A stretch of DNA of 50,501 nucleotides, from positions 1 through 50,501 of IMG/VR virus record IMGVR_UViG_3300031215_000021, one strand, 5' to 3'. This stretch comes from a virus. A model generated the notes under the pieces. That model was not told the origin of the DNA. It made no database searches and saw only the letters and a list, made by a program, of their open reading frames with translations. This document shows, piece by piece, positions 1 through 50,501 of this stretch (positions are counted from its first letter, which is position 1; each line of letters starts with the position of its first letter). The position numbers and the translations under genes are program-made.

Positions 1-95
1 TCCCACCCCATAAAAAGAGGGAGCAGATCAGCCCGAAGCTCGGGATTTTCGTAGGCGAGTTTGATGAGGCTGGCTCTTAGTTTCCGGTCTGACAT
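1..95 (-). CDS. Tagged protein of unknown function, N-terminal fragment
   Basis: The gene starts with ATG at 95 behind an AAGGAAA ribosome binding site and runs off the window after 31 codons. The visible part is almost entirely the recurrent N-terminal tag (MSDRKLRASLIKLAYENPEL, then RADLLPL). It is nearly identical, in protein and in DNA, to the start of the next gene upstream at 135-587. Nothing can be said about the body of the protein. By analogy with the other tagged genes, a small virion-associated protein is an inference only. Confidence 0.7.
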   Translation of the reverse strand, partial: MSDRKLRASLIKLAYENPELRADLLPLFMGW

Positions 96-134
96 GATTT
101 TTTCCTTAGGTCTTTAGACATTGATCGATCTTCC

Positions 135-587
135 TTAGAAGCTGAGAGGGGTTTTAAGGCCGAGTTGATTAGCCGCTTTCGCGAGTTGGTTTCGGATGTC
201 GTCGGGACGACGTGTGTGCCCCCCGACAACGTTCATAAGGCGATGCAGGGCCTCTAGGGTTCCTCTATCAACACTGATACGCTCCCGAAGCTCATCGTAG
301 ACGTCCATAAGCAGTCGCCGGTTCCCTTCGTCCAGTTTGTAAGCCGCATCCATGACGTCGGCGCTAGGCATAACCATGTCCGCTAGGTCACTACCAGAGG
401 ATTTCTTGACCTTCTTTTTGCACTTGACGCAATAGGAGGTTTGCTCCAGTACCTTCGAGTCGCACTTCGGGCACTTGAAAGTGGAGTTGTCTCCGCCCTC
501 TTTGATAAGGGGAAGCAGATCAGCCCGAAGCTCGGGATTTTCGTAGGCGAGTTTGATGAGGCTGGCTCTTAGCTTTCTGTCTGACAT
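135..587 (-). CDS. Tagged zinc-ribbon protein, unknown function
   Basis: A 150-aa protein. Residues 1-30 carry the recurrent tag (LIKLAYENPELRADLLPL). Residues about 37-60 hold two CxxC pairs (CPKCDSKV, then CVKCKKKV), which is a zinc-ribbon pattern. A polar helical region follows (about 65-150). The first 72 nt match the start of the gene at 1-95 with about three differences, so the tag appears to have been copied at DNA level. I recognise no family for the body. A small virion-associated nucleic-acid-binding protein would fit, but that is inference. Confidence 0.75.
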   Translation of the reverse strand: MSDRKLRASLIKLAYENPELRADLLPLIKEGGDNSTFKCPKCDSKVLEQTSYCVKCKKKVKKSSGSDLADMVMPSADVMDAAYKLDEGNRRLLMDVYDELRERISVDRGTLEALHRLMNVVGGHTRRPDDIRNQLAKAANQLGLKTPLSF

Positions 588-637
588 TTTTTAAAACCAT
601 TTAGGTAAAAAGGGTTGTTGGTAACAATCACGCTCAT

Positions 638-666
638 CACAAAAGGATTACCGAAAACGATTACCG
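638..666 (-). promoter_or_regulatory. Recurrent intergenic motif, tandem double copy
   Basis: On the minus strand this reads GGTAATCGTTTTC directly followed by GGTAATCCTTTTGTG, two copies of the window's recurrent element. It overlaps the stop codon of the CCA-adding enzyme gene and lies about 55 bp upstream of the next start (587). A phage-specific promoter is one explanation. A processing or termination signal is another. Confidence 0.4.
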
Positions 667-2054
667 ACCGCGTCGGTGAGCTTGCGGGTGTTCTTCCGCA
701 GTGCTGGATTATCTAGAAGAACGTCTCGGGCGGTGTCCATAAGGTCTGCAACCTGCCGACCTTTGAGGTCAAATTCTTTAATAAGCTGGGCGGTGTCCAT
801 GACCTTGCCCGGCTGTTTGAGCATATCCACGAACGCAGACGCATCTCTCTCATCCATCTCCAGAGCTATCTGACGTAGGACCGCCATCTGAGCGTCGTCG
901 AGGAAGTGTAAGCGGTTGTAGAGAGGAAGGCCCACATCCATCATATCAAACAGGAAGACGACCTTAGCATTGCCCCTAGCCCAATTTGCAAGCGTGGCCC
1001 GGAAAGCTTTGTCTTGTTCCAGAAGGTCCGAAATCTCGGCCAGAAGGCCAAGGTCACCTAGCACTTTGAGCACTTTCTTAGACTGGCTCATCTCCAAGAT
1101 GTCATTAACCAAAATGTCAGCGATAGCGTTCTGAGGAGCTTTCTTGATTTTACGGGCGTTGCGGCGGATAGCCTGCGCCACTTCGGGATGAATCTTGAAG
1201 CCGTACTTGACCAAGAATTTCACAGCCCGAAGCATACGGGTAGGGTCGTCACTAAATGTCTTATCAGGGTTCGAGGGGCACTTCATAACACCCTCCTCTA
1301 AATCCCGGAGACCACAGCCAGTGAGGTCGATAATCTCAGCCTTATCTGGCCCTTGTGCTAGTTCCGATAACTGCCAGAGTAGCGTATTAAAAGTAAACTC
1401 ACGTCGACCTATGTCCTCTTCTATCGTGGACGGCTCAACCATGTGGGGTTTGTACCCCTTGCCGCCCTCTCCCCCATAAGACTCTTTGCGTGCGTTCGCT
1501 ATCTCAATGACCTCCCCCTGCAATTCTTCCCCATCAACAACCCACGACTCATTTACGGCTAAGATGGCCACCCCGTATTGGTTGGTCTTTAGAGAGGTTT
1601 TAGCAGGAATAGCCTGTTGAAGCTTCTTAGCAAACCAATCAGAATCCTTACCTCTAAGGGCCACAGAATCAATGACAACATCGATGTCTTTGATAGGTCG
1701 GTCGATGACGAAGTTTCGGACTGCGCCGCCTACCACGTAGACGTGCTCCCCAACGCCGAGGCGTTTTGATTCTTTAGCTAGAAAGCGCATCAGCGCAATA
1801 GATTGGTCGTGTTTTGTCTCAGCACTCACGTGACGTGCCTCTCGGTAATGGAGTGCACCATCTTGGTACGACAGATACCCCATAGAAGCAAGGCTCTCTA
1901 GAACCTGACCCATAAGCTCGGGTTCCTCTTCCATTGCATCCACGAGGCTGTCGTAGTCTTGGAGTGCCGCTGATGCAACACGCTGACCCCACCTTCCTGT
2001 TCCCGCCAAGCGGATGAGGTGCTGATAAGCAACCTTTTGACTTAGATCAGTCAT
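648..2054 (-). CDS. CCA-adding enzyme / poly(A) polymerase family nucleotidyltransferase
   Basis: A 468-aa protein of the class II tRNA nucleotidyltransferase/poly(A) polymerase family, which adds nucleotides to RNA 3' ends. The head domain shows GGAVRN (about 109-114), the catalytic DIDVV pair (about 123-127), RREFTFN (about 216) and DDPTRMLRAVKF, the last being typical of the neck region that recognises ATP and CTP. The roughly 105 residues before the catalytic domain are extra. They open with KVAYQHLIRLAGTGRWGQRV, which resembles both N-terminal tags seen in this phage. I chose the ATG at 2054, six bases after AAGGGG, over the ATG at 2060, which abuts it. The gene sits among structural genes and not near tRNA genes. 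Whether it repairs tRNA or is carried in the virion is not known from the sequence. Confidence 0.85.
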   Translation of the reverse strand: MTDLSQKVAYQHLIRLAGTGRWGQRVASAALQDYDSLVDAMEEEPELMGQVLESLASMGYLSYQDGALHYREARHVSAETKHDQSIALMRFLAKESKRLGVGEHVYVVGGAVRNFVIDRPIKDIDVVIDSVALRGKDSDWFAKKLQQAIPAKTSLKTNQYGVAILAVNESWVVDGEELQGEVIEIANARKESYGGEGGKGYKPHMVEPSTIEEDIGRREFTFNTLLWQLSELAQGPDKAEIIDLTGCGLRDLEEGVMKCPSNPDKTFSDDPTRMLRAVKFLVKYGFKIHPEVAQAIRRNARKIKKAPQNAIADILVNDILEMSQSKKVLKVLGDLGLLAEISDLLEQDKAFRATLANWARGNAKVVFLFDMMDVGLPLYNRLHFLDDAQMAVLRQIALEMDERDASAFVDMLKQPGKVMDTAQLIKEFDLKGRQVADLMDTARDVLLDNPALRKNTRKLTDAVGNRFR

Positions 2055-2745
2055 CCTCATCCCCTTTTTTACGCAGGGCTGCTAGAGCGTTTGCGGCGTC
2101 GTCAAAGCTGGAGCCTTTACTTGATTCTGACGACACACCCACACCCTTGCTGGTTTTCGCCCGCCCTGTCCTAATCTTTGACGGGATAAAGGCCGGAGCA
2201 TCCCCATCAACTGCATCCGAAGATTTAGAAGGCGTAGTATGGGGATTTTTTGGCGGAGGCGAGGCTGCTACATGCGCGGGCCGCTCCATGTATTCCGAAA
2301 ACTGGTCCCCAAACTTCTCTTGCTGATTGATGAGTTGATTGATGGCACCCATCAGGTCGGAGTTCATCTTACGCAATTTCTCATTCTCTTCCAGAGACTT
2401 CTCTAACAGGGCTTCACTCTTGGCGAAGCTGCCTTCTCCCAGCCCCTCACCCTCTTCTGGGATGTCAGGCAGGTCATCGGTAAGAGGTGCTTTAGTCGTG
2501 TGCTTAGGCTTAGGCTGCACCCTCTTCACACGGCGCTTAGGGGGAGTCACAGGCGAGGCTTCCGTGCCTGTGATCACCTTGACCTTCTCCACTTGCTTTT
2601 GCTGGATAGCATGGTTCAAGTCACGGGACCACGCTGCCCGGCCAGCCTCTATGGTTATCGACTGTTGGTACGGTACCGTGATGCCTAAGTCTCGAATGGT
2701 ATGACCCCCAATCACCTTACCCATAATGACGATGAACTTGTTCAT
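2047..2745 (-). CDS. Structural-block protein with disordered C-terminus, unknown
   Basis: A 232-aa protein starting 4 nt inside the end of the preceding gene. A folded N-terminal part (1-60, including IRDLGITVPYQQSITIEAG) is followed by a proline/lysine-rich linker, a predicted coiled coil around 110-145 (SLEENEKLRKMNSDLMGAIN) and a Ser/Pro/Gly-rich tail that is probably disordered. The position next to a head-tail-joining-type protein suggests a connector or tail accessory role, but I recognise no named family. Confidence 0.75.
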   Translation of the reverse strand: MNKFIVIMGKVIGGHTIRDLGITVPYQQSITIEAGRAAWSRDLNHAIQQKQVEKVKVITGTEASPVTPPKRRVKRVQPKPKHTTKAPLTDDLPDIPEEGEGLGEGSFAKSEALLEKSLEENEKLRKMNSDLMGAINQLINQQEKFGDQFSEYMERPAHVAASPPPKNPHTTPSKSSDAVDGDAPAFIPSKIRTGRAKTSKGVGVSSESSKGSSFDDAANALAALRKKGDEDD

Positions 2746-3251
2746 TTACCACCCATCAGTCGTTTCTTAACTTCGTCCTTTATCTGGCCCGAAATCTTTT
2801 CCTTGACCTTATCTCTGGCCTTTTCGATACCACGCTCTAAGAAATGCTTGCCTTTGAAACCGGGGTGCTGCCACTTGCCTTCCTGCATAGACTTCGGCGT
2901 GGCGTTACGAAAGACTAGCTCGCCATTGTCCTTTACAATAGGGATAGGACGGTTAGCCTTCGTCAAATGGGTCATCTGGTAAGCCTTAACGCCCGAGTTG
3001 AGGTACTTCGCTGCGGGGTGATCTGACTCAATAACGAGGGTGGACTTACCTATAACCTTGAACGAAAAAGAGTTGAGCAGTTCTGTCGGCTGGCCCTTAA
3101 AAGACATACGCCGTATCTCTTTCTGGATCTCCATGATAGCTTCTCGGCCTACCTCTTCCAAGAGTTTCGTACGGTCATGCTGATCTTCTAGGGGGGTGTT
3201 CTTGGCTATAGGCTTACCGTAAACGCCCTTAAGTCTGAATTTATTAGCCAT
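2742..3251 (-). CDS. Putative head-tail joining / tail completion protein
   Basis: A 169-aa protein with GGAGG just ahead of its ATG. The central part contains AAKYLNSGVKAYQMTHLTKA and RPIPIV, then FRNATPKSM and WQHPGFKGKHFLERGIEKA. These resemble the HK97 gp10-like neck/tail-completion proteins, where a conserved W-x-HPG-x(3)-F segment precedes a terminal amphipathic helix. Length fits that family. It lies in a run of co-transcribed neck-type genes. The assignment rests on pattern resemblance only. Confidence 0.6.
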   Translation of the reverse strand: MANKFRLKGVYGKPIAKNTPLEDQHDRTKLLEEVGREAIMEIQKEIRRMSFKGQPTELLNSFSFKVIGKSTLVIESDHPAAKYLNSGVKAYQMTHLTKANRPIPIVKDNGELVFRNATPKSMQEGKWQHPGFKGKHFLERGIEKARDKVKEKISGQIKDEVKKRLMGGK

Positions 3252-3441
3252 GCTTGCCTCCTATCTGCTTTGCAATCTCTTTCCGAAGTGCTGAGATATC
3301 TGCAACACTACCCACGACCACGGTGCCCTGCCTCTGGTCTTTGATGAACATACGGTACAGAGGTACCGAATCACGTGACGCCCGTATGTTAAGACGGCTG
3401 GTAATTCTCTTTTCGGTACTTCGATTCAATGTCATATCCAT
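3244..3441 (-). CDS. Small basic protein, unknown
   Basis: About 65 aa, basic N-terminus (LNRSTEKRITSRLNIRASRD) and a predicted short beta/alpha fold. It is translationally coupled: the gene before it ends at 3448 and the next starts within its last codons. The start is ambiguous among GTG 3444, ATG 3441 and ATG 3435, which share one AGGAT ribosome binding site. No family recognised. Confidence 0.6.
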   Translation of the reverse strand: MDMTLNRSTEKRITSRLNIRASRDSVPLYRMFIKDQRQGTVVVGSVADISALRKEIAKQIGGKHG

Positions 3442-3447
3442 CACATC

Positions 3448-3963
3448 CTAGTTGCGTGAGCACTGAAAGTGGCCCCCGACTTCGACCAACACGGGGTCTT
3501 TCCAGTTGTGTGTCTCCAGACCGTCACTTACCGTCGTAATGACCTTAACCCCGTAGTCCCTAAAGGGTGCTAGGGCGGTGGTGATAGCTGAAAGGTAATC
3601 CATAAAGGAGCGGTATCCTACATCCACAAAAATGACATCGGGACTGCGACCTCTCAGAAAATCAAGCATCTTCAAAGACACAAAATTGCGCAGGTTCCTT
3701 GTGTGGAGAAAGTTGGCGCGGTCTGAAATCACGACACACTCGGTGTCCGGGTGCTGCTCAATGTACCGCTTGATAGCGGTAGAGTGCCCCGACCTCCTAC
3801 CAAAAGATATATTCAAGAACCCGTGTGCGGAATGCAACACGTCGCGGGCGCTGTGGACAGGATAATCCCCCACATAAGCCTTAAAGCACGCAACCATCAA
3901 GTCCGTGGCATATGTGTTGGGGTGCCACAAAAACTTACCCACGAGTCCCTTCTGTATGATCAC
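3448..3963 (-). CDS. P-loop-like protein with altered Walker A motif
   Basis: A 171-aa protein with an ATGA overlap to the previous gene. FGRRSGHSTAIKRYIEQ (about 53-69) occupies the place of a Walker A loop, as in terminase-like GRRSGKST, but the invariant lysine is histidine. PDVIFVDVG (about 108-116) looks like a Walker B strand. The protein is too short for a complete motor ATPase. It may bind nucleotide weakly or be a structural derivative. It sits in a block of neck/tail-type genes. The function is not known to me. Confidence 0.65.
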   Translation of the reverse strand: MIIQKGLVGKFLWHPNTYATDLMVACFKAYVGDYPVHSARDVLHSAHGFLNISFGRRSGHSTAIKRYIEQHPDTECVVISDRANFLHTRNLRNFVSLKMLDFLRGRSPDVIFVDVGYRSFMDYLSAITTALAPFRDYGVKVITTVSDGLETHNWKDPVLVEVGGHFQCSRN

Positions 3964-4241
3964 TTCACAAGACCCATCTCGTCGGCAGTCTCCATGACAG
4001 CACGATGGAGGTAAGGGTACACGTCGTCATCCTTGAGGTCCATATCCACACCCGCCTCTTCCAAAGCCTTGTCCAGCTTCTTCTTAGCCGTGTCAAAGAA
4101 TTCTTTCTTGGCGTCTGAGACTCCGAGTTGCTGTGTGAGCATTTCGCCCATCATCTTCTCGACGTCGCCTTTAGCCTTGTACGAAAGCCTCTGCCCGAAA
4201 GCACGAAAGGCCACCATTTTTGCTACTCGCTTCTTGTTCAT
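3960..4241 (-). CDS. Small helical protein, unknown
   Basis: A 93-aa, almost entirely helical and charged protein with a good AGGAGA ribosome binding site. The N-terminus (MNKKRVAKMVAFRAFGQRL) is basic and faintly resembles the [RK]VAxxYLxK leader of other proteins here. Coupled to the next gene by a 4-nt overlap. No family recognised. Confidence 0.65.
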   Translation of the reverse strand: MNKKRVAKMVAFRAFGQRLSYKAKGDVEKMMGEMLTQQLGVSDAKKEFFDTAKKKLDKALEEAGVDMDLKDDDVYPYLHRAVMETADEMGLVK

Positions 4242-4265
4242 TGTATTCTCCTGTGGGGCGGGCGA

Positions 4266-5606
4266 TTACTGTCCGCCTCCGCTTATGTTCTCCCAAACGG
4301 GAGTACGTCCTTGCTCTTCAATGTCGTTCGACACTGCTGAGTCATCTGTGATTTGAGGGTACCGAACTTCATCTTTCTCATCATCCCAATCAATAGTACG
4401 GGTCTCTGGGAAAGCCAGAGCATCCGTACCCGTCACAGGCACATCGTAGCGAATGTCCCTCTTATCGAGGATGTCCACATTGAAGTGTTGCTGTAAGACA
4501 TTTCCTCGGTTGGTCGGCATACGCACCGAACCAATCGAATAGCGGTCACCGTTCATTTTAACCATGAAGTCTCTCTGTGAGAGCAATGGCTGGGGTCCAG
4601 TCCAGACATCGTAGACCATCTCTTCTACCCTACCTCTTTCGGTCTGACGGATAATGCGCTCGGCGTCGGGCGGAGCCATTAGAATATTGTAAGGGCCTTC
4701 GTAGCCACCACGGATTCCAGTACCGAAACACGAACCACAATCATTACGGGGGTGAGGGTCATCTGGACGCTTACACTTACATGTAACACCCCGGTACTTG
4801 TGAAGAAAAACCTTCACCCGCTCTCCACCTTGATCCAATATCCACCTGTTACGGCGGATAGCCTCACGCCATATGTAGTCTAGGTTCTCCATCTGCTGGA
4901 TATGGCGAGATTCTGTCCACTCCATTGGAGTCTCTTTGAGCACACCATCCCACTTATCGTAAGCCACGGTTGTGACCCGGTAAAATGTGCGCTTGTACAG
5001 GTCATTCTCGATGAGGTTGGCATTGTACCGGTAGGAGCACGTAACCACTGAGTTTGGACCCGGCAATGCAGGGTCTATGCGCTCATTGGTTGCAGTATCA
5101 TACTGGTAGGCCGTTTGAAGCTCTACCTCACCTGTCTCCCCATAGACACGAGCGGGATTGATCTCCACTCCGTCTATGAAGACTTGTACGTCAGCCGAAC
5201 TGTTTGCCACAACGTCAGGATTGTCTGGGGTCGTGATGGGGTAGTTCCGAACTCGGAAGATCCACCGGCCCTGTTCATCACCTTGTGCGACGAAGCGAGC
5301 ACTAACGTCCTCTTGGACCACCGCTTCACTGGTCGTCTCGTCACGGTAAAAGGTAGCACCTAATGGATTCGTATTGAGTCGGGTGAAAGGGCCAAACTCT
5401 GAGTCGAAAGAGCGGTAGACATTGACTCCGAGGATGTCGAAGCCAGTGTTGTTCGGCAACAAGGCCGGGTCTGTCCAGTGGATATCCACGCCCGTAAAGG
5501 TACTGGAAAAAGCCCATTGGACATTCGTGTTCAACGGCGGAAGGGGGTGCGTCGGGTTCTGACGCTCCTTTGTCGTTGTCTTTCTATCACGAGGTCCAGC
5601 AGCCAT
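4266..5606 (-). CDS. Phage structural protein with beta-sandwich and zinc-knuckle domains
   Basis: A 446-aa protein. Residues about 25-240 look beta-rich, in the manner of fibronectin-III-like domains (VQWAFSSTFTGVDIHW, then GVNVYRSFD and FYRVTTVAYD). Residues about 275-297 hold CKC, then CGSCFGTG, a DnaJ-like four-cysteine zinc site, followed by GYEGPYNILMAPPDAER. This combination fits a neck, baseplate or tail-sheath-initiation protein of a myovirus-type particle, although the exact role cannot be read. It begins a transcription segment, with a strong hairpin terminator about 30 bp upstream of its start. Confidence 0.7.
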   Translation of the reverse strand: MAAGPRDRKTTTKERQNPTHPLPPLNTNVQWAFSSTFTGVDIHWTDPALLPNNTGFDILGVNVYRSFDSEFGPFTRLNTNPLGATFYRDETTSEAVVQEDVSARFVAQGDEQGRWIFRVRNYPITTPDNPDVVANSSADVQVFIDGVEINPARVYGETGEVELQTAYQYDTATNERIDPALPGPNSVVTCSYRYNANLIENDLYKRTFYRVTTVAYDKWDGVLKETPMEWTESRHIQQMENLDYIWREAIRRNRWILDQGGERVKVFLHKYRGVTCKCKRPDDPHPRNDCGSCFGTGIRGGYEGPYNILMAPPDAERIIRQTERGRVEEMVYDVWTGPQPLLSQRDFMVKMNGDRYSIGSVRMPTNRGNVLQQHFNVDILDKRDIRYDVPVTGTDALAFPETRTIDWDDEKDEVRYPQITDDSAVSNDIEEQGRTPVWENISGGGQ

Positions 5607-5636
5607 GCCTCACCGTCCTAGCAGAAGCCCCCTACG

Positions 5637-5676
5637 AAAAATGCGGGGCACAAGGTATCTCTACCGTACCCCGCAT
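5637..5676 (-). terminator. Rho-independent terminator
   Basis: On the minus strand an 8-bp perfect stem (ATGCGGGG with CCCCGCAT) encloses a second small hairpin (GGTA-GAGA-TACC) and is followed by TTTT. It lies between the genes at 5705-6085 and 4266-5606. Just upstream, at about 5677-5694, is GGTTATCCGCTTATAT, a diverged copy of the recurrent intergenic motif. Confidence 0.7.
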
Positions 5677-5704
5677 ATAAGCGGATAACCGTTTCAGGTT
5701 AGGC

Positions 5705-6085
5705 TCAGGTCATTGCATTCTGCTTTAAGTGCTCTGCAATACGCATAAGGAATACCTCTGCCTCTTCATCTTCGGCGCGCATCCAACCGAGGATCACGGC
5801 CCCTAACTCGAATACTAGTTCTTTGGGGAGGCGCTTAATGAGGTGGTTCTGTATCTCGGGGTCAACGGGCCACTCGTAAGGGTAAACGTTCCCTTCAACC
5901 TCTTCCTCCATCAAGAGGATACGATCTCTTAGCAGGTCAGACATGAATTGATACGGGTCTACGAACCGGTCGTAACTCTGGCGAAGCCTCTTCTGGTGGA
6001 ACTTAGGGAGAGGCAAGTAGTAGAATTCAAACTCTGAATGTGATGGGGAACAGTAACGGTAAAGGGAATTGGGCTGAGTCCACAT
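5705..6085 (-). CDS. Small structural-block protein, unknown
   Basis: A 126-aa protein with GAGGGG before its ATG. The aromatic N-terminus (YRYCSPSHSEFEFYYLPLP) is followed by an acidic helical region ending in VFLMRIAEHLKQNAMT. Size and position fit a small tail or neck assembly factor, but I do not recognise a family. It is preceded by the recurrent intergenic motif and followed by a terminator, so it may be transcribed on its own. Confidence 0.65.
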   Translation of the reverse strand: MWTQPNSLYRYCSPSHSEFEFYYLPLPKFHQKRLRQSYDRFVDPYQFMSDLLRDRILLMEEEVEGNVYPYEWPVDPEIQNHLIKRLPKELVFELGAVILGWMRAEDEEAEVFLMRIAEHLKQNAMT

Positions 6086-6131
6086 AGGCCCCTCGTTGGC
6101 TAAGTGTTGAACGAAATGCTACCTACAAGGG

Positions 6132-6148
6132 GGATAAACAGATTACCC
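6132..6148 (-). promoter_or_regulatory. Recurrent intergenic motif
   Basis: The minus strand reads GGGTAATCTGTTTATCCC about 45 bp upstream of the start at 6085. It matches the elements at 638, 14261, 15383, 26146 and 36338. A phage promoter is the suggested role. Confidence 0.4.
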
Positions 6149-6164
6149 GAACGGCCTCGCTAGA

Positions 6165-6504
6165 TCACCGTAACAGGACCCGTCTTATAAGGGTTTGGGC
6201 GCGTTTACTTGGCTTGGATGTCAGGAATCCCGCACAACGACCATGCTCGTAAGGAGGCTCAGTACCTTGGAACTCATACTGGTCGGAAGTCATATCCAAA
6301 ATCTCACCATCCCGTACTAGCCACCAATGTACGACGCCCTTCTTGACAGGGCTTCCAACCAGACGACGTTCCGCCTAGTAAGTGCCACGCCGCTTCTGAC
6401 GCCACATAACAATGGCCATAGAGGGGAATGTTTGAGCCTCGGAATTTGGGCTTTAAGAGATCATCGGTCAAGGATGACCGAATGGCTAAACGCAATGCTA
6501 TCAT
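6165..6504 (-). pseudogene. Frameshifted phage gene (GHCYVASEA family, unknown function)
   Basis: From ATG 6504 one frame encodes a protein containing LYGHCYVASEAAWHLLGG and GWKPCQEG, then diverges and stops. The next frame continues the same protein without a gap: VVHWWLVRDGEILDMTSDQY, ending in TLIRRVLLR at a TGA at 6165. Joining needs a +1 shift near 6337-6345. One G too many in the GGG run would explain it. GHCYVASEA, then HWWLV, then ILD-T-DQ is a pattern I know from uncharacterised phage proteins. Either the gene has decayed, the shift is programmed, or it is a sequence error. Confidence 0.7.
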
Positions 6505-6543
6505 GAGGACACCGTAGCCTTTAAGAGGCCCGTAATCAAGTCC

Positions 6544-7434
6544 TCAGATTCCGATGAATTTTCGAGGGGTCAGGACGCCCTTACCGGTAACAGGACCAAA
6601 CGCACTGCGCACGCCCAAGCCGTACCTGCTCTGTCGGAGACCTCTCATAATCTTCACGGTACGAGTCTTATTCTCCATGAACTTGTCGAAGCGGCCCTCT
6701 GCATTCTGCTTGATGGACTCGTACTTCGAGGACTTCTCAATGGACAAAGACACACCCCCAATGGAGTAGTCAAACTCATCTGCTATCCAGTTCAAACTCA
6801 GCGCAATGCAAGCGTGAACCATAGCACCTGTCATGACCCACGGAATCCAGTCCCGCTTTGCTCTCACCAGATCATCAATAGATCGGAAATGAGTTTCAGG
6901 TGGGGAGGCGTTAATCGAGAAGACAGCCTGCTCCATATACTCAATGAGTTCGATGTCCTCCCAGATGTACGCAAACACCCTGTTGAACTCGTTGATTGTC
7001 CCTGACGACGTTGGAGGCCGGAAATGGTAGTTTCGGTCGGGATTGTTGTCTCTCAGGAGACGGCGAAGCCTCGCAATCATGTCCGCTTGTATGGTGGTGT
7101 ACAACTGAGCTTGGAACTGTAAGGCATCCACAATCTCAAACTCCTCCATGACCGTTACTTGCGGTGACGAAGAAGTCTCTTGGATTGTCCACCGAATACG
7201 GTAGAGGCCGTAAGCGGCATTCTCTGGGACTTGGAAGTGTGCATAGTACGAACCAAGTTCGATGCGCACAGGGTCACGCTGAGAAGGTCCGATAAGGACT
7301 TCCGTGCCTGTGGTCACATCGAAAAGGGCGTACTTGATGTAGAAGGGGTCAATCGGAGCATTGCCAGAATCTACCACTTCGATGGAGAGGTCATCGGGGC
7401 AGGTGATGTATCCTCTCTCGTACTGTTCTGGCAT
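6544..7434 (-). CDS. Phage structural protein, probable neck or tail component
   Basis: A 296-aa protein. Residues about 1-105 form a beta-sandwich-like N-terminal domain (IEVVDSGNAPIDPFYIKYAL, with an IRWTIQE strand near 85). The rest is helical, with LNWIADEFDYSIGGVSLSIE followed by a basic segment and GPVTGKGVLTPRKF at the end. The arrangement resembles connector or baseplate-wedge proteins, but I assign no name. RBS GGAG is present. The next gene downstream is the frameshifted one. Confidence 0.7.
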   Translation of the reverse strand: MPEQYERGYITCPDDLSIEVVDSGNAPIDPFYIKYALFDVTTGTEVLIGPSQRDPVRIELGSYYAHFQVPENAAYGLYRIRWTIQETSSSPQVTVMEEFEIVDALQFQAQLYTTIQADMIARLRRLLRDNNPDRNYHFRPPTSSGTINEFNRVFAYIWEDIELIEYMEQAVFSINASPPETHFRSIDDLVRAKRDWIPWVMTGAMVHACIALSLNWIADEFDYSIGGVSLSIEKSSKYESIKQNAEGRFDKFMENKTRTVKIMRGLRQSRYGLGVRSAFGPVTGKGVLTPRKFIGI

Positions 7435-7452
7435 GACGGCTCCAGCTTGGGG

Positions 7453-7689
7453 TTACATGTGGCAGAGACGCTTTAGGTTGCGAATCTCATTGGCGTGGGA
7501 CAGGGCCGAAACCTGAGCAGTACCTGCGAAGTAGCTATCTCGCATCTCCCGCATGTTATCTATTTCGGCGAAAATGAAATAGGTCTTACGGCCTACTTTA
7601 GCCGAACCCTTAAACTCTACACCTGAGCTTTTGAGGTACGCAGCGAAATATAGGTCGCTGGTCCTAAAATCCTTCTCAACGCTTTCCAT
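7453..7689 (-). CDS. Small DUF5659-like protein
   Basis: About 78 aa from ATG 7689. FRTSDLYFAAYLKSSGVEF and TYFIFAEIDNM match what I recall of the DUF5659 pattern (a strand with F-x-T-D-l-y-x-A-a-yL, then a second strand with F-x-F). This domain is common in phages and has no established function. TTG and GTG codons a few residues upstream are alternative starts. It sits between structural genes. Confidence 0.65.
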   Translation of the reverse strand: MESVEKDFRTSDLYFAAYLKSSGVEFKGSAKVGRKTYFIFAEIDNMREMRDSYFAGTAQVSALSHANEIRNLKRLCHM

Positions 7690-7713
7690 TCTACTCACTT
7701 GACTCAAGCAACA

Positions 7714-8109
7714 TTAACGCGGGAACATCTTAGCACTCTGCTCTGTTGCGTAATCGTCAGGCTCACCATGCTCACGAACCCACTTAGCTTCCTCATCGGT
7801 GAGCTTACCAAGTTGCTTCATGGAGATGTCCTCAAGTGACTTGACAACATCTTCAATCATCTTGATCATTTTCTCGGCACCCTTCTTACCGGGGCCGTCA
7901 GAGTAAGAGGCGGCATGGTCATATTCCCGTGCCACATCCTTTAGCTCGCGCTCCATGTCATGTACTGTGTTCCAGTACTTATGCAGAACCCCCATAACAG
8001 GTCCCTGAGCACGAGCTTGCTTCATAGCAGCCAGTACAGGGCGGATATGCGGGCGAAGCTCCGGGTGTTCGGTACCGAGCTTGATAAGTTGCTGTGCTGT
8101 CTTGTTCAT
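7714..8109 (-). CDS. Tagged helical protein, unknown (copy A of duplicated leader)
   Basis: A 131-aa protein. Residues 1-30 (MNKTAQQLIKLGTEHPELR, then PHIRPVLAAMK) are identical to the leader of the next gene upstream and match the phage-wide tag. The body (about 31-131) is a charged helical bundle (WNTVHDMERELKDVAREYDH, VKSLEDISMKQLGKLTDEEA) unrelated to that of its neighbour. RBS AGGAAAACCC lies inside the duplicated DNA. Probably virion-associated by analogy. Function unknown. Confidence 0.75.
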   Translation of the reverse strand: MNKTAQQLIKLGTEHPELRPHIRPVLAAMKQARAQGPVMGVLHKYWNTVHDMERELKDVAREYDHAASYSDGPGKKGAEKMIKMIEDVVKSLEDISMKQLGKLTDEEAKWVREHGEPDDYATEQSAKMFPR

Positions 8110-8119
8110 GGGTTTTCCT
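8020..8119 (-). repeat. 100-bp direct repeat, copy 1 (tag plus ribosome binding site)
   Basis: This stretch covers the ribosome binding site and first 30 codons of the gene at 7714-8109. It is repeated at 8374-8473 with a single difference (TTG against TTA). The downstream coding sequences of the two genes are unrelated, so the leader was duplicated as a module. Confidence 0.9.
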
Positions 8120-8124
8120 TACGC

Positions 8125-8463
8125 TTAGAGTGACCGGCGAGCAGCGCCTTGAAGCTTAGAGATTTCCTTATCGGAATCCTTTACAAGCTTTCGGGCCTTT
8201 CGGAGGTTTTCTTCTGCCACCATTAGTGCATCGTACAAAGCTGTGGTGGCGCGCAAAGACCCTCTAGGAGCAATATCCATCCACCGTTCTCGGATACTAA
8301 CAATCTCATCCACAGCTTCGACCACTTCATCGAGGGCTGTGTTGACGGGAATCTCCACCTCACGGCTAGAGGTCTTCATAGCAGCCAGTACAGGGCGGAT
8401 ATGCGGGCGAAGCTCCGGGTGTTCGGTACCGAGCTTAATAAGTTGCTGTGCTGTCTTGTTCAT
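8125..8463 (-). CDS. Tagged helical protein, unknown (copy B of duplicated leader)
   Basis: A 112-aa protein with the same first 30 residues as its downstream neighbour (MNKTAQQLIKLGTEHPELR, then PHIRPVLAAMK). From residue 31 on it is different: a predicted two-helix coiled coil (LDEVVEAVDEIVSIRERWMD, then ALMVAEENLRKARKLVKDSD). It is the middle of three consecutive tagged genes. Function unknown. Confidence 0.75.
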   Translation of the reverse strand: MNKTAQQLIKLGTEHPELRPHIRPVLAAMKTSSREVEIPVNTALDEVVEAVDEIVSIRERWMDIAPRGSLRATTALYDALMVAEENLRKARKLVKDSDKEISKLQGAARRSL

Positions 8464-8473
8464 GGGTTTTCCT
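8374..8473 (-). repeat. 100-bp direct repeat, copy 2 (tag plus ribosome binding site)
   Basis: Second copy of the repeat at 8020-8119. It ends at the stop of the preceding tagged gene and includes the AGGAAAACCC ribosome binding site. High identity means a recent duplication or gene conversion. Confidence 0.9.
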
Positions 8474-9072
8474 CACTTTTGGATGGGTACTAAAAGGGTC
8501 ACGTTGTCTTGTACCTTAATATCAAAGTCTCTTCCAAGAGCCTTACCGAGGGAGCGCCAAAGATTATCCACGTTGTAATTAGGATGATCTCTAATGTAGA
8601 CCTGCCATGCTTTGTTGCTACCGTGGTACATCATGCCCTTGTCAGCACGAACTCCCGCATAGCTGCTCCAATCATTACCGATGATAGCCTTGAGAGCCGA
8701 TTCAATGTCTTTACCCACTTTCGGGTCAGGTGGCTCTAGGTTGTAAGGGTCGTTCTCATCTTGGTACATGTGCATCTCTACAATGTACTTGATGTCTTGC
8801 TTTCCAAACGACTCAATCACGTCACGGTAACGCTCTTGAGCGTAATCCTTGATGGCCTTCTTGACGAGGGCCTCGGCCTCAGCGGTACTCCTCCACGGGC
8901 CGTAGTTAGTGGTGGCAAGCATCGCAATCTCATCTTCGTACTGTTCTGCATGATTCGAAAGATTGAAGTGGGTCTTTTTTGCCGTCTTAAGCATAGGCAA
9001 GATGTCCTTACGAAGCTCAGGCTTGGCGTGAGCTAGACGGATAAGTGCATCTCTGAGTTTTTGATCAGACAT
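8473..9072 (-). CDS. Tagged protein, unknown function
   Basis: A 199-aa protein with GGAGG before its ATG. Residues 1-32 are the tag (MSDQKLRDALIRLAHAKPEL, then RKDILPML). The body has a helical segment (STAEAEALVKKAIKDYAQER) and an alpha/beta part ending in NVDNLWRSLGKALGRDFDIK and a short strand (VTLLVPIQK). First of three tagged genes in a row. No family recognised. Confidence 0.75.
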   Translation of the reverse strand: MSDQKLRDALIRLAHAKPELRKDILPMLKTAKKTHFNLSNHAEQYEDEIAMLATTNYGPWRSTAEAEALVKKAIKDYAQERYRDVIESFGKQDIKYIVEMHMYQDENDPYNLEPPDPKVGKDIESALKAIIGNDWSSYAGVRADKGMMYHGSNKAWQVYIRDHPNYNVDNLWRSLGKALGRDFDIKVQDNVTLLVPIQK

Positions 9073-9102
9073 TAGTCCTCCGGTGTGTGACGTGACAAGA
9101 GA

Positions 9103-9549
9103 TTAGAGCGTGAAGAGAGCCGTACCGTCTGCAACAAAGACCTTGATCCAACCAAGCTCATTGAGCTTGGCCAGAACGCCATCATTGAAGCTGAGAAGGA
9201 ACTTGCCAGTCTCTACGAAATCGTAGGAGATGAGGGCTTGAATAGCCTCAGCTTCACCTGAGGTAGTTCCAGTGACGCCGGCAAGGGCATCTGCTTGTGT
9301 AATGATAGTGGCGACCGAAATGTTATCCGCACCAATGGTGTTGGCGATGAATGTAGCAAGTTCCGAGTCGAGGGCAGTTGCGCCCAGACCTTCGAGGTTA
9401 GCGGTCAACTCACCATCGTCATCGACGGGGTGGATATAACGCTCCTGTCCGGGAGGATTGATTGTATGCTCTCGAAGGCTCTGCTTCTTTGTGAGGTCCT
9501 GTAGAAGGACTTTACCAAAGGGTGAGCCTACTACGCTGATAAGTGCCAT
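9103..9549 (-). CDS. Small structural-block protein, unknown
   Basis: A 148-aa protein, RBS GGAGAA. It starts with ISVVGSPFGKVLLQDLTKKQ, then a helical, alanine-rich central region with two NTIGADNISVATI-like strands, and ends in VFVADGTALFTL. Together with the genes at 9551 and 9931 it forms a compact unit. Position suggests a virion component, but I recognise no family. Confidence 0.6.
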   Translation of the reverse strand: MALISVVGSPFGKVLLQDLTKKQSLREHTINPPGQERYIHPVDDDGELTANLEGLGATALDSELATFIANTIGADNISVATIITQADALAGVTGTTSGEAEAIQALISYDFVETGKFLLSFNDGVLAKLNELGWIKVFVADGTALFTL

Positions 9550-9550
9550 G

Positions 9551-9925
9551 TTATTTCTCCAATGAGAGTTCCGGGTCCAGAAGACCCATGCGTTCTAGCC
9601 TAGCCAGTTCTTCAAAAATGACTCCAACCTTGTCGAAGATGACTCCAACTTGGCCGAAAAAATCTGCCTGATTGTACAAGCGGTTTCGCTTAACCTTCTC
9701 CCACGCTACATCAATGTCATGCTGCAACCTTAGCAGCTTAGACGACGTGGGCAGGTCTTCAAGCGGCAACCCTTCTACTTCCGTTACAAGTGCTCCTACG
9801 ACCTCCATAATCAGAGCCACCGTGTTCGTCTGTACGAGACGACGCGGTTGCCACAAGATGCCTCGAAAATCGAAGCTGTGGCGCTCCAGAGCATCCCGGA
9901 GCTTCTTGGCCTGAATATCTTCCAT
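9551..9925 (-). CDS. Small helical protein, unknown
   Basis: A 124-aa, mainly helical protein. Near its C-terminus a short internal repeat is visible (FGQVGVIF then FDKVGVIFEEL), followed by ARLERMGLLDPELS. RBS is weak. It lies between two predicted structural proteins and may be an assembly factor, but nothing in the sequence fixes a function. Confidence 0.6.
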   Translation of the reverse strand: MEDIQAKKLRDALERHSFDFRGILWQPRRLVQTNTVALIMEVVGALVTEVEGLPLEDLPTSSKLLRLQHDIDVAWEKVKRNRLYNQADFFGQVGVIFDKVGVIFEELARLERMGLLDPELSLEK

Positions 9926-9930
9926 TCATC

Positions 9931-10536
9931 TTAAACGATAGTAGGTGCGTCAGTGACCGACTGCGTATTTGCAGTGACGGTAACAGAAGTGATGTCCTCA
10001 GTTCCGCCTGTAGCAAACCCGTGTGCGGCAGCGGTGACTTCAATTGAAGTAGCCGTTACCGTAACACCAGCATCCCCGTCTGCCACAGTCACCGTGGTAA
10101 CTCCATCTGTAATCTCAATAGACGTTGTGTCTGGCGAGTAAGACAGAAGGTTGGTGCCCGTGATAGTGAGCAAACCGTCGTCGGTTGCGGAAGTAGCCGA
10201 AGTCGCCGTATCGTGCGTTGAAGCAGAAACCGTAGGTGCTGCTGTAGCACCCGCTGGAATCTCTACAACAGTCAAAAGCGTGTTGTCAGCAAGGCCCTTG
10301 ATAACCCCTCTATCCTGAGACAAGAGAACCTTGTCCGTAGGGGCCAGATCAATGAAGCCCGGCTTGGTTTCATCTACCTCCACCAGACCATCACCGTTAA
10401 AGAAGGTGCGGTAGTAGGGCAGGTAAACCGGCTGTTTGTAATAGATACCGAAGGCTTCGTTGGGAAGCCCGGAATCAATGTCTGAAACCAGAAGCACACC
10501 TTGTGAGTTCTGGCTATGTACAAGTCGAATGAGCAT
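9931..10536 (-). CDS. Virion protein with Ig/IPT-like C-terminal domain
   Basis: A 201-aa protein. Residues 1-95 look like a compact beta domain (AFGIYYKQPVYLPYYRTFFN, GVIKGLADNTLLTVVEI). Residues about 100-201 are Thr/Ser/Val-rich with DDGLLTITGTNLLSYSPD and SIEITDGVTTVTVADG, a pattern typical of Ig-like or IPT/TIG folds that decorate phage surfaces. RBS GGAGG is included in the tandem repeat just upstream. A surface-decoration or adhesin role is inference. Confidence 0.65.
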   Translation of the reverse strand: MLIRLVHSQNSQGVLLVSDIDSGLPNEAFGIYYKQPVYLPYYRTFFNGDGLVEVDETKPGFIDLAPTDKVLLSQDRGVIKGLADNTLLTVVEIPAGATAAPTVSASTHDTATSATSATDDGLLTITGTNLLSYSPDTTSIEITDGVTTVTVADGDAGVTVTATSIEVTAAAHGFATGGTEDITSVTVTANTQSVTDAPTIV

Positions 10537-10540
10537 TTAG

Positions 10541-10788
10541 AAGCCTCCGAAGCGTAAGTGAATCACCTAATCCTAGATATTAACACTTTATTGACTCAAA
10601 GACCGGGGTCGGGGGACAAGACGGCGTAAATCTCGACCGTCGTTGGCGAACCACTAGCCCTCAAAGCCTCCGAAGCGTGAGTGAATCACCTAATCCTAGA
10701 TATTAACACTTTATTGACTCAAAGACCGGGGTCGGGGGACAAGACGGCGTAAATCTCGACCGTCGTTGGCGAACCACTAGCCCTCAAA
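10541..10788. repeat. 123-bp tandem direct duplication
   Basis: Copy 1 spans about 10541-10663 and copy 2 about 10664-10788. Period is 123 bp and I see one mismatch (GCGTAAGTG against GCGTGAGTG). Copy 2 contains the last codons and stop of the gene at 10719-11663 and the following spacer. Copy 1 contains a dead copy of those codons plus the spacer and ribosome binding site used by the gene at 9931-10536. It explains the long intergenic gap. Confidence 0.95.
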
Positions 10789-11663
10789 TTGAGGTACCCG
10801 GTCGAAAGACGGTTGTCCACAAAAACCCCTGATGCCGCCAATGACCATTCTGCCGAGCCGGTTCCAAAAGCGAAGAACAAGGGATTTCCGCCTGAGTTTT
10901 TGATCTCAATGGATACCGTTTGCCGGGGAAGTCGTAGCTCTAGAGAACTATCGAAGTCCGCAGCGACTGGAACCGTACCAGTGAGGATAAGAGGAGGCCT
11001 CTGGTCTGTGTATTGACGGGAAGCCATCACAATCTCAATAGGGCCATCGAATACCTCAGTGGCGTCAATAACAGGTGTCTCTTGGAAAAAGAGTACGTCG
11101 TTATCGTCCAGTGAGTAATCATTTGGATCGAACAAAAAACGTGTACGGTGGCGCAATTGATTAGCGTTCACCTGTGCCGCTACTTGCTCGGAAGACTTGC
11201 GGAACCGGTCTGATACTGCGCCCGTATTTGAGACTGCCTGCATGGTTGTAAAAGACCCATCCCAATTCGATGCGTTCTTAACGTTGTAAGAGGGGCGGAC
11301 CTCACGGGCCGTGATCTGACCGTCGTCGTCGGTTGTCGACACCGAGTAATTGAAATTCTGGTTGTAGACGTCTACCGGGCTGTACCCGAACTGGTCGTAA
11401 CGTAAGAGAATTTCATTAGCGGCAGCGCCCGCATAAGCCGTCACCGGCTCGGACGAGGCATTGATGTCAACGATAAGAGATGCAGCAAGGGCAGCGGAAT
11501 CATCAATACCGGCTGAACTATCTGTAGCCGTGAAGACGGAGCTACCCAAAACCACCCTGTAGTCTCCGGTTGAAGACGTACCGTCCGTGACAGTTATCTT
11601 CAACCAGAAATGGTCCTCGATATGTGCGTCAATCAGGTTGTCGGAGCGTCGGTAGATGTACAT
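10719..11663 (-). CDS. Beta-rich virion protein, unknown
   Basis: A 314-aa protein starting at a TGATG overlap with the previous gene. It is rich in beta-type segments (FWLKITVTDGTSSTGDYRVV, then EIVMASRQYTDQRPPL), acidic and Ser/Thr-rich, with no catalytic motif. The C-terminal 100 residues (TVSIEIKNSGGNPLFFAFGT) look like a jelly-roll or cupin-like sheet. A tail fibre, decoration or baseplate protein fits. The last 23 or so codons have been duplicated downstream. Confidence 0.65.
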   Translation of the reverse strand: MYIYRRSDNLIDAHIEDHFWLKITVTDGTSSTGDYRVVLGSSVFTATDSSAGIDDSAALAASLIVDINASSEPVTAYAGAAANEILLRYDQFGYSPVDVYNQNFNYSVSTTDDDGQITAREVRPSYNVKNASNWDGSFTTMQAVSNTGAVSDRFRKSSEQVAAQVNANQLRHRTRFLFDPNDYSLDDNDVLFFQETPVIDATEVFDGPIEIVMASRQYTDQRPPLILTGTVPVAADFDSSLELRLPRQTVSIEIKNSGGNPLFFAFGTGSAEWSLAASGVFVDNRLSTGYLNLRASGSPTTVEIYAVLSPDPGL

Positions 11664-12061
11664 CAGTCACCTCTCTTTTGGGCGCGTTCCTTATGGATCA
11701 AAGGCTCATAGGAGGCGACGTTTTTCCCGTCATCTCTAGCGGCATCACGAGCTTCTACCCACGTGTCTGCCTCTTCACCCTTGTAATTAGGCTTGAGGGT
11801 CGGTCTTATGTGGCTCTTTGCCTGCCGGTCGGACATATAGCTCGCTCGGCGCTTTCGATACTTCTTCTCACGGTAGTTTTTGTCCGCCCACGCATCACCT
11901 GCGAACGAGAAGATAACGCCTTTGGTGTTGAACTGATACTCAGCCGTACCCTCACACTTCGTACAAGGGACACCAGTAGCTTTCTTCTCCTCAAATGCAG
12001 ACACCGCCACACTAACAGTTTGGACGGAACCACAGGACGTACACGCAAAGTCGTATTTCAT
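11663..12061 (-). CDS. FmdB-like zinc-ribbon protein
   Basis: A 132-aa protein. The first 45 residues form a zinc ribbon with two CxxC pairs (FACTSCGSVQ and VPCTKCEGTAEYQF), arranged as in the FmdB/regulatory-protein zinc-ribbon family. A basic helical region follows (NYREKKYRKRRASYMSDRQA). In phages this small domain often sits among structural genes. It may stabilise a protein or bind nucleic acid. Function is not established. Confidence 0.7.
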   Translation of the reverse strand: MKYDFACTSCGSVQTVSVAVSAFEEKKATGVPCTKCEGTAEYQFNTKGVIFSFAGDAWADKNYREKKYRKRRASYMSDRQAKSHIRPTLKPNYKGEEADTWVEARDAARDDGKNVASYEPLIHKERAQKRGD

Positions 12062-12128
12062 GTCTTCCTCAACTCTAAAAACAGGGGGACAGGCGTACTG
12101 CCCTTACTTGGAGATTCGTAATAGCGCA

Positions 12129-12641
12129 TTATCGAAACTTGGGCTTGTAGTCAAAGTAAATGCGCTTCGATTCCTGTAATGCTTTGTAAATGTGCTTGCA
12201 CACGTAGTTGTTGTTATCAGGATCCCGTATAGACGGTACCGCCAACGTACCTCGGGGGTATTCCTCGGCATAGAGGTAATCCAAACGGTTCGCATGGTGC
12301 TCACAGCCGCCATACCGCCAGAAAGGACAAGAGCAGGACAGTAGCAAGTCAGCTTCCCAATAGTGGCGCTGGTTCTCCCCTTCCGCAGGTACGGCTTGTA
12401 TTTTGACCGTATACGTCTTTGCCCCGCTCGTCGCATTATAGGTCAGGGTATTGAAGAGCTTATTGTGATCGCTCTGTGTGAGCCGAACCCCAGAAGCTCT
12501 CTCCACGATACCCTTATCTAGGTCTTGCAGAATGCCCTTGGCCTTTAACGCCTGCTTACTACGCCGTGCCCATACTTGGACCGGATGATAGCGAAGCATG
12601 TAAGAGGCGATAACCTCCTGTACGAGAGCGTCTTGAGTCAT
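12129..12641 (-). CDS. SWIM-type zinc-finger protein
   Basis: A 170-aa protein with an ATGA overlap to the previous gene. Residues about 100-155 hold LLLSCSCPFWRYGGCEHHAN and, further on, NNYVCKHIYKAL. The CxCx(n)CxH pattern matches a SWIM zinc finger, a domain that binds DNA or protein. The remainder is an N-terminal helical part and a beta sheet (AKTYTVKIQAV). In other phages similar proteins are uncharacterised. Role in this virion is unknown. Confidence 0.65.
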   Translation of the reverse strand: MTQDALVQEVIASYMLRYHPVQVWARRSKQALKAKGILQDLDKGIVERASGVRLTQSDHNKLFNTLTYNATSGAKTYTVKIQAVPAEGENQRHYWEADLLLSCSCPFWRYGGCEHHANRLDYLYAEEYPRGTLAVPSIRDPDNNNYVCKHIYKALQESKRIYFDYKPKFR

Positions 12642-13186
12642 GGTACCATATCGTCCGTAACATTAGGACGTGCGAAGTCTGTCTTGAAGCCTGACCAATC
12701 TGTCTCAGCGGGCTTCGGAACATTCTTGTTCAAGCCTTCGTCCTCGTCCTTTAGAGCCGGAGGAGTTTCGTCGATATAGGTCGGGAAGCCCTGTTGCTCT
12801 TCAATGTCTGTACGAGGCATTAGCTTGGCCCTGAGAGCGTTCATAGCAGCAGTTGCCTTTGCACCACCCTGTAAAGCCTTGTCCAATTCCACTCGAACGG
12901 AAGGGTTGAGGTCGTCAGCGGCGCTGGTAAGGGCCATCTTTTCAATGACGTAGGACAAAACAGCCAACTGATCCTGCATCCCTTCCAAGTTGGCTTGGAA
13001 GAGGAAAATCATGTCGCCTGCTTCTTTGTAAATATGGTCTTTGTGCGTGGAATCTTCCACAAGGGAAAGGGCACGCTCCGTAAGGTCGTCCAGCTTGGAG
13101 TAGTGAATCCTAGCCTTTGCTACCGCCTCTTGAAGGTGGTCGCAAAGCAACCGGGATAGGTATTTCTTGGCGACCTTACGGTGCAT
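12638..13186 (-). CDS. Helical protein with VAxxYL leader, unknown
   Basis: A 182-aa protein. MHRKVAKKYLSRLLCDHLQE at the start matches the second N-terminal motif of this phage ([RK]VAxxYLx[KR]). The rest is a helical bundle (ALSLVEDSTHKDHIYKEAGD, EGMQDQLAVLSYVIEKMALT) with an acidic, proline-rich tail. GAGGA lies before the ATG. No family recognised. Confidence 0.7.
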   Translation of the reverse strand: MHRKVAKKYLSRLLCDHLQEAVAKARIHYSKLDDLTERALSLVEDSTHKDHIYKEAGDMIFLFQANLEGMQDQLAVLSYVIEKMALTSAADDLNPSVRVELDKALQGGAKATAAMNALRAKLMPRTDIEEQQGFPTYIDETPPALKDEDEGLNKNVPKPAETDWSGFKTDFARPNVTDDMVP

Positions 13187-13199
13187 GTGGTGTCCTCAA

Positions 13200-14189
13200 T
13201 CATCCCAAATTGTAGTCTGGGAATGCCTTCGCAATGTGCTTCTTCATGGCTTCTGTCTCCACGGCATAGACCATGCTGACATATACCGGGTTGGTACTCT
13301 CTTCCAACGACTTGAGCTTGGTCTTCCAGTGTGTGCTGAAATCCCAATCGAAGTTAGGAACCACCTGCCGGGCAAATGCCAGACGGGATTCCTTGTCCGA
13401 CACATCCAGAGAGTCCGAAGCCTCTTCTGACGATGACGATACCTTGACTGCCGTTCCCACTACCTCAGCTTCCTCACCATCCCACGTACCTTCGGGAAAG
13501 TCACTAGCCGTAGAAGCCTGCGTGGTGTCCGAAGCAGACTGAGAGAGACCTTCGTTTTCAAAGGTGATACCCTCACGAACTTGCTTTTTAGGCTTGTTCC
13601 CAGCAAGTTGCTTTTTCAATGCCGCGATCTCTCGCTCCATCTTGATGCGTTCCATGTCTGCGAAGTGGGCCGCCTTGCCTTGATCGCCGGACTCTTCCAT
13701 CCGACGAATATCTGTCTGGCTGAGGGTGTCCACGCGGGTAGCTTCCATCTGCGAAGCCGAACCAGCCTTCGTTGCAAATCGAACGCCTTGTACTTCCTCG
13801 CCTTCCTGAGAAGAAACGACTTGGTTACTTCCCCGGTTACGGTGATTCCCATCACGGAAATCTTGAAGAGAGCTAACTTCTCGCTCTTCATCTGCCATCG
13901 TAGCGGTGGACGCTATCTGGTCTTCACCCTGAGGGGTCGGGGCACGCATCTTAATCCCAGCCGAAGTAGGCTTGAACTCGCTAGAACCGAGGCCCAACTC
14001 TTCTGGTGTAACCAGCCAACGGGCTTTGATTGCCGACTTAAGGCGGGGGAATTTGTATTCCTTACCCCCGATCTTAGCAGTCGTACCGTCATACTCGACG
14101 ATCTCCCCTTTGCTGACGACAATGTTGGTTTCTTTGTCTTCACCGATGTTGAACTTCGTAGCTGCAATATACTCTGTAAACTGACTCAT
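13200..14189 (-). CDS. Structural-block protein with disordered middle, unknown
   Basis: A 329-aa protein. Residues 1-70 fold as a small beta unit (TNIVVSKGEIVEYDGTTAKI, YKFPRLKSAIKARWLVTPEE), a layout I have seen in uncharacterised phage virion proteins. Residues about 75-250 are polar and low-complexity with a short coiled coil (MERIKMEREIAALKKQLAGN). The C-terminal 70 residues are helical again. RBS AGGAG. It is preceded by the recurrent intergenic motif and so may begin a transcript. Confidence 0.65.
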   Translation of the reverse strand: MSQFTEYIAATKFNIGEDKETNIVVSKGEIVEYDGTTAKIGGKEYKFPRLKSAIKARWLVTPEELGLGSSEFKPTSAGIKMRAPTPQGEDQIASTATMADEEREVSSLQDFRDGNHRNRGSNQVVSSQEGEEVQGVRFATKAGSASQMEATRVDTLSQTDIRRMEESGDQGKAAHFADMERIKMEREIAALKKQLAGNKPKKQVREGITFENEGLSQSASDTTQASTASDFPEGTWDGEEAEVVGTAVKVSSSSEEASDSLDVSDKESRLAFARQVVPNFDWDFSTHWKTKLKSLEESTNPVYVSMVYAVETEAMKKHIAKAFPDYNLG

Positions 14190-14260
14190 GTGATTTGACT
14201 CCTATAACTGGTCAAGGTGCTTTTGCGGTCACAGACCCGCGCGGTTACCCTAACCATTCT

Positions 14261-14276
14261 ACAAAACGATTACCGA
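14261..14276 (-). promoter_or_regulatory. Recurrent intergenic motif
   Basis: The minus strand reads CGGTAATCGTTTTGTAG, about 75 bp upstream of the start at 14189 and just after the stop of the gene at 14288. A small hairpin (GGTTA-GGG-TAACC) follows at about 14243-14255. Confidence 0.4.
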
Positions 14277-14287
14277 AAAGGTGGACC

Positions 14288-14893
14288 TCAGTCCTTGGTA
14301 CCCATGTCCATCTTACCATCCCCAAAGGGCCGAACCAGTCGTCTGGCCTTTAGGAAGTCACCTTCAAGGTATTCAATCCAACCAAAAACGTCAGCTGGGT
14401 TTTCTAGCTTGGCTTCACTGAAGTCATCTTGGGTGAATTTAGTGTGCTGCATACCGATGGCGTTGATGAATCCCGCATTAAGGGTGATGGAAATCTGGTC
14501 CTCAAACTCACCCTCTTTCGGGACGATGCGCAGATCAACGTAGAAACGTGGAGCCAATGGCTCTGACGTATCCTTCTGGACGAGGTATTTAGCGACGACG
14601 TTATACTGAGCGCCCTCGCTGGACTCTAGTTTGGTCTCCTCAAAGTCCACCTTCCGCCCAATAGCTTGATAAAGGTAGGCCTCGTACTCACGACGCTTAC
14701 CCCTTACGAGCTTTCTAATGCGCTCGGCGTCCTTCTGTAAGGCTTTGCGACGCTTGTTAGCATCACCTTTCGCCCCGAAGTCCGTTAAGAGGGCTTTGCG
14801 TACTGAGGTGCCCAGAGCTTTAGCCACAGGGTCAGTGCTGCCCGTCTTTAAGCGGAGGTAAGCTTGCAGGGAGATGTCATCGAAATCGGACAT
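14288..14893 (-). CDS. Unknown alpha/beta protein
   Basis: A 201-aa protein whose ATG directly abuts the stop of the Dps-like gene. The N-terminal half is helical and basic (KALLTDFGAKGDANKRRKAL, ERIRKLVRGKRREYEAYLYQ). The C-terminal half is a sheet (APRFYVDLRIVPKEGEFEDQ) with GMQHTKFTQDDFSEAK. No motif of a known enzyme. Unknown function. Confidence 0.65.
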   Translation of the reverse strand: MSDFDDISLQAYLRLKTGSTDPVAKALGTSVRKALLTDFGAKGDANKRRKALQKDAERIRKLVRGKRREYEAYLYQAIGRKVDFEETKLESSEGAQYNVVAKYLVQKDTSEPLAPRFYVDLRIVPKEGEFEDQISITLNAGFINAIGMQHTKFTQDDFSEAKLENPADVFGWIEYLEGDFLKARRLVRPFGDGKMDMGTKD

Positions 14894-15340
14894 TCAAGCG
14901 ACCCGTTGCTGTAGGAGGTAAATAGCTGTCTCATGGGCATTCGCTGCCGCCATAAGGAAGTCGTCCATACCAAGGGATAAGGTGCCACATTCATCTAAGA
15001 AGTCGTACGCTTCTTTGAAGATGATCTGAAGCTGCTTCTCAGCATAAAGGGACCGGGTAACGTAGCACGGATAGGTGTGTTCCCAATCAGACACGAAGCT
15101 CTCTATTCTAGAAGCTTGGTCAGAAGAGCTTACACAGTAGCTACCAAACATGGCTGTGATCTTCTCAGCCAGTGTGTCAATCTCAGCACCTACGGCTTCG
15201 TAAAGTCGCTGAAACAGAAGGTGATCCCCGTAGTAGGTTTCGCCCTTCACGTTCCAGTGGGCATTCTGGTGGATAACCTGTACGGCCCTAAGAAGGGCTA
15301 GTAGGTCAAGAAGGCAGTCTGATGTTTCATCTAGGTACAT
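14894..15340 (-). CDS. Dps-like ferritin superfamily protein
   Basis: A 148-aa protein with the four-helix Dps pattern. VIHQNAHWNVKGETYYGDH (about 22-40) and GAEIDTLAEKI (about 51-61) align with E. coli Dps. His28, His40, Asp55 and Glu59 have exactly the 12/15/4 spacing of the Dps ferroxidase residues. Length fits Dps (about 150-170 aa). Family members oxidise and store iron and some bind DNA. There is no obvious basic N-terminal DNA-binding tail. RBS GAGAGGAAC. It is transcribed with structural genes, so it may be carried in the virion or protect DNA in the infected cell. Confidence 0.75.
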   Translation of the reverse strand: MYLDETSDCLLDLLALLRAVQVIHQNAHWNVKGETYYGDHLLFQRLYEAVGAEIDTLAEKITAMFGSYCVSSSDQASRIESFVSDWEHTYPCYVTRSLYAEKQLQIIFKEAYDFLDECGTLSLGMDDFLMAAANAHETAIYLLQQRVA

Positions 15341-15382
15341 GGGTTCCTCTCTAGAGTAGGCGGGTATTTGTGGGTACCCGAA

Positions 15383-15399
15383 TCACAAAAGGATTACCG
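15383..15399 (-). promoter_or_regulatory. Recurrent intergenic motif
   Basis: The minus strand reads CGGTAATCCTTTTGTGATT. Its TAA is the stop codon of the gene at 15394. The Dps-like gene starts about 45 bp downstream (15340). The core is identical to the element at 638-655. Confidence 0.45.
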
Positions 15400-15690
15400 T
15401 AGCCCCTTTAGATATTTATGACCTGCCCCTATACGTCTCTCTACATAGTCCAGAAGTGGTCCCCACTGAGACAAGCATCCTCGGACGGGTCCAGCAGTGC
15501 GAAGCGCCCCAATCAAAAGTAGAGGTGAGAGGTTTGGCCCGCACACTAGTAGTTCTCTCAGTAGCGCGTCACATGCGGTAAAGGCTTGGTCACCTAAGAG
15601 AGCGTGAAGAGGCGTGAAGACAACCTCCATCGCACGCTGGCTACGGCCTGTGGCTTCCAGCGTAACAGCCTCTTGGACACAATCCGTCAT
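15394..15690 (-). CDS. Small helical protein, unknown
   Basis: A 98-aa protein starting at an ATGA overlap with the end of the methyltransferase-like gene. It is helical with a leucine/proline pattern (ACDALLRELLVCGPNLSPLL, then TAGPVRGCLSQWGPLLDYVE) that I have seen in uncharacterised small phage proteins. The upstream extension of this frame overlaps the previous gene and is not used. Function unknown. Confidence 0.6.
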   Translation of the reverse strand: MTDCVQEAVTLEATGRSQRAMEVVFTPLHALLGDQAFTACDALLRELLVCGPNLSPLLLIGALRTAGPVRGCLSQWGPLLDYVERRIGAGHKYLKGLR

Positions 15691-16204
15691 GACCTGATCC
15701 TGTAGTAGATACGAGACATATCCAACCCGGCTTTCTCTACCAGATGTAATTCGTCTTCCTGCCTCGGCTTTTCCAACTTGCGGCCCCACACGAGCATATC
15801 ATTAGGGAGGCCGGTGCATACGTCCTGTAGCTGCCGGTTCCTCATAGCCCCCCAAAAGCTTTCTGAGGCACACATGGAGCCGTCTGTGGTAAGTCCCAAG
15901 AAGACCACTCTGTCCGCCCTTTTAAGAAGTGTGGGCCAGTCTAGTGGGTGGTTTATTGGCCACGACAAGAAAGCCACGGACATCTTTGGGCTTCCCAAAT
16001 CAGCGAATAGAGATTGTCTCCATTCTATGGGCCTGCCGCATTTAGGGGGTGGAGACTTAGTGTCCACAGCCACTACCGAAGAAGCCCCTAGCACATATAA
16101 CTGCGCTGCGAGATGTCCGTCGCCAGCACCTAAGTCCCAAACCCTCTGACCTCAACATATAAAGACAGTACGTCTGCCTGTTTATCACTCAGCCGACCAA
16201 ACAT
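15687..16204 (-). pseudogene. SAM-dependent methyltransferase-like gene, frameshifted near its start
   Basis: From ATG 16204 (RBS AAAGGG) one frame gives MFGRLSDKQADVLSLYVE and then runs to an early stop. The overlapping frame continues with GQRVWDLGAGDGHLAAQLYV and LGASSVVAVDTKSPP. DLGAGDG is methyltransferase motif I and AVD ends strand 2. In that frame the only start is a GTG after motif I. A single missing G at about 16150-16152 joins the two halves into one protein of about 172 aa. The C-terminal half (PRQEDELHLVEKAGLDMSRI) looks intact. It is a broken gene, a programmed shift or a sequence error. Confidence 0.65.
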
Positions 16205-16238
16205 GTTTGCCCTTTTTTGAGGCGCATTCTTATCCCCC

Positions 16239-16409
16239 TCAGAAAGGTAAGTCGGGATCGTTGAACTGGCGGTCTTCCGAAGGCTCGTTCACGGAAAGGA
16301 CAGACTCTTGAAACTCAGCCTCAAAGTCACACTCATCGAAGGGTTCCCCTTCATCTGGCGGCGAGTAATTGGTAGGGCAAGAAGCTCTCTCAACTTGGTA
16401 AGTGTTCAT
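16239..16409 (-). CDS. Small acidic protein, unknown
   Basis: A 56-aa protein from ATG 16409 behind GAGGAAC. It has a strongly acidic middle (DEGEPFDECDFEAEFQESVL) and ends in DPDLPF. The acidic tail with terminal PF recalls the tips of SSB-like proteins, but the rest is too short to support that. Unknown function. Confidence 0.5.
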   Translation of the reverse strand: MNTYQVERASCPTNYSPPDEGEPFDECDFEAEFQESVLSVNEPSEDRQFNDPDLPF

Positions 16410-16482
16410 GCGTGTTCCTCGTGGTTTGTGTGTCGTCTTCATAGGTATAGACCCCTAGTGGCATACGCTCTCAAAAACTTTT

Positions 16483-16598
16483 TCAAGTATCCCACTTCTC
16501 CGCAGTCCAATCATGGAACCGGTAGGCCCATTCTGTGCGAGTCACGAGAAGAGGGTGAGCTTTGCGTTGTGTATGAAATTCCAAAACAAGTCGTGCAT
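16483..16598 (-). pseudogene. Frameshifted small phage protein (HNxxAHPLL family)
   Basis: ATG 16598 follows AGGAGA closely. The first frame encodes MHDLFWNFIHNAK and stops after five more codons. The neighbouring frame continues AHPLLVTRTEWAYRFHDWTA and ends EKWDT at 16483. Adding one A to the AAA run at 16561-16563 restores a single protein of about 38 aa. The pattern (FIHN-x-x-AHPLL, then HDWT) matches small, probably membrane-associated proteins I know from phages. Function is unknown. Confidence 0.65.
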
Positions 16599-16653
16599 AG
16601 AGTCTCCTAAAGAGTGGGATCACGGGTACTCTAGCGCCTCTGGGAGACTAAAG

Positions 16654-18591
16654 TCAAACCTTTCGGAAAATCAGAACAGGTTCGTGGTCTCTGGGGCTTA
16701 AGTTGGACAAGGGCATTTTAAGGGTGTGCAGGTGCTGAAACCCTGCCGAAATAGCAGCCTCTATGGTCATATCAACCAAAGGAGTTACGTTCCCTCTCCT
16801 ATCCCGCAAGTCATTGATGTTCAGCGCGAAGGTGCCGCCAGCTACTAGGCTGCGATATGCCTCCCTGATTACAGGCTTCAAAAAGCTGTCTACCCACTCC
16901 GCCGCACTATCACCATACTTCTTCCAAGACTGCCCCTTCTTGTCCGAATACTTCTCCCGGTCAAAGTACGGTGGAGAGGTGAATACCAGAGAAACGTCAT
17001 CAGGCACCTTAAAGGTCTCTGCCGGGTGACAATAAAGTTCTGCCTCAAGTCCTAAGTTGGAGGCAAGCTTCTGATTACCTTCCACCGTCTCAGGCTCGAT
17101 GTCTGTACCGATGTAATGCACACCGGAAGCAAGGGCTGCGAGCATACGACCCCCATACCCTGCACACGGATCCCAGACTTTATCTCCCGGCTTTGCGTAC
17201 GTCTGATAGATATACTTGGCGACTCCCGGCCTGAAAATAGTAGGGGTACGCACCTGATACTGTATTGCCTTCCTGACTCTGTAAGGGATAACCGGGTCGC
17301 CCCCTTTCAACTGTATCTGAATAGCCCTCCGCAAAAGCTTCGGATCAAACCACGCTTCGTAGGCTGACATCTGGTCACGATAGCGTGCCTTGAATCGGTT
17401 CGGGAAGTAGCTATCACATAAGCGTACCCCAAACAGCGTACGGGGCCTAATCTCAGACTCTTCTGTAAGGAAGACCTCTTTGTCTTCAAGCTTCTGAAAG
17501 CGTACCCCTACGTCGCTCAAGGGTTTCGGGAAGGGGAAAGGGGTCTTCACCAGTATCGAGTAGATCTCCTCTACCCATTGCCCCTGCTCCCCCTCAGGTA
17601 GATGCTTCCACAGAGAACTGTCATAGTTCTCAAGGGAAACTTTTGCGGCACGTCGTGAATACGAACTTCTGGGTCGGCCCATACGAGTAGGCGAACCTTC
17701 CTTATGTATCCTGCGGTGCACGGTAGACGATGACACGTCGTACAAGTCTGCAATAGCAGTGCAGGACATGCCGCCATCATAAAGCGTCCTAGCTGTGTCT
17801 GGAGTAAGCTCCCGACCTTTTTCGTAGGAGAGCTTTCTATCTGAAGGTTCGGGAATCTTGTAGGACATACAGTCGGGCACATACCCCCCAATCAACTCGA
17901 AGAACTGCATATCCTGACCGGGGAAGCAGATTGTCACAGTCCCGTCTGGGTTCTCTAGGATAGTAGGGCTAAAACCTAAATGACGTAAACCCTTGAGAGC
18001 ATACCGCAAGCTTTGGTCGTCTAAACCAAACGTTATCTGGGGGTGGTGACCACTATGCAAGCTCCCGTCATCAAGGTACCATACCGCCAAGGAAAGAGGT
18101 GTAATACCCTTTGTTAGCACCTTAGGGAACTTTCGCACATGTGCAGGCGGGGGGTAGAACAGGTCGTAAAGGTGTCTTAGCTGCAAGCAGCTTTGTGTGG
18201 TCATCCCCCACCCTGTGTAGGTCTTAGACCCTACCACTTTGGATGTGGGGTAGATAGTGGATGTGAAAGGCTGTAGCACCTCCGCTTTCCACTCAAGGTA
18301 TGGCTTCTGGTCTTCTGAATGGGTCTCGCAAAAACGAGCAGCTTCTTTACTTGTAGCACTCATCCACCCGTCCCCTAACAAAGAGCCAAATAAGACATGG
18401 TACTGCTCTTCTGTTACGTCAGGGAGACGGGCCGCAATTCTACCCGTTTTGTCCAAGGTAGGTATTCCCCATTTTTTTCGGAGTCTGCTTATCTTGGCTT
18501 GGTAAGTGCCGAGTCTCTGGGCTATCTCCGAGTCCGTTAATAAGTCAACCAAATACAGCTTCTCTACTTCATCCTTCGTAATGTCGCCCAT
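16654..18591 (-). CDS. LAGLIDADG homing endonuclease / DNA methyltransferase fusion
   Basis: A 645-aa multidomain protein. Residues about 8-44 are a helix-turn-helix (DSEIAQRLGTYQAKISRL). Residues about 65-245 hold two LAGLIDADG signatures (HVLFGSLLGDGWM and LAVWYLDDGSLH). A second helix-turn-helix follows at about 263-300 (CTAIADLYDVSSSTVHRRIH). Residues about 440-645 are a SAM-dependent DNA methyltransferase with motif I DPCAGYGGR (about 475) and motif IV TSPPYF (about 539), which is N6-adenine or N4-cytosine type. I see no intein splice signature. The gene stands apart between the capsid terminator and small genes, which suggests a mobile insert. Start: ATG 18591, with GTG 18594 as alternative. 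Confidence 0.85.
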   Translation of the reverse strand: MGDITKDEVEKLYLVDLLTDSEIAQRLGTYQAKISRLRKKWGIPTLDKTGRIAARLPDVTEEQYHVLFGSLLGDGWMSATSKEAARFCETHSEDQKPYLEWKAEVLQPFTSTIYPTSKVVGSKTYTGWGMTTQSCLQLRHLYDLFYPPPAHVRKFPKVLTKGITPLSLAVWYLDDGSLHSGHHPQITFGLDDQSLRYALKGLRHLGFSPTILENPDGTVTICFPGQDMQFFELIGGYVPDCMSYKIPEPSDRKLSYEKGRELTPDTARTLYDGGMSCTAIADLYDVSSSTVHRRIHKEGSPTRMGRPRSSYSRRAAKVSLENYDSSLWKHLPEGEQGQWVEEIYSILVKTPFPFPKPLSDVGVRFQKLEDKEVFLTEESEIRPRTLFGVRLCDSYFPNRFKARYRDQMSAYEAWFDPKLLRRAIQIQLKGGDPVIPYRVRKAIQYQVRTPTIFRPGVAKYIYQTYAKPGDKVWDPCAGYGGRMLAALASGVHYIGTDIEPETVEGNQKLASNLGLEAELYCHPAETFKVPDDVSLVFTSPPYFDREKYSDKKGQSWKKYGDSAAEWVDSFLKPVIREAYRSLVAGGTFALNINDLRDRRGNVTPLVDMTIEAAISAGFQHLHTLKMPLSNLSPRDHEPVLIFRKV

Positions 18592-18738
18592 CACTTTGTC
18601 CCATATTCAGAGGTTACCTACACTTGTAAACACACAGGCCGTACCTGCTATTCCGGCCCTGCGAAAATACGGAAAGAGCCTTTTCAAAATAGAAAATGAC
18701 CTGTTTTGAGAGCTAAATCAGGGGTGTAGACAGGGCAC

Positions 18739-18772
18739 AAAAAAATCCCCCACTCCCTAAGGAATGGGGGAT
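18739..18772 (-). terminator. Rho-independent terminator after the major capsid gene
   Basis: On the minus strand ATCCCCCA pairs with TGGGGGAT around CTCCCTAAGGAA (read on the plus strand) and is followed by a run of seven T. It lies 27 bp after the capsid gene stop. The rest of the gap to 18591 shows only a weak TTTACA/TATGGG pair that I would not call a promoter. Confidence 0.85.
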
Positions 18773-18798
18773 TCCAGCCTCAGAATGAGGTTTTTAGC

Positions 18799-19683
18799 TT
18801 ATCGCTGGACGACGAGACGAACCAAACCGCGAGGGTTGAATGCGCCAATTCCCAAGTTTTCGAAGACCGAGAATCCGATCGTACGAGCACGAGGGTTGTC
18901 CGCCGAAAGAACCGTCAGTTCGGTTCGGACCGGAATCCGACCGAACATTTCTGGTTCGCAGCACACGTAGACAAAGCCCGCTGGTACGAGACGGCTCAGG
19001 ATGATCTGTGCGCCCCAAAGGGTAGCCTGAAGACCAGTCTTGAGGAGTGTCGCCTGCGACTCAATGTCGAGGATTTCACGACCGAACTTACGGATGTCGG
19101 CATAGTCCTTTGCGTTCATGTAGATACGAGCAACACGAAGGTCGTGCTTCTCAATCTCAGCGAACGCATCGGCCAGAACAGCGGAACTGATCGGGGCGAC
19201 AACCTGAAGGTCGGGGTTGACCTGACCCGGAATCGAGTCAAATCCGTTCGTAGCAATCGAGTCGAGGACTGCGAAGACACGTTCGTCTTCTGCGGCCTGA
19301 ATCTGAGCTTTTGCAAGCTGCTGTGAACGCTCAATGAGGTCGAACCGTCGTTCCTTGATCTGTGTGATCGGGATCTCAGGGTTCGATGCAATCTCAAAGA
19401 GAGGGAAAATGACACGACGAGGCTTGGTGACGGCGAGAATGTTCTCACCTTCTTCACCTACGACGTAAGCAGTTACGTCGGGGTCCTTGTCGTAAATTGG
19501 AAGTGCGCCGTCAGGCAACTGCTCCACGAGGAACGTACGACGTCCCACTGAGGAGTAGTCACGACGACTACGAAGCGGCTGGATCATCGATGCAGCAAGC
19601 CGAGCACGCCCTGCGGCGGTCTTGATGTGCCTACTGATGATTTCCTGCTTGGCCGCGTTGTCAAGCTGTGTGTTGTCAGACAT
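18799..19683 (-). CDS. Major capsid protein (HK97-fold type)
   Basis: A 294-aa protein with an excellent AGGAGG ribosome binding site and its own terminator. The helical N-terminus (KQEIISRHIKTAAGRARLAA) is a likely delta or propeptide region. It is followed by FLVEQLPDGALPIYDKDP, IPITQIKERRFDLIERSQQL and a long spine helix (AKAQIQAAEDERVFAVLDSI), then A-domain-like strands (GAQIILSRLVPAGFVYVCCE). This matches the layout of HK97-fold capsid proteins of large phages. It follows scaffold and decoration genes, as expected. Cleavage by the protease at 22360 is possible. Confidence 0.85.
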   Translation of the reverse strand: MSDNTQLDNAAKQEIISRHIKTAAGRARLAASMIQPLRSRRDYSSVGRRTFLVEQLPDGALPIYDKDPDVTAYVVGEEGENILAVTKPRRVIFPLFEIASNPEIPITQIKERRFDLIERSQQLAKAQIQAAEDERVFAVLDSIATNGFDSIPGQVNPDLQVVAPISSAVLADAFAEIEKHDLRVARIYMNAKDYADIRKFGREILDIESQATLLKTGLQATLWGAQIILSRLVPAGFVYVCCEPEMFGRIPVRTELTVLSADNPRARTIGFSVFENLGIGAFNPRGLVRLVVQR

Positions 19684-19700
19684 GTGTCTGCCTCCTATGC

Positions 19701-20357
19701 TTAGATGCGCTGGTCGTAAACCAGTTCCGCGTGAACTGAATCCGGCACGATCTTAACGACACCGATGACGGTTGCGTCTGCAACCGCAGTACCGGGACCT
19801 GCTGCAACTTCAGCAAGGTCGGCAGTCTCATCAACTGCTCCAAGTGCAGAAGCAGCCGTCGTAAGATAACCGTTAACCGAAGCGTACAGGTTCATACCGA
19901 CACCGTAGAACAGGTCATCGCCTGCGGTTCCGGTACCAGCACCAGCAAGTACCTGCGTCTCATAAAGACGAGTTCCGTAGGTGCCTTGCCCCGAGAGGTA
20001 AGGTGCCTGACCAGAAGCAGGTGCTGGGGTATTCTCGTAAGCGTTGCCATCTGCATCATTGATGAAGATACCAAGAGGCTTAAGGAGACCCGCCGAAGGT
20101 GCCGCAGCGGTCGGTCCACCAACCCAGCCGTTACCGGCGTCAGGGCGGGTGAATGCTACGGAACCACCGAGAACACCACGCTTGGGTGCGGTCGGGAGTG
20201 TTGAAGAAACTGCGGTTGTGATCACAGGCGGGTTGGTTTGTGTGAAACCATCCGTTGTGAGCTTTGCCGCAAACGAATTGCGAATCCCCACATACAAGAT
20301 GCGAAGGGAACTGCTGCTTTCGGTGAAATCACCGCTAGCCTGTCCGGGAAGAGCCAT
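19701..20357 (-). CDS. Probable head decoration / capsid-associated protein
   Basis: A 218-aa, Ala/Gly/Thr-rich protein with few charged residues, preceded by AGGAGGC. It lies directly upstream of the capsid gene and shares its strong ribosome binding site. Beta-type segments (VGIRNSFAAKLTTDGFTQTN, then VVKIVPDSVHAELVYDQRI at the end) fit a capsid-decorating protein expressed at capsid-like levels. Identification rests on composition and place. Confidence 0.6.
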   Translation of the reverse strand: MALPGQASGDFTESSSSLRILYVGIRNSFAAKLTTDGFTQTNPPVITTAVSSTLPTAPKRGVLGGSVAFTRPDAGNGWVGGPTAAAPSAGLLKPLGIFINDADGNAYENTPAPASGQAPYLSGQGTYGTRLYETQVLAGAGTGTAGDDLFYGVGMNLYASVNGYLTTAASALGAVDETADLAEVAAGPGTAVADATVIGVVKIVPDSVHAELVYDQRI

Positions 20358-20435
20358 TTTAAGCCTCCTAGCGTTTGTTTGATTGCTACTACGAACGTCA
20401 TATCAGTGAAAGCGGACGCCGTACCAAGGATGCTC

Positions 20436-21596
20436 TTACGAGCTAAATACCTTGGATACGTCGGGGGCCGACTCCCACAGCTTCGACAGTGGATTACCAC
20501 CGTCGCCCGTAGAAGAGGACTCTTTCACCCGCCCAAGTGTTGAAACACCTTTTCTCGAAGCTGTTCTAGCCTTCGGAGAAGCATTCCGATTCATGATGTC
20601 CTGAAGGACAGCATCGTCTTCATGCAAAAGTGCTTCGGAATCGAGATTGTCTAGCGACGGATCAAGGTCGATATCGAGTTCGGCAGTTGCACCGTCCTCA
20701 GCGCCCATTTCATCGAGCATCATATCGAGATCGTCTTCCATCATCATGTCTTCGTCATGGTCCATCATGTGATCCATCATGTCGTCATGGTTCATCATGT
20801 GATCCATCATGTCGTCATGGTTCATCATGTGGTCCATTGCATGGTCCATCATAGGCTCCATGTCGTCCATCATGTAGTCCATGCCGCTCTTCTTACCGAA
20901 GAGCTTGCTGAGTTCTTCTGCGACCATCTGGCGCATTGCAGCTTCTTTCTTCTCTTCCTTCTCGTCTTCCTCTTCCTTCTCGTCTTCTTCCTTCTCGTCT
21001 TCGTCTTCGCCCTTCTCTTCTGCAAGCATTCGACGGAGCATTTGGTCAGGGGTCAAAGACGACTCTTTGTCGCTCTTCTCTTCCTTCTCTTCTTCGCCCT
21101 TCTCTTCCTTCTCTTCTTCGCCCTTCTCTTCCTTCTCTCCGTCTTCGGCAAGGCGGATTGCAGTGGCAATCACAGCGTCGTCGGGAAGCGGCATGAAGTC
21201 GAGAGCTTGTTCAGCAATCACGTCTTCGCTTGCCAGAGGGAAAAGGCGTTGTGCGATGTGTACGCAGTGCAGAGCCTTCTTTTCAAAGTGGCGCTGCATT
21301 TTAGCGAGTCGAACTTCGGCCATACGCTCATTGTCGTAGGGGCCATCGCTGTTCCACGAATCGACATCTTTGTGATTCAGGGACGAGGGCATCATAGCCG
21401 GGAGTCCAACTTCGTTACGATCAGTTCCGTCGAGTCGAGATAGGTCGCTAACAGGCTCTTCCGCCCATGCAGCAGGATCACCGACCATGTAGTCCTCTAC
21501 GGGTACATGGGTGCGCTCCTGATTCATAGAATACGGGTCTGCTTGCTTACGACGTGCTTGACGACGGTTTTTCCAAGAGAGTCTTTGTCTACTCAT
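20436..21596 (-). CDS. Acidic scaffold-like head protein with Met/His/Asp repeats
   Basis: A 386-aa protein from ATG 21596 behind GGAGG. A basic start (MSRQRLSWKNRRQARRKQAD) leads to a helical region (about 100-170), a Glu/Lys block of EEKEEKG repeats (about 175-235), then a methionine-rich segment of MMDHMMNHDD units (about 260-305) and an acidic, disordered C-terminal part. Its place before decoration and capsid genes and its highly acidic, low-complexity nature suggest a scaffold or core protein. The Met/His repeat is odd for a scaffold and could bind metal. Confidence 0.6.
   Translation of the reverse strand: MSRQRLSWKNRRQARRKQADPYSMNQERTHVPVEDYMVGDPAAWAEEPVSDLSRLDGTDRNEVGLPAMMPSSLNHKDVDSWNSDGPYDNERMAEVRLAKMQRHFEKKALHCVHIAQRLFPLASEDVIAEQALDFMPLPDDAVIATAIRLAEDGEKEEKGEEEKEEKGEEEKEEKSDKESSLTPDQMLRRMLAEEKGEDEDEKEEDEKEEEDEKEEKKEAAMRQMVAEELSKLFGKKSGMDYMMDDMEPMMDHAMDHMMNHDDMMDHMMNHDDMMDHMMDHDEDMMMEDDLDMMLDEMGAEDGATAELDIDLDPSLDNLDSEALLHEDDAVLQDIMNRNASPKARTASRKGVSTLGRVKESSSTGDGGNPLSKLWESAPDVSKVFSS
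20757..20880. repeat. In-frame repeats coding MMDH(M)MNHDD units
   Basis: Tandem imperfect copies of CATCATGTCGTCATGGTTCA and variants of CATCATGTGATC encode repeated Met/His/Asp units within the scaffold-like gene. The Glu/Lys block at about 20950-21150 is similarly repetitive. The plus-strand reading frames over both are by-products of this composition. Confidence 0.85.
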
Positions 21597-21817
21597 TGGG
21601 TGAACCTCCAATTAGAACTTGTGTGTATACGGTACCGTTACACCCCACCCTATGAGTGAGGTTACAATGACGGTGTGTATAAGTAGAAAACCGGAAAAAA
21701 CTTCAAAAAGTGCGAGTATACCTACCCAACGCGCATCGAGACTACCTTCATCGAGCGTTAACACCTCCGATCTTGGTCATCGGACGACTTCGTATCGTTG
21801 TTCATCGGGGTCCCAGA

Positions 21818-22069
21818 CTAACCAAGACGAACGCAGGCATCGGTGTATCGTTCGGAGCGTATGGCCGAGGCGGTGTTCTTTATTACCCGTTTGAGGTCTT
21901 CCAATTTTTCGATCATGCGAGATGAGAAGTGGGCGGATTCGGACATCAACATCTCCAATCGTTCCATTTCGTCTGGTGGACCAAGATTGGCAAGGATAGG
22001 TCGTATGTGACCTCGAAGTTCGGGGTTCGTAGACCCGAGCCGGATGAGTTTGTTTTTCAAGTCATACAT
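21818..22069 (-). CDS. Tagged small protein, unknown
   Basis: An 83-aa protein. The ATG at 22069 puts the tag at its normal place (MYDLKNKLIRLGSTNPELR, then GHIRPILANLG) and gives an 8-nt ATGTATGA overlap with the upstream stop. The frame stays open further upstream, but there it only reads the 15-bp repeat of the previous gene as MQAKL units, so I reject that longer start. The body is one helix (RMIEKLEDLKRVIKNTASAI). The 221 bp after the gene hold no gene I can see. Confidence 0.65.
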   Translation of the reverse strand: MYDLKNKLIRLGSTNPELRGHIRPILANLGPPDEMERLEMLMSESAHFSSRMIEKLEDLKRVIKNTASAIRSERYTDACVRLG

Positions 22070-22337
22070 CGCTTTTTTCTTCGCCTGCATCAGCTTCGCC
22101 TGCATCAGCTTCGCCTGCATCAGCTTCGCCTGCATCAGCTTCTTCTACGGCCTTCGCCTTTTCTTCTACCTTTTCGTCAGCACAAATCTTGGCCTTGACA
22201 TCTTCGTCAACGACCATCTCCGCGACATCGTAAGGGAGTGTCATCATACCTGTGAGGAGAGCAACAAGGGTTGCGACCGCACCGGCGACAGCGGCTTTCC
22301 AATTGTTTCCGAGCAATTCTTTGATTTTGTCTAGCAT
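22062..22337 (-). CDS. Small membrane protein with GEADA repeats
   Basis: A 91-aa protein, RBS AAGGAAC. Residues about 13-35 (WKAAVAGAVATLVALLTGMM) form a likely transmembrane or hydrophobic helix. The C-terminal half is acidic and carries four exact GEADA-type repeats before EEKSDV. A holin-like shape is imaginable, but the position between protease and scaffold argues for a head-assembly role. Neither is proven. Confidence 0.6.
   Translation of the reverse strand: MLDKIKELLGNNWKAAVAGAVATLVALLTGMMTLPYDVAEMVVDEDVKAKICADEKVEEKAKAVEEADAGEADAGEADAGEADAGEEKSDV
22079..22138. repeat. Four tandem copies of a 15-bp repeat
   Basis: CTTCGCCTGCATCAG is repeated four times in a row. On the minus strand it encodes GEADA-type units in the membrane protein gene and would encode MQAKL units in the frame of the following gene. 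Confidence 0.95.
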
Positions 22338-22359
22338 ATCGTTCCTTTTGGTCTAACAG

Positions 22360-23874
22360 TTAGTTGAGCAGTTTAGCTCGATTGATGAGTTCTTTCGCTT
22401 CCGCTGCGGTAAGGCGTCTGCCTGCAACCCTCATACACATACGCAGGAAGTCTCTGTAAGAGCCGTACCTGTGCGTCCCCCCTACTTTTGAAAGGCAGCG
22501 GTAGAAATCAGGGGAGTACGTCTCCGACTTACCGTCCCTGTCATACAGGTACATAGCAGTCACTATCTCCGAGTTGGAGAATCGTTTCTTGTGGCGGCGG
22601 AAGACCTGCGGCTTAGTGATAGCCGTGAGAATCTTCCACGTATTCTGTGTACGGGGTCCAAGCTCATGGGCATACCTAGAAGCAAACTGCCAGTATGCCT
22701 TCTTGTGCGAATGATGGATGGTGTCATTAGGAGCACTCTCCGCTTCCGGCATGTCTTTTGGCTCAGGTTCAGGCTCCTCCATCTCTTTCTTCAATTCGTC
22801 GAGTAGCTGGGACTTAGCCTTGTCTTTGAGCTTTTCCATGACCTCATCAATCATGCCCTTATCGGGTTCCGGCGCTTTATCCTCCTCTTCATCGTCGAAC
22901 CCGCCGCCGCCAAATCCAAGGCGGAGATCGCGGCGAACTTCACGAGTGATCTGAGCAGATGCCGTCTTGATGAAATCAGTCCAGTCAGATGAACGACCCG
23001 ATGCCTCAATATGGGCATCATGGATGAGGCCCTGTAGGGCATCATGCTCATATGGGGTTGGGGTCTTAGTCTCAGGACCGCCCATATGAAGGATGTTCCG
23101 CATAACGGCACCCTTGAAGGCTGGGTTCGCAACCCAAGAGGCTTCAATGAACTTAACCGACTCTGGGTCTGTGTGGTGACCGCAAAGCTCGGCCACGACC
23201 CGAATCTTGCCATTTGGCCCTACAAACTTATTGCCCTTCTCATACTTGACGTGACGGCAAAGGTCTGGCTCATCAATGGCCTTGTTGCCACACTTCGTGC
23301 AGATAGAGAACGAAATCGTGCACCCCATAGAAAGGGTGTTGAGTTCGTCTGATTCAATTTTAGCGACTAGATCTTTGTGCTTTCTGTCGGTCGCTACAAG
23401 AATGTCGACGTAGACTGTATCGCCCAGATCACGAGCAACAGCATCAATGATTTTGCCCTTGCTGAGTTCTGGTATCTGGATATGCTCTACGTAGTTCTCT
23501 GCCCCAATAAAGGTCGAATAGGTAGAGAGAAGCAGCTTGCGCTCCCAAGCGTCCCCATTCTGATTGATGTACTTAGAGCAGTCGGGGTGGATCAAGTAAT
23601 CTGCGTGAGGGCGATTAATGGTGGTACCATCTGCCGCTGCCACCTCAGCGCCTGTCTTTGTGTTTGGCGGCTCATCGGTATCTACCGACGCAATAATCGT
23701 ACAGTGTGTTAGGAGGTACCGGTCGGGTTTGTAGTTCCCGATGGAAATGCTAGAGCTACGGTTTGTGAACTGAGTACCCTTCGCCAGTAGAGACTGGCGG
23801 CGGTAATCGTTCCATTCGGAAAGCCCTACACGGGGCTTCTGAACGACCGCATTTGCAAATTTTGAGAAAGCCAT
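22360..23874 (-). CDS. Probable prohead protease / head maturation protein
   Basis: A 504-aa protein. A conserved-looking core spans about 45-240: THCTIIASVDTDEP, IPELSKGKIIDAVARDLG, VDILVATDRKHKDLV and ELNTLSMGC, followed by a four-Cys/His insertion (CTKCGNKA, then LCRHV). THC-x-I-x-A and the TLSMG serine resemble prohead serine proteases of large phages. The C-terminal 250 residues are acidic and helical, possibly scaffold-like (EEEDKAPEPDKGMIDEVMEK). It sits between portal and capsid, as expected for a maturation protease. Catalytic residues are inferred. Confidence 0.5.
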   Translation of the reverse strand: MAFSKFANAVVQKPRVGLSEWNDYRRQSLLAKGTQFTNRSSSISIGNYKPDRYLLTHCTIIASVDTDEPPNTKTGAEVAAADGTTINRPHADYLIHPDCSKYINQNGDAWERKLLLSTYSTFIGAENYVEHIQIPELSKGKIIDAVARDLGDTVYVDILVATDRKHKDLVAKIESDELNTLSMGCTISFSICTKCGNKAIDEPDLCRHVKYEKGNKFVGPNGKIRVVAELCGHHTDPESVKFIEASWVANPAFKGAVMRNILHMGGPETKTPTPYEHDALQGLIHDAHIEASGRSSDWTDFIKTASAQITREVRRDLRLGFGGGGFDDEEEDKAPEPDKGMIDEVMEKLKDKAKSQLLDELKKEMEEPEPEPKDMPEAESAPNDTIHHSHKKAYWQFASRYAHELGPRTQNTWKILTAITKPQVFRRHKKRFSNSEIVTAMYLYDRDGKSETYSPDFYRCLSKVGGTHRYGSYRDFLRMCMRVAGRRLTAAEAKELINRAKLLN

Positions 23875-23884
23875 AGCAGTCCTC

Positions 23885-24301
23885 TTACTTCATGAAGCCC
23901 GACAGGGCCTCGTTAATCTTCTCAAACAGGTCTTCAATGGACTCATGCTGTCCTGTCTCAAACTTGGTAAACTGTGCATCCTGAAACGAAGTACCTGCAT
24001 GGAGGGTCGTTTCAATCTCGTAGGTGTCGCCTCTGTGTACGATGTCGAACTTCAATCGCCACGTATACTGACTCCGACCGCCCTCAATAAACCCCAAATC
24101 CTTCTTCGTTATCGTCGTCTTGTAGTCGAAGCTCTCAACGAAGCTGTCCGTCAGTTCCTTGAGAAACTGGTTCCGAACAAAGTCGAATATCCGAACATCT
24201 AATGTGCTCAGATTTGAGGCCAACTTAGCGAGCGGGATTAACATCGGTCGTCGGTCGGGGTCCCGGTAGGCTAGCCGGATGATGTGCTTTTGTAGTGCCA
24301 T
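23885..24301 (-). CDS. Tagged protein, unknown
   Basis: A 138-aa protein. The first 28 residues are a diverged form of the tag (HIIRLAYRDPDRRPMLIPLA). The body is an alpha/beta domain (FVRNQFLKELTDSFVESFDY, then YTWRLKFDIVHRGDTYEIET) ending in an amphipathic helix. Located between the protease and a zinc-finger protein. Function unknown. Confidence 0.7.
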   Translation of the reverse strand: MALQKHIIRLAYRDPDRRPMLIPLAKLASNLSTLDVRIFDFVRNQFLKELTDSFVESFDYKTTITKKDLGFIEGGRSQYTWRLKFDIVHRGDTYEIETTLHAGTSFQDAQFTKFETGQHESIEDLFEKINEALSGFMK

Positions 24302-24316
24302 CCATCTGCCTTTTGG

Positions 24317-25624
24317 TTACAGCAAGTCGTTAAATGCTTTAGCGGGATCGCTGACTTCGGGTTCCCACCCCAGACTCTTCTCCACCTCTTTACGGGTTTC
24401 TTGGTCCAATGAGTCGAGAATGTCATCCTGCTTGATCAGAAACAGGCACTCTCGACAAGCGTGAAGCTTTGTGCGCTTCTTGTAGATAGTCTGCTCTAGT
24501 TCGTGCTTGCAGCGGGGGCAAGTGAAGCACCCGCTGTTTAGCTCACTCTGAGTGGGCACATACTGACGGCCTTTCTGCTTCCAGTACATCGCTACTTTCG
24601 TATCGTTGTACCCTACTCGAATAGCACCCTTGATGTCCGAGTCGGTGAATGCTCGGTGGTAGCGGCGGGAAAACATATCGTAGGCATCCATTTGAGTGAT
24701 ACCAGCATCTGCGAAACCCGACGCTGTATCTGATAGATACGTCAGCCTCCGCTGATATGCCTGTGCGAGCTTACCTGCTAATGCCTTCTTACCCGACGCT
24801 GCCTTCATCAGGAATTCAGGAGAAATCCTCTCATTGCCCCAAGGGAAATAGACATCAACAAAGCCGATACCTTCGTGGACCTCTCCTACAATTCCGACGT
24901 AGGGGACCTTGTTCATTTTCAAAGGGGACACGTAGTGTACTGTGTCCCCTACAGTAAAATGAGACGCCATCTCTTGCGCATCAATGAAGGCTTGTTTTGG
25001 CATCACGGTCTCCATTCTATCCCGCTTCCACTGGCGAATCTCATCTGGCTTGTAGAACTTGCTCGGGTACAGCATCTGTATGAACATGTCCGAAGCTGTT
25101 AAGTCCGCATCACGGCTGTTGTAAGCCATAAAGCTAAAACTCTGAGAGGCCGATGACCCGGTTGTCGCAACAGACACGGGTTTACGGGCATCAATTTGCA
25201 GATTATGCTGCACCGTCACGCCACTCTGGGAATCAGAAATCTTGATCCGCATTGTGAAGACGGGAAATACCCATTCCTGCGGGTCAATCGCAGTGAACCG
25301 AGGCTTACTTACCTTGACTGTGAGGCCGAAAGGGGAAAGCTCCGGTGCGCCCGCTTCAAAAAAACGTTTGAACTGGACCGCTGCCGCTTTGACATGCTCT
25401 TTAATCTGCTCATTCAAATCAACGAACTGGTCCTTTGTGCTGTCCATCTCGGGAGTCCCAACGGCATCTTGCCACCGGGGATCACGAGGGTCAGTCACCC
25501 AATCGACCTCAATACGTTCCCCAATCAACCGGTCAATGCGCTTGGCACTTTGTGCCGCAACATTGCCGAACACCCTACCTGCCGAAACACGGCGCTGGGT
25601 GTTGTTGTCGATTTGAGAAGTCAT
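24317..25624 (-). CDS. Structural-block protein with C-terminal zinc ribbon, unknown
   Basis: A 435-aa protein. Residues about 90-200 are beta-rich (VFPVFTMRIKISDSQSGVTV), then FTVGDTVHYVSPLKMN and VGIVGEVHEGIGFVDVYFPW form a small SH3-like barrel (about 235-280). A zinc ribbon lies near 375-405 (CFTCPRCKHEL, then ACREC). The mixture suggests a nucleic-acid-contacting head protein, but I recognise no family. Ribosome binding site is poor. Confidence 0.6.
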   Translation of the reverse strand: MTSQIDNNTQRRVSAGRVFGNVAAQSAKRIDRLIGERIEVDWVTDPRDPRWQDAVGTPEMDSTKDQFVDLNEQIKEHVKAAAVQFKRFFEAGAPELSPFGLTVKVSKPRFTAIDPQEWVFPVFTMRIKISDSQSGVTVQHNLQIDARKPVSVATTGSSASQSFSFMAYNSRDADLTASDMFIQMLYPSKFYKPDEIRQWKRDRMETVMPKQAFIDAQEMASHFTVGDTVHYVSPLKMNKVPYVGIVGEVHEGIGFVDVYFPWGNERISPEFLMKAASGKKALAGKLAQAYQRRLTYLSDTASGFADAGITQMDAYDMFSRRYHRAFTDSDIKGAIRVGYNDTKVAMYWKQKGRQYVPTQSELNSGCFTCPRCKHELEQTIYKKRTKLHACRECLFLIKQDDILDSLDQETRKEVEKSLGWEPEVSDPAKAFNDLL

Positions 25625-25642
25625 GTTGAACCCGTTTGATAA

Positions 25643-25770
25643 GGTGATTCAGTACCAGAAGGTGATTCAGTACCAGCTATCGTTGTCTTCTTCGTACCAG
25701 TTAGACGCCGAAGCTGTCTTCTCTTGCTCGTACCAGTTAGAAGCTGTCTTCTCTTGCTCGTACCAGTTAG
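25643..25770. repeat. Tandem repeats at the 3' end of a gene, including a duplicated stop
   Basis: Units of GTACCAGTTAGAAGCTGTCT type, about 30 bp long, encode repeated ASNWYEQEKT. Next to them an 18-bp unit (GGTGATTCAGTACCAGAA) is duplicated at about 25643-25678, so that the final Trp-Tyr-stop occurs twice. Confidence 0.85.
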
Positions 25771-26092
25771 ACGCCGTATGCATAGGAGTCAGATCGGAGT
25801 GGTCTGCGAGTTGCGAGTCGTTGTCATCTTCAAAATGACGCATGTACGGCTCGTCGGCCTCCATCTCGTGAGGAGCCATAGGGTTGTCAAACGTATCCAT
25901 GTATGGCTCGTCTGGCTCCCTATCTAGGGTCTTTGCGGTACGCTCTACGAGGTCCGAAGTCTGGTCCAGATACATACAAAAGTCGTATGCAGCCTGCTTT
26001 GTGAGGCCCATAGCCTCGTAACGCTTCTGGACCTGATTTGCAATAGTGTCCAAGCGGTCAGTCAACATCTTTGCGTTCTTTCGAGTAAGCAT
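25667..26092 (-). CDS. Helical protein with C-terminal ASNWYEQEK repeats, unknown
   Basis: A 141-aa protein from ATG 26092, seven bases after GGGAGAG. The N-terminal helical part (MLTDRLDTIANQVQKRYEAM, then GLTKQAAYDFCMYLDQTSDL) resembles a domain I have met in uncharacterised phage proteins. Then come two DEPYM units and a tail of three NWYE repeats ending in NDSWY. Repeats with paired aromatic residues suggest a binding tail. The recurrent intergenic motif lies about 60 bp upstream. Confidence 0.65.
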   Translation of the reverse strand: MLTRKNAKMLTDRLDTIANQVQKRYEAMGLTKQAAYDFCMYLDQTSDLVERTAKTLDREPDEPYMDTFDNPMAPHEMEADEPYMRHFEDDNDSQLADHSDLTPMHTASNWYEQEKTASNWYEQEKTASASNWYEEDNDSWY

Positions 26093-26145
26093 TTTTTGCT
26101 CTCCCTGTGAAATCGAGGGGGTTGTTAGACTACACACCCTCATAG

Positions 26146-26163
26146 GTTATAAAAGGATTAGCG
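26146..26163 (-). promoter_or_regulatory. Recurrent intergenic motif
   Basis: The minus strand reads CGCTAATCCTTTTATAACC, between the stop at 26169 and the start at 26092. It is the copy with the clearest TTTATA right half. Confidence 0.4.
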
Positions 26164-26168
26164 AGGGG

Positions 26169-28211
26169 TTACCCTGCGCCTTCGATTCGGAAAAGGATTC
26201 CAAGCAGGCGGTCATATTCAGGTGCGCCCACTGCACCGTTGTACTGATAGTTTGAAGCCGTGTATATCGAATAGTCCAAGGCGAGGCGGCACGCCATGTC
26301 GAAATCTTCGGTCACAACCTCATGGGCCAGTACCGAATCTTTCAACCACTCACGGGCCTGTGCCACGATTGCAATGTAGTCATCGATGTCTAGATCTGCC
26401 GTTGACACGGGCAGTCTCCAGTCGGGGGAAGGTGGCTTGTAGATGTCAGTATCATCCAGAGGACCGGGAAGTCCCCTGTACTGCGCCCGCTTCCTACTCG
26501 AATTTTTGTTGAACTCTGTCTCAGCCATATCGTTCATCCAGTCTAGGAAGGTTCCCCAGAAGCCCTGTTGTTGTTTTAGGACGTCCTTACCCTCTTCTTT
26601 GATTGCTTTGTCTTTGATCTTGTCTCTAAACGCGAGCAAGTCGCCCTTCTCGAAAACTTGATTATCGGCGTCGTTATGGAACCGCACCTGCTCATAGAAG
26701 CCTCTAGTGAGCAAATCTTCTTCAAGTGCATTGAAGAAAGACTGCTTATCCTTATCGCTTATAGATACATTCTCGTCCTGTGCCCCAAAAGGGAAGTGCA
26801 TCCGATACTGAGGTTCATTGCGGATGATCTCCACCAATGTGTCGTCAGACACCGACCTAAGAGCATCAACAAGTTTTGTAGCTGAATCAGGGTCGGTGAG
26901 GTCGAAATTGGCGGGGTCTATATCTTTCAGGCCCTCAGTCTCGGACTCCTCTTGTATCTTCTGTAGGAGGCGACCCGACGCCGTGTTTGAATCGAACATC
27001 TTCCTTTCGATTACCTCATCGGCCAGCGTCTCCATCTCATTCAGGTAGGCCTCTTCTCGGGTGCCCTCAGTGACGGACTTCTTGCGATCTTCTATGCTTT
27101 CTTTCGCCTTCGCCACATCATTCATGGGGGCGAACATCATTGAGGACCACCATTGCGGCTTCTTCTTTTTTATCACACGGTTGGAGTACTCGTCTGCGGC
27201 TTGATCAAGCCCCTCTTGATCCCCATACATATCAGACACATCGTCTAAGTCCCCTAGTGTCTGGCCCCTTAATGAGCCTCGTGAGTCCTCGTAGACATCC
27301 ATGATTTGCTTGAAGTACTCTTTGTCCCGTTCGTTCCCGGAGAGAGCCGCTTCCGCAAAGTCCTCACTAATCTGCTTGAGGTTGGAGGAATAGTCTATGA
27401 CGCTCCAATTCTTGACCTGCTCTTTGAGTTGATTCGTCTGTTCAAGACTGAGTTCCCCTTTAAAGTCTTGAGGCTCTGGGAGGCTGCTAGGGATAGGCTT
27501 CTTACGCTCTTGGATTGCCTCCAATGCCTGTGCACTTTGTCCACTAGTACCGAACTCGGCAACGTCATAGAGGTCGGCGGTATCGACCTCAGAAATGGGC
27601 GTGTCGTCAGACAAGGAGGGGAGTTTTTCTCGCTTCTCCATCTCCTGTTCCTTCTTTTCCTCTTTACGACGAGCCGTTTCCTCTTCCCAGCTAGCGTCGT
27701 CCCAAGGGTCTTCCTTCCGCTTTTTCTCTTCCTTTATCTCGGCAGAGTCCTGTTCCCAATTGGCATCACCCCACGGGTCATCGTCTTTCTTGTCTTTCTT
27801 CGGACCGGTCTCACCCTCTTCTGAGTCCTCATCAAACTTTTTCCTGAGTTCAAGGTACTTATCGTGGCCCTTAGAGCCTTCTGGCTTGCTTTTAAGGGTC
27901 TTTACCTTGACATTCTCCCCCGTCTCAGGGCTTTGGACTTCTGTCTCTAAGAATTGCTCTTTCTCTGTCTTGGCGTACATGTACCGGTACGCCACCATTG
28001 CAGCGAGCACAACGGAACCCCCGATGTCCTTGTAGTTCATCGACAGGTCTTTGTCCTCAGTATCCGTGTCAGGATCTTCAACCTCCACACGGCTGCGCTC
28101 TTTGTCCTTACGGGGCGGCTTCTTCTTCGGAGACTTGCGGACCAGCCGCTCTGCCTCTTCTTGTTCCTTCTCCGCATCGGATTTAGTAGCTTTTTTGAGA
28201 TTATGAGCCAT
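26169..28211 (-). CDS. Large charged virion-block protein with one hydrophobic helix, unknown
   Basis: A 680-aa protein that follows the portal gene with a 3-bp gap. A basic/acidic disordered start is followed by one hydrophobic segment (about 63-80, IGGSVVLAAMVAYRYMYAK), a Glu/Lys-rich region with a roughly 24-residue repeat (DDPWGDANWEQDSAEIKEEK, then EDPWDDASWEEETARRKEEK), and a long helical C-terminal half (about 240-680). No enzyme motif is visible. Place and composition would fit a core or internal head protein. The hydrophobic helix leaves room for a membrane-contacting role. Confidence 0.6.
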   Translation of the reverse strand: MAHNLKKATKSDAEKEQEEAERLVRKSPKKKPPRKDKERSRVEVEDPDTDTEDKDLSMNYKDIGGSVVLAAMVAYRYMYAKTEKEQFLETEVQSPETGENVKVKTLKSKPEGSKGHDKYLELRKKFDEDSEEGETGPKKDKKDDDPWGDANWEQDSAEIKEEKKRKEDPWDDASWEEETARRKEEKKEQEMEKREKLPSLSDDTPISEVDTADLYDVAEFGTSGQSAQALEAIQERKKPIPSSLPEPQDFKGELSLEQTNQLKEQVKNWSVIDYSSNLKQISEDFAEAALSGNERDKEYFKQIMDVYEDSRGSLRGQTLGDLDDVSDMYGDQEGLDQAADEYSNRVIKKKKPQWWSSMMFAPMNDVAKAKESIEDRKKSVTEGTREEAYLNEMETLADEVIERKMFDSNTASGRLLQKIQEESETEGLKDIDPANFDLTDPDSATKLVDALRSVSDDTLVEIIRNEPQYRMHFPFGAQDENVSISDKDKQSFFNALEEDLLTRGFYEQVRFHNDADNQVFEKGDLLAFRDKIKDKAIKEEGKDVLKQQQGFWGTFLDWMNDMAETEFNKNSSRKRAQYRGLPGPLDDTDIYKPPSPDWRLPVSTADLDIDDYIAIVAQAREWLKDSVLAHEVVTEDFDMACRLALDYSIYTASNYQYNGAVGAPEYDRLLGILFRIEGAG

Positions 28212-28214
28212 AGC

Positions 28215-29972
28215 TTAGAACCTTGATCCTTCGTCTGCGGGTTCGATGTACTCCAAATTCAAATACTCCACGATACGCTTAGTCAGGTCGGATTCCTCTG
28301 GAATCTTCCGGCCAACCTCAGAGTAGGCACTACGCACAATCTCGTTGAACATTGCGTCGTTGACCGTCATCAGGTCTTGCCTTAGCCGCTCTGCAACAGC
28401 CTGCGGATCGAGATTGAAAAGCTCCAGAATGTAGCCCACAGAGAGTGAGCCTTTCTGGTAGAGGTTGAACATTGCGTCGAAAGTGTCTCGGTTGTCCCGA
28501 AGCGCCAAACGAGTGAAGCTAAGGCTCGGATAGAGGTAGACCTTATTGCCCCACTCATCTATCTCAAAGAAGCCTTTCTTCTCTGCTACCGGCTTGAACA
28601 GGAACTCTTCCACGTAATTCTGGAGGCGGTCCCGGTAAAGCATGTACCGGGTGTTGATAAGCTCAATATTGATACGCTCACCAGAGTAGCTAGACTCTCC
28701 TGTGAGCATAGATTCTGTAACCCCAAGGCCCGCAAATAGCTGGCGGTCCGTAATGTCGAACTCGCCGTTAAGGTCCAGTAGACGATCTCTGGCGCTAATT
28801 TCTTCCCAATTCACTTGGAAGTTCGTGATGATGCTGTAGTCAGGGTCCAGAAGAGCCATATCAACCTGCTCCCGCAAGTCCTCCACATCATACTCATCCA
28901 TATCCTCGGCACTGATTAGGCGCTTAGGGGTCATCGCACGAGAGGCAATAGAGGTCTGTGACTGGCGAAGCTTGTCCCGATAGACAAGTGTTCTGAGACA
29001 TCTCTGTAGAAGGGACACGCCGTGATCTTCTCCCGGAGGCTTCTTACGGGCAAAGTGGAACACGAACGATCCTTCCATCGGGTCGGTCCCCAAGGGAAGG
29101 TTATCTTCATTTTGGATATAGTCGATGATCTCCTCAGGGACATCCTCTAATGCCTCGGCAGCTTGGGCATCCCCGTAAAGAGCCATCTTGACAAGATTCT
29201 TTACCTTATCGTCGGGGATGAGTTCAATGTGGGCCGTCTCTGAATATTGAAAAGTCTCGACGTTCACTTGGTCTGGGGGGAGAAGCATAATACGGTCCCA
29301 CCCCTTGTAGTTACTCTTCTTGTATTTCTCGATACGCTCTTCTGCGTCTTCTCTACGCTCGATAGTAGAAGACACCTCACCCGTCTCAGGGTTAAACTGG
29401 TTGACCTTCTCAAGGAAAACGTAATCGGGCACTTCAACGTCCGACTCTTCTGCAAAGATGAACGCCTCTCCGATAACGTAATACTCTCGTGTCGCATCAA
29501 TAAGGACGCTGAGTAGGTCTGTTCGAGACACCATGTCTTCGTAGAACGTGAGGATTTCACGGTTCCTGTCCGGCTGATTCCCCTTTGGAAGTGTGAGGCG
29601 TAGCTTCGACAGGGGTAGCTCTGTGTGGAGATCAATCGCCTGACCGACATAAGGATCATTGTTGTAGAAAAAACGGTAATACGACCGCTGCTCCACAAGG
29701 TTCTGGGGGAGTTCAAGAAAGTCGGTACTGAGGTGGGGGGAATAGACGTTAGTCGCCGTACCCATAGCTACACCAGCATTACCAAAACCACCCTGACCCG
29801 AACCCCCATAAAAACCACCTCCAAACGAGGACGAAGCTATCTTGGTTTTTCGGGGCGAAATCTTAGCAGACTTGGCACGCTTACGTGTACTGAGTAGATT
29901 TTGTACCTGCGAAACGCTGGATACCACTACCGCCTCCTCTTGTTGCTCTCTTAATTTACTTCCTCTAGCCAT
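28215..29972 (-). CDS. Portal protein
   Basis: A 585-aa protein. After a flexible Gly-rich leader (about 45-70) it shows YNNDPYVGQAIDLHTELPLS (about 100-120), the typical portal entry helix. GEAFIFAEESDVEVPDYVFL, LPLGTDPMEGSFVFHFARKK and TESMLTGESSYSGERINIEL follow, and a helical crown lies at the C-terminus. Length and motifs fit a T4 gp20-type portal. It forms the dodecameric DNA channel at one vertex and docks the terminase. It lies just after the terminase genes, the usual order. Confidence 0.85.
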   Translation of the reverse strand: MARGSKLREQQEEAVVVSSVSQVQNLLSTRKRAKSAKISPRKTKIASSSFGGGFYGGSGQGGFGNAGVAMGTATNVYSPHLSTDFLELPQNLVEQRSYYRFFYNNDPYVGQAIDLHTELPLSKLRLTLPKGNQPDRNREILTFYEDMVSRTDLLSVLIDATREYYVIGEAFIFAEESDVEVPDYVFLEKVNQFNPETGEVSSTIERREDAEERIEKYKKSNYKGWDRIMLLPPDQVNVETFQYSETAHIELIPDDKVKNLVKMALYGDAQAAEALEDVPEEIIDYIQNEDNLPLGTDPMEGSFVFHFARKKPPGEDHGVSLLQRCLRTLVYRDKLRQSQTSIASRAMTPKRLISAEDMDEYDVEDLREQVDMALLDPDYSIITNFQVNWEEISARDRLLDLNGEFDITDRQLFAGLGVTESMLTGESSYSGERINIELINTRYMLYRDRLQNYVEEFLFKPVAEKKGFFEIDEWGNKVYLYPSLSFTRLALRDNRDTFDAMFNLYQKGSLSVGYILELFNLDPQAVAERLRQDLMTVNDAMFNEIVRSAYSEVGRKIPEESDLTKRIVEYLNLEYIEPADEGSRF

Positions 29973-29980
29973 AACTCATA

Positions 29981-30340
29981 TCACCGTAGGAATTGGCGCA
30001 GGACGTCTTCAAGGGAGTTCCGCACTTCTGCCGCCTGCCTTTTAACGTCTTCGTTCTCATCTTCATCTCGTTTTTCATCCCGGCGTATCTTAGCCTCTAC
30101 ACTGGTAAGGCGTCTTCTCATCTGTCGCACAAGTGGAAAATTGTCCAACATCCTGCGAAGGCCCGAAAAGTAGCCCCTCTCACGATTAATAACGCGCAGA
30201 AGGTCGGGTTCATCCTGACACACCGCTACGATGTTCTCTAAGATTGCGCCGAGGTTTCGAGACTCCGCTTGCATCTTCTGCATACACTCTTCCAACTCGG
30301 ACAAGTGTTTATTGAGCTTTGGGATTTCGTTACTCTTCAT
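29981..30340 (-). CDS. Coiled-coil protein, unknown
   Basis: A 119-aa protein from ATG 30340, eight bases after AAGGA and overlapping the preceding gene by 11 nt. Nearly all of it is heptad-like helix (LNKHLSELEECMQKMQAESR, then LVRQMRRRLTSVEAKIRRDE). It lies between terminase and portal, where small packaging or scaffold factors often occur. No family recognised. Confidence 0.65.
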   Translation of the reverse strand: MKSNEIPKLNKHLSELEECMQKMQAESRNLGAILENIVAVCQDEPDLLRVINRERGYFSGLRRMLDNFPLVRQMRRRLTSVEAKIRRDEKRDEDENEDVKRQAAEVRNSLEDVLRQFLR

Positions 30341-30569
30341 CGTCAGATTCCTTCTTCGCATGGTGCTTTAAGTATACGACACATGCCTTTTGGAGCATAC
30401 CCCATGATGCAGGGTCACCCTTTGCCAGAGCTTCCCAACGGCCACCTGCGGCTTCATACAAGTCACAGATGCCATGCATTTCATCATCCGTTGGCTCGAA
30501 CGTTTTTGAATGCTTCTGGAGCACCGTTTCGATACATGTACGCCAGAAGTGAGAAGATCTTTGTGTCAT
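30330..30569 (-). CDS. Small protein coupled to terminase, unknown
   Basis: A 79-aa protein beginning at an ATGA overlap with the end of the large terminase gene. It is helical (RTCIETVLQKHSKTFEPTDD, then GRWEALAKGDPASWGMLQKA) and ends in an acidic SDDEE tail. The ATG four codons earlier is a possible but less likely start. Function unknown. Confidence 0.65.
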   Translation of the reverse strand: MTQRSSHFWRTCIETVLQKHSKTFEPTDDEMHGICDLYEAAGGRWEALAKGDPASWGMLQKACVVYLKHHAKKESDDEE

Positions 30570-32560
30570 TTTCGTCGCCACGGCTGTAAGGCACCACCAC
30601 GTTTGCCCCGGTAATTCCTGCTGCGGCTTTTTCTTCTCTGGTATTCCGTTGAAGACAAAGCCCGCTGTCGTGTTGCACCCATCTGCTCCGCCACGTCACG
30701 AGTACCACCTGTACCCGCAATGTATTTGGGGTTGCCTACCCGGTGTAGTGTAAGCCACACAGAACGGACGAGGGCGTCAGAAAAGTCATCGAACTTGTGA
30801 GGACCATTAGGTGCCTCCACCAGAGTGATCTTCTTAGACTTACGCTCGGCTCGTAGCTCCAAAAGCTCTTTGATATAGGGGGCATGTTTGATATGACCCG
30901 TACCCTCGTCTAGGGCGGAGTGTAAGGTATCCTCTTCTTCCTCGATCACGTCACGCACAGTGTAGTCATACAGTAGCAGACGCCCGTGATACATCAAGGT
31001 CTTAAACGCATCGAACTGTCGGGATGTCTCATCCCTCGTAAGCTGTTTACCCTCAATCTGCTTGAGGCCCATCTTCTCAAGGTCTTGCTGGAAGGATATA
31101 GCGTGCCATTGGTCAAAAAGGCCATCCACGATATAGAAGCGACGGGATAGGGCTAATACCCAATCCGCCAACTCATCAAAGTCCAGTGTGTCAACCGAGT
31201 GGAGTTCTTTTGCGTAAGGGTGGAAAGGTTGCTCAAGGTGAGGGTTGAGGTCGTACCAACTCACACCCGCCTGCCATTGCTCGTGATAAACTAGCTTGAT
31301 TTGGTCGCCCTCAGGTCGGGTAAGTGCCACCACCGACCTGTCGTTTTTAACAGCAAGGTCTAGGCCCAAGCTGTGGGGTACCCGAGTTTTACCTTTTAGC
31401 TCAGGTTTGAGTTCCGTATCAAGGCAGACCAGCAGGTCTTTCTCACGCTCAATCCACGCCATCACCCTGTCAGTGAATTCAGCACCGAACTCGGTGGCGA
31501 AGGCAACAGGGTCTTTGCCGTGGGCGTTCTCCAAGAATCCTACAGGCACCTGCGGGTTCACTTCCCATGTAGGGGCCTGTACCATCAGAATGTCTCGGGA
31601 GCCGGTACCCCCCATCTTGCTCTGTTCGTATTTATGGTAGAACAGACCATCCTTATTGAAAGGGGAGGATATGAGGATTATCCGACCCTCAGAATCCCTG
31701 TGGAGCGTCCCCTGTGCTTGGTTAGGGTCGGAAGGGGCGAAGGTCGCTACCGAAGGCGAAGCGGCCTGATACACGGCATCAGCAGACGAGTTGCCCCTTT
31801 CCTTGAAGAAGGCAACCTCGTCAAGGATAATGACAAGGTTGGCCAGACCACGAATACCCGCCGAAACAGACGAGAAAAACTTGATCTGAACAGAGGCTCG
31901 TCCGCCTTGGTCCGCTTTACCCGTCTGGTCTAGGTCTACCGGAGTCTGGAATCGGACGTAGCTCTGGGTATCGTGGGACAGGTAAGGGGAGAAGAACTGG
32001 CAGTTCTGGAAGTGGTTCCTAACCGCATTGTAGAGTATCTGCGACTGGTCTTTTGTCGTTGCAATCGTCGAGATGCTAATCTCAGCACCATCTTGAATCC
32101 CATAATACCTCTGAGGGTTACCTTTCCGAAGAAGGCGGTAGACCTCATAGGCCGCAATCATGGACGATATGGTAGACTTACCTGAGCGACGACCAATAGG
32201 CAAAACCAGTTCGTGGCGCTCGTGATCTGGTTCTTTGATGTTACAACGGCCCTCATTGAAGAGGTACCGCATGTATTCTTTCTCTGTGAATTTCCAGAAG
32301 TGCTCAGGCTTGGCACTGCCGGTATGCCGCCACGTCTTGGGGATCTTGATGTTGCGGTCGGTGCTGTTTAGTTCAAGATTGTAGTAGGCTTTGAGGATGA
32401 ACTTCTGGACCGGGAACAGCGACATCCCACAGATTTCCTGTGAGAAGCCAAGCCCGAAAGGGGATTCAATGAACTCCACAATGTTGAGGACTTTGCTGTT
32501 GCTGTACTCCCCCGAAGATTCTTTTCGACCAACTTGTCGGAAAAGATCTGACATAGCCAT
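30566..32560 (-). CDS. Terminase large subunit
   Basis: A 664-aa packaging motor. The ATPase domain has Walker A GRRSGKST (about 123-130), Walker B NLVIILDEVAFF (about 241-252) and an ILISSP coupling motif (about 295-300). The RNase H-like nuclease domain shows LGLDLAV (Asp401), IVDGLFD (Asp479) and FDDFSDA (about 590-596), so all acidic metal ligands appear to be present. It cuts concatemeric DNA and pumps it through the portal encoded downstream. RBS GAGGA. It follows the probable small subunit. Confidence 0.92.
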   Translation of the reverse strand: MAMSDLFRQVGRKESSGEYSNSKVLNIVEFIESPFGLGFSQEICGMSLFPVQKFILKAYYNLELNSTDRNIKIPKTWRHTGSAKPEHFWKFTEKEYMRYLFNEGRCNIKEPDHERHELVLPIGRRSGKSTISSMIAAYEVYRLLRKGNPQRYYGIQDGAEISISTIATTKDQSQILYNAVRNHFQNCQFFSPYLSHDTQSYVRFQTPVDLDQTGKADQGGRASVQIKFFSSVSAGIRGLANLVIILDEVAFFKERGNSSADAVYQAASPSVATFAPSDPNQAQGTLHRDSEGRIILISSPFNKDGLFYHKYEQSKMGGTGSRDILMVQAPTWEVNPQVPVGFLENAHGKDPVAFATEFGAEFTDRVMAWIEREKDLLVCLDTELKPELKGKTRVPHSLGLDLAVKNDRSVVALTRPEGDQIKLVYHEQWQAGVSWYDLNPHLEQPFHPYAKELHSVDTLDFDELADWVLALSRRFYIVDGLFDQWHAISFQQDLEKMGLKQIEGKQLTRDETSRQFDAFKTLMYHGRLLLYDYTVRDVIEEEEDTLHSALDEGTGHIKHAPYIKELLELRAERKSKKITLVEAPNGPHKFDDFSDALVRSVWLTLHRVGNPKYIAGTGGTRDVAEQMGATRQRALSSTEYQRRKSRSRNYRGKRGGALQPWRRK

Positions 32561-32591
32561 AAGGCGTCCTCAATTGCAGGGTAACAAAGCT

Positions 32592-33137
32592 TCATGCTTT
32601 CTCTTTGATGTACCGCAGTGCTTCGTTTTCCCAATCTTCGAATTCTTCGCCTGCTATCTCGAAGATGTGCTGTATTTGCTCCTCAGCCATTCCAGTACGC
32701 TCACAGACCTTACGGAACTTCAAAATCCAATACTGAAAAAGCTTCTGGAATTGCTTGCTCTTGAAGTCGAATGTCTGGCTGATGACCGCATCCCGCTTGC
32801 GAAGGTACGTATCGATGATCGTTTTCGTAGCCGTAATCTTCTTAGCGGAGATGGTCGTGGTATCATGACCCTTTCTCTCAGCCTCGCCTCTCTCGAAGTC
32901 CAAACTAGCCGCTTCTTTGGCCAGAGAGATCATCGCCACGTCCAACACGTCTAGACTGTCGGGGTCTGTGTGAAGCTGCTCTAGGAGGTCATCTTGGTCT
33001 TGATGCTTCTCCTTGTTCTTCATCAATTGAGCGACTTCGGGGCTAGACGGAAGGATAGGAATTTTCCGAGGCCGTCCTCTCCCTCGCTTCTTTTCCTTCT
33101 TTTCAAGCTCTACGACCTGTACTTGTAGATCGCTCAT
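32592..33137 (-). CDS. Probable terminase small subunit
   Basis: A 181-aa protein immediately upstream of the large terminase. Residues about 13-25 hold KKEKKRGRGRPRKIP, an AT-hook-like DNA-binding stretch. The rest is helical, including a region (SKQFQKLFQYWILKFRKVCE) like small terminase oligomerisation helices, and an acidic end. Gene order and DNA-binding features support the call. There is no direct family match that I can show. Confidence 0.6.
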   Translation of the reverse strand: MSDLQVQVVELEKKEKKRGRGRPRKIPILPSSPEVAQLMKNKEKHQDQDDLLEQLHTDPDSLDVLDVAMISLAKEAASLDFERGEAERKGHDTTTISAKKITATKTIIDTYLRKRDAVISQTFDFKSKQFQKLFQYWILKFRKVCERTGMAEEQIQHIFEIAGEEFEDWENEALRYIKEKA

Positions 33138-33147
33138 CAGTTCTCCA

Positions 33148-35121
33148 TTACTCTAGGGTAAGGCCATCTCCGAATTGAACATCAAGGATACCCTGACGGT
33201 CCCCCGAAAGTTCAATGTCGGACAAGTCACCATCGCGGGCGACAGGTCCAAGTTCAAACTCTTGCATGTCAGTATGGCCTGAGGCGGCGGTTTCCGAAGA
33301 CACTACCGGCACATTGATAGGTGTCGAGAATGCCTTCTTCGCCAATGAGACGACTTTCTTCTCTGCCGACTCTGCCATTACTCGGACCATCTGACGCATC
33401 GACCGGATTCTCTCTTCGCCCTCCAGCCCCTTGTGGCTGGCGATTCGGTCAGCAATACGGGCGTGTACCTCAGGCTTCATAAAGAAACCATCCCGGTTGT
33501 TAGGAGTGAGTAGAGGTAGCTCAGAGATAGTAGGGTTCCGTTTAGCTGCGGATTGGATGTCTCGCCTAGAAGCGAGACGGGTGTCCACGTACAGGTTGCC
33601 TAGAAGGTGGAGGTGCCCTTTAAGTTGGCCTGCCTCATTTTCGATAAGTGAGGCCGTTCTGTTTCCGTGATCTCCGCACAACATGCGAGCGATGACCTCA
33701 GAACGGGCAGGAGAGTCCGCCTTAATCTGCTTAGTCTCTACCTGTGCAAGTTGATGATCGGCTTCTCTAGCAGAGATGCCTCTAGTGGGGTCAAATATGT
33801 CAGTGCCTTCATAGACACGTCGCTCTGCTGGGAGAAGAGACGAGAACGCCTCTACCGCCAACTGGCGAGTCTTCGCAGCGCCAGCCTGTAGCATCTTCGC
33901 ACAGAGAGTGCGGTACATACCAGCTTGCCTTTTTGTGAAGGAACCCGTGCGGACTTGAATGAGTCTCTTGGCCACTTGTGCCACGACTCTCTTGTCCGAG
34001 AAATCTACATCACGACTATGAGCTACCCGAGCATCAAAGGTTTCCTCCTTTGGCGCGCCGAAGGTCAGAGGCGGACGGTTGTCGGTATTGCGGAAGAACT
34101 CAGCCGCTTGCCTTTTCGTATCGAAGAAATCAAGGCGGCTGTAGAGCTTGCCGAGTAGATGCAACTCATCCCGAAGGCTCTCTAAGGCTGGGTCCGACGC
34201 AAGCAGATCACGGATAGTGTTGTTGTGATTGCCCCGCATCATCTCATAGGCGATGCGGCGGACCTTCTTATCGTTAACCGTATTGGCAACGATCTCTTGC
34301 CTAATGTCTGCTGACCGGAGAGCTTCCATAGCCTCTCCGTAATCCACGCCCTTGGTAGGGTCTGCAACGACCGGCTTACCGTCTAGCGCCTGAAACCCGC
34401 TGGCAGGACTAGCTAAGATTGCGCGCTGTATGCGTGTCTTGTAGGAGAGGTTTTGAGACGCCGAAAGGTCTTTTCTCTCGTGCTTGTGGTCTTCCTTATA
34501 CTCTTCCCAGAGGTCTTTCGTGTAGTCAACCTCCATCACAATTTCTTTCTTGAAGACACCACAACGTCCGTTCTGGTTGTGGATACAGTCGCCACACTTC
34601 GACTTTGCGATGACAAACTTCGCTGTCTTGTTATTTGGAGTAAGACCCTCTGGACTCCCTTTGTAGCAGTCCGAGAACAACTCAGCGTCGATGTACACAG
34701 ACCCCAACAGGCCCCTCTCCGCCAAGACTTCCCGTATCCGCTCCGTAGAGGTTTTCAAGACGCTTTGGTCAAAGGACCGCTTCAGGATTTCAATGAGGTC
34801 AGGGGCGGTAACGCCCGCCTGTACATGCTTCCGAGCGAACTTCTCTACAATATCCCGTGCATCACTTTCGGAAAGTGCGCCGGGAGCAGGTCGCTCGCTC
34901 CAGAAAGGTGAAGTACCAAACTCACGGTTTTCAGGTGAAAGGCGATACTGGTCAGCCTCGGTAAGGTCTTTCCACTGCGCCTCTAGTTCGGGGATAGCAT
35001 CCAAGTTTTGCTTCGGCAATCTTTCAGTTGCCCGATACTCGTCCTTATCGACGTCAAGCCAATCAAGGTTTGCGAGTGGCTTCTCGTCAAGGATGCCTCC
35101 GATGTCTCCAAGGTCTGACAT
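33148..35121 (-). CDS. Large protein with internal duplication and Cys cluster, unknown
   Basis: A 657-aa protein upstream of the terminase genes. A cysteine cluster (CGDCIHNQNGRCGVF, about 175-190) may bind zinc or an iron-sulphur cluster. Two roughly 150-residue halves of the C-terminal part resemble each other: RRIAYEMMRGNHNNTIRDLL with ELHLLGKLYSRLDFF, and ARMLCGDHGNRTASLI with HLHLLGNLYVDTRLAS, each followed by a helical block ending in LAVEAFSS or LAKKAFST. No catalytic motif is recognised. A packaging or internal virion role is a guess from position. Confidence 0.65.
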   Translation of the reverse strand: MSDLGDIGGILDEKPLANLDWLDVDKDEYRATERLPKQNLDAIPELEAQWKDLTEADQYRLSPENREFGTSPFWSERPAPGALSESDARDIVEKFARKHVQAGVTAPDLIEILKRSFDQSVLKTSTERIREVLAERGLLGSVYIDAELFSDCYKGSPEGLTPNNKTAKFVIAKSKCGDCIHNQNGRCGVFKKEIVMEVDYTKDLWEEYKEDHKHERKDLSASQNLSYKTRIQRAILASPASGFQALDGKPVVADPTKGVDYGEAMEALRSADIRQEIVANTVNDKKVRRIAYEMMRGNHNNTIRDLLASDPALESLRDELHLLGKLYSRLDFFDTKRQAAEFFRNTDNRPPLTFGAPKEETFDARVAHSRDVDFSDKRVVAQVAKRLIQVRTGSFTKRQAGMYRTLCAKMLQAGAAKTRQLAVEAFSSLLPAERRVYEGTDIFDPTRGISAREADHQLAQVETKQIKADSPARSEVIARMLCGDHGNRTASLIENEAGQLKGHLHLLGNLYVDTRLASRRDIQSAAKRNPTISELPLLTPNNRDGFFMKPEVHARIADRIASHKGLEGEERIRSMRQMVRVMAESAEKKVVSLAKKAFSTPINVPVVSSETAASGHTDMQEFELGPVARDGDLSDIELSGDRQGILDVQFGDGLTLE

Positions 35122-35176
35122 GTGCTCTCTCCATTAGGGAGTTCTGGGAACCGGATAGGTGCCCCTGATGACTTAC

Positions 35177-35713
35177 TTAGTCGATGTCATCATTTACTTT
35201 CTCGTCATACTCCTCATCTACGAAGGACTCAGGGTCCTCCGTAATCTCTTCGGAGTCGGAAATCATTTCCTCAACCTCAGCCTCTTCCTCAGGTGTCGTA
35301 CCTACAGAGCTAGAGTCCCAATGGGGTGCTCTTAGCTCATCATTTATCGTGTCTTGTATTGCAGATAGGGTCTCAATCGACGTGTTAAGATTGGACCGCA
35401 TCTCCTTAATGTCTTGAATGTAGCCCTTACCGCCTAGCTTCCCGTCAGGGGAAATGGATACCGCTTTGATCTTCGTGAAGGTGGAGTAGGCCGATACGAG
35501 GTGCCCTAATGCTACTGAGGTAGACCACAGCACCTTTGCTAAGGGCTTCTTGGACTTACCGTTGTAGTTGTACTCTTTCGGAAGAGACCGACCCTCAGGG
35601 CCGGTGTCTTTGATGAAGCGTACCTCACCCGCAGTCTTCACTTTCCCCGTCTTAATCAGGTAATCAGTGGCAACTCTTCGGGCAATATCTCTGTCAGTTG
35701 GTTCATTGGACAT
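35177..35713 (-). CDS. Protein with VAxxYL leader and acidic tail, unknown
   Basis: A 178-aa protein, RBS AAGGTG. DRDIARRVATDYLIKTGKVK at residues 8-27 matches the second N-terminal motif. A helical middle (EMRSNLNTSIETLSAIQDTI) leads to an acidic C-terminal tail of about 45 residues (EEEAEVEEMISDSEEITEDP). No family recognised. Confidence 0.65.
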   Translation of the reverse strand: MSNEPTDRDIARRVATDYLIKTGKVKTAGEVRFIKDTGPEGRSLPKEYNYNGKSKKPLAKVLWSTSVALGHLVSAYSTFTKIKAVSISPDGKLGGKGYIQDIKEMRSNLNTSIETLSAIQDTINDELRAPHWDSSSVGTTPEEEAEVEEMISDSEEITEDPESFVDEEYDEKVNDDID

Positions 35714-35715
35714 AC

Positions 35716-36009
35716 TTACACCTTCAGGGGATTACCATCTTCATCGAACAATCTCTCAATGACCCATTCGCCATTGTCGGTCTGGTTTAGGGACCAGAGA
35801 TCACGCTCAGACTTCCGAATCAAGGTGTCGCTGGCTACTCGGGTGAACCCGGTAAGTTGCCCTACAGATGCTACCCTCATGCGGGTGGGTGGGTTCTTAG
35901 AGGCTATGATATCACGGACATCCAATGCCTCAGCGTCGCCGCCCAGAAAAGAGTCCATGCCGGACGAGCTAATCAGCACATCCCCGAGATCGAAGTCTTT
36001 GTAATCCAT
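35716..36009 (-). CDS. Small protein, unknown
   Basis: A 97-aa protein from ATG 36009, ten bases after GAGGGA. A TTG two codons earlier is an alternative. It ends with TRVASDTLIRKSERDLWSLN and WVIERLFDEDGNPLKV, a combination I have seen in small uncharacterised phage proteins. The N-terminal half is acidic. Function unknown. Confidence 0.65.
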   Translation of the reverse strand: MDYKDFDLGDVLISSSGMDSFLGGDAEALDVRDIIASKNPPTRMRVASVGQLTGFTRVASDTLIRKSERDLWSLNQTDNGEWVIERLFDEDGNPLKV

Positions 36010-36025
36010 TTTCAAGTTCCCTCTT

Positions 36026-36295
36026 TCAGTCGGAGAAGTCCAAGCCCTTCCTCTGGACTCGGTTCCGCAGTGAGTCTATCGCCACTCCGTCCATCGACAT
36101 GAACGTGAGGTAATCGAAACCTCTCGAACATGAAACCTTGGAGCCGAAGTCTTCTTGAGCTTGACGCATGAAACCTTTCAGACCACTCTCGTCTTGAAAA
36201 TAGACCGTGAGGGTAGAGGCCGTCTTCGACACCTTGTCGAGATAGGCCGTGGCTACCTTCTTGGACATTACAACTTTTCGGAGACTGCTTTTCAT
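36026..36295 (-). CDS. Small protein with VAxxYL leader, unknown
   Basis: About 89 aa. The start is uncertain: ATG 36310, 36295 or 36268 all lack a good ribosome binding site. If the last is used, the protein begins MSKKVATAYLDKVSKTAS, putting the second leader motif at the very N-terminus. A small alpha/beta body follows (TLTVYFQDESGLKGFMRQAQ). Unknown function. It may open a transcript, with the recurrent motif at 36338-36356. Confidence 0.6.
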   Translation of the reverse strand: MKSSLRKVVMSKKVATAYLDKVSKTASTLTVYFQDESGLKGFMRQAQEDFGSKVSCSRGFDYLTFMSMDGVAIDSLRNRVQRKGLDFSD

Positions 36296-36337
36296 AGTGT
36301 GTGTATGCAAGGGGCGTACAAAGCTCTACCCTTTGAG

Positions 36338-36356
36338 GTATATAAACAGATTAGTG
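36338..36356 (-). promoter_or_regulatory. Recurrent intergenic motif
   Basis: The minus strand reads CACTAATCTGTTTATATACC, 25-45 bp upstream of the candidate starts of the next gene and just after the sigma-like gene. It separates the replication operon from the terminase block, a sensible promoter position. Confidence 0.4.
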
Positions 36357-36379
36357 GGGAAAGCTCTCGGCCCGCCTTA

Positions 36380-37174
36380 TCAGGTGAGCATCTTCTTGCT
36401 CCGGTTCGACCACTTCGGCAGCTTGATCTCACGTAGGATATTGAAGTTGTACCGGATTTTGACGAACGTCTTGTAGTACCTAGCAAAGAGGATGAGTTCT
36501 TCGTCCCTGAGTTCGTCAGGCAAGTCACGCAATTGATCTACGATAGCATTAAGGTCTTCTTCAAAGTCTTTAGCTTCCAACTCAGGCTCCGCCCTCTGGC
36601 GCTCACTCAGTGCGTCTAGGGAAGTCTGGATAGTGCGGACCTCTACCAGTTCGGTGTCATTGGTTTTAGCCCATGCACGAATGCGATCAACAAGTACCTG
36701 ACCCATCCTAGCTAGATTTGCGATAAAGCGATGACGGACTCGGCCCTGACTGATATTGAGGATGTCAGCCACCTCACTCTGGCACGTAGACTCAAACATC
36801 TCCGAGAAGATTTGAGCATCTAACTTCGTAGGCATGTGAGGCAGTAGGTCGTCGTAAAGCTCTTGCTTTGATACCTCAGGGATCTCGATAAGGAACTTTA
36901 TCCTGTCGAGTGCTCTCTTTAGGCGGTAGGACACCGCCGCCTGAGTGATATTGAAAATCTCAGCGATGTCAGTCTGCCTCTTATTCAGAAAATAGTAGAG
37001 GCGGATAAGGTCCGCCTCTCTGTCTGGAAGGCGGTCTAGGACAGCTTTTATCTTGTCTAGGTGGCGCTCTTTCCACTCCTCATCTGCACGTGGCAAAGGG
37101 GCAAAGGTGTCTTCGGTTGAAAAGCGACCCGCTAACTCTTGCGGATCAACTGGTTGAATGTAGTAAACCGACAT
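36380..37174 (-). CDS. Sigma-like transcription regulator with two region-4-type HTHs
   Basis: A 264-aa protein, RBS AGGAGA. Residues about 49-94 (LPDREADLIRLYYFLNKRQT, then DIAEIFNITQAAVSYRLKRA) are a classic sigma-70 region 4 helix-turn-helix, which binds a -35 element. Residues about 120-158 (MFESTCQSEVADILNISQGR, then VRHRF) form a second, diverged copy. No region 2 (-10 binding) is visible. The C-terminal 100 residues are helical. It may bind host RNA polymerase as a sigma-like or co-activator factor. It is the last gene of the replication operon. Confidence 0.75.
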   Translation of the reverse strand: MSVYYIQPVDPQELAGRFSTEDTFAPLPRADEEWKERHLDKIKAVLDRLPDREADLIRLYYFLNKRQTDIAEIFNITQAAVSYRLKRALDRIKFLIEIPEVSKQELYDDLLPHMPTKLDAQIFSEMFESTCQSEVADILNISQGRVRHRFIANLARMGQVLVDRIRAWAKTNDTELVEVRTIQTSLDALSERQRAEPELEAKDFEEDLNAIVDQLRDLPDELRDEELILFARYYKTFVKIRYNFNILREIKLPKWSNRSKKMLT

Positions 37175-38114
37175 AGGATTCTCCTGTCTTAACGAATCCA
37201 GTCGATGCCTTCAATGCCAACAAATCAGGTCGTATGGATTCAATCTCTAGTTCGTTGCACACACGGGTGATAACTTCTTCATCGTAGTCGCCTTCTCGTT
37301 CTTCGTAATCCTCGATGGTCCTAAGCGCCATAACGTCTCTGTTGATGGCCGCTTGAGATTCAAAATCCGTGAGCGTCTTACGCTGGAACTCGGTGAGGTC
37401 CACCTTACACTCAGTATAAATAGATTCCAGATCGCCATCATGCTCGGTCACGATGCGGGCAATCTTCTTACGAGGGAAGCGGAACATGCCGGGCATGTTG
37501 TCGCTCTTATCCCCATCAAAGGTCCGGTAAGAGAGTAGTAAACGCGGAGGTACCCCATACTCTTCCTCTACCGTGAACTTGTCAAAGAACTTCTCAGCCT
37601 GTGGAGTCATCTGGACGGTACCTTCCCCGACGAGTTGGAGTAAGTCCCTATCGCTGCTTACGATGATGTTCTTGTCTTCTGTCAGCCTCTCACGGACAAG
37701 TGTAGCGATCATGTCGTCAGCCTCGAAGCCGTCAGCCTCGACCTGATGTACTCCCACAGCCTGTAAGAGCATTTGGAGAACGTCTATCTGGCTGTACAGT
37801 ATTTCTCGGCTGTTGCTTACCTCACCGATTGAATCTCCGGCAGCGTTAGAGACTTCCCCAGACGATTCTTTCTTCCGGTTAGTCTTGTACTCCGCATAGA
37901 TGTCTCGACGCATCTTGTGGCTGTTGCGGCCCTCCCATGCTACCCAAAAGGTTGCATTTGGGAACCTATCCCGCAGTTTGACCATATGCCGGGCGAAGCC
38001 GAAAACAGTGCCTGTAGGCAGACCCGCTGAGTTCGTCAAGCCCTGCTTGCGGTCGTAAATGAAAGTACAGCGGAAGGCGATGTTCATCCCATCAACAATA
38101 ACGTTCGTTTTCAT
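37146..38114 (-). CDS. Flap endonuclease / 5'-3' exonuclease
   Basis: A 322-aa protein of the FEN/T4 RNase H/Pol I 5'-nuclease family. It removes RNA primers and 5' flaps. Metal ligands are visible: Asp8 in IVDGMN, HKMRRDIYAEYKTNR (the helical arch with its conserved Arg/Lys), EADGFEADDMIATL (about 126-139), SSDRDLLQL (about 153-161), and FDGDKSDNMPG near 203, the helix-hairpin-helix DNA-binding entry. ATGA overlap with the NusG-like gene. Together with clamp, clamp loader and primase it forms the lagging-strand set. Confidence 0.85.
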   Translation of the reverse strand: MKTNVIVDGMNIAFRCTFIYDRKQGLTNSAGLPTGTVFGFARHMVKLRDRFPNATFWVAWEGRNSHKMRRDIYAEYKTNRKKESSGEVSNAAGDSIGEVSNSREILYSQIDVLQMLLQAVGVHQVEADGFEADDMIATLVRERLTEDKNIIVSSDRDLLQLVGEGTVQMTPQAEKFFDKFTVEEEYGVPPRLLLSYRTFDGDKSDNMPGMFRFPRKKIARIVTEHDGDLESIYTECKVDLTEFQRKTLTDFESQAAINRDVMALRTIEDYEEREGDYDEEVITRVCNELEIESIRPDLLALKASTGFVKTGESYVGLLHSTS

Positions 38115-38656
38115 AGTGCGTAATCCTCGTCGTCTTGGGGTGCGTGCTCGAAAAATTGAAAGGGGAGTTCCACAATGACCTCCATGCTCTTGAGATCTAC
38201 GATGTGGATAAGGGCTTTGTCGTCTTCTGAGAAGACTTGTAAAATCTTGCCCCGCAAGCCCGAATAGGCACCCTCTACAACGACCACATAGTCGTCTACC
38301 AGAATGTCTCGGGTAGCACGGTCTTGGAGTTGGCTACGGAGGTCTTCAATGACCTCCGGCTCCACGTAGTTGATGTAGCGCCCGTTCGGTTCATCGTTGG
38401 TGAGTACCCTCTTGATATAAGGTAACTCTTCCAGTGTGTAGAAGGATGCGGGAGGCAGCACTGCTGCAATGAATAAGTAACCTTCCATCAAGCAGATGGT
38501 GACAGCACTCTCCCTGCGAGAGAAGGTGACGCTGGGTATGAATACCTCAACCTCACCTATTTCATTAGACAGGAGTTGATAGAGTTCGTCCGGCGTTCGC
38601 TTCTCGCCTTGGTGACTAAGCTCTAGAATCACCCACTTGGATTTCAGATCGCTCAT
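38111..38656 (-). CDS. NusG-like protein (NGN and KOW domains)
   Basis: A 181-aa protein, the same length as bacterial NusG. WVILELSHQGEKRTPDELYQ opens an NGN-like fold (about 7-90), with VEVFIPSVTF and YLFIAAVLP in the expected strands. ILVDDYVVVVEGAYSGLRGK (about 118-137) followed by DDKALIHIVDL is a KOW motif. NusG paralogues bind RNA polymerase and set pausing or termination. One in the phage could act as an antiterminator on its long operons. It sits between dnaX and the flap nuclease, coupled by ATGA overlaps on both sides. Confidence 0.75.
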   Translation of the reverse strand: MSDLKSKWVILELSHQGEKRTPDELYQLLSNEIGEVEVFIPSVTFSRRESAVTICLMEGYLFIAAVLPPASFYTLEELPYIKRVLTNDEPNGRYINYVEPEVIEDLRSQLQDRATRDILVDDYVVVVEGAYSGLRGKILQVFSEDDKALIHIVDLKSMEVIVELPFQFFEHAPQDDEDYAL

Positions 38657-40065
38657 TCAGTATCATATAACTGTTTTTGGTCTGAGTAATCAGCGGTGTG
38701 GGGTGGTTTTGGTATAATAAGGCGCGCTGGTGCGGAGACTGGCCTTCTCCCCTCTTTGTAAGTATCAAGAGGGTCTTCCTTAGCCGCTGCGCCAGTTGGG
38801 GTACCTCTAGAAGATTGAGCACCGCTAGGCATAGCTGCTGCCGCCCACTTCCGGTTCTCTTCTTCTGCCTCTTGTAAGCTCTTTTGCTTCGTAGATTTTG
38901 CAGGAGTCAGAGACTCTGTAGCATCATCATCTTGAGCAGAGGCGGGTACCATGACCATCTGAGGCTGTAGGCCACCAGTCATCAATGTGCCGTTTTTGAG
39001 TTGGTTCTGGAGAACCAGAATCTCACAAATCAAGCCATTTTTGTCTATCCGCTTATCCGTGTTAAGGATGCGGTGCGCTATCGTAAGTAATGAGTCATTG
39101 TCGTAACGCTGAGATATCTGTTCTGCCAGACCCTTCTCAACGTAGTTCAAACCAATAGTGATGCCTTTTGCCAAACGGTAAGATGCCATAGCTGCGTTGG
39201 CAATACCCTCGTAAACCGATTCCGGTTCCGTCTGAGTTAAGGCTTCCATCATCGCAGCGATGCTTTTGTCAATGTCCTCTTCAAGGTGGAGAAGGATTTC
39301 ATACTCTTTCGAGACGACATCCAGACCCAACTGTTGTCGGACACTTTCAGCGGTGACGTCTCCAACGCGACTTACACGTTCCAGAGCATTCACCATGTCT
39401 CGGATATGGCCTTGGCCGTATCCGAAAATCAAATCCAGTGCTTCATCTTCGGTGGCGAAGCCCTCTTCCTCCACAATGTAGCGCAGGCGGTCCACCACTT
39501 CATCTTTTGAAGGCTCTTTGATACCGAAGACCATACAACGGCCCTTAATGGTACCTCGTAGCTTCTGAGGCTCGGTCGTACAGAACAGGCAGACGAGCCT
39601 TTTGTCTTTTGAGCCGGGAAGGGTATCTTCCATCGGCTTCAAAAGAGCATCCATTGCTTGTGTAGACAGACGGTGACACTCATCAATGAGGTATATCTTG
39701 CGGTCACCCCCATCCAATGTGTAGTAGTCAAGCCCATCAACAATCTTTCGGATGTTGTCTGCGCCCGTGTTATTGGCCGCATCCATCTCAGTGAACGAGG
39801 GGCTTTTGCCCCTCTCTAGGATTTCCAAGCAGGACGAGCACTGATTGCACGGCTCTGCTTTCTCGGAATCAAAGTCCTCACAGAGCATCGCTCGCGCTAG
39901 GATACGAGCGGTCGTCGTCTTCCCGGTCCCAGAAGGCCCCGAGAAGACGTACGACTTCTGAAAGATACCGCCCCGGCGCAACAACTCTTGTAAGACGTTT
40001 ACGGTACTGTCCTGTCCGATAACGTCCTCAAAGAGGTGGGGTCTGTATTTGGTATCAAACGACAT
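38653..40065 (-). CDS. dnaX: DNA polymerase III gamma/tau-like clamp loader subunit
   Basis: A 470-aa AAA+ protein. It opens with FDTKYRPHLFEDVIGQ, then Walker A GPSGTGKT (about 43-50), a four-cysteine zinc module (Cys62, CNQCSSC at 73-79), Walker B IYLIDECH (about 124-131) and an LRGTIKGRC sensor. This is the exact bacterial DnaX layout. The C-terminal 130 residues are short and low-complexity and lack a tau-like polymerase-binding domain. It loads the beta clamp encoded at 43153. Confidence 0.92.
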   Translation of the reverse strand: MSFDTKYRPHLFEDVIGQDSTVNVLQELLRRGGIFQKSYVFSGPSGTGKTTTARILARAMLCEDFDSEKAEPCNQCSSCLEILERGKSPSFTEMDAANNTGADNIRKIVDGLDYYTLDGGDRKIYLIDECHRLSTQAMDALLKPMEDTLPGSKDKRLVCLFCTTEPQKLRGTIKGRCMVFGIKEPSKDEVVDRLRYIVEEEGFATEDEALDLIFGYGQGHIRDMVNALERVSRVGDVTAESVRQQLGLDVVSKEYEILLHLEEDIDKSIAAMMEALTQTEPESVYEGIANAAMASYRLAKGITIGLNYVEKGLAEQISQRYDNDSLLTIAHRILNTDKRIDKNGLICEILVLQNQLKNGTLMTGGLQPQMVMVPASAQDDDATESLTPAKSTKQKSLQEAEEENRKWAAAAMPSGAQSSRGTPTGAAAKEDPLDTYKEGRRPVSAPARLIIPKPPHTADYSDQKQLYDTE

Positions 40066-40089
40066 AGGTAGCGCCGGAGCGTTTTTTTA

Positions 40090-40602
40090 TCAGTTGTTGA
40101 CCGAAACGTCTTGGTCTTGCGAGGTACGGACCTCAGGCTCAGTCACCGTGGACTGGCTCTTTTTCTTCATGTTGATGACCGAAAGCTTGTTCACGCCTTG
40201 GTCCCAATTCGTCCCGTGACGGCTCAGGATGACAGGGAATGCCTGTACCTCAGGTTTCCTAATCTTCCACTTCATCTCGCCATTGGTGGTGGATTCCTCC
40301 CCATAGCACTGCTCAAGCAGGTAATCAACCCACGCTTCTTTGTTGTCACCGCTCATCTCGCCCCAAGCATCAGCGCCGATGACGATCATGAAATCATACC
40401 CGCGCTCGCCGTCGTCGGCAACTTCCATGAGTGGCTGGTACTTGGCTGGTACCTTAAAAGGTTTGCCGATGATAGGACGACCATCTGACATGGTTGCCTT
40501 CTCCTTGAAGACGTAGGCAATCCGCGCCCCAATCAGATCAGGGTGAAATCGCATATACTGCTCTGCAATGTCTTCTGCTTCGTCAGCTTTCCAATACATC
40601 AT
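40090..40602 (-). CDS. Phage metallopeptidase-like protein lacking the active site
   Basis: A 170-aa protein from ATG 40602 behind AGGAAG. It has the layout of the putative phage metallopeptidase family: a YMRFHPDLIGARIAYVFKEK start, YDFMIVIGADAWGEM, EAWVDYLLEQCYG and a closing KPEVQAFPVILSRHGTNW. In the family the middle motif carries DHELxHC. Here it is DYLLEQC, so both histidines and the glutamate are replaced. It is therefore probably a non-catalytic relative. It lies between primase and dnaX. Confidence 0.65.
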   Translation of the reverse strand: MMYWKADEAEDIAEQYMRFHPDLIGARIAYVFKEKATMSDGRPIIGKPFKVPAKYQPLMEVADDGERGYDFMIVIGADAWGEMSGDNKEAWVDYLLEQCYGEESTTNGEMKWKIRKPEVQAFPVILSRHGTNWDQGVNKLSVINMKKKSQSTVTEPEVRTSQDQDVSVNN

Positions 40603-40698
40603 TGTTGCTTCCTGTGTTGGTATTCGTAGGTAGTGGCGTCTGCCGAATTGCAGACCCAATAGGGTTGTACCATAATGAGGGTGTGGGAGCAAGCAGGG

Positions 40699-41406
40699 TT
40701 AGAGCAATATCTGCCGTGTCAGGCGCTCCTCTAAAACTTCCTGCCCCAAAGCCGCCCACATATCCGACACGTCTTTCCCCCCTCGAAGTTCGAGGCGAGT
40801 GAGCGATCTGAATTTGGAACTATGGTCCCTCTGGAATTTAGTCCAGAACTCGTTACCACCCCAATCCATGTCGAACACGACTGTAATGTCCTGCACCATC
40901 CTCTCCAAAAACTGGATCTGACGGTTGCTCACATTAGCCGTGCCGGTACACACCGTGTTTGAGAATATACGCTGGAGGGGGAAGTAGTCAAACAAACCTT
41001 CACACAAAAAGATGCGCTTCGTCTCCCAGACAGACTCCATTGCCAGTTCTGCCCCGAAAAAAACGGCGTCAACCTTCGACCGCTTGAGGTAGAACTTCGA
41101 GTAGTCTTTCTTATCGCGGTCAGGGCTTCGTATCTGGATGCCACGAAGAACACCCAATGGATTCCGCATCGGGAATACAAGCTTGCCCCGCATCCGAAAA
41201 CCCTTTGAAGACCATTCGAGGTAGCTCTGGATGTCTTCGGTATCCCCCGTGACGTAAGGGGGCCATTCATTTTCTGGTACATACCCTATCCCGATGGCGT
41301 CAATCTGCTCATCGGATACCCCCCGCGCATAGAGGTATTCAAGCGCCTTCGGGTGGTCCCGTAGGTTCTTCTGCGTCGTCTTTAATATCGTGTTTAGAAA
41401 GCTCAT
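40699..41406 (-). CDS. DnaG-type primase core (TOPRIM)
   Basis: A 235-aa protein with the DnaG catalytic core. RGVSDEQIDAIGIGYVPE and FRMRGKLVFPMRNPLGVLRG belong to the RNA-polymerase subdomain. LCEGLFDYFPLQ (Glu136) and VVFDMDWGG (Asp179, Asp181) are the TOPRIM metal ligands. The N-terminal zinc domain and the C-terminal helicase-binding domain are absent, so it is about half the length of bacterial DnaG. It overlaps the end of the previous gene by 68 nt. No later start would keep the core intact. Confidence 0.8.
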   Translation of the reverse strand: MSFLNTILKTTQKNLRDHPKALEYLYARGVSDEQIDAIGIGYVPENEWPPYVTGDTEDIQSYLEWSSKGFRMRGKLVFPMRNPLGVLRGIQIRSPDRDKKDYSKFYLKRSKVDAVFFGAELAMESVWETKRIFLCEGLFDYFPLQRIFSNTVCTGTANVSNRQIQFLERMVQDITVVFDMDWGGNEFWTKFQRDHSSKFRSLTRLELRGGKDVSDMWAALGQEVLEERLTRQILL

Positions 41407-42076
41407 CGGTCAGGCTCACTTGAAGAATAACAACACCACGTTCGGCGTTGTGGACAACGACACTAACGAACTCACCGGCCCGTGTCATGATACCCACATC
41501 CTTGGCCTTGGCCGTGAAAACAATGTGGTTGGTCATCTCTGGGTTGTAGTACACCGGCGTACCATCCGCCAGCTTACCTACATGAAGGTGCTCGTCCATC
41601 CAACTAACCAGCGTAGCATCATCTATGGCGCTCAGGTCTTCCACCTCGACTGGTAGTTTCAAGAGGTCCGCTATCACTAGTGAGGCGAAGCCTATAAGAC
41701 CGACGAAGCCATGCTGGTTGTTTAGGCCGTAGCTCTCAAAGTAGGATGCCACAGCCTCTGCCATATCCTGAGGCGGAACCCCTATCGTAGAGATACCCCC
41801 CCAAGAGCGGAGTTGACCTTGTGTGAAGAGGTAGTCTACGAGCTTTGCGTGGTAAGTATCTTCGGCGTCCAGATCAAGCTCAAAGAAACCTGTCCGGGTA
41901 GGGCGGTTTTCCTTGATGGCTACAAAGTGGAAGTCGCCCGATAGCAAGGTGATGCACGCCTCTTCAAACTCTACCGGAATAGGGTAGTGCAGCATCATAG
42001 GTGTCTTCTTGCCCCCCTTTGGACTAACCCCCCTCCGCTCCCGCTCCACATAGAACATTTTAGTCAGTGACGACAT
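41339..42076 (-). CDS. Unknown protein upstream of the primase
   Basis: A 245-aa protein starting at a TGATG overlap. It contains FVAIKENRPTRTGFFELDLD, ASYFESYGLNNQHGFVGLIG and, near the end, HIVFTAKAKDVGIMTRAGEF, a beta-rich region, then an acidic tail. Position before a primase lacking a zinc domain suggests a replication partner, but no motif proves it. Unknown family. Confidence 0.6.
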   Translation of the reverse strand: MSSLTKMFYVERERRGVSPKGGKKTPMMLHYPIPVEFEEACITLLSGDFHFVAIKENRPTRTGFFELDLDAEDTYHAKLVDYLFTQGQLRSWGGISTIGVPPQDMAEAVASYFESYGLNNQHGFVGLIGFASLVIADLLKLPVEVEDLSAIDDATLVSWMDEHLHVGKLADGTPVYYNPEMTNHIVFTAKAKDVGIMTRAGEFVSVVVHNAERGVVILQVSLTDELSKHDIKDDAEEPTGPPEGA

Positions 42077-42486
42077 CAGTCTCCCATAACCCAGAGCTTG
42101 AACTTCTGCCACCACGCAAGATCAGGGGCGACAGTATCTTCGAGCGCCCATTCCAACATAGCGATATCCCGGTAGTCCTCATAAAGGACATCAGGATCTT
42201 CCAGTAGTGCCTTGAACTCAGCTTTCAGGTCTTCTTTGTTGAAGTCTGTCTGGAAGAATGGGCATGTCTTGGCGTTTTCGACCGTATCACAAATGTTGCC
42301 CGGCCAGTTCTCGGGGTCGTCAGCACCTAGCATACATAGCTGTAACGTCTCCCCACCCTTATAGGTGTGAAGCTCGTTGTGTATGCAGTTGCCCGGTCGG
42401 ACCTCTAAGTGGTCTTCTAGGTAACGGGACAAGTACCGAAAGCGCGTGTCTCTCAGTCGTTTTCGTATTGCCGATTCATCTCGCAT
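42076..42486 (-). CDS. Small four-cysteine protein, unknown
   Basis: A 136-aa protein. Four cysteines at about 34, 51, 66 and 74 (NCIHNEL, LCMLG, ICDTV, TCPFFQ) could bind zinc or an iron-sulphur cluster. The C-terminal half is acidic and helical. It shares the operon with primase and SbcC C-half. Ribosome binding site is weak. No family recognised. Confidence 0.6.
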   Translation of the reverse strand: MRDESAIRKRLRDTRFRYLSRYLEDHLEVRPGNCIHNELHTYKGGETLQLCMLGADDPENWPGNICDTVENAKTCPFFQTDFNKEDLKAEFKALLEDPDVLYEDYRDIAMLEWALEDTVAPDLAWWQKFKLWVMGD

Positions 42487-42493
42487 AGTGTCA

Positions 42494-43153
42494 TCACAGT
42501 TTTTTGAGTTGGAGGCGGTCGTTAGAGTCGGCGGTACCCCGGTAAGCGTTATCGCTCATATCCAAGAAGTCTGAATTGTGTGTGACCAGAAGGATATTGA
42601 CATCCAGTTCATCACAGAGCTTACGGAGAAAATCACCGCATGTCTCCACGTATTCCGTAGAGAGCGATGCCAGCGACTCGTCGAGTAGCAAGTAGCGACT
42701 CAAATCCGACTTCAGCACCACTAGGATGCGCAGTAGTAGTGACACCACCGCACTCACCCCTCCCCCAAAGGAATCCAGTGGATTCCCCCTACGCCCGTTC
42801 TGTTCAATAATGAAGTTGGCGTACACCTTACCACGTTTCTGCTCAACTTCAATATCAAAACTCACATTTTGGTCATGATAGATGGATTGCAACCCTTCGG
42901 AGACAATCTCGCTGAAAGACTCGGCGAACTCGTAGACGTACTTATTTAGGAGGTGCTTGAAAAGCTCTTGGACCTTCTCCAAGAGGAGGTCTTCCCCGTT
43001 TAGGCGGGTGACCTCTTCCTGAAGAAAGACCTCTTGGTCCTTAAGGGATGAATAAGTAGAACGGACCTTTTGGGACCGTACCATCATTGCCTCATACCGC
43101 TGCTCAAAAGGCAGCGTGGTGTTCTCATGCTCTTTGATAGTCTCAGTCTCCAT
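42494..43153 (-). CDS. SbcC/Rad50 ATPase, C-terminal half
   Basis: A 219-aa protein. A short coiled coil (SSLKDQEVFLQEEVTRLNGE) leads to the C-terminal ATPase lobe: ABC signature DSFGGGVSAVVSLLLR (about 127-142), Walker B YLLLDE (about 154-159) with a D-loop-like SLASLS, and the H-loop LLVTHN (about 189-194). No Walker A and no zinc-hook cysteines are present. These lie in the partner gene at 46730-47890. The start at 43153 makes a TGATG overlap with the clamp gene. An ATG at 43183 is an alternative. T4 gp46 and SbcC carry both lobes in one chain. Confidence 0.8.
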   Translation of the reverse strand: METETIKEHENTTLPFEQRYEAMMVRSQKVRSTYSSLKDQEVFLQEEVTRLNGEDLLLEKVQELFKHLLNKYVYEFAESFSEIVSEGLQSIYHDQNVSFDIEVEQKRGKVYANFIIEQNGRRGNPLDSFGGGVSAVVSLLLRILVVLKSDLSRYLLLDESLASLSTEYVETCGDFLRKLCDELDVNILLVTHNSDFLDMSDNAYRGTADSNDRLQLKKL

Positions 43154-44343
43154 CACAGGTCCATACGAAGCGTGACCAGACATGTACGGGTGTCACCGTC
43201 TTCGGTTTGCCCGAAGAATTTGACGTACTTGACCTTAGCCTCAGGGCCAGCACTTACCGCCAGCGTTACTGACTCACCGTCAAACAGTGAGACAGGATTA
43301 GTAAGGTACACCCGGTTAACCCGAAAGGCAACCTTCTCGCCAGTGGTCTTAGTTCGTGTGAAGGGGATCTCTACGACGCTCTCGTGGCGTTCAAGGGCAT
43401 CTTTCATACTAAGCGTAAGGATACCTTCGCCCCCTTCGGGGCCTTCAGCACGGACCGTCAAAACCACATCATCGGGGTCGGCGGTGGCAGACAGGGCATT
43501 GACCGCGTTCTGGAGCCGGTCCTTATTTACCTGCCAGATCTCTGGCTCGGAAAGGTCTTGGGGGATTCCGCCGATCTTCGGCAGGGTGAGGTTAGTCTGT
43601 GGGTACCCAAACAATGAACCATCATCAGACTCGACGACGTAAAGGCCCGACTTGGAGACACGAGCCGAAAGTGCACAGGTCTGCTCAATGAACTTAACCA
43701 GTTTGCCTAGTTCATCTTTCGTGATCTTAAAGCCACCCTCGCCTTCTGCGTAGAAATCCAGAGGGTTATCCTCACCTTCCGGGGCACCTACCTTGAAAGT
43801 TGCCAGCGAACGGGAATCGGTGGCTATCATATCATAGCCACGAAGCTCAGTGACTTGAAAGTTGTTTGCCGTTGCGTTGTTCGTCGTGGCATCCCCAATG
43901 AAAGGAGACACAAACTTCAACGCCTCCGTCAACTTTTTGGGATGCATCTCAAACAACACCTCAGGGCCTTCCAAGCGGTCGGAGAAGTCTGGGAACTGAG
44001 CGGAGTCTAGAGATGCGAAATGGCCCGTCGCCTTACCACACTCCATTGTCACTGTTGCCCCTTCCACTTCAACGTCAACCGTGTCTTCAAACACAGACTT
44101 GACCCACTGTGATAATCGGCCAGCTTCCACGGTAAAGGAACCAGAGCCATGTGTAGTACCTTCAACAGGGCTGGCAGGTACTTTCACCATGATGCGCCTA
44201 TCGGTGGCCCACAGGACTAGTGACCCGTCCGTATCCATCTCGAATAGAATAGAAGATGTGATCACCCCGCTATCTTTCGTAACGGCGAGGCTTGCTACCT
44301 TCAAGGCGGACTGGAGGTTGGTCTTCTCGATACTGAATCTCAT
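43153..44343 (-). CDS. dnaN: DNA polymerase III beta subunit (sliding clamp)
   Basis: A 396-aa protein with the beta-clamp layout. MRFSIEKTNLQSALKVASLA starts domain I, LVLWATDRRIMVKVPA is its diagnostic strand, and MIATDSRSLATFKVGAPEGE is the equivalent in domain II. It ends in CLVTLRMDL, like the MPMRL end of bacterial clamps. Three-domain length is about 30 residues longer than E. coli DnaN. It rings DNA and tethers polymerase and other factors. Coupled by TGATG to the SbcC C-half, RBS AGGAG. Confidence 0.88.
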   Translation of the reverse strand: MRFSIEKTNLQSALKVASLAVTKDSGVITSSILFEMDTDGSLVLWATDRRIMVKVPASPVEGTTHGSGSFTVEAGRLSQWVKSVFEDTVDVEVEGATVTMECGKATGHFASLDSAQFPDFSDRLEGPEVLFEMHPKKLTEALKFVSPFIGDATTNNATANNFQVTELRGYDMIATDSRSLATFKVGAPEGEDNPLDFYAEGEGGFKITKDELGKLVKFIEQTCALSARVSKSGLYVVESDDGSLFGYPQTNLTLPKIGGIPQDLSEPEIWQVNKDRLQNAVNALSATADPDDVVLTVRAEGPEGGEGILTLSMKDALERHESVVEIPFTRTKTTGEKVAFRVNRVYLTNPVSLFDGESVTLAVSAGPEAKVKYVKFFGQTEDGDTRTCLVTLRMDL

Positions 44344-44351
44344 AAGGACTC

Positions 44352-44612
44352 CTATTGGTCATACTTGGTTAGTTTCTCTTCCACTTCGGACAGGGCCGCT
44401 TCCGCCAAGGCTAGCTTGGCGTTGAGTTCCTTCTTTTTGTCCGGCAGAAGGCTTGGGATTTCTTTGAGCTTATAGCCTTTCTCGGCTGCCTCCTCTTTAA
44501 GAGAGCGGAGTTCTTCCTGTGCACTCTTAAGGCGGGCAACCTTCTCGGCTTTCTGAGCCATCAGGCTTTCCCGTTTCGTTTTGATGTTTTTGATTTGCTC
44601 GTCAATGGTCAT
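44352..44612 (-). CDS. Small coiled-coil protein, unknown
   Basis: An 86-aa protein from ATG 44612 behind AGAGGA. It is one long charged helix with a break (MTIDEQIKNIKTKRESLMAQ, then LPDKKKELNAKLALAEAALS), a helical hairpin. Upstream extension in this frame overlaps the preceding gene and is not needed. Lies just ahead of the clamp gene. Unknown function. Confidence 0.65.
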   Translation of the reverse strand: MTIDEQIKNIKTKRESLMAQKAEKVARLKSAQEELRSLKEEAAEKGYKLKEIPSLLPDKKKELNAKLALAEAALSEVEEKLTKYDQ

Positions 44613-44617
44613 GATGC

Positions 44618-44845
44618 TTATCCTCTGTTGTGTTTGTGGTCCTGTAGGGCGTTGCGATAATGGTCGGCCATGTACCCAAATTCTACGAGAGTCGAAATAA
44701 CCTCCCACCGGTCGACACTGGTAGGTATCTGTGCTCCCGTATCCATCAACAGCGTAGCAGTACCATCATCTTCGGTACGCAGGCCGATGATAGATTCGGC
44801 GCACACATCGATTCTTCCAATAGTCAAGTTGAGTAGACGCTTCAT
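44618..44845 (-). CDS. Small protein, unknown
   Basis: A 75-aa protein starting in an ATGA overlap with the nuclease gene. It has three predicted strands (LLNLTIGRIDVCAESI, TATLLMDTGAQIP) and a helix with histidines (FGYMADHYRNALQDHKHNRG). No family recognised. Confidence 0.6.
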   Translation of the reverse strand: MKRLLNLTIGRIDVCAESIIGLRTEDDGTATLLMDTGAQIPTSVDRWEVISTLVEFGYMADHYRNALQDHKHNRG

Positions 44846-45762
44846 TTGGTATCCTCTAGCTTCCCGCCGAAACCTATCATAACAGACCCTTCGCTACTTT
44901 TCGAGAGGGGAGGGAGCGTTTCCTCTCCCCGTTCGGCTCTGTTCCATCTTTTCTTTTCTCTTGCTGCCATGATCTGTTGCTGTCTTTCTGTGCAAACAGT
45001 TTCGTAAGGGCACCACTTGCATGTAGAGGGCGACGGGGTTGCGCCAAAGCGTTTCTTCTGGATGTTCGTGAAGGCGGCGACAAGATTCTGTCGTATCTTC
45101 TCTTCTGACTCGGCATCGGGTACATGCCAATCGAATGCCTGTTCCTCGTCATCTGCAAACCGGTAGTAGAAATAGCCGACCTTATCTGGGCGGCGGTTGT
45201 GTACTAACCGGAACGCCAGAGAATAGAAGTCCACCTGCTCCTCGTCAACATACTTCTCACGGTGCTTGGAGGCTTTCCCGTCAATGAGCAACACTTCGTT
45301 GGTTGACTGTCGGATAAGAAAATCGACGATACCGTAGAGGTAGTAGCTAGACTGGAGTTGCGCACGGAGAATAATCTCACTGCGAGCGTACGGGCCAAGC
45401 AGCTTCTCACGTTTGATACCTGTGAGAACCTTCGGGATGATTTCCTCAATCTGAGCCAGCATTTCCATTGGCTCTAGCTTGCACGTAATGTCATTGAAAT
45501 CTACGTGATTCTCATCGAGGTACTGGTAGAAGTATTTAGGGGCAAGTTCGAGAAGTGCGTCAGATACCTTACCTCTCAGCCGCCATAGCTCTTGATTGTA
45601 GAAGTCCTCGTAAACACGCTGGACGGTCCAGCCTATAACAGCGAAGTGCTTGGACTCCGGCGTAGGAGGGTCTTTACGTTCAACTCTCGAAAGCCTGTAC
45701 CTCTTAGGGCAATCCCTATAGGTTTTGTAGCCAGAGTACGATAACCAATATTCCTTTCCCAT
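44842..45762 (-). CDS. PD-(D/E)XK nuclease, RecB/Cas4-like
   Basis: A 306-aa protein. The nuclease core reads LYGIVDFLIR (Asp147) and LLIDGKAS (Asp161, Lys163), the PD-(D/E)XK pair, with QVDFYSLAFRL as the following Q-x-x-x-Y helix. Cys18 (YRDCPKRY) and the C-terminal CKWCPYETVC (Cys248, 251, 257) form the four-cysteine set that holds an iron-sulphur cluster in Cas4, AddB and Dna2 nucleases. It probably resects DNA ends together with the adjoining SbcD and RecA. Confidence 0.82.
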   Translation of the reverse strand: MGKEYWLSYSGYKTYRDCPKRYRLSRVERKDPPTPESKHFAVIGWTVQRVYEDFYNQELWRLRGKVSDALLELAPKYFYQYLDENHVDFNDITCKLEPMEMLAQIEEIIPKVLTGIKREKLLGPYARSEIILRAQLQSSYYLYGIVDFLIRQSTNEVLLIDGKASKHREKYVDEEQVDFYSLAFRLVHNRRPDKVGYFYYRFADDEEQAFDWHVPDAESEEKIRQNLVAAFTNIQKKRFGATPSPSTCKWCPYETVCTERQQQIMAAREKKRWNRAERGEETLPPLSKSSEGSVMIGFGGKLEDTK

Positions 45763-45767
45763 ATATG

Positions 45768-46733
45768 CTACCCTACGGCTTCTTCGAGGTATTTCAGCGC
45801 GCGGCTTCGTACGTCGTGGTCGAAATCTTCCAAGCCTTGAATGGCTTTTGTCATGTCATCTTCTTCATTGACGGTAGCAGACCGCTGTAGCGTTTCGATG
45901 AAGTGGTCAATATCTTTCCGCTCCGCCTTAATCCGCTCGTGATTTTCTAGGTCGAAAACTTCGGATGCAGGCTTGACCTTGATAGGGATAGGCTCTGTAG
46001 TGATAACAGCCTTCCCATCAATCTTCTCCACCTTGATGTATCCGATACGAGGTATGCGCTCCAGATTGTCGTGAGTCAGCGCCCCTCGGGTAAGAGATCC
46101 AAGGTTCATAAAGGGCTTCCCTAAGACCTCTTGGATGCCTTGGTCAATGTGCCAGTGGCCGAAGATGAAGAGGTCGGGGGTACACTCCGCAAGGTCCGTA
46201 TAGGCTAGCGCGCGTTCCCTTCCAAAGAAGTCTCCCCCTTTAGGAGAGGCAAAGGTGTGGGCCGCTACAATAAGCACGTCCTCATCACCTCTCTCGATGT
46301 CAAAATCAAACTCGTCGAACTCTGTTTTGTACGGCAGACCTACGACCCGCACAACAAGTCCCTCGTCATCTTCAAAGCGAATATCGTCCATACGCTTGAA
46401 AACGCCTGTAGAGAACAACACGCCTAGAGGCTGCTTTTCAACGTAATCCACGTTGGCGTAAGGAAAGTCGTGGTTGCCGGGGTTCTCGTAAGTAGGGCAA
46501 GGGTAGGCAGCATGAACCTCCGCCACCCTACGCACGAGTAGGTGGCTGTTACGAGACGCAGCCTTGTTATGGAAGAAGTCGCCGTTGTCTAGGACGGCGT
46601 TGACCTTCCTTTCACGGGCGAGATCCCCTATCTGTTCCAGCTTCTCAAGTACGGACTCCATATAGTCGTCACGCCTTGATTCAGGTGGTTTGTCATTGAT
46701 GTGTACATCCGTCCGTACGAGAAACGAAATCAT
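45768..46733 (-). CDS. SbcD/Mre11-type nuclease
   Basis: A 321-aa calcineurin-like phosphoesterase. The metal-binding motifs are in order: TDVHIN (Asp9, His11), NGDFFHN (about 50-56), PGNHDFPY (about 85-92), AAHTF (His159) and FGHWHIDQG (about 191-199). This is the Mre11/SbcD/T4 gp47 pattern, the nuclease partner of Rad50/SbcC. I chose ATG 46733, which has AGGAGG upstream and an ATGA overlap with the SbcC N-half. A start nine codons earlier fits worse. Confidence 0.88.
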   Translation of the reverse strand: MISFLVRTDVHINDKPPESRRDDYMESVLEKLEQIGDLARERKVNAVLDNGDFFHNKAASRNSHLLVRRVAEVHAAYPCPTYENPGNHDFPYANVDYVEKQPLGVLFSTGVFKRMDDIRFEDDEGLVVRVVGLPYKTEFDEFDFDIERGDEDVLIVAAHTFASPKGGDFFGRERALAYTDLAECTPDLFIFGHWHIDQGIQEVLGKPFMNLGSLTRGALTHDNLERIPRIGYIKVEKIDGKAVITTEPIPIKVKPASEVFDLENHERIKAERKDIDHFIETLQRSATVNEEDDMTKAIQGLEDFDHDVRSRALKYLEEAVG

Positions 46734-47890
46734 ACAACCTCCTGTTCGCAGGTAGGACACTGACCGGCGTCGTGTAGGATGTCGTGCACCTCTGTCTGGG
46801 AAGCCTCTATCTGAGCATCTAACTCTAGGATAGCCTTCTTCAATGCGGGAATCTGACCTACTGCCGCTTCCAGCTTGGAAGCCATTGCTTCCAGCATTGC
46901 TAGCTCGGTCGCCAGTGCGTCCAAGTCTATCACCGGTACTTCCAAGTCTTCCAGACCATCGCCAGCGTCTAAAACAGCCTTCAGTCGCTTAGAGCGGGTC
47001 TCAAATGAGTCTAGCTCGTGTATCTGAGAAAGAAGCCCCTCATCATCCCATACCGGGATGGTAATGTCGTCAATACCCTCATACTGCGTCAAGGTCTTCT
47101 CAGTCCTCAGCCTTCTTGCCTCCAACTGAGACAAGGTATCAATTTCTTTCTGAATGGAGTCGCCCTCCCATTCCGGGATAGACACGGAGTCCACGCCAGT
47201 AAGAGTATCAATCCGACCTACAAAAGTCGCACGCTTTCCCTCTAACCACTCAAGATCACTTATCATTGCCCTGATTTGGCCGACCTCAGCGTAGTAGGCT
47301 TTCACTTCATCTACCTGTTTCATATCGTCTTTGTAGTCATCATAGTGCGTAAGCTCATCTTGGGTAGCCGCCAAGTCTGTCTTGCGGACCTTACGGGTGC
47401 TACGAACCTCACGACGATCTTTGTCGCAGTTCCTTAACGCCGTCTGTAAGTCGGTAAGACGACCGACGTCGGAGATTGCCTCTGCCGCCACAGAGCCGGA
47501 GGCATTGAGAAGAAAGAGGGGGTGGAATTGGTCAGCTATCTGAACGCTGATAGACTCTCTCCCTGCCTCAATCTCCCCAAAGCCCGACTCGGCTATGTGC
47601 GGGGGTGCTCCCCGACCTACCTTCTCCAAGGCTTCACCATTGATAGTGTAGTCATTGAAGTCGCCACCCTTCTTCCATAGAAGGTCTAGCTTATCGGTCT
47701 GGAGGTGTACCTCGGTGTGGTCTTTGCCCTCAGTTACGAAATCTTCGCCCTCACGGTTCGTGAGGGCACCTTGGATTGCTCGGATTACGGCTGACTTACC
47801 GATATTGGACTTACCTACCAACACCGTCAACCCATCAATCTTCACCTCGCAATCTTCAATCGATTGGAAATTTTTGATGGATACTTTCAC
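46730..47890 (-). CDS. SbcC/Rad50 ATPase, N-terminal half ending at the zinc hook
   Basis: A 386-aa protein with a GTG start overlapping the recA stop (GTGA) behind GGGGAG. MKVSIKNFQSIEDCEVKIDG with LVGKSNIGKSAVIRA (Walker A, about 26-33) is the N-terminal SbcC/Rad50 lobe. A Q-loop region and a coiled coil (about 150-370) follow, and the chain stops five residues after CPTC (Cys378, Cys381), the zinc-hook motif. The second lobe is missing and is found at 42494-43153. The two would assemble into a complete ATPase. Confidence 0.82.
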   Translation of the reverse strand: MKVSIKNFQSIEDCEVKIDGLTVLVGKSNIGKSAVIRAIQGALTNREGEDFVTEGKDHTEVHLQTDKLDLLWKKGGDFNDYTINGEALEKVGRGAPPHIAESGFGEIEAGRESISVQIADQFHPLFLLNASGSVAAEAISDVGRLTDLQTALRNCDKDRREVRSTRKVRKTDLAATQDELTHYDDYKDDMKQVDEVKAYYAEVGQIRAMISDLEWLEGKRATFVGRIDTLTGVDSVSIPEWEGDSIQKEIDTLSQLEARRLRTEKTLTQYEGIDDITIPVWDDEGLLSQIHELDSFETRSKRLKAVLDAGDGLEDLEVPVIDLDALATELAMLEAMASKLEAAVGQIPALKKAILELDAQIEASQTEVHDILHDAGQCPTCEQEVV

Positions 47891-49206
47891 GCGTCCAACT
47901 CCCCTTCAAGGCTCTCTTCAAGGAAGAGTGCTGTGGCGGGGTTATCACTGAGGTGTTCAATCGCCGCCTCTTTGCCTCGCACACTGTGCTCTTCACCCTC
48001 CTCATCAGTGAACTTATACCACGGACCTGCTTGGTCGATAAGCCCCTCTTCTACGGCCCTTTCCACCAAAGATACGATGGCGGGGTCTTCGAACGACTCG
48101 GAGCCTACACCCTCAGTGCTTGGCGCTGCTCCCGGCCCTCCAATACTGGAGAATGACGACACCTGTTGCACAAGATGGGCGAACTGTGACTGGTTCTCAA
48201 AGAGAAAGTCCCGCACGGCTTCTTTGCCCTGCAAGCTCTGCTCAACACCCGTCGAGTCAACGAACTTATACCACGCCCCGCTCCGATTGAGGATCTTCCG
48301 GTTCTCTGCAATGTCCATGATGCTACGCACATTGTCGATACCCTCACCGTACCGGAGGACGAAATCGGTGGAGTGACCTTGGTGCATGGAGCACTTATTC
48401 TTCACGTTCTGTGCTCGAACGATGTTGCAGATTGGCTGCTTCTCGCTATTCCCTGTCAGGTTGTTTTCGACCTTGGTATACTCCGTCCGTGTACGCTTTA
48501 GCTTTAGCCGGAGAGATGCGTAATACTTCAAAGCGCGACCCCCACTGGTGCCCTCATCAGGGCCGGTGTCATACTTGCTGGTCTTGATGCGTGACCGCAT
48601 CTGATTGAGGTATATCAGAGCCGTACCAGACTTACGCAGGTCGTGTACAAGGTTGGGCAAAAACATTGACTGTAACCTCGCAAGAAGACCAATCTGGCCT
48701 TGCTCGCTGGGGTCTTTTTCAAAGGTTGCCTGAGGTACCATCGCAGACACTGAGTCCACGATAATCAAATCGACCCCGGCGTTCACCATGATCTTGATGA
48801 TTTCGGCACCCTCTTCCCATGTAGTAGGAGAGTAGAGATCCCACTTATCCTCGTTAAAATCCACCCCAAGGGACTGTGCGTAAGCTGGAGCGATTGCGTT
48901 CTCAAAGTCCAAAAAGACTACAGAGCCACCATCTTGCTGGCACTTAATGGCCGTCTCAAGGGCTAGGGTGGTTTTACCACTACCCTCAGGACCGTAGATC
49001 TCAGTCATCCGGCCTCGGGGGATGCCGGGACACTGGCGTTGGCCGTTAGATAGCTTATTACCCCCAATTAGGTAGTCAATGACAAGTGAACCTGTCGAGA
49101 TAGCAGGGATAGCCTGCATGTTCTCGGGGTCCAGTTCCACTCTGTTCTTGAAATCCACTTTGGAGTTTTTCTTCAAGGCAGCGCGTGCCTTTGCTAGATT
49201 AGACAT
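47887..49206 (-). CDS. recA: RecA recombinase with duplicated C-terminal domain
   Basis: A 439-aa protein. The core has Walker A GPEGSGKTT (about 72-80), the VVFLDFENA catalytic strand (Glu102), Walker B LIIVDSVSA (about 147-155), YLNQMRSRI (L2-like) and GGRALKYYASLRLKLKR. A bacterial-type RecA C-terminal domain follows (RSGAWYKFVDSTG, LQGKEAVRDFLFEN). After a linker a second copy of it occurs (QAGPWYKFTDEEG, VRGKEAAIEHLSDN). E. coli RecA has one such domain and is about 85 residues shorter. It forms filaments on ssDNA for strand exchange. Confidence 0.9.
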   Translation of the reverse strand: MSNLAKARAALKKNSKVDFKNRVELDPENMQAIPAISTGSLVIDYLIGGNKLSNGQRQCPGIPRGRMTEIYGPEGSGKTTLALETAIKCQQDGGSVVFLDFENAIAPAYAQSLGVDFNEDKWDLYSPTTWEEGAEIIKIMVNAGVDLIIVDSVSAMVPQATFEKDPSEQGQIGLLARLQSMFLPNLVHDLRKSGTALIYLNQMRSRIKTSKYDTGPDEGTSGGRALKYYASLRLKLKRTRTEYTKVENNLTGNSEKQPICNIVRAQNVKNKCSMHQGHSTDFVLRYGEGIDNVRSIMDIAENRKILNRSGAWYKFVDSTGVEQSLQGKEAVRDFLFENQSQFAHLVQQVSSFSSIGGPGAAPSTEGVGSESFEDPAIVSLVERAVEEGLIDQAGPWYKFTDEEGEEHSVRGKEAAIEHLSDNPATALFLEESLEGELDA

Positions 49207-49242
49207 AGGTCATCCTTGTCTTCGTAATCGTTTAGAGAGAAT

Positions 49243-49902
49243 TTACTCGTACAGGTAGTCGAATTTTGGGTCACGTAAGAGGAAGAATTTATCGTCCTCC
49301 TGATACATATGGCCCACCTTGTCGATTTTACCTGTTTTGCGGCGTTTGATTGTACGGGCCCACGAAGAATGTTCCTTTTCAGTAAGGTCGGATTCTTTCA
49401 AGTCGCCGTCCAGAAGCTTTTTGAAGCGACCAGCTTGGTAAGCAAGTAAGTAAGCGTCTGCGACGTTGTTATTGAGTCGCCCCTTCCACTCCCCGTCCAG
49501 TAGTTGCTTCATAGCATCCTTCATATCGCTTTTGAACATTTTGCCTGAGTCCTCCAAAATGGAGCGGACATAGGCTTTGAGTTGCGAAGGAAGGAAATAC
49601 ACAAAAGGCAGGCGGTGATTCATCAACACCTCTGTCGTGTACATGTATAGGGCATACAGCCCTAGTGAATAACTGGCATTGAAGGGAGGGTGTTCAATAC
49701 CAACAAAGTCAATATCGTGCTCGCAGGTCTTCACCATCTCGTCTAGGGAGTCCGCCAAAAACCGGTACCTCGCAGGCATGAAGGTTTTGGCAGTCGTTTT
49801 CCACACACCATAATCAAGCACGTTGTCAATACCATCACGTTCGGTATCAATTAACGCCCAGCCATAGCCCGTCAGAGAAGGGTCCAATCCAAGCACAATC
49901 AT
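49243..49902 (-). CDS. RuvC-like Holliday junction resolvase
   Basis: A 219-aa protein. MIVLGLDPSLTGYGWALID begins the RNase H-like fold with the first catalytic Asp7. FVGIEHPPF supplies the second acidic residue. NNVADAYLLAYQAG near 145-158 gives the final Asp pair. These are the RuvC signature positions. The extra 60 C-terminal residues are basic. It lies directly upstream of recA and should cut recombination or packaging junctions. The downstream spacer at 49215-49228 contains a reversed near-match of the recurrent intergenic motif. Confidence 0.82.
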   Translation of the reverse strand: MIVLGLDPSLTGYGWALIDTERDGIDNVLDYGVWKTTAKTFMPARYRFLADSLDEMVKTCEHDIDFVGIEHPPFNASYSLGLYALYMYTTEVLMNHRLPFVYFLPSQLKAYVRSILEDSGKMFKSDMKDAMKQLLDGEWKGRLNNNVADAYLLAYQAGRFKKLLDGDLKESDLTEKEHSSWARTIKRRKTGKIDKVGHMYQEDDKFFLLRDPKFDYLYE

Positions 49903-49909
49903 AGGAATC

Positions 49910-49949
49910 CTGTTAAGAGAGAAGAGGGGGCCTCGAAAGGCCCCCTCTT
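49910..49949 (-). terminator. Strong rho-independent terminator
   Basis: The minus strand forms an 11-bp perfect stem AAGAGGGGGCC / GGCCCCCTCTT with loop TTTCGA, followed by a pyrimidine tract (CTCTCTT). It separates the gene at 49967 from ruvC-recA, so the latter operon needs its own promoter or read-through. Confidence 0.8.
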
Positions 49950-49966
49950 CGTGACCTACTCACGAC

Positions 49967-50479
49967 TTACTCGATGTCATCCATCAAGTCGTCATAGTCA
50001 ATGTCCGAAGACACATCGCTAACCACTGCCTCGTCTTCACCGTAATGCTGCTTGATTTCCTCAATAGAGAGGTCACGGCAAATGGAGAGAGAAGCTTCCT
50101 GATCACGCACACGGTCCAAGACCATTTGCTTGATTTCATCTTTTCGCTGCCAGAGGGCCACACCATTGCACGCCGTGAAGGAGAGCTTCTGATACTGGTC
50201 ATCAGTGCAAGTTACTTTGATGTCATGCTGAGTGAGGGGAAACTCCTCGTGGATGGTCGCCAGCAAGCGGTACTTATCTTCCCCGAACTGCCATTCCAGA
50301 ATCTCGAAATCGAGTTGGGGCTTGCCGTTTGCGTCCTTCAAAAGCGAACCATTGCGGTCGGTCTTGTATTTCAAGACGAAGGTACCAATCCGACGCTTTG
50401 GGGCACCGAATTTAGCCGTGGTATACTCACCTTTGGAGGCGATGTAACCAAGGCCCTGTGCATAGTGGTAGTTAGCCAT
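49967..50479 (-). CDS. Possible ssDNA-binding protein, acidic C-terminus
   Basis: A 170-aa protein. A beta-rich first half (RRIGTFVLKYKTDRNGSLLK, then DFEILEWQFGEDKYRLLATI) leads to a helical part (LWQRKDEIKQMVLDRVRD) and an acidic end (SSDIDYDDLMDDIE). The acidic tail and the place ahead of ruvC-recA suggest an SSB-type recombination accessory protein, but no OB-fold motif can be proven by eye. The gene ends just before a strong terminator, so it may be expressed as a separate, abundant transcript. Confidence 0.55.
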   Translation of the reverse strand: MANYHYAQGLGYIASKGEYTTAKFGAPKRRIGTFVLKYKTDRNGSLLKDANGKPQLDFEILEWQFGEDKYRLLATIHEEFPLTQHDIKVTCTDDQYQKLSFTACNGVALWQRKDEIKQMVLDRVRDQEASLSICRDLSIEEIKQHYGEDEAVVSDVSSDIDYDDLMDDIE

Positions 50480-50501
50480 CTTGAACTTCGGCGTAGCGCC
50501 T

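Follow-up and report, generated by a model that had tools for sequence, protein, structure and literature searches.

The window is the whole stretch of DNA analysed, an IMG/VR virus record of 50,501 bases (a 50.5-kb fragment), and a DNA-level comparison of it with known phages gave no match. Read in the direction of transcription, on the minus strand, the locus of interest runs ruvC, recA, the gene for the N-terminal lobe of a Rad50/SbcC-type ATPase (N-lobe), sbcD, a Cas4/RecB-like nuclease gene, a 75-aa ORF, the gene for a small companion protein (S), the sliding clamp gene and the gene for a C-terminal ATPase lobe (C-lobe). The features are as follows.

47887..49206, minus strand: RecA/UvsX-type recombinase (Pfam RecA, E 4.3e-52), directly upstream of the N-lobe gene and overlapping its start
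46730..47890, minus strand: N-lobe, Rad50/SbcC-type ATPase, 386 aa; the GTG start overlaps the recA stop
47792..47815, minus strand: Walker A GKSNIGKS, N-lobe residues 26-33; G26, G31 and K32 invariant
46748..46759, minus strand: zinc-hook CPTC, N-lobe residues 378-381, 5 residues before the stop
45768..46733, minus strand: SbcD/Mre11-type phosphoesterase (Pfam Metallophos, E 1.7e-12); the ATG overlaps the N-lobe stop
44842..45762, minus strand: PD-(D/E)XK (Cas4/RecB-like) nuclease (Pfam PDDEXK_1, E 1.8e-23; PHROG 69 exonuclease)
44618..44845, minus strand: 75-aa ORF, function unassigned; overlaps the nuclease stop
44352..44612, minus strand: S, 86-aa coiled-coil protein, from the S profile; likely start 44612
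43153..44343, minus strand: sliding clamp (DNA polymerase processivity factor; PHROG 947, E 4.8e-29; Pfam DNA_pol3_beta), between S and the C-lobe
42494..43153, minus strand: C-lobe, Rad50/SbcC-type ATPase, with helix, signature, Walker B and H-loop
42758..42769, minus strand: ABC signature position, FGGG replacing LSGG[QE], by alignment to Rad50
42677..42694, minus strand: Walker B LLLLDE, by C-lobe alignment
42578..42580, minus strand: H-loop His (VTHN), by C-lobe alignment

A first-pass annotation had proposed that SbcC/Rad50 is split here into two genes exactly at the zinc hook. The proposal holds: profile and fold comparisons both link the two halves to Rad50, and it is at the hook that the chain is broken. 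The N-lobe comprises Walker A, a Q-loop, a long interrupted coiled-coil arm and a C-terminal CPTC, and the ORF at 46730-47890 (minus strand) ends in ...GQCPTCEQEVV and a stop, five residues after the CPTC as had been stated. The genes described between the halves (sbcD, a Cas4-like nuclease, two small genes and the clamp) are all present. The C-lobe, given as a separate gene at 42494, is indeed a separate ORF, 229 aa at its longest (42494-43183, minus strand). Its start needs adjustment, as the ATG at 43153, which overlaps the clamp stop and yields 219 aa, is likelier than 43183.

The phosphoesterase motifs DxH, GD, GNHD, H and GHxH are conserved in the window SbcD and its relatives, in keeping with membership of that family. 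The PD-(D/E)XK nuclease is a conserved neighbour, and a Pfam search with the 75-aa ORF returned no match. Elsewhere in the window, a 646-aa ORF (16654-18594) matches a DNA methyltransferase near the C-terminal part and has a LAGLIDADG homing endonuclease inside, perhaps as an intein.

Could the break be a recent artefact or a product of decay, with a single SbcC gene interrupted by a frameshift or an intron or reduced to a pseudogene? Only the single chain of canonical SbcC speaks in favour. The halves are separated by several intact genes. The two lobe genes overlap their neighbours at start and stop codons (GTGA for recA/N-lobe, ATGA for N-lobe/sbcD and TGATG for clamp/C-lobe), so they are intact. 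The same break also recurs in 51 distinct N-lobes and on plasmids with other layouts. The codon overlaps and the conservation across diverse genomes led to rejection of a frameshift or pseudogene, and artefact or decay in any form is scarcely conceivable.

Two half ATPases and their probable pairing

The profile built from 33 N-lobes finds Rad50 heads and, with its very end, the zinc-hook fragments 6zff and 1l8d. Across 33 sequences the Walker A and Q-loop residues G26, G31, K32 and Q121 are invariant, as are both hook cysteines. The last 67 residues of the N-lobe on their own find the Pyrococcus Rad50 hook 1l8d as best match (E 6.3e-6), in an alignment that runs through CPvCGre up to the split point. 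The tail's other matches are to coiled coils in general, and the weight of the match to 1l8d therefore rests on the CPxC part. In 51 of 52 distinct N-lobes the only CxxC of the chain lies 3-16 residues before the stop, which puts a break at the hook end far beyond chance. The exception, without CxxC, is the N-lobe of Microbacterium phage Magritte (L002:4992-6044). This is a natural variant without the hook in which N-lobe, C-lobe and SbcD are all present and no S is clear; the zinc hook is apparently dispensable in at least one phage. Two further N-lobe genes (L079:3364-5610 and L080:2623-4743) have a large in-frame insertion with intein-like ends directly after the Walker A Gly-Lys.

The arm that follows the head is about 230 aa long in the window and 208-305 residues long among homologues. 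Conserved Pro-containing loops break it into helices of 26-53 residues, with a variable number of repeats. Confidence in the N-lobe model is moderate (pLDDT 77, pTM 0.35); its best Foldseek match is the Rad50 N-lobe, and it places helices at 144-184, 186-230, 244-269, 283-309 and 323-375, followed by the CPTC. Because the model of the arm is weak, the arm could fold back, in which case the hook would not be distal. A related alternative is that the helices zig-zag into a compact bundle and that the CPTC, near the head, is a structural zinc site and not a dimerising hook. The loops, the variable repeat number and the low overall confidence of the model all suit this idea. However, the last 60 residues align with the hook helix and hairpin of Rad50, and the only CxxC in the chain supplies two cysteines per chain, which fits a shared zinc. 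A compact bundle is therefore unlikely, but not negligibly so. The preferred reading is a predicted zinc site of the Rad50 hook type, with the CxxC aligned to the Rad50 hook but located at the chain end.

A profile of 56 C-lobes matches the C-terminal lobe of Rad50 (3qkr_B, E 5e-7), and the AlphaFold model is confident (pLDDT 94) with Rad50 as top Foldseek match. It consists of a single helix (residues 2-77, 76 residues) followed by lobe II. About 45 of the helix residues are judged to protrude as coil, and the arm lengths in the first-pass annotation (about 200 residues against about 40) were thus approximately right. The Walker B and H-loop residues D144, E145 and H178 (numbered on a 205-aa segment) are invariant in the 56 C-lobes. 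The signature Ser is absent from all 67 distinct C-lobes, which mostly read FGG[GA] where LSGG[QE] is canonical. A Ser-less signature common to the family fits a single origin of the split form, and ATP-driven engagement may differ from the usual. Neither half alone has a complete ATP site, as had been noted earlier: Walker A and the Q-loop are on the N-lobe, and the signature, Walker B and H-loop are on the C-lobe.

Do the two lobes pair? Perhaps they are not partners, and each acts alone or with other proteins, for example the N-lobe with SbcD and the C-lobe with the clamp. Gene order is compatible with this, given that the C-lobe gene follows the clamp gene in most phage loci, that the two lobe genes are sometimes more than 100 kb apart and that SbcD is fused to the N-lobe only. 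However, co-evolution points to a partnership. Patristic distances were compared for 15 pairs of genes in 31 loci with all six genes. N-C shows the highest correlation (r = 0.948) and the highest partial correlation (0.61, bootstrap 0.46-0.73), followed by the SbcD-nuclease partial correlation at 0.40, and the C-clamp value is about zero although these two genes overlap. In other words, the N- and C-lobes co-evolve most although the C-lobe gene adjoins that of the clamp and not that of the N-lobe. Pairing is supported by this co-evolution and by natural fusions that join exactly these two lobes in permuted order (see below). Since neither half has a complete ATP site either, it is improbable that the lobes are not partners.

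Distribution in phages and plasmids

A search of viral contigs with the C-lobe profile gave 80 loci, many in contigs of 100-540 kb, and removal of near-duplicates left 68 distinct C-lobes and 52 distinct N-lobes. The phages fall into two groups, one with the N-lobe directly upstream of sbcD and one with the N-lobe far from the C-lobe. A search of whole records found the N-lobe as a separate ORF in 15 of the 30 records that have no complete one near the C-lobe. The records without an N-lobe match are mostly fragments of less than 111 kb. Three records of 193-274 kb (G005, G011 and G024; loci L028, L036 and L068) have a C-lobe and no detectable N-lobe, and an N profile from group-2 phages found no match in them. 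Gene order also varies; Bacillus phage vB_BboS-125 has N, a homing-type gene, S, C and SbcD. The SbcD gene of this phage (L146:11247-12227) is unannotated in its GenBank record.

A full-length SbcC elsewhere in the genome, named in the first-pass annotation as one finding that would speak against a split, did not turn up in the 30 large relatives searched. The phrog_77 search of these phage records found the two halves and a few coil-only matches in long ORFs, and no full-length SbcC. Fused forms are detectable by these searches, because phrog_77 finds separate full-length SbcC-like genes on three plasmids, and single-chain SbcD::SbcC fusions with both lobes and canonical LSGGQ were found in IME392 (L006:4092-6857) and phiLo (L007:4008-6608). 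A survey of related phages for fused and split forms had also been suggested; it places the fused form in IME392 and phiLo and shows the split to be widespread in phages and plasmids. That the split is widespread, and that S is a conserved companion, both go beyond the earlier reading. Scans of cellular genomes with C-lobe patterns gave at first none and then six candidates, which were rejected as they look like ABC transporters. A role in defence was also discarded: PADLOC gave only partial matches, to ATPase domains from many systems; no protein was matched over its whole length, and S had no match.

The plasmid loci add other layouts. The order on pB6464 is SbcD-N-S-C. In Geobacillus, Paenibacillus, Brevibacillus and Aneurinibacillus the plasmids encode an SbcD::N fusion followed by S and then C (the identification of S in Aneurinibacillus, Brevibacillus and Paenibacillus thiaminolyticus owes less to score than to gene position, length and resemblance to the P. 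polymyxa gene), and in Jeotgalibacillus the D::N gene adjoins S with C 74 kb away. These fusions tie SbcD to the N-lobe; they end at the hook, and the C-lobe is encoded by a gene of its own.

A fusion of another kind is found on pMPPla107, where a 635-aa protein has the C-lobe first and the N-lobe second and ends in CPTCQQSMNGVHAHV. A tblastn search with this permuted C::N protein found 21 plasmid records, and in 9 of them (from Pseudomonas, Vibrio, Variovorax and Bosea) 80% or more of the query is covered at a single site; shorter matches are from Alteromonas, Rhizobium, Methylorubrum, Acidiphilium and Aeromonas. All four further proteins examined (Pseudomonas Leaf58, Variovorax, Bosea and Alteromonas) have the order C then N and only one CxxC, placed 7-18 residues before the C-terminus. 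The gene just upstream of C::N is S-like in Pseudomonas Leaf58, Variovorax and Bosea, and the one just downstream encodes a metallophosphoesterase in Variovorax and Bosea. The C::N fusion ties the N-lobe to the C-lobe as partners. Read from its sequence, it is a natural circular permutation of Rad50 opened at the hook, with the new C-terminus at the hook. The survey as a whole indicates that many phages and large plasmids encode Rad50/SbcC in separate pieces, opened at the zinc hook, usually together with a small coiled-coil protein.

The companion protein and a proposed assembly

S is about 86-97 aa long with a central G-x-D-P-x-x-L break, and is probably a helical hairpin. A profile started from seven loci matches in 76 of 84 C-lobe loci (duplicates included), and S alone led to four further contigs, all with a C-lobe except one that ends just after S. 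A comparison of the window S with PHROG gave no match. S is encoded between nuclease and clamp in phages, and beside N or C on plasmids. Its presence in so many C-lobe loci and its place beside N or C on plasmids make S a candidate, and probably the actual, third subunit of split SbcC. This claim is limited by the co-evolution measure, which gives S no strong partner (partial correlations of 0.08 with N and 0.12 with C in 31 loci).

What if S stands outside the ATPase, as a small protein in its own right (perhaps an accessory of the clamp or the nuclease) that travels in the operon? Its position in phages and its small partial correlations would fit, and S was not found in a search of Tunturi_5, although the N-lobe of this phage has a CxxC. 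The same search in Magritte gave only a weak, probably chance match. However, S on plasmids without an adjacent clamp or nuclease gene still lies between N and C, directly after D::N or before C::N. Similarly, G029 has N, S and SbcD together, with S directly after N and C elsewhere, far away. An S independent of the ATPase is accordingly doubtful, and a third subunit is the preferred reading. A part for S as a length-matched descending arm is unsupported. S and the C-lobe helix each keep a constant length while the N-arm runs from 208 to 305 residues, and because the lengths do not covary S and the C-lobe helix do not amount to a matched descending arm.

The reading that we favour, at a probability of about 85%, is that the locus encodes a DNA-end-processing nuclease of the Mre11-Rad50 (SbcCD) kind, in which Rad50 consists of separate pieces and its chain is opened at the zinc hook. 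Each Rad50-type half-head would be built from an N-lobe and a C-lobe that meet at the lobe interface, and the C-lobe helix would pair with the start of the N-arm as far as a conserved LxxYxGLD break. Two half-heads would sandwich ATP and drive an SbcD dimer, presumably bound at the neck, on DNA ends that feed the adjacent RecA. The first-pass annotation had raised the question of how the hook is presented. The N-chain alone might do so, without a descending helix from the same chain, and the CxxC motifs of two N-arms would share one zinc, as in Rad50. S would most likely take the place of the missing partner by packing against the N-arm, close to either the hook or the neck. The likely job is DNA-end processing for recombination-dependent replication, as suggested by the recA and ruvC neighbours and the known role of SbcCD and T4 gp46/gp47. 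Counting against the favoured reading are the Ser-less signature, the weak model of the N-arm, the lack of a CxxC in Magritte, the missing S match in Tunturi_5 and the three large records with a C-lobe and no N-lobe match.

A more far-reaching idea, to which we give slightly less than an even chance, is that these systems are an unrecognised branch of Mre11-Rad50. Rad50 would then be a three-part protein (N-lobe with hook, S and C-lobe) or a hook-opened circular permutant, S would be the coiled-coil partner for the missing descending arm, and hook dimerisation would run via the C-termini of the N-chains only.

Comparison with known systems

The usual description of Rad50 is of a single chain whose two matched arms meet at the hook, with both arms taken to carry signals between the head and the hook. 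The split questions the idea that a Rad50 machine needs one chain with two matched arms. In these phages and plasmids evolution has opened the chain at the hook and, in the case of megaplasmids, joined the pieces again in permuted order. The need for the second arm, the hook and the signature serine can now be asked about directly, and cultured carriers are at hand in Bacillus phage vB_BboS-125, Tunturiibacter phage Tunturi_5 and the apparently hook-less Microbacterium phage Magritte. The assignment also unites in one putative machine a small protein without a name and two families that had been catalogued apart. PHROG 16465 (exonuclease) matches the N-lobe and PHROG 15167 (ATPase) matches the C-lobe; the catalogue treats them as separate families and does not link them as parts of a single protein.

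A search of the open-access literature found no account of a Rad50/SbcC that is split at the hook or permuted. The Rad50 hook has been treated as a dimerisation module (PMC6969161) with a minimal unit of a 14-residue CXXC hairpin (PMC9569753), and papers on jumbo phages treat SbcC as a single gene (PMC7824862, PMC5105663). Close natural relatives are single-chain Mre11/Rad50 fusions (Mimivirus R555 and others; PMC3175470), which have the same SbcD-Rad50 linkage and the same viral and plasmid distribution. Fusions in Anaerostipes and Bacillus phage 0305phi8-36 were reported to be without one P-loop segment, which was left unexplained (Yoshida et al., 2011; PMC3175470). These may be in the same state as the plasmid D::N fusions. 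In contrast, the IME392 and phiLo fusions keep both lobes in one chain with LSGGQ. A precedent for two polypeptides forming one ATPase head is found in the engineered split Rad50 heads (PDB 1F2T/1F2U, 1II8; chains 1f2t_A of 149 aa and 1f2t_B of 148 aa), but these are man-made and without full arms or hook.

A close comparison is also that with SbcCD/Mre11-Rad50 itself (E. coli SbcC, Pyrococcus Rad50 and T4 gp46/gp47). The split family has the same lobe folds, Walker A, Q-loop, Walker B, H-loop, CPxC motif of the predicted hook and SbcD phosphoesterase partner. It differs in that the chain is split open at the hook into two genes plus S, with no matched descending arm, in its signature of [FYR]GG[GAS] and not LSGG[QE], and in a total for N and C of about 600 aa. 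One chain with two equal-length coiled-coil arms is not what is found (there are two genes and no length correlation), and because of this and the signature the split family is not filed as canonical SbcC. Nevertheless, it is homologous to Mre11-Rad50 and is likely to act in the same way.
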